Shown here: piece after piece, positions 1 to 5,651 of the stretch
Position numbering within the stretch: the first letter of the stretch is position 1
Layout: every line of letters begins with the position of its first letter
Assembly (NCBI GenBank): GCA_029879555.1
Contig: JAOUQB010000179.1
Location: forward strand, 1 to 5,651
Length of the DNA stretch: 5,651 bases
Origin: Nitrospirota bacterium
Lineage (GTDB): Bacteria; Nitrospirota; Nitrospiria; Nitrospirales; UBA8639
Direction: 5' to 3'
Position numbers and translations under genes: made by a program
Notes under the pieces: model-generated
Seen by the model: the letters and a program-made list of their open reading frames with translations, nothing else
What the model was told of the DNA's origin: nothing
The model's database searches: none

Positions 1-372
1 CCAGGTCAGGACCAGTGCTCTACTCTACCCAAGACGTGACCCCAAGACGCAAGACCCTCACGTTTGATAATGGATCAGAATTTGTGAAGCATGAAGTGCT
101 GGCGCACGCCCTCGAGGCCCATACCTACTTTGCTCATCCCTATGCCTCCTGGGAGCGCGGGATCAATGAAAACACGAACGGATTACTTCGACAGTTTTTT
201 CCGAAACACACGGACTTCAGAAAGGTCTCGTGGCAGCAGGTGCACAAGGCCGTGGACCACCTGAATAACCGTCCGAGGAAAACCCGTGGCTATCGAACGC
301 CCAACCAACTCTTCAACAAGCAATTCGTCCCGCTGGTGGATCCGGACATTGCACTTACTACTTGAATTCAAG
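1..372 (+). mobile_element. Right end of an IS30-family insertion sequence (left part outside window)
   Basis: This is the 3' part of an IS30-type element. It consists of the transposase C-terminus and, overlapping its last codons, a right terminal inverted repeat around TTGCACTTACTACTTGAATT (350-369). In IS30 elements the right inverted repeat typically overlaps the transposase 3' end, which fits. Sequence related to IS110 starts at 373, where the reverse-strand reading frame becomes alignable with the second IS110 transposase in this window (Ala-Ser of PTVGQ-x-A-S). The element end is therefore placed at or just before 372. The left inverted repeat and any target duplication are outside the window, so the exact boundary is good to a few bases only. 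Confidence 0.75.
3..365 (+). CDS. IS30-family transposase, C-terminal part (5' end outside window)
   Basis: This is the catalytic end of a DDE transposase that cuts and joins IS30 element ends. The frame is open to the window edge (from base 3), so the GTG at 15 is not taken as the start; the gene begins upstream. The visible motifs are FDNGSEF, with the second catalytic Asp, and WERGINENTNGLLRQ, with the catalytic Glu. Exactly 33 residues separate the two, the D(33)E spacing of the family. FPKHTDF and the NNRPRKTRGYRTP block follow, as is normal near the C-terminus. The protein ends PDIALTT, close to the usual IS30 terminus, so the 3' end looks natural and not truncated. Whether the element is intact cannot be judged without the upstream two thirds. 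Confidence 0.88.
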   Translation, partial: RSGPVLYSTQDVTPRRKTLTFDNGSEFVKHEVLAHALEAHTYFAHPYASWERGINENTNGLLRQFFPKHTDFRKVSWQQVHKAVDHLNNRPRKTRGYRTPNQLFNKQFVPLVDPDIALTT

Positions 373-1116
373 GGAGGCAAACTGCCCCACGGTGGGGAAG
401 CGGTGAATCTCGCCGGTCTCCAGCATGATCGTCAGGGCCAGCGTCTGGCCAATGCCGGGAACCGTCAACAGCGACTGAAAGGCCGGGCGTAGTTGCACGC
501 GGGCATGCACGGCCCGTTCCACCTGGGTGATCTGCTCCGCGAGGTGCTGCATCACGGCCACGGTCACTTCAAGGGCGAGGGCGTGTTCGGGGAGCGCCAC
601 TAACTCACGGACCTTGGCCGGGGTCAGTTGCTTGATCTGATTGCTTTTCATCGCTTGTCCCGTATTCCGAGTCAGCAAGTTTGGAATGCTGAGGAGATTG
701 GCCGTCTTCTGACGGACGAGTTGACTGCGTTTGCGCAGCAGATCGCGAATGGCTCGGTCCTCCTTGGGATAGATATAGCCCGTCGGCAACATCTCTAAGC
801 GGAGCAGATGAGCTAACCACCGCGCATCCGAGTCATCGTTGGTATATTTGAGTCCTGCGTATTGTTGTATCGCTGCGGGGTTGGCGAGGTGTACGACGTA
901 GCCCGCTTCTTGTAACCCATCCACCAACCAATACCAATTGTAGGTGGACTCCACAACCAGGCCCTGGAGTTGCGCCCGAAATGGGGCGAGTTGCGGAAGA
1001 ATCTGCGCCAACTCATTCGGCAATCGTTTCTGATACAACACCTGATCCGCTTCATCGAGCACCACGACCACACTGTTGTTGCCATGCAAGTCAATGCCGC
1101 CATACAATTTGTTCAT
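358..1116 (-). pseudogene. IS110-superfamily transposase, 3'-truncated by the IS30 element (copy 1)
   Basis: This is an RNA-guided-type recombinase gene of the IS110 superfamily, now broken. The start is the ATG at 1116-1114 (MNKLYGGIDLHGNN), preceded by a strong Shine-Dalgarno AAGGAGG at 1127-1121; an in-frame upstream extension has no such site. The RuvC-like DEDD half is intact: Asp9 in GGIDLH, Glu56 in VVESTYNWYW, and Asp94/Asp97 in the NDDSDAR block. The second half reaches the LTVPGIGQTLALTIMLETGEIHRFP segment, then homology to the intact copy at 3948-4979 stops at residue 248. The last four codons (LEFK) and the stop are read out of the abutting IS30 end. The C-terminal ~95 residues, with the Ser nucleophile region, are missing. 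The two copies agree at roughly two thirds of positions by eye, so they are related elements and not a recent duplication. Confidence 0.9.
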
Positions 1117-1201
1117 GGCTCCTCCTTGGGGTTGGGAAGGTGGAAAGATCGTTGAAGACCTCTCCACTGTACCGCCCACTTGAGGAGCCTGCTAGATGTA
1201 T
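373..1201 (-). mobile_element. Remnant of IS110/IS1111-type element, copy 1 (left end kept, right end lost)
   Basis: The element runs leftward: its left (promoter-side) end is at about 1201 and the transposase reads toward 373. The left end carries the subterminal repeat GGAGCCTGCTAGATG (1184-1198). This matches the right-end repeat of copy 2 at all 15 positions when reverse-complemented. The right end and any downstream guide-RNA region have been removed or displaced to the far side of the IS30 element. The outer limit at 1201 follows the boundary model deduced for copy 2 (three bases beyond the repeat, then AT) and is an inference. Confidence 0.75.
1184..1198 (-). repeat. Subterminal inverted repeat, left end of IS copy 1
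   Basis: GGAGCCTGCTAGATG is the reverse complement of CATCTAGCAGGCTCC at 3524-3538 (15/15) and differs by one base from the left-end repeat of copy 2 at 5047-5061. Homology to copy 2 continues inward through CTGTACCGCCCA. Confidence 0.8.
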
Positions 1202-1228
1202 ATCAAATCTTTAGTTGAGAGTTTCCCT

Positions 1229-1252
1229 GTAATAGGGTCAGTAATAGGGTCG
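1229..1252. repeat. Two tandem copies of a 12-bp unit
   Basis: GTAATAGGGTCA is followed directly by GTAATAGGGTCG at the left border of repeat unit A. The equivalent place before unit B has only CTAGTAGGGACA, so the second copy looks like a local slippage duplication. Confidence 0.7.
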
Positions 1253-1452
1253 GGCGTGCGTTATTGCATTAAGCGAAAATGGGGCAAGTTGCGTGTTTTC
1301 TAAGATTGAGGTCGCCGCACGTTTGTTGTGGTGAGTGTTGCCTGTCCGTGCGAGATGGCTTGGTTGCTTCCACTGCGATCATGATCACGCTCATTTCCTT
1401 CTGACCTGCCCACGCGCGTATTTTTTTGTTTTACACTTTTTCTCCACGCTGT
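1245..1452. repeat. ~208-bp direct repeat, unit A (flanks the toxin-antitoxin operon on the left)
   Basis: This segment matches 2871-3081 over its whole length, with about nine in ten bases identical by hand alignment and a few 1-4 base indels. Conserved stretches include CAAGTTGCGTGTTTTCTAAG and GTTGTGGTGAGTGTTGCCTG. The perfect 10-bp palindrome GATCATGATC (1377-1386) is present in both copies. No ORF is conserved between the copies, so this is non-coding repeat DNA. A weaker resemblance continues into the next two units at 1547 and 1756. The edges are where alignment fades, not sharp ends. Confidence 0.85.
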
Positions 1453-1546
1453 AGAAGGGGTCTAGGCGTTTGTTTCATGATACTTGGCCCGGTACTCTTC
1501 CCATGAAGACTGCTTTTCTTAAGCCTTTCTTGCAAGCAGGAGGTTC

Positions 1547-1755
1547 GATCTGTCGTTGACTGTTTCGTCTGCCTGATTCATGCTGCTTGGAAGATTCTGC
1601 TGTGAACACAACGGCTCTCATTTCCTCTCATTTCCCACGCCAGTAAATTTCTCTGCCTTGCCCTTTCCTGCTACACGCATTCCTCTGTTGAGCCCTTGGC
1701 GTTTAGAGGAGCCAGGTTTCCGTTGGAGACCGAAGCCTAGCTGTGTCAGGGGGCA
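1547..1755. repeat. Diverged ~209-bp tandem repeat, unit 2
   Basis: This unit aligns with the next one (from 1756) at a constant offset of 209 bases. The shared landmarks are GATCTGT, TTTCGTCTG, GCTTGGA-GATTC-GC, CTCTCTGCCTT-CC, CTTGG and GCCAGGTTTC. Part of it (GCTTGG, CTCATTTCC, CCCACGC) also aligns with unit A at an offset of 227. A 62-codon ORF starting at 1580 has no ribosome-binding site or recognisable domain and is taken as an artefact of the repeat. Confidence 0.6.
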
Positions 1756-1950
1756 GATCTGTGATTGAGAGTTTCGTCTGTTCGTGGGAAATTGCTTGGA
1801 TGATTCCGCCGCTCCCCCGCCTTCCCTCCTGACCTGCCGACGCCGGCAGCTCTCTGCCTTCCCTTTTCATCCTTCATCCTGTGTTGCCGCTTGGTATTCG
1901 GAAAAGCCGGGTTTCGCCCTCGCACGGCGTAGTCCTTTTCACTTGACCAA
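1756..1950. repeat. Diverged ~209-bp tandem repeat, unit 3
   Basis: This is the second member of the tandem pair described for 1547-1755. It keeps CTGACCTGCC-ACGC, which is also present in units A and B but lost in unit 2. The units are therefore related as a small family and not as a single duplication. A spurious ORF from 1784 parallels the one in unit 2. From 1951 to 2087 nothing is recognisable apart from the run into the operon control region. Confidence 0.55.
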
Positions 1951-2087
1951 TGCGCGGCATGTGGTCGTGTAAGGTTGCTGAAATAAAGAGAGAAAGGTCC
2001 TAGGCTGGTATTGCCTATATGGGGGGCTGCATGACAAGGGAACGGGTTCCATTCTTTTGACTATCTATTCTCTGGCATTCATCCTTT

Positions 2088-2128
2088 ATGATATTATATA
2101 ATATATTATAGATATTATTATATATCAT
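2088..2128 (+). promoter_or_regulatory. AT-only palindromic operator/promoter of the toxin-antitoxin operon
   Basis: This 41-bp tract is made almost wholly of A and T, in contrast to its surroundings. It opens with ATGATAT and closes with ATATCAT, and contains a perfect 14-bp palindrome TATAATATATTATA (2097-2110) followed by the half-sites GATAT/ATATC (2111-2126). It lies 19 bases before the antitoxin start. A TATAAT -10 candidate (2097-2102) lies inside the palindrome, with no convincing -35 (TTGACT at 2057-2062 is too far for standard spacing). Ribbon-helix-helix antitoxins commonly bind such repeats over their own promoter, so autorepression is the likely use. The binding itself is inferred. 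Confidence 0.6.
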
Positions 2129-2147
2129 CTAGTAATGTGGAGGGCCT

Positions 2148-2387
2148 ATGGGTGCCATTGCCGTTTCAAAGAAGGAAGAGCAACAAATTGCTCGGTTGCG
2201 CAAGGAGCTACGGATTCCGAGTAAGTCTGAGGTGATTCGTGTGGCGCTACAAACGCTCGAACAGAAAACATCTGAAGAACGGTTACGTCAGGAGGTGCAT
2301 CGATCCGTGCAGCGTTGTGCTCAAGCGGACCAACGTGAGAATTACCTGTTGTTTCAAAGTTCGTTCACGCATGAGCAATTGGAGTAG
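2148..2387 (+). CDS. Ribbon-helix-helix antitoxin of a MazF-type toxin-antitoxin pair
   Basis: This 79-residue protein is predicted to bind and neutralise the toxin encoded immediately downstream and to bind the operon operator. Residues about 3-40 have the ribbon-helix-helix pattern: a short strand (AIAVSKKEEQQ), a helix (IARLRKELRI), a turn (PSKS) and a second helix (EVIRVALQTLEQ). The charged tail from about residue 41 to 79 would be the toxin-binding arm, unstructured until bound. The ATG at 2148 is preceded by GGAGGG (2139-2144), closely spaced but strong. The stop at 2387 is three bases from the toxin ATG, so the genes are translationally coupled. MazE proteins of the AbrB fold do not look like this; the pairing of a ribbon-helix-helix antitoxin with MazF is known from other bacteria. 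The fold assignment is by sequence pattern only. Confidence 0.85.
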   Translation: MGAIAVSKKEEQQIARLRKELRIPSKSEVIRVALQTLEQKTSEERLRQEVHRSVQRCAQADQRENYLLFQSSFTHEQLE

Positions 2388-2390
2388 TTG

Positions 2391-2735
2391 ATGGAAATCA
2401 AATGGGGTTATGTCTATATCATCGACTTTAATCCTCAGATTAAAACGAAACCTGGAAAACTTCGGCCGGGATTAGTGCTTCAATCTGATCTGGTCACCGA
2501 AGCGGGTTATCCATCTACCATCGTTGTTCCAGCTACCACTCAATTAGTTGAGGATCCCGGTATCCTCAGATTACGCGTGAAGAAAAGCCAAGCTGGTCTT
2601 AAGCAAGACAGTGATCTGTTACTTGGTCAGCTGATCGCTGTGGCCAACGAATCGTTTCGCCAAGAGTTGAAGCCGTTGCCCATTAACTTGATGGATGAGA
2701 TCAGCAAACGAATCCGCATTCTTTTGAATCTGTGA
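2391..2735 (+). CDS. mazF: MazF/PemK-family endoribonuclease toxin
   Basis: This 114-residue protein is predicted to be a sequence-specific mRNA interferase held inactive by the upstream antitoxin. The features of the MazF/PemK fold are in order: WGYVYIIDFNP (first strand, residues 5-15), KLRPGLVL with the conserved Arg-Pro (Arg25), TIVVPATTQ with the catalytic-site Thr (49/50), and DSDLLLGQLIAV. The last block matches the conserved 'D-x-Q-hydrophobic' segment near the C-terminus, and the length fits the family. The ATG at 2391 is chosen over the TTG at 2388 because GGAG at 2381-2384 sits six bases before it. The site lies inside the antitoxin's last codons, so expression depends on translation of the antitoxin. 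No terminator is evident after the stop. All expected core motifs are present, so it is probably active; the cleavage sequence cannot be predicted. Confidence 0.9.
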   Translation: MEIKWGYVYIIDFNPQIKTKPGKLRPGLVLQSDLVTEAGYPSTIVVPATTQLVEDPGILRLRVKKSQAGLKQDSDLLLGQLIAVANESFRQELKPLPINLMDEISKRIRILLNL

Positions 2736-2814
2736 TCCGCAGACGGCTAAAAAGAAAAGGGGGCAGGTTGCTTGCTAGATAATATGACGGCTGTGAGGGT
2801 GCCGTAGGCTTGGG

Positions 2815-2857
2815 GTCACCCATTAGAAGGCTCCGGTCAAGTGGGCGCACGTCTCCT
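2815..2857 (+). mobile_element. Solo right end of an IS110/IS1111-type element
   Basis: A 43-bp segment matches the right end of IS copy 2 (3518-3561) almost base for base. It begins GTCACCCAT, then has TAGAAGG in place of CTAGCAGG, then continues CTCCGGTCAAGTGGGC, one changed base, and CACGTCTCCT. No transposase follows; the match ends and CTGCTAG (2864-2870), resembling the core of a left end, comes seven bases later. It is read as a collapsed element or an internal-deletion derivative reduced to its ends. Confidence 0.6.
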
Positions 2858-2870
2858 GGCACTCTGCTAG

Positions 2871-3081
2871 TAGGGACAGGCTTGCGTTAGTGCATTAAGC
2901 AAAAAAAATGGCAAGTTGCGTGTTTTCTAAGATAGAGGTCGCGGCACGTTTGTTGTGGTGAGTGTTGCCTGTCCGTGCGAGATGGCTTGGCTGCTTCCCC
3001 TGCGATCATGATCACGCTCCTTCCCTTCTGACCTGCCCACGCGCCCATTTTTCTGTTTTACACTTTTATTCTCCACGCTGT
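2871..3081. repeat. ~210-bp direct repeat, unit B (flanks the toxin-antitoxin operon on the right)
   Basis: This is the second copy of the repeat at 1245-1452, in the same orientation, including the GATCATGATC palindrome (3004-3013) and the closing CTCCACGCTGT. Together the copies bracket the toxin-antitoxin operon. After 3081 a shorter match (GCAAG-AGCAGG-GGTTCG) recalls the 1531-1547 region that follows unit A, with about 80 bases missing in between. Confidence 0.85.
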
Positions 3082-3133
3082 GTTGTCATTTGACCTTTGC
3101 AAGAGCAGGGGTTCGCACCTGCATGACGAGGCT

Positions 3134-3157
3134 CCTTCGACTTGGCTCAGGACAGGC
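3134..3157 (+). repeat. Short dispersed repeat, left arm of an inverted pair
   Basis: The pattern is CCTTCGA, five variable bases, CTCAGGACA, one variable base, GC. The reverse complement of 3252-3275 fits the same pattern, with 18 of 24 positions identical. Sequences of the type CCTTCGA...CTCAGGACAGG are known as common intergenic repeats in many bacteria. Confidence 0.7.
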
Positions 3158-3251
3158 CTTTTGTTTCGGCAAAATGGCCCAAAACCACTGACGTCCTGTT
3201 CGGCGGATGAAGATGGCCAGACGCCAGAAGGGGAGCGGACCAACTCGCGGA

Positions 3252-3275
3252 GCTTGTCCTGAGGTTTCTCGAAGG
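3252..3275 (-). repeat. Short dispersed repeat, right arm of an inverted pair
   Basis: This is the inverted partner of 3134-3157. It begins GCTTGTCCTGAG and ends TCGAAGG. The 94 bases between the arms (3158-3251) have no recognisable content. Confidence 0.7.
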
Positions 3276-3523
3276 GCTCAGATAAGGCCCGCCGGATAAG
3301 AGCGTCCGTTCCCGAGACCGAACAGCAGGCGTCGGGAAAGAGCGTGGATGTGTTGATAGGGTCCGGTCTTGCAATACGGTACCCTTTCTATTTCCCCATC
3401 TCATTTCGTTTTTGACTGGGATCCTCTGTTTCACATACCTGCCTCTCTAAAACGGTTTTCTTTGTGACCTGCCGCTTCTTTGCACTTGGGCTGAGGGTTG
3501 ATCCGCTTGAAAAGGATGTCACC

Positions 3524-3538
3524 CATCTAGCAGGCTCC
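3524..3538 (+). repeat. Subterminal inverted repeat, right end of IS copy 2
   Basis: CATCTAGCAGGCTCC pairs with GGAGTCTGCTAGATG at 5047-5061 (one mismatch) and matches the left-end repeat of copy 1 exactly in reverse complement. Confidence 0.85.
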
Positions 3539-3561
3539 GGTCAAGTGGGCACACGTCTCCT

Positions 3562-3947
3562 CTTCTTTCGTCCTCGCACTTTCCCTTCTGAATTTCATCG
3601 ATCCCTCGAGCGGTGAGACTTCGACTGCATCCGGATTTTCAGTGGTTGCGGTGTCTCCTCAGTGACCTGAGTCGCACCAGTCACCCATCAGGATCAAGGC
3701 CAGGAGACAGAGGCTCTCCGACCCCTGGCCACCGAGTGGCCCCAGAAAACCATTGGTGCCCGCGTGTGTCCAAACGAGAGGATCACAGATCCAGTGGTTG
3801 CCCTGTGGCTCCAACCTTTTGAGGGCTCACACCCGAGGCAGCTCAGTCCTCCCCGTCTACCGAGGAAGCAGAAGAGGGCGGGGGGATGGCCAATCAGGTT
3901 CGTGGTTCTACCAACCCCTTTCCAAGCTCATCCGACCCACCCAAGTT
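3562..3947 (-). ncRNA. Candidate guide RNA (seekRNA/bridge RNA) region of IS copy 2
   Basis: This 386-nt region between the transposase stop and the right end is far longer than a terminal repeat needs, and no frame through it looks coding. It is GC-rich and packed with possible stems: GAGAC/GTCTC (3615-3657), GTGAC/GTCAC (3662-3684), GGCCAGG/CCTGGCC (3698-3730, with inner GGAGA/TCTCC), GGCCAC-CGA-GTGGCC (3727-3741, exclusive with the previous stem), and GGTTG/CAACC (3796-3816). In IS1111-group elements the targeting RNA is encoded at this position. A 13-nt stretch at 3680-3692 equals the predicted empty target site. The minus strand is proposed because the transposase transcript reads into it. 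RNA ends and strand are inferred, and no promoter was recognised. Confidence 0.6.
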
Positions 3948-4979
3948 TCATGGGCCCGCTGCGGCAAAGGCCTTGTCAATCTCAAACGGCACCTGATCCC
4001 GCAACACGTAGTAGCAGGCTCGGGCTAACTTGTGAGCGACGGCCTTGATGGCCACCACGCGTTTCGTCTGGCTCATCTTGCGATCATAGAAGCGGCGAAT
4101 GGGGGGATAGTACCGCACGGCGTGGTTGGCCGCTTCGACAAACGCCCAGGCTAAATACTTGTTGCCATTCTTCGTGTTCCCCCGGCCTTTGCGTTTGCCA
4201 TTGCTCAGTTTCGTACTCCCCACACAGCGGCAATAGGAAGCCCACTGGCCGACGGTGGGAAAGCGGTGGATCTCCCCGGCTTCTAGCATGATCGTCAACG
4301 CGAGCGTCTGTCCCACGCCGGCGATGGTGAGGACGTGCCGAAAGGTGGGCCGGAGGGCGACCCGAGCCTTGATCGCCTGTTCCAGCGTCGCAATTTGCTC
4401 ATCCACACAGCGCAGCACGGTCAGCGTACTGGTGACGGCCAGCGCCACCTCCGTCGTCGGTAAGAGCTGCTCGACCTCTGCGACCGTGAGGGTTTTCAGC
4501 GTCTGCCCCTTGAGGGTGGTGCCCGTGTGGCGCGTCACCACCGCCTGAGCGCTGAGTAGGTTACTCGTCTTCTGCTGCACGAGCTGGCTGCGTTTTCGGA
4601 GTAAGTCGCGGACGCCTCGTTCGGCTTTGGGATAGATATAGCCCGTCGGCAACAGGCCTAACCGCAACAGATGCGCCAGCCACCGCGCATCGCTCGCATC
4701 GTCAGTGTATTTGAGGCCATTATATTGTTGCATGGCCGCCGGGTTGGCTAAGTGGACAAGATAGCCGGCCTCCATCAGGCCATCGACCAACCAGTACCAA
4801 TTATACGTCGACTCGACCACAAGCCCCTCAAGAGCGGCCTGATACGAAGTCAGTTGTCCGAGAATCGTTGCCAAGTCATTGGGCAGGCGTTTCCGATACA
4901 CGATCTGATCTGCGTCATCCACAATGACGATCACACTGTTGTTGGCATGCAAATCAATGCCGCCGTACAAGTTGTTCAT
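3948..4979 (-). CDS. IS110/IS1111-family transposase (DEDD recombinase), full length
   Basis: This 343-residue protein is predicted to be the RNA-guided recombinase that excises and integrates its element. The start is the ATG at 4979-4977 behind AAGGAGG (4990-4984). The N-terminal RuvC-like domain shows the DEDD residues: Asp9 (GGIDLHANN), Glu56 (VVESTYNWYW) and Asp94/Asp97 (TDDASDARW). A helical linker follows (about 118-205), then the Transposase_20-type domain. That domain has a helix-hairpin-helix-like segment (LTIAGVGQTLALTIMLEAG, 217-235), HRFPTVGQWASY, and LSNGKRKGRGNTKNGNKYL. Ser259 of the last block fits the position of the catalytic Ser in this family. No frameshift or missing motif is visible, and length is normal, so it is probably functional. 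Copy 1 (358-1116) is a diverged, truncated relative. Confidence 0.93.
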   Translation of the reverse strand: MNNLYGGIDLHANNSVIVIVDDADQIVYRKRLPNDLATILGQLTSYQAALEGLVVESTYNWYWLVDGLMEAGYLVHLANPAAMQQYNGLKYTDDASDARWLAHLLRLGLLPTGYIYPKAERGVRDLLRKRSQLVQQKTSNLLSAQAVVTRHTGTTLKGQTLKTLTVAEVEQLLPTTEVALAVTSTLTVLRCVDEQIATLEQAIKARVALRPTFRHVLTIAGVGQTLALTIMLEAGEIHRFPTVGQWASYCRCVGSTKLSNGKRKGRGNTKNGNKYLAWAFVEAANHAVRYYPPIRRFYDRKMSQTKRVVAIKAVAHKLARACYYVLRDQVPFEIDKAFAAAGP

Positions 4980-5001
4980 GGCTCCTCCTTGGGTTGAGAA
5001 T

Positions 5002-5030
5002 GTTGAGAAACTCTTGACCGGTCTCTCAAC
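5002..5030 (-). other. Conserved hairpin in the left end, upstream of the transposase of copy 2
   Basis: GTTGAGA (5002-5008) pairs with TCTCAAC (5024-5030) across a 15-base loop, about 12 bases upstream of the ribosome-binding site. At the same place copy 1 has GTGGA (1140-1144) pairing with TCCAC (1163-1167). The arms changed together, which argues that the pairing matters, either as DNA structure or in the leader RNA. The role is unknown. Confidence 0.5.
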
Positions 5031-5046
5031 TGTACCGCCCAGGCGA

Positions 5047-5061
5047 GGAGTCTGCTAGATG
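5047..5061 (-). repeat. Subterminal inverted repeat, left end of IS copy 2
   Basis: GGAGTCTGCTAGATG is the partner of 3524-3538. Three bases (ATT, 5062-5064) lie between it and the proposed junction AT at 5065-5066. Extra bases outside the left repeat are usual in IS1111-group elements. Confidence 0.85.
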
Positions 5062-5064
5062 ATT

Positions 5065-5379
5065 ATCAGGTAGCTTGCTTCATGATATAAATCCATTGAG
5101 GATAGGGGCAGCGTAGAGCACTGGTGCTGACAGTAGGTCCCTCCGTCCTGCATGGTGGCTCTTCCGCTACAGGCCGCCCCTGCCCCTCTTTTTCGAAAGG
5201 GTGGAGTGCCCACCAACCTCCTCATTATCGATGGCTCATACATTGACCAAGGTTTCTGGCCTCACCAAAATGACCATTGTTTCGCTTCGAGGGGAGGGCA
5301 GAACCATAGATTCTGTGATCCCGTTTAAGGCTATGTTCATCGCAGCTTTTTCTCTTTGATGACGTGAGGGGGAAAGAGA
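5065..5379. other. Stretch without a clear gene between IS copy 2 and the PEP-CTERM fragment
   Basis: No long frame with family features is seen. A 42-codon frame at 5231-5359 lacks a ribosome-binding site. Possible RNA structure includes GGGGCAG (5105-5111) against CTGCCCC (5180-5186) and the small stem AGCAC-TG-GTGCT (5118-5129). These could belong to a leader of the gene at 5380 or to the decayed body of a PEP-CTERM protein gene; neither can be shown. Confidence 0.4.
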
Positions 5380-5454
5380 ATGCCACCAGGCACCATGGTG
5401 CTCATGGGCACCGGACTCTTGGGCTTAGGTCTTTGGAGACGGTTCAAGAAGTAA
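5380..5454 (+). CDS. PEP-CTERM anchor remnant or micro-ORF (24 residues)
   Basis: The 24-codon frame reads MPPGTMVLM, then GTGLLGLGL, then WRRFKK and stop. This is the complete C-terminal sorting tail of a PEP-CTERM protein: proline motif, short transmembrane helix, basic end. In the family this tail directs exported proteins to exosortase for cleavage and surface release or anchoring. The usual start of the tail is VPEPGT; here MPPGT aligns with it if the Glu codon is deleted, so recognition by exosortase is doubtful. The frame is closed by TGA at 5365-5367, so no exported body is attached. Purine-rich GAGGGGG (5366-5372) could serve as a ribosome-binding site for the ATG. A strong terminator follows at 5494. 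The likeliest reading is the 3' relic of a PEP-CTERM gene; a free-standing peptide is the alternative. Confidence 0.6.
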   Translation: MPPGTMVLMGTGLLGLGLWRRFKK

Positions 5455-5493
5455 GCAGTTGAATAGAGCCAGCTAGACTTTCTAGCAGGTTAC

Positions 5494-5532
5494 AAAAAGC
5501 GGGTGAGGAATCTTCCTCACCCGCTTTTTTTT
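5494..5532. terminator. Strong bidirectional rho-independent terminator
   Basis: GCGGGTGAGGAA (5499-5510) and TTCCTCACCCGC (5513-5524) form a perfect 12-bp inverted repeat. It is followed by eight T on the plus strand (5525-5532) and preceded by five A (5494-5498), which are T on the minus strand. It sits between the PEP-CTERM frame on the plus strand and a converging minus-strand gene, so it can end both transcripts. Confidence 0.95.
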
Positions 5533-5542
5533 GCACACCTCA

Positions 5543-5651
5543 TCAATATCTACCGCTTGATTCAATTTGTCGAAGATACTTCACATATCGGCTGCTATCC
5601 GGCATCTTCCCCGGAACCCAAGCGTCTCCATCACGTAGTAATCGATCCATA
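5543..5651 (-). CDS. C-terminus of an unidentified minus-strand protein (start probably outside window)
   Basis: A minus-strand frame enters from the right edge and stops at 5545-5543. The visible 35 residues begin MDRLLRDGDAWVPGK and end RQIESSGRY. They are hydrophilic with ordinary composition, and the frame ends 11 bases before the terminator's T-run, as expected for the 3' end of a real gene. The ATG at 5650-5648 has no visible upstream sequence, so it cannot be called the start. I do not recognise the family. Confidence 0.5.
   Translation of the reverse strand, partial: MDRLLRDGDAWVPGKMPDSSRYVKYLRQIESSGRY

Follow-up and report, generated by a model that had tools for sequence, protein, structure and literature searches.

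Probable donor and target loops in the putative guide RNA of an IS1111-like element from a Nitrospirota bacterium

In IS1111 elements that have been tested, a promoter forms where the two ends are joined, and the matches of their seekRNAs to the target are described together with the order of these matches (PMC11187229). In IS621, two-letter handshake guides pair with non-cognate DNA past the core (PMC11208158). Durrant et al. placed the donor letters of many IS1111 elements in a multiloop (PMC11208160).

We analyzed a stretch of 5,651 nucleotides from a Nitrospirota bacterium (contig JAOUQB010000179.1, assembly GCA_029879555.1), which is called the window below and contains an element on its minus strand (Table 1). 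Both Pfam domains of its transposase (DEDD/RuvC-like N-terminal and Transposase_20 C-terminal) exceed their cut-offs, placing it in the IS110/IS1111 superfamily. This agrees with the class assigned in the earlier note, and its proposal of a guide of bridge or seekRNA type also held, as covarying pairs and guide segments are present in the 3′ non-coding region. The near-perfect subterminal inverted repeats match at 13 of 14 bp (usually 11–13 bp in IS1111 elements), with extensions of 6 bp on the left and 3 bp on the right (7 or 6 bp and 3 bp in IS1111 elements). The transposase is within the 330–350 aa range, and a long downstream non-coding region of 426 nt runs from the gene (3948) to the right end (3522). 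The IS1111 motif GL-P----S(t)G is missing from the window transposase, which has no G..P....[ST]G string and has S-N-G in its C-terminal half; the element is therefore named IS1111-like.

The ends at 3522 and 5066 agree with the promoter that is predicted at the circle junction. The core reads CA on the top strand at both 3520–3521 and 5067–5068, and it is identical at both junctions in 53 of the 60 elements having both, and different in the other 7. Elements with TGAA on the left and TGTC on the right (e.g., L085) exclude TGA as the core, so the core has two letters. The earlier note had put the junction at an AT shared by the flanks. This placement was wrong, as GGG (CCC at 3522–3524) is part of the element rather than of the flank, and the shared core is TG.

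Table 1 Features of the IS1111-like element and its flanks, with positions in the window
Feature	Positions	Strand	Basis or remark
DEDD transposase, IS110/IS1111	3948..4979	minus	open frame, 343 aa; Pfam PF01548 (3.8e-15), PF02371 (1.9e-15)
Element minus core dinucleotide, 1545 bp	3522..5066	minus	left end 5066, right end 3522; set by relatives and empty sites
Core TG, right junction (RE-GGG, TG, AC..)	3520..3521	minus	relatives, empty sites
Core TG, left junction (..ACC, TG, ATAATC-LE)	5067..5068	minus	relatives, empty sites
Right subterminal inverted repeat	3525..3538	minus	13/14 bp match to left repeat; followed by 3-bp GGG extension
Left subterminal inverted repeat	5047..5060	minus	preceded by 6-bp ATAATC extension (8 bp including one core copy)
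Left flank GCAAGCTACC, portion of dispersed repeat	5069..5078	minus	pattern matched exactly at five places in 48 genomes, four unoccupied
Right flank ACATCCTTTTCA	3508..3519	minus	comparison of relatives' flanks
Left donor guide (LDG) CCUGAUGGG	3684..3692	minus	first 9 minus-strand letters of the 13-mer; its GAUGGG matches the right end
Core copy UG, donor loop	3682..3683	minus	family shuffles, end comparison
Two-letter tail AC, handshake-like	3680..3681	minus	equal to first two letters of right flank
Candidate right donor guide (RDG) GGUUUUC	3745..3751	minus	complement of core plus left end, one mismatch
Right target guide (RTG) GAAAGGGGU	3914..3922	minus	position co-varies with right flank in family
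Left target guide (LTG) CACGAACC	3897..3904	minus	position co-varies with left flank in family
Core copy UG and two-letter tail AU	3893..3896	minus	tail equal to first two letters of left end
Loop 1b, similar to target loop	3780..3823	minus	stem covaries; mostly constant when target guide changes in close relatives
−35-like TTGACC, right end, usable when ends are joined	3539..3544	minus	prediction
−10-like GATAAT, core G plus left end	5062..5067	minus	prediction; 18 nt from TTGACC in joined circle

The window contains exactly two copies of the 10-mer GTCACCCATC, at 3518–3527 and at 3680–3689, and the latter copy belongs to the 13-mer GTCACCCATCAGG at 3680–3692, in the 3′ non-coding region. The earlier note had reported both recurrences and read the 13-mer as a target guide. 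It is indeed a piece of a predicted guide segment, and its match is not accidental, being kept and co-varying among relatives, but the target-guide reading is mostly wrong. The 13-mer very probably lies in a conserved donor loop, which would bind the right end of the element itself together with the TG core and two right-flank letters, and a separate loop at 3893–3922 would pick the target. In the 3.2-Mb assembly holding the window, GTCACCCATCAGG occurs at window 3680–3692 and at C203:3946–3958, both inside non-coding regions of one element family (the two elements are 75% identical in DNA), and the reversed-pattern control has 0 matches. No exact 13-mer was found outside these two loops in that assembly.

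A scan of genome contigs gave 415 encoding stretches, and the 80 best of these supplied the relatives. With the window and the sister copy on C203, these made 82 elements; near-duplicates (L033, L034, and L063) and 5′-truncated elements (L078 and L091) were dropped, which left 77 elements, including 58 for which both flanks were available. Ends and loop were located with fuzzy family-consensus patterns, while right ends were placed by a tighter pattern for the window, L014, and L018 and by hand for L015, L019, L069, L082, and L084; the uncertain right ends of L035 and L072 were excluded. The donor-loop pattern allowed up to 6 substitutions, and strongly altered loops are absent from the 67 that were readable. 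Guide segments were assigned through alignment columns, RNA position n being window position 3951−n. The shuffle tests reported below ignore kinship. In the flanks and non-coding regions of some relatives, the stretch around CCTTGATCCTGATGGGTGACTGGTGCG was strongly conserved despite differing flanks, and a different segment near the gene's end varied along with the flank.

The loop at 3893–3922 is likely to select the target. Its RTG, the segment preceding UGG, complements the right flank at 5.77 of 7 letters in whichever of two registers fits better, versus 3.92 when shuffled (0/2000 shuffles, n = 64), and its LTG, the segment preceding UGAU, equals the left flank at 4.21 of 6 versus 2.17 (0/2000, n = 68). 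Both signals persist when elements with the most frequent targets are removed (35 and 40 elements left, 0/2000 each). In 68 of 70 elements, the left end begins with the same two letters as the tail of this loop (0/2000). Flank positions were also scanned against RNA columns in 56 of the 58 two-flank elements, leaving out L030 for its long region and L028 for its short left flank. Among the strongest of the 19,578 pairs were LF−1/RNA 54, RF+4/34, RF+1/270, RF+1/37, LF−2/53, LE+2/58, and RE−2/266 (LF and RF, left and right flank; LE and RE, left and right end). Self-matches of the right end are also in the top list, where columns that have no role in the proposal score z values up to ~6, a sign of how much ancestry is shared.

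In pairs with 93–96% identical transposases (L047/L051, L043/L062, L056/L076, and L014/window), the target loop switches with the flank, and the second (donor) loop alters by at most one letter. The window's own target fit is weak, its LTG agreeing with the left flank at 3 of 6 letters and its RTG with the right flank at 4 of 7, close to the averages after shuffling. A search of 47 other genomes of the family for the exact window site in unoccupied form found none. With this absence and the weak match, the window's case depends on its relatives. The seekRNA order, in which the top-strand complement lies 5′ of the bottom-strand match, is found in the family as RTG followed by LTG, and is weak in the window.

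Relatives were also found on plasmids. Among the best 40 of 167 plasmid records, this clade spans 48–57% identity, followed by a drop to ~31%; 16 of the 40 are at least 48% identical, and 8 of those were examined. These copies are all from Burkholderiales and two pairs share guides, so they are not eight independent cases. Their LTG matches at 4.13 of 6 versus 2.26 shuffled (1/5000, n = 8) and their RTG at 6.43 of 7 versus 3.52 (2/5000, n = 7). By eye, 7 of 8 copies have a target-loop tail that agrees with the left end, and 7 of 7 have a donor-loop tail that agrees with RF+1,+2. Viral contigs gave no relative with the query used.

Empty sites consist of left flank, TG, and right flank, and none of them reads GTCACCCATCAGG, the empty site expected in the earlier note. 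In 48 genomes, the pattern of the window's left-flank repeat is matched five times; the copy in the window is occupied, and the four others continue with CYTGACCC or CCTGACCT, all four reading C[C/T]TGACC. GCAAGACCTGACCC, which links the most frequent left flank through TG to the most frequent right flank, has 19 copies in 10 of 20 genomes of the genus (reversed, 0) and none in the window's own assembly. RAYYTGATGGGTGACYC, the family-consensus form of the joined site as the earlier note drew it, has 0 matches in 20 genomes of the genus. The contig of L048 has four intact sites beside the element, three of which are AAAACGCAAGACC-TG-ACCCCAACACA, matching the element's own flanks. The idea that the target repeat might be a RAYT-linked REP was also considered; a scan for the RAYT motif MPNHxH found none in the 19 GCAAGACCTGACCC loci within ~1.5 kb or less on each side.

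A gene supports the same junction. The L068 element interrupts cysS, and joining left flank, TG, and right flank restores the frame, whereas a join in the manner of the earlier note shifts it. The restored sequence aligns to two solved cysteinyl-tRNA synthetases with no gap at the junction, the nearest gap being a few residues on. It matches TIGR00435 with 183 bits, which is below the whole-protein cut-off because the sequence is a fragment.

In the donor loop, the LDG letters before UG track the right end, which reads ATGGG or ATGAG (0/2000 shuffles, n = 62). The tail after UG tracks RF+1,+2 at 1.90 of 2 versus 1.53 shuffled (0/2000) and has no link to the left end, as 1968 of 2000 shuffles reach the observed value. 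Its first letter equals RF+1 in 54 of 56 elements, where 33.6 are expected. Transposases are at least 70% identical in 95 pairs of elements. The first tail letter differs in 31 of the 36 such pairs whose RF+1 letters differ, and in 0 of the 59 whose RF+1 letters agree; the 95 pairs share members and the changed ones fall in three clusters, amounting to few independent events. The five misses all involve L015. The tail is one letter off the right flank in 6 of 62 elements, at the first letter in L015 and L074, and at the second in L016, L031, L050, and L054. The candidate RDG is weakly supported, forming 3.80 versus 3.66 pairs of 6 (8/2000, n = 65). Of the four guides expected for an IS621-type bridge RNA, LTG, RTG, and LDG are supported by co-variation and RDG weakly.

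That the 13-mer is a target guide and GTCACCCATCAGG the empty site could be suspected from the window alone, where the flanks can yield the exact 13-mer and the 13-mer match is longer than the target-loop match. Its last two letters (AC, 3680–3681) do track the right flank, so that part of the co-variation predicted in the earlier note stands; the other part does not, as the left arm is unlinked to the left flank (1.705 versus 1.698 shuffled, 1030/2000, n = 61). The exact 13-mer is present in 29 of the 67 readable loops, yet these 29 elements have 19 different left-flank 5-mers. In L014, the nearest relative (93% identical transposase), the left flank ends with CAACT instead of CTACC, the 13-mer is unchanged, and the change is in the other loop. 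Together with the differing empty sites, the 0 matches to the consensus of the predicted site, and the broken cysS frame, these make the target-guide reading highly improbable. Both outcomes that the earlier note had named as refuting its reading, namely other empty sites and an unchanged 13-mer beside different flanks, were observed. A different view is that both CCTGAT and GGGTGAC are the element's own termini, with no target reading at all. Both strings are frequent at the family's ends, but the left-flank letters vary among elements and match another loop, the letters right of TG vary too, and TG-ACCC occurs in unoccupied target repeats; we give this view almost no credence.

The second loop might instead have no RNA guide role and repeat a conserved right-end DNA motif, such as a transposase binding site, in the non-coding region. 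Its strong conservation and its similarity to the right end are what such a motif would show. However, the tail tracks the target flank in close relatives (31/36 versus 0/59 above), which is unexpected for a binding site of the element, and the loop lies within a region of covarying pairs, leaving the DNA-motif explanation unlikely. A donor loop reading the right end, the core, and two flank letters is the interpretation that we keep.

A consensus RNA structure of 15 sequences has 62 pairs, in 28 of which at least one sequence is changed on both sides yet still paired (counted without a shuffle control). It starts with a stem-loop having RTG and LTG on opposite sides and UGG/CCA near the tip, followed by a multiloop that contains loop 1b, the candidate RDG, and the second loop. 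Four RTG letters are paired with four LTG letters in the consensus fold, where we infer an open internal loop. Folding the window sequence by itself gives no better result than folding shuffled sequences (z of −0.35). The earlier note had drawn the 13-mer as the 3′ arm of an imperfect hairpin; the letters are where it put them, but the pairing is missing from the consensus fold and the hairpin was rejected. The consensus puts the 13-mer within the multiloop, in local pairs that hardly vary and are uninformative on that hairpin.

Incidentally, the right half of loop 1b correlates with the right flank (0/2000 shuffles, 56 elements) and its left half does so weakly (86/2000). A second target loop was considered there and rejected, as the right half is unchanged in target-switched pairs such as L047/L051 and L043/L062. 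Shared ancestry is the better explanation of the correlation.

The positions, the empty sites, and the co-variation are shown by sequence, and we propose a putative course for expression, binding, recombination, and the order of strand exchange. The guide RNA would be transcribed off the minus strand, probably from a promoter formed when the right and left ends join in the excised circle. In the joined sequence GGG-TG-ATAAT, a TTGAC-like hexamer (at least 5/6) lies 15–18 nt ahead of a GATAAT-like hexamer (at least 4/6); the first hexamer is found in 58 of 60 elements and both in 52 of 60, versus 0 of 1200 places picked at random within these regions. In the first loop, the 5′ segment would pair to the right of the core, with the top strand, and the 3′ segment to the left of it, with the bottom strand. 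The donor ends would be bound by the second loop. Once the strands are exchanged, each 3′ guide would pair through its tail with the partner that comes in, which is the left end for AU of the target loop and the right flank for AC of the donor loop.

By sequence, the letters past the core match non-cognate DNA, the right flank for the donor tail and the left end for the target tail, apparently on the strand opposite to that in IS621. We infer that the two-letter tail is akin to an IS621 handshake guide, on the opposite strand. A mirror-image handshake may operate in IS1111-type bridge RNAs, in which the donor-loop pair reads the right flank and the target-loop pair reads the left end, both on the bottom strand, and the bottom strand is exchanged first, the reverse of IS621; our judgment on this is evenly balanced.

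Replacing the target-guide reading of the 13-mer with a donor-guide reading yields a testable rule. In this clade, retargeting would need changes of RTG and LTG and, for each new right flank, a change of both letters of the donor-loop tail. Anyone reprogramming IS1111-type elements would easily overlook such a link of two letters from the donor loop to the target. It would also extend the handshake idea from IS621 to the opposite guide order, for which it predicts the strand moving first.

The element resembles the IS1111 seekRNA members ISEc11, ISPa11, and ISKpn4 in its downstream non-coding region, subterminal inverted repeats, 3-bp right extension, top-strand complement lying 5′ of the bottom-strand match, and joined-end promoter, which is a prediction here (PMC11187229). 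One IS1111 member described there also targets dispersed repeats (REP). We found no description of a donor loop or of a two-letter tail reading the partner flank in what PMC11187229 presents on seekRNA elements, nor of partner-reading tails in IS1111 elements in the literature searched, which was largely open-access and without preprints. Two plasmid records, with relatives 52% identical, have the annotators' label ISGsu4 family, a likeness by label only; one ISGsu4-labeled copy (L120) obeys the same guide rule, and the one paper found to bear the name deals with a different topic.

As in the IS1111 bridge RNAs of Durrant et al., the predicted RNA is at the right end and its donor-binding letters are in a multiloop; six diverse IS110/IS1111 elements were hand-inspected there, and the window's clade is unnamed in the sections concerned (PMC11208160). 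With the IS621 bridge RNA, the element would share two loops, left and right guides around a dinucleotide core, and a post-core tail matching non-cognate DNA (PMC11208160, PMC11208158). In IS621, the RNA is encoded in the left end and precedes the gene, whereas the guide segments of the window element lie downstream, and the IS621 handshakes come after guides pairing with the top strand, whereas the tails here come after guides that would pair with the bottom strand (PMC11208160, PMC11208158). The mirror-image handshake is the new proposal made here.

Three related elements within a single Elusimicrobia assembly (L047, L057 and L058) differ in their target guides, an instance of natural reprogramming side by side. 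Many elements of the same family as the IS1111-like IS110 element of the window have entered GCAAGACCTGACCC, a dispersed and sometimes tandem sequence that was found at L094-L112, the loci of the joined left flank-TG-right flank target sequence, and at L048:3960-4140. Elsewhere, in an uncultured Pseudomonadota bacterium, a relative (L068) interrupts cysS.

The predicted guide RNA region contains an extra loop of target-loop shape, with an equivalent at the same place in relatives. This loop is conserved across the clade, and is mostly unchanged when the target switches. Incidentally, the donor loops of two relatives, L019 and L082, each contain additional stretches of ~25-35 nt.

Remnants of the family also lie in the window. 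The truncated relative retains a left end of its own, which together with the left flank reads AAGATT-TG-ATATAC in the sequence. The outer flank of the right-end relic, TG-ACCCCAAGCC, is also that of the C203 element, a sister copy elsewhere in the assembly.

Features of the window with their coordinates
Feature	Position	Strand	Detail
Direct repeat	1276-1440 and 2903-3067		165 bp, 93% identical
Inverted repeat	5-30 and 5106-5131		26 nt, 88% complementary
Truncated relative	358-1206	minus	transposase part 67% identical
Small ORF, then PemK/MazF-like toxin gene	2148-2735		ORF of 79 aa; toxin PF02452 (Pfam search)
Right-end relic, family of main element	2815-2857		
Target-loop-like loop	3780-3823		GGTTGG ... 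GATCTG

The small ORF that precedes the PemK/MazF-like gene was without a Pfam match, and the two genes together are likely a toxin-antitoxin pair.
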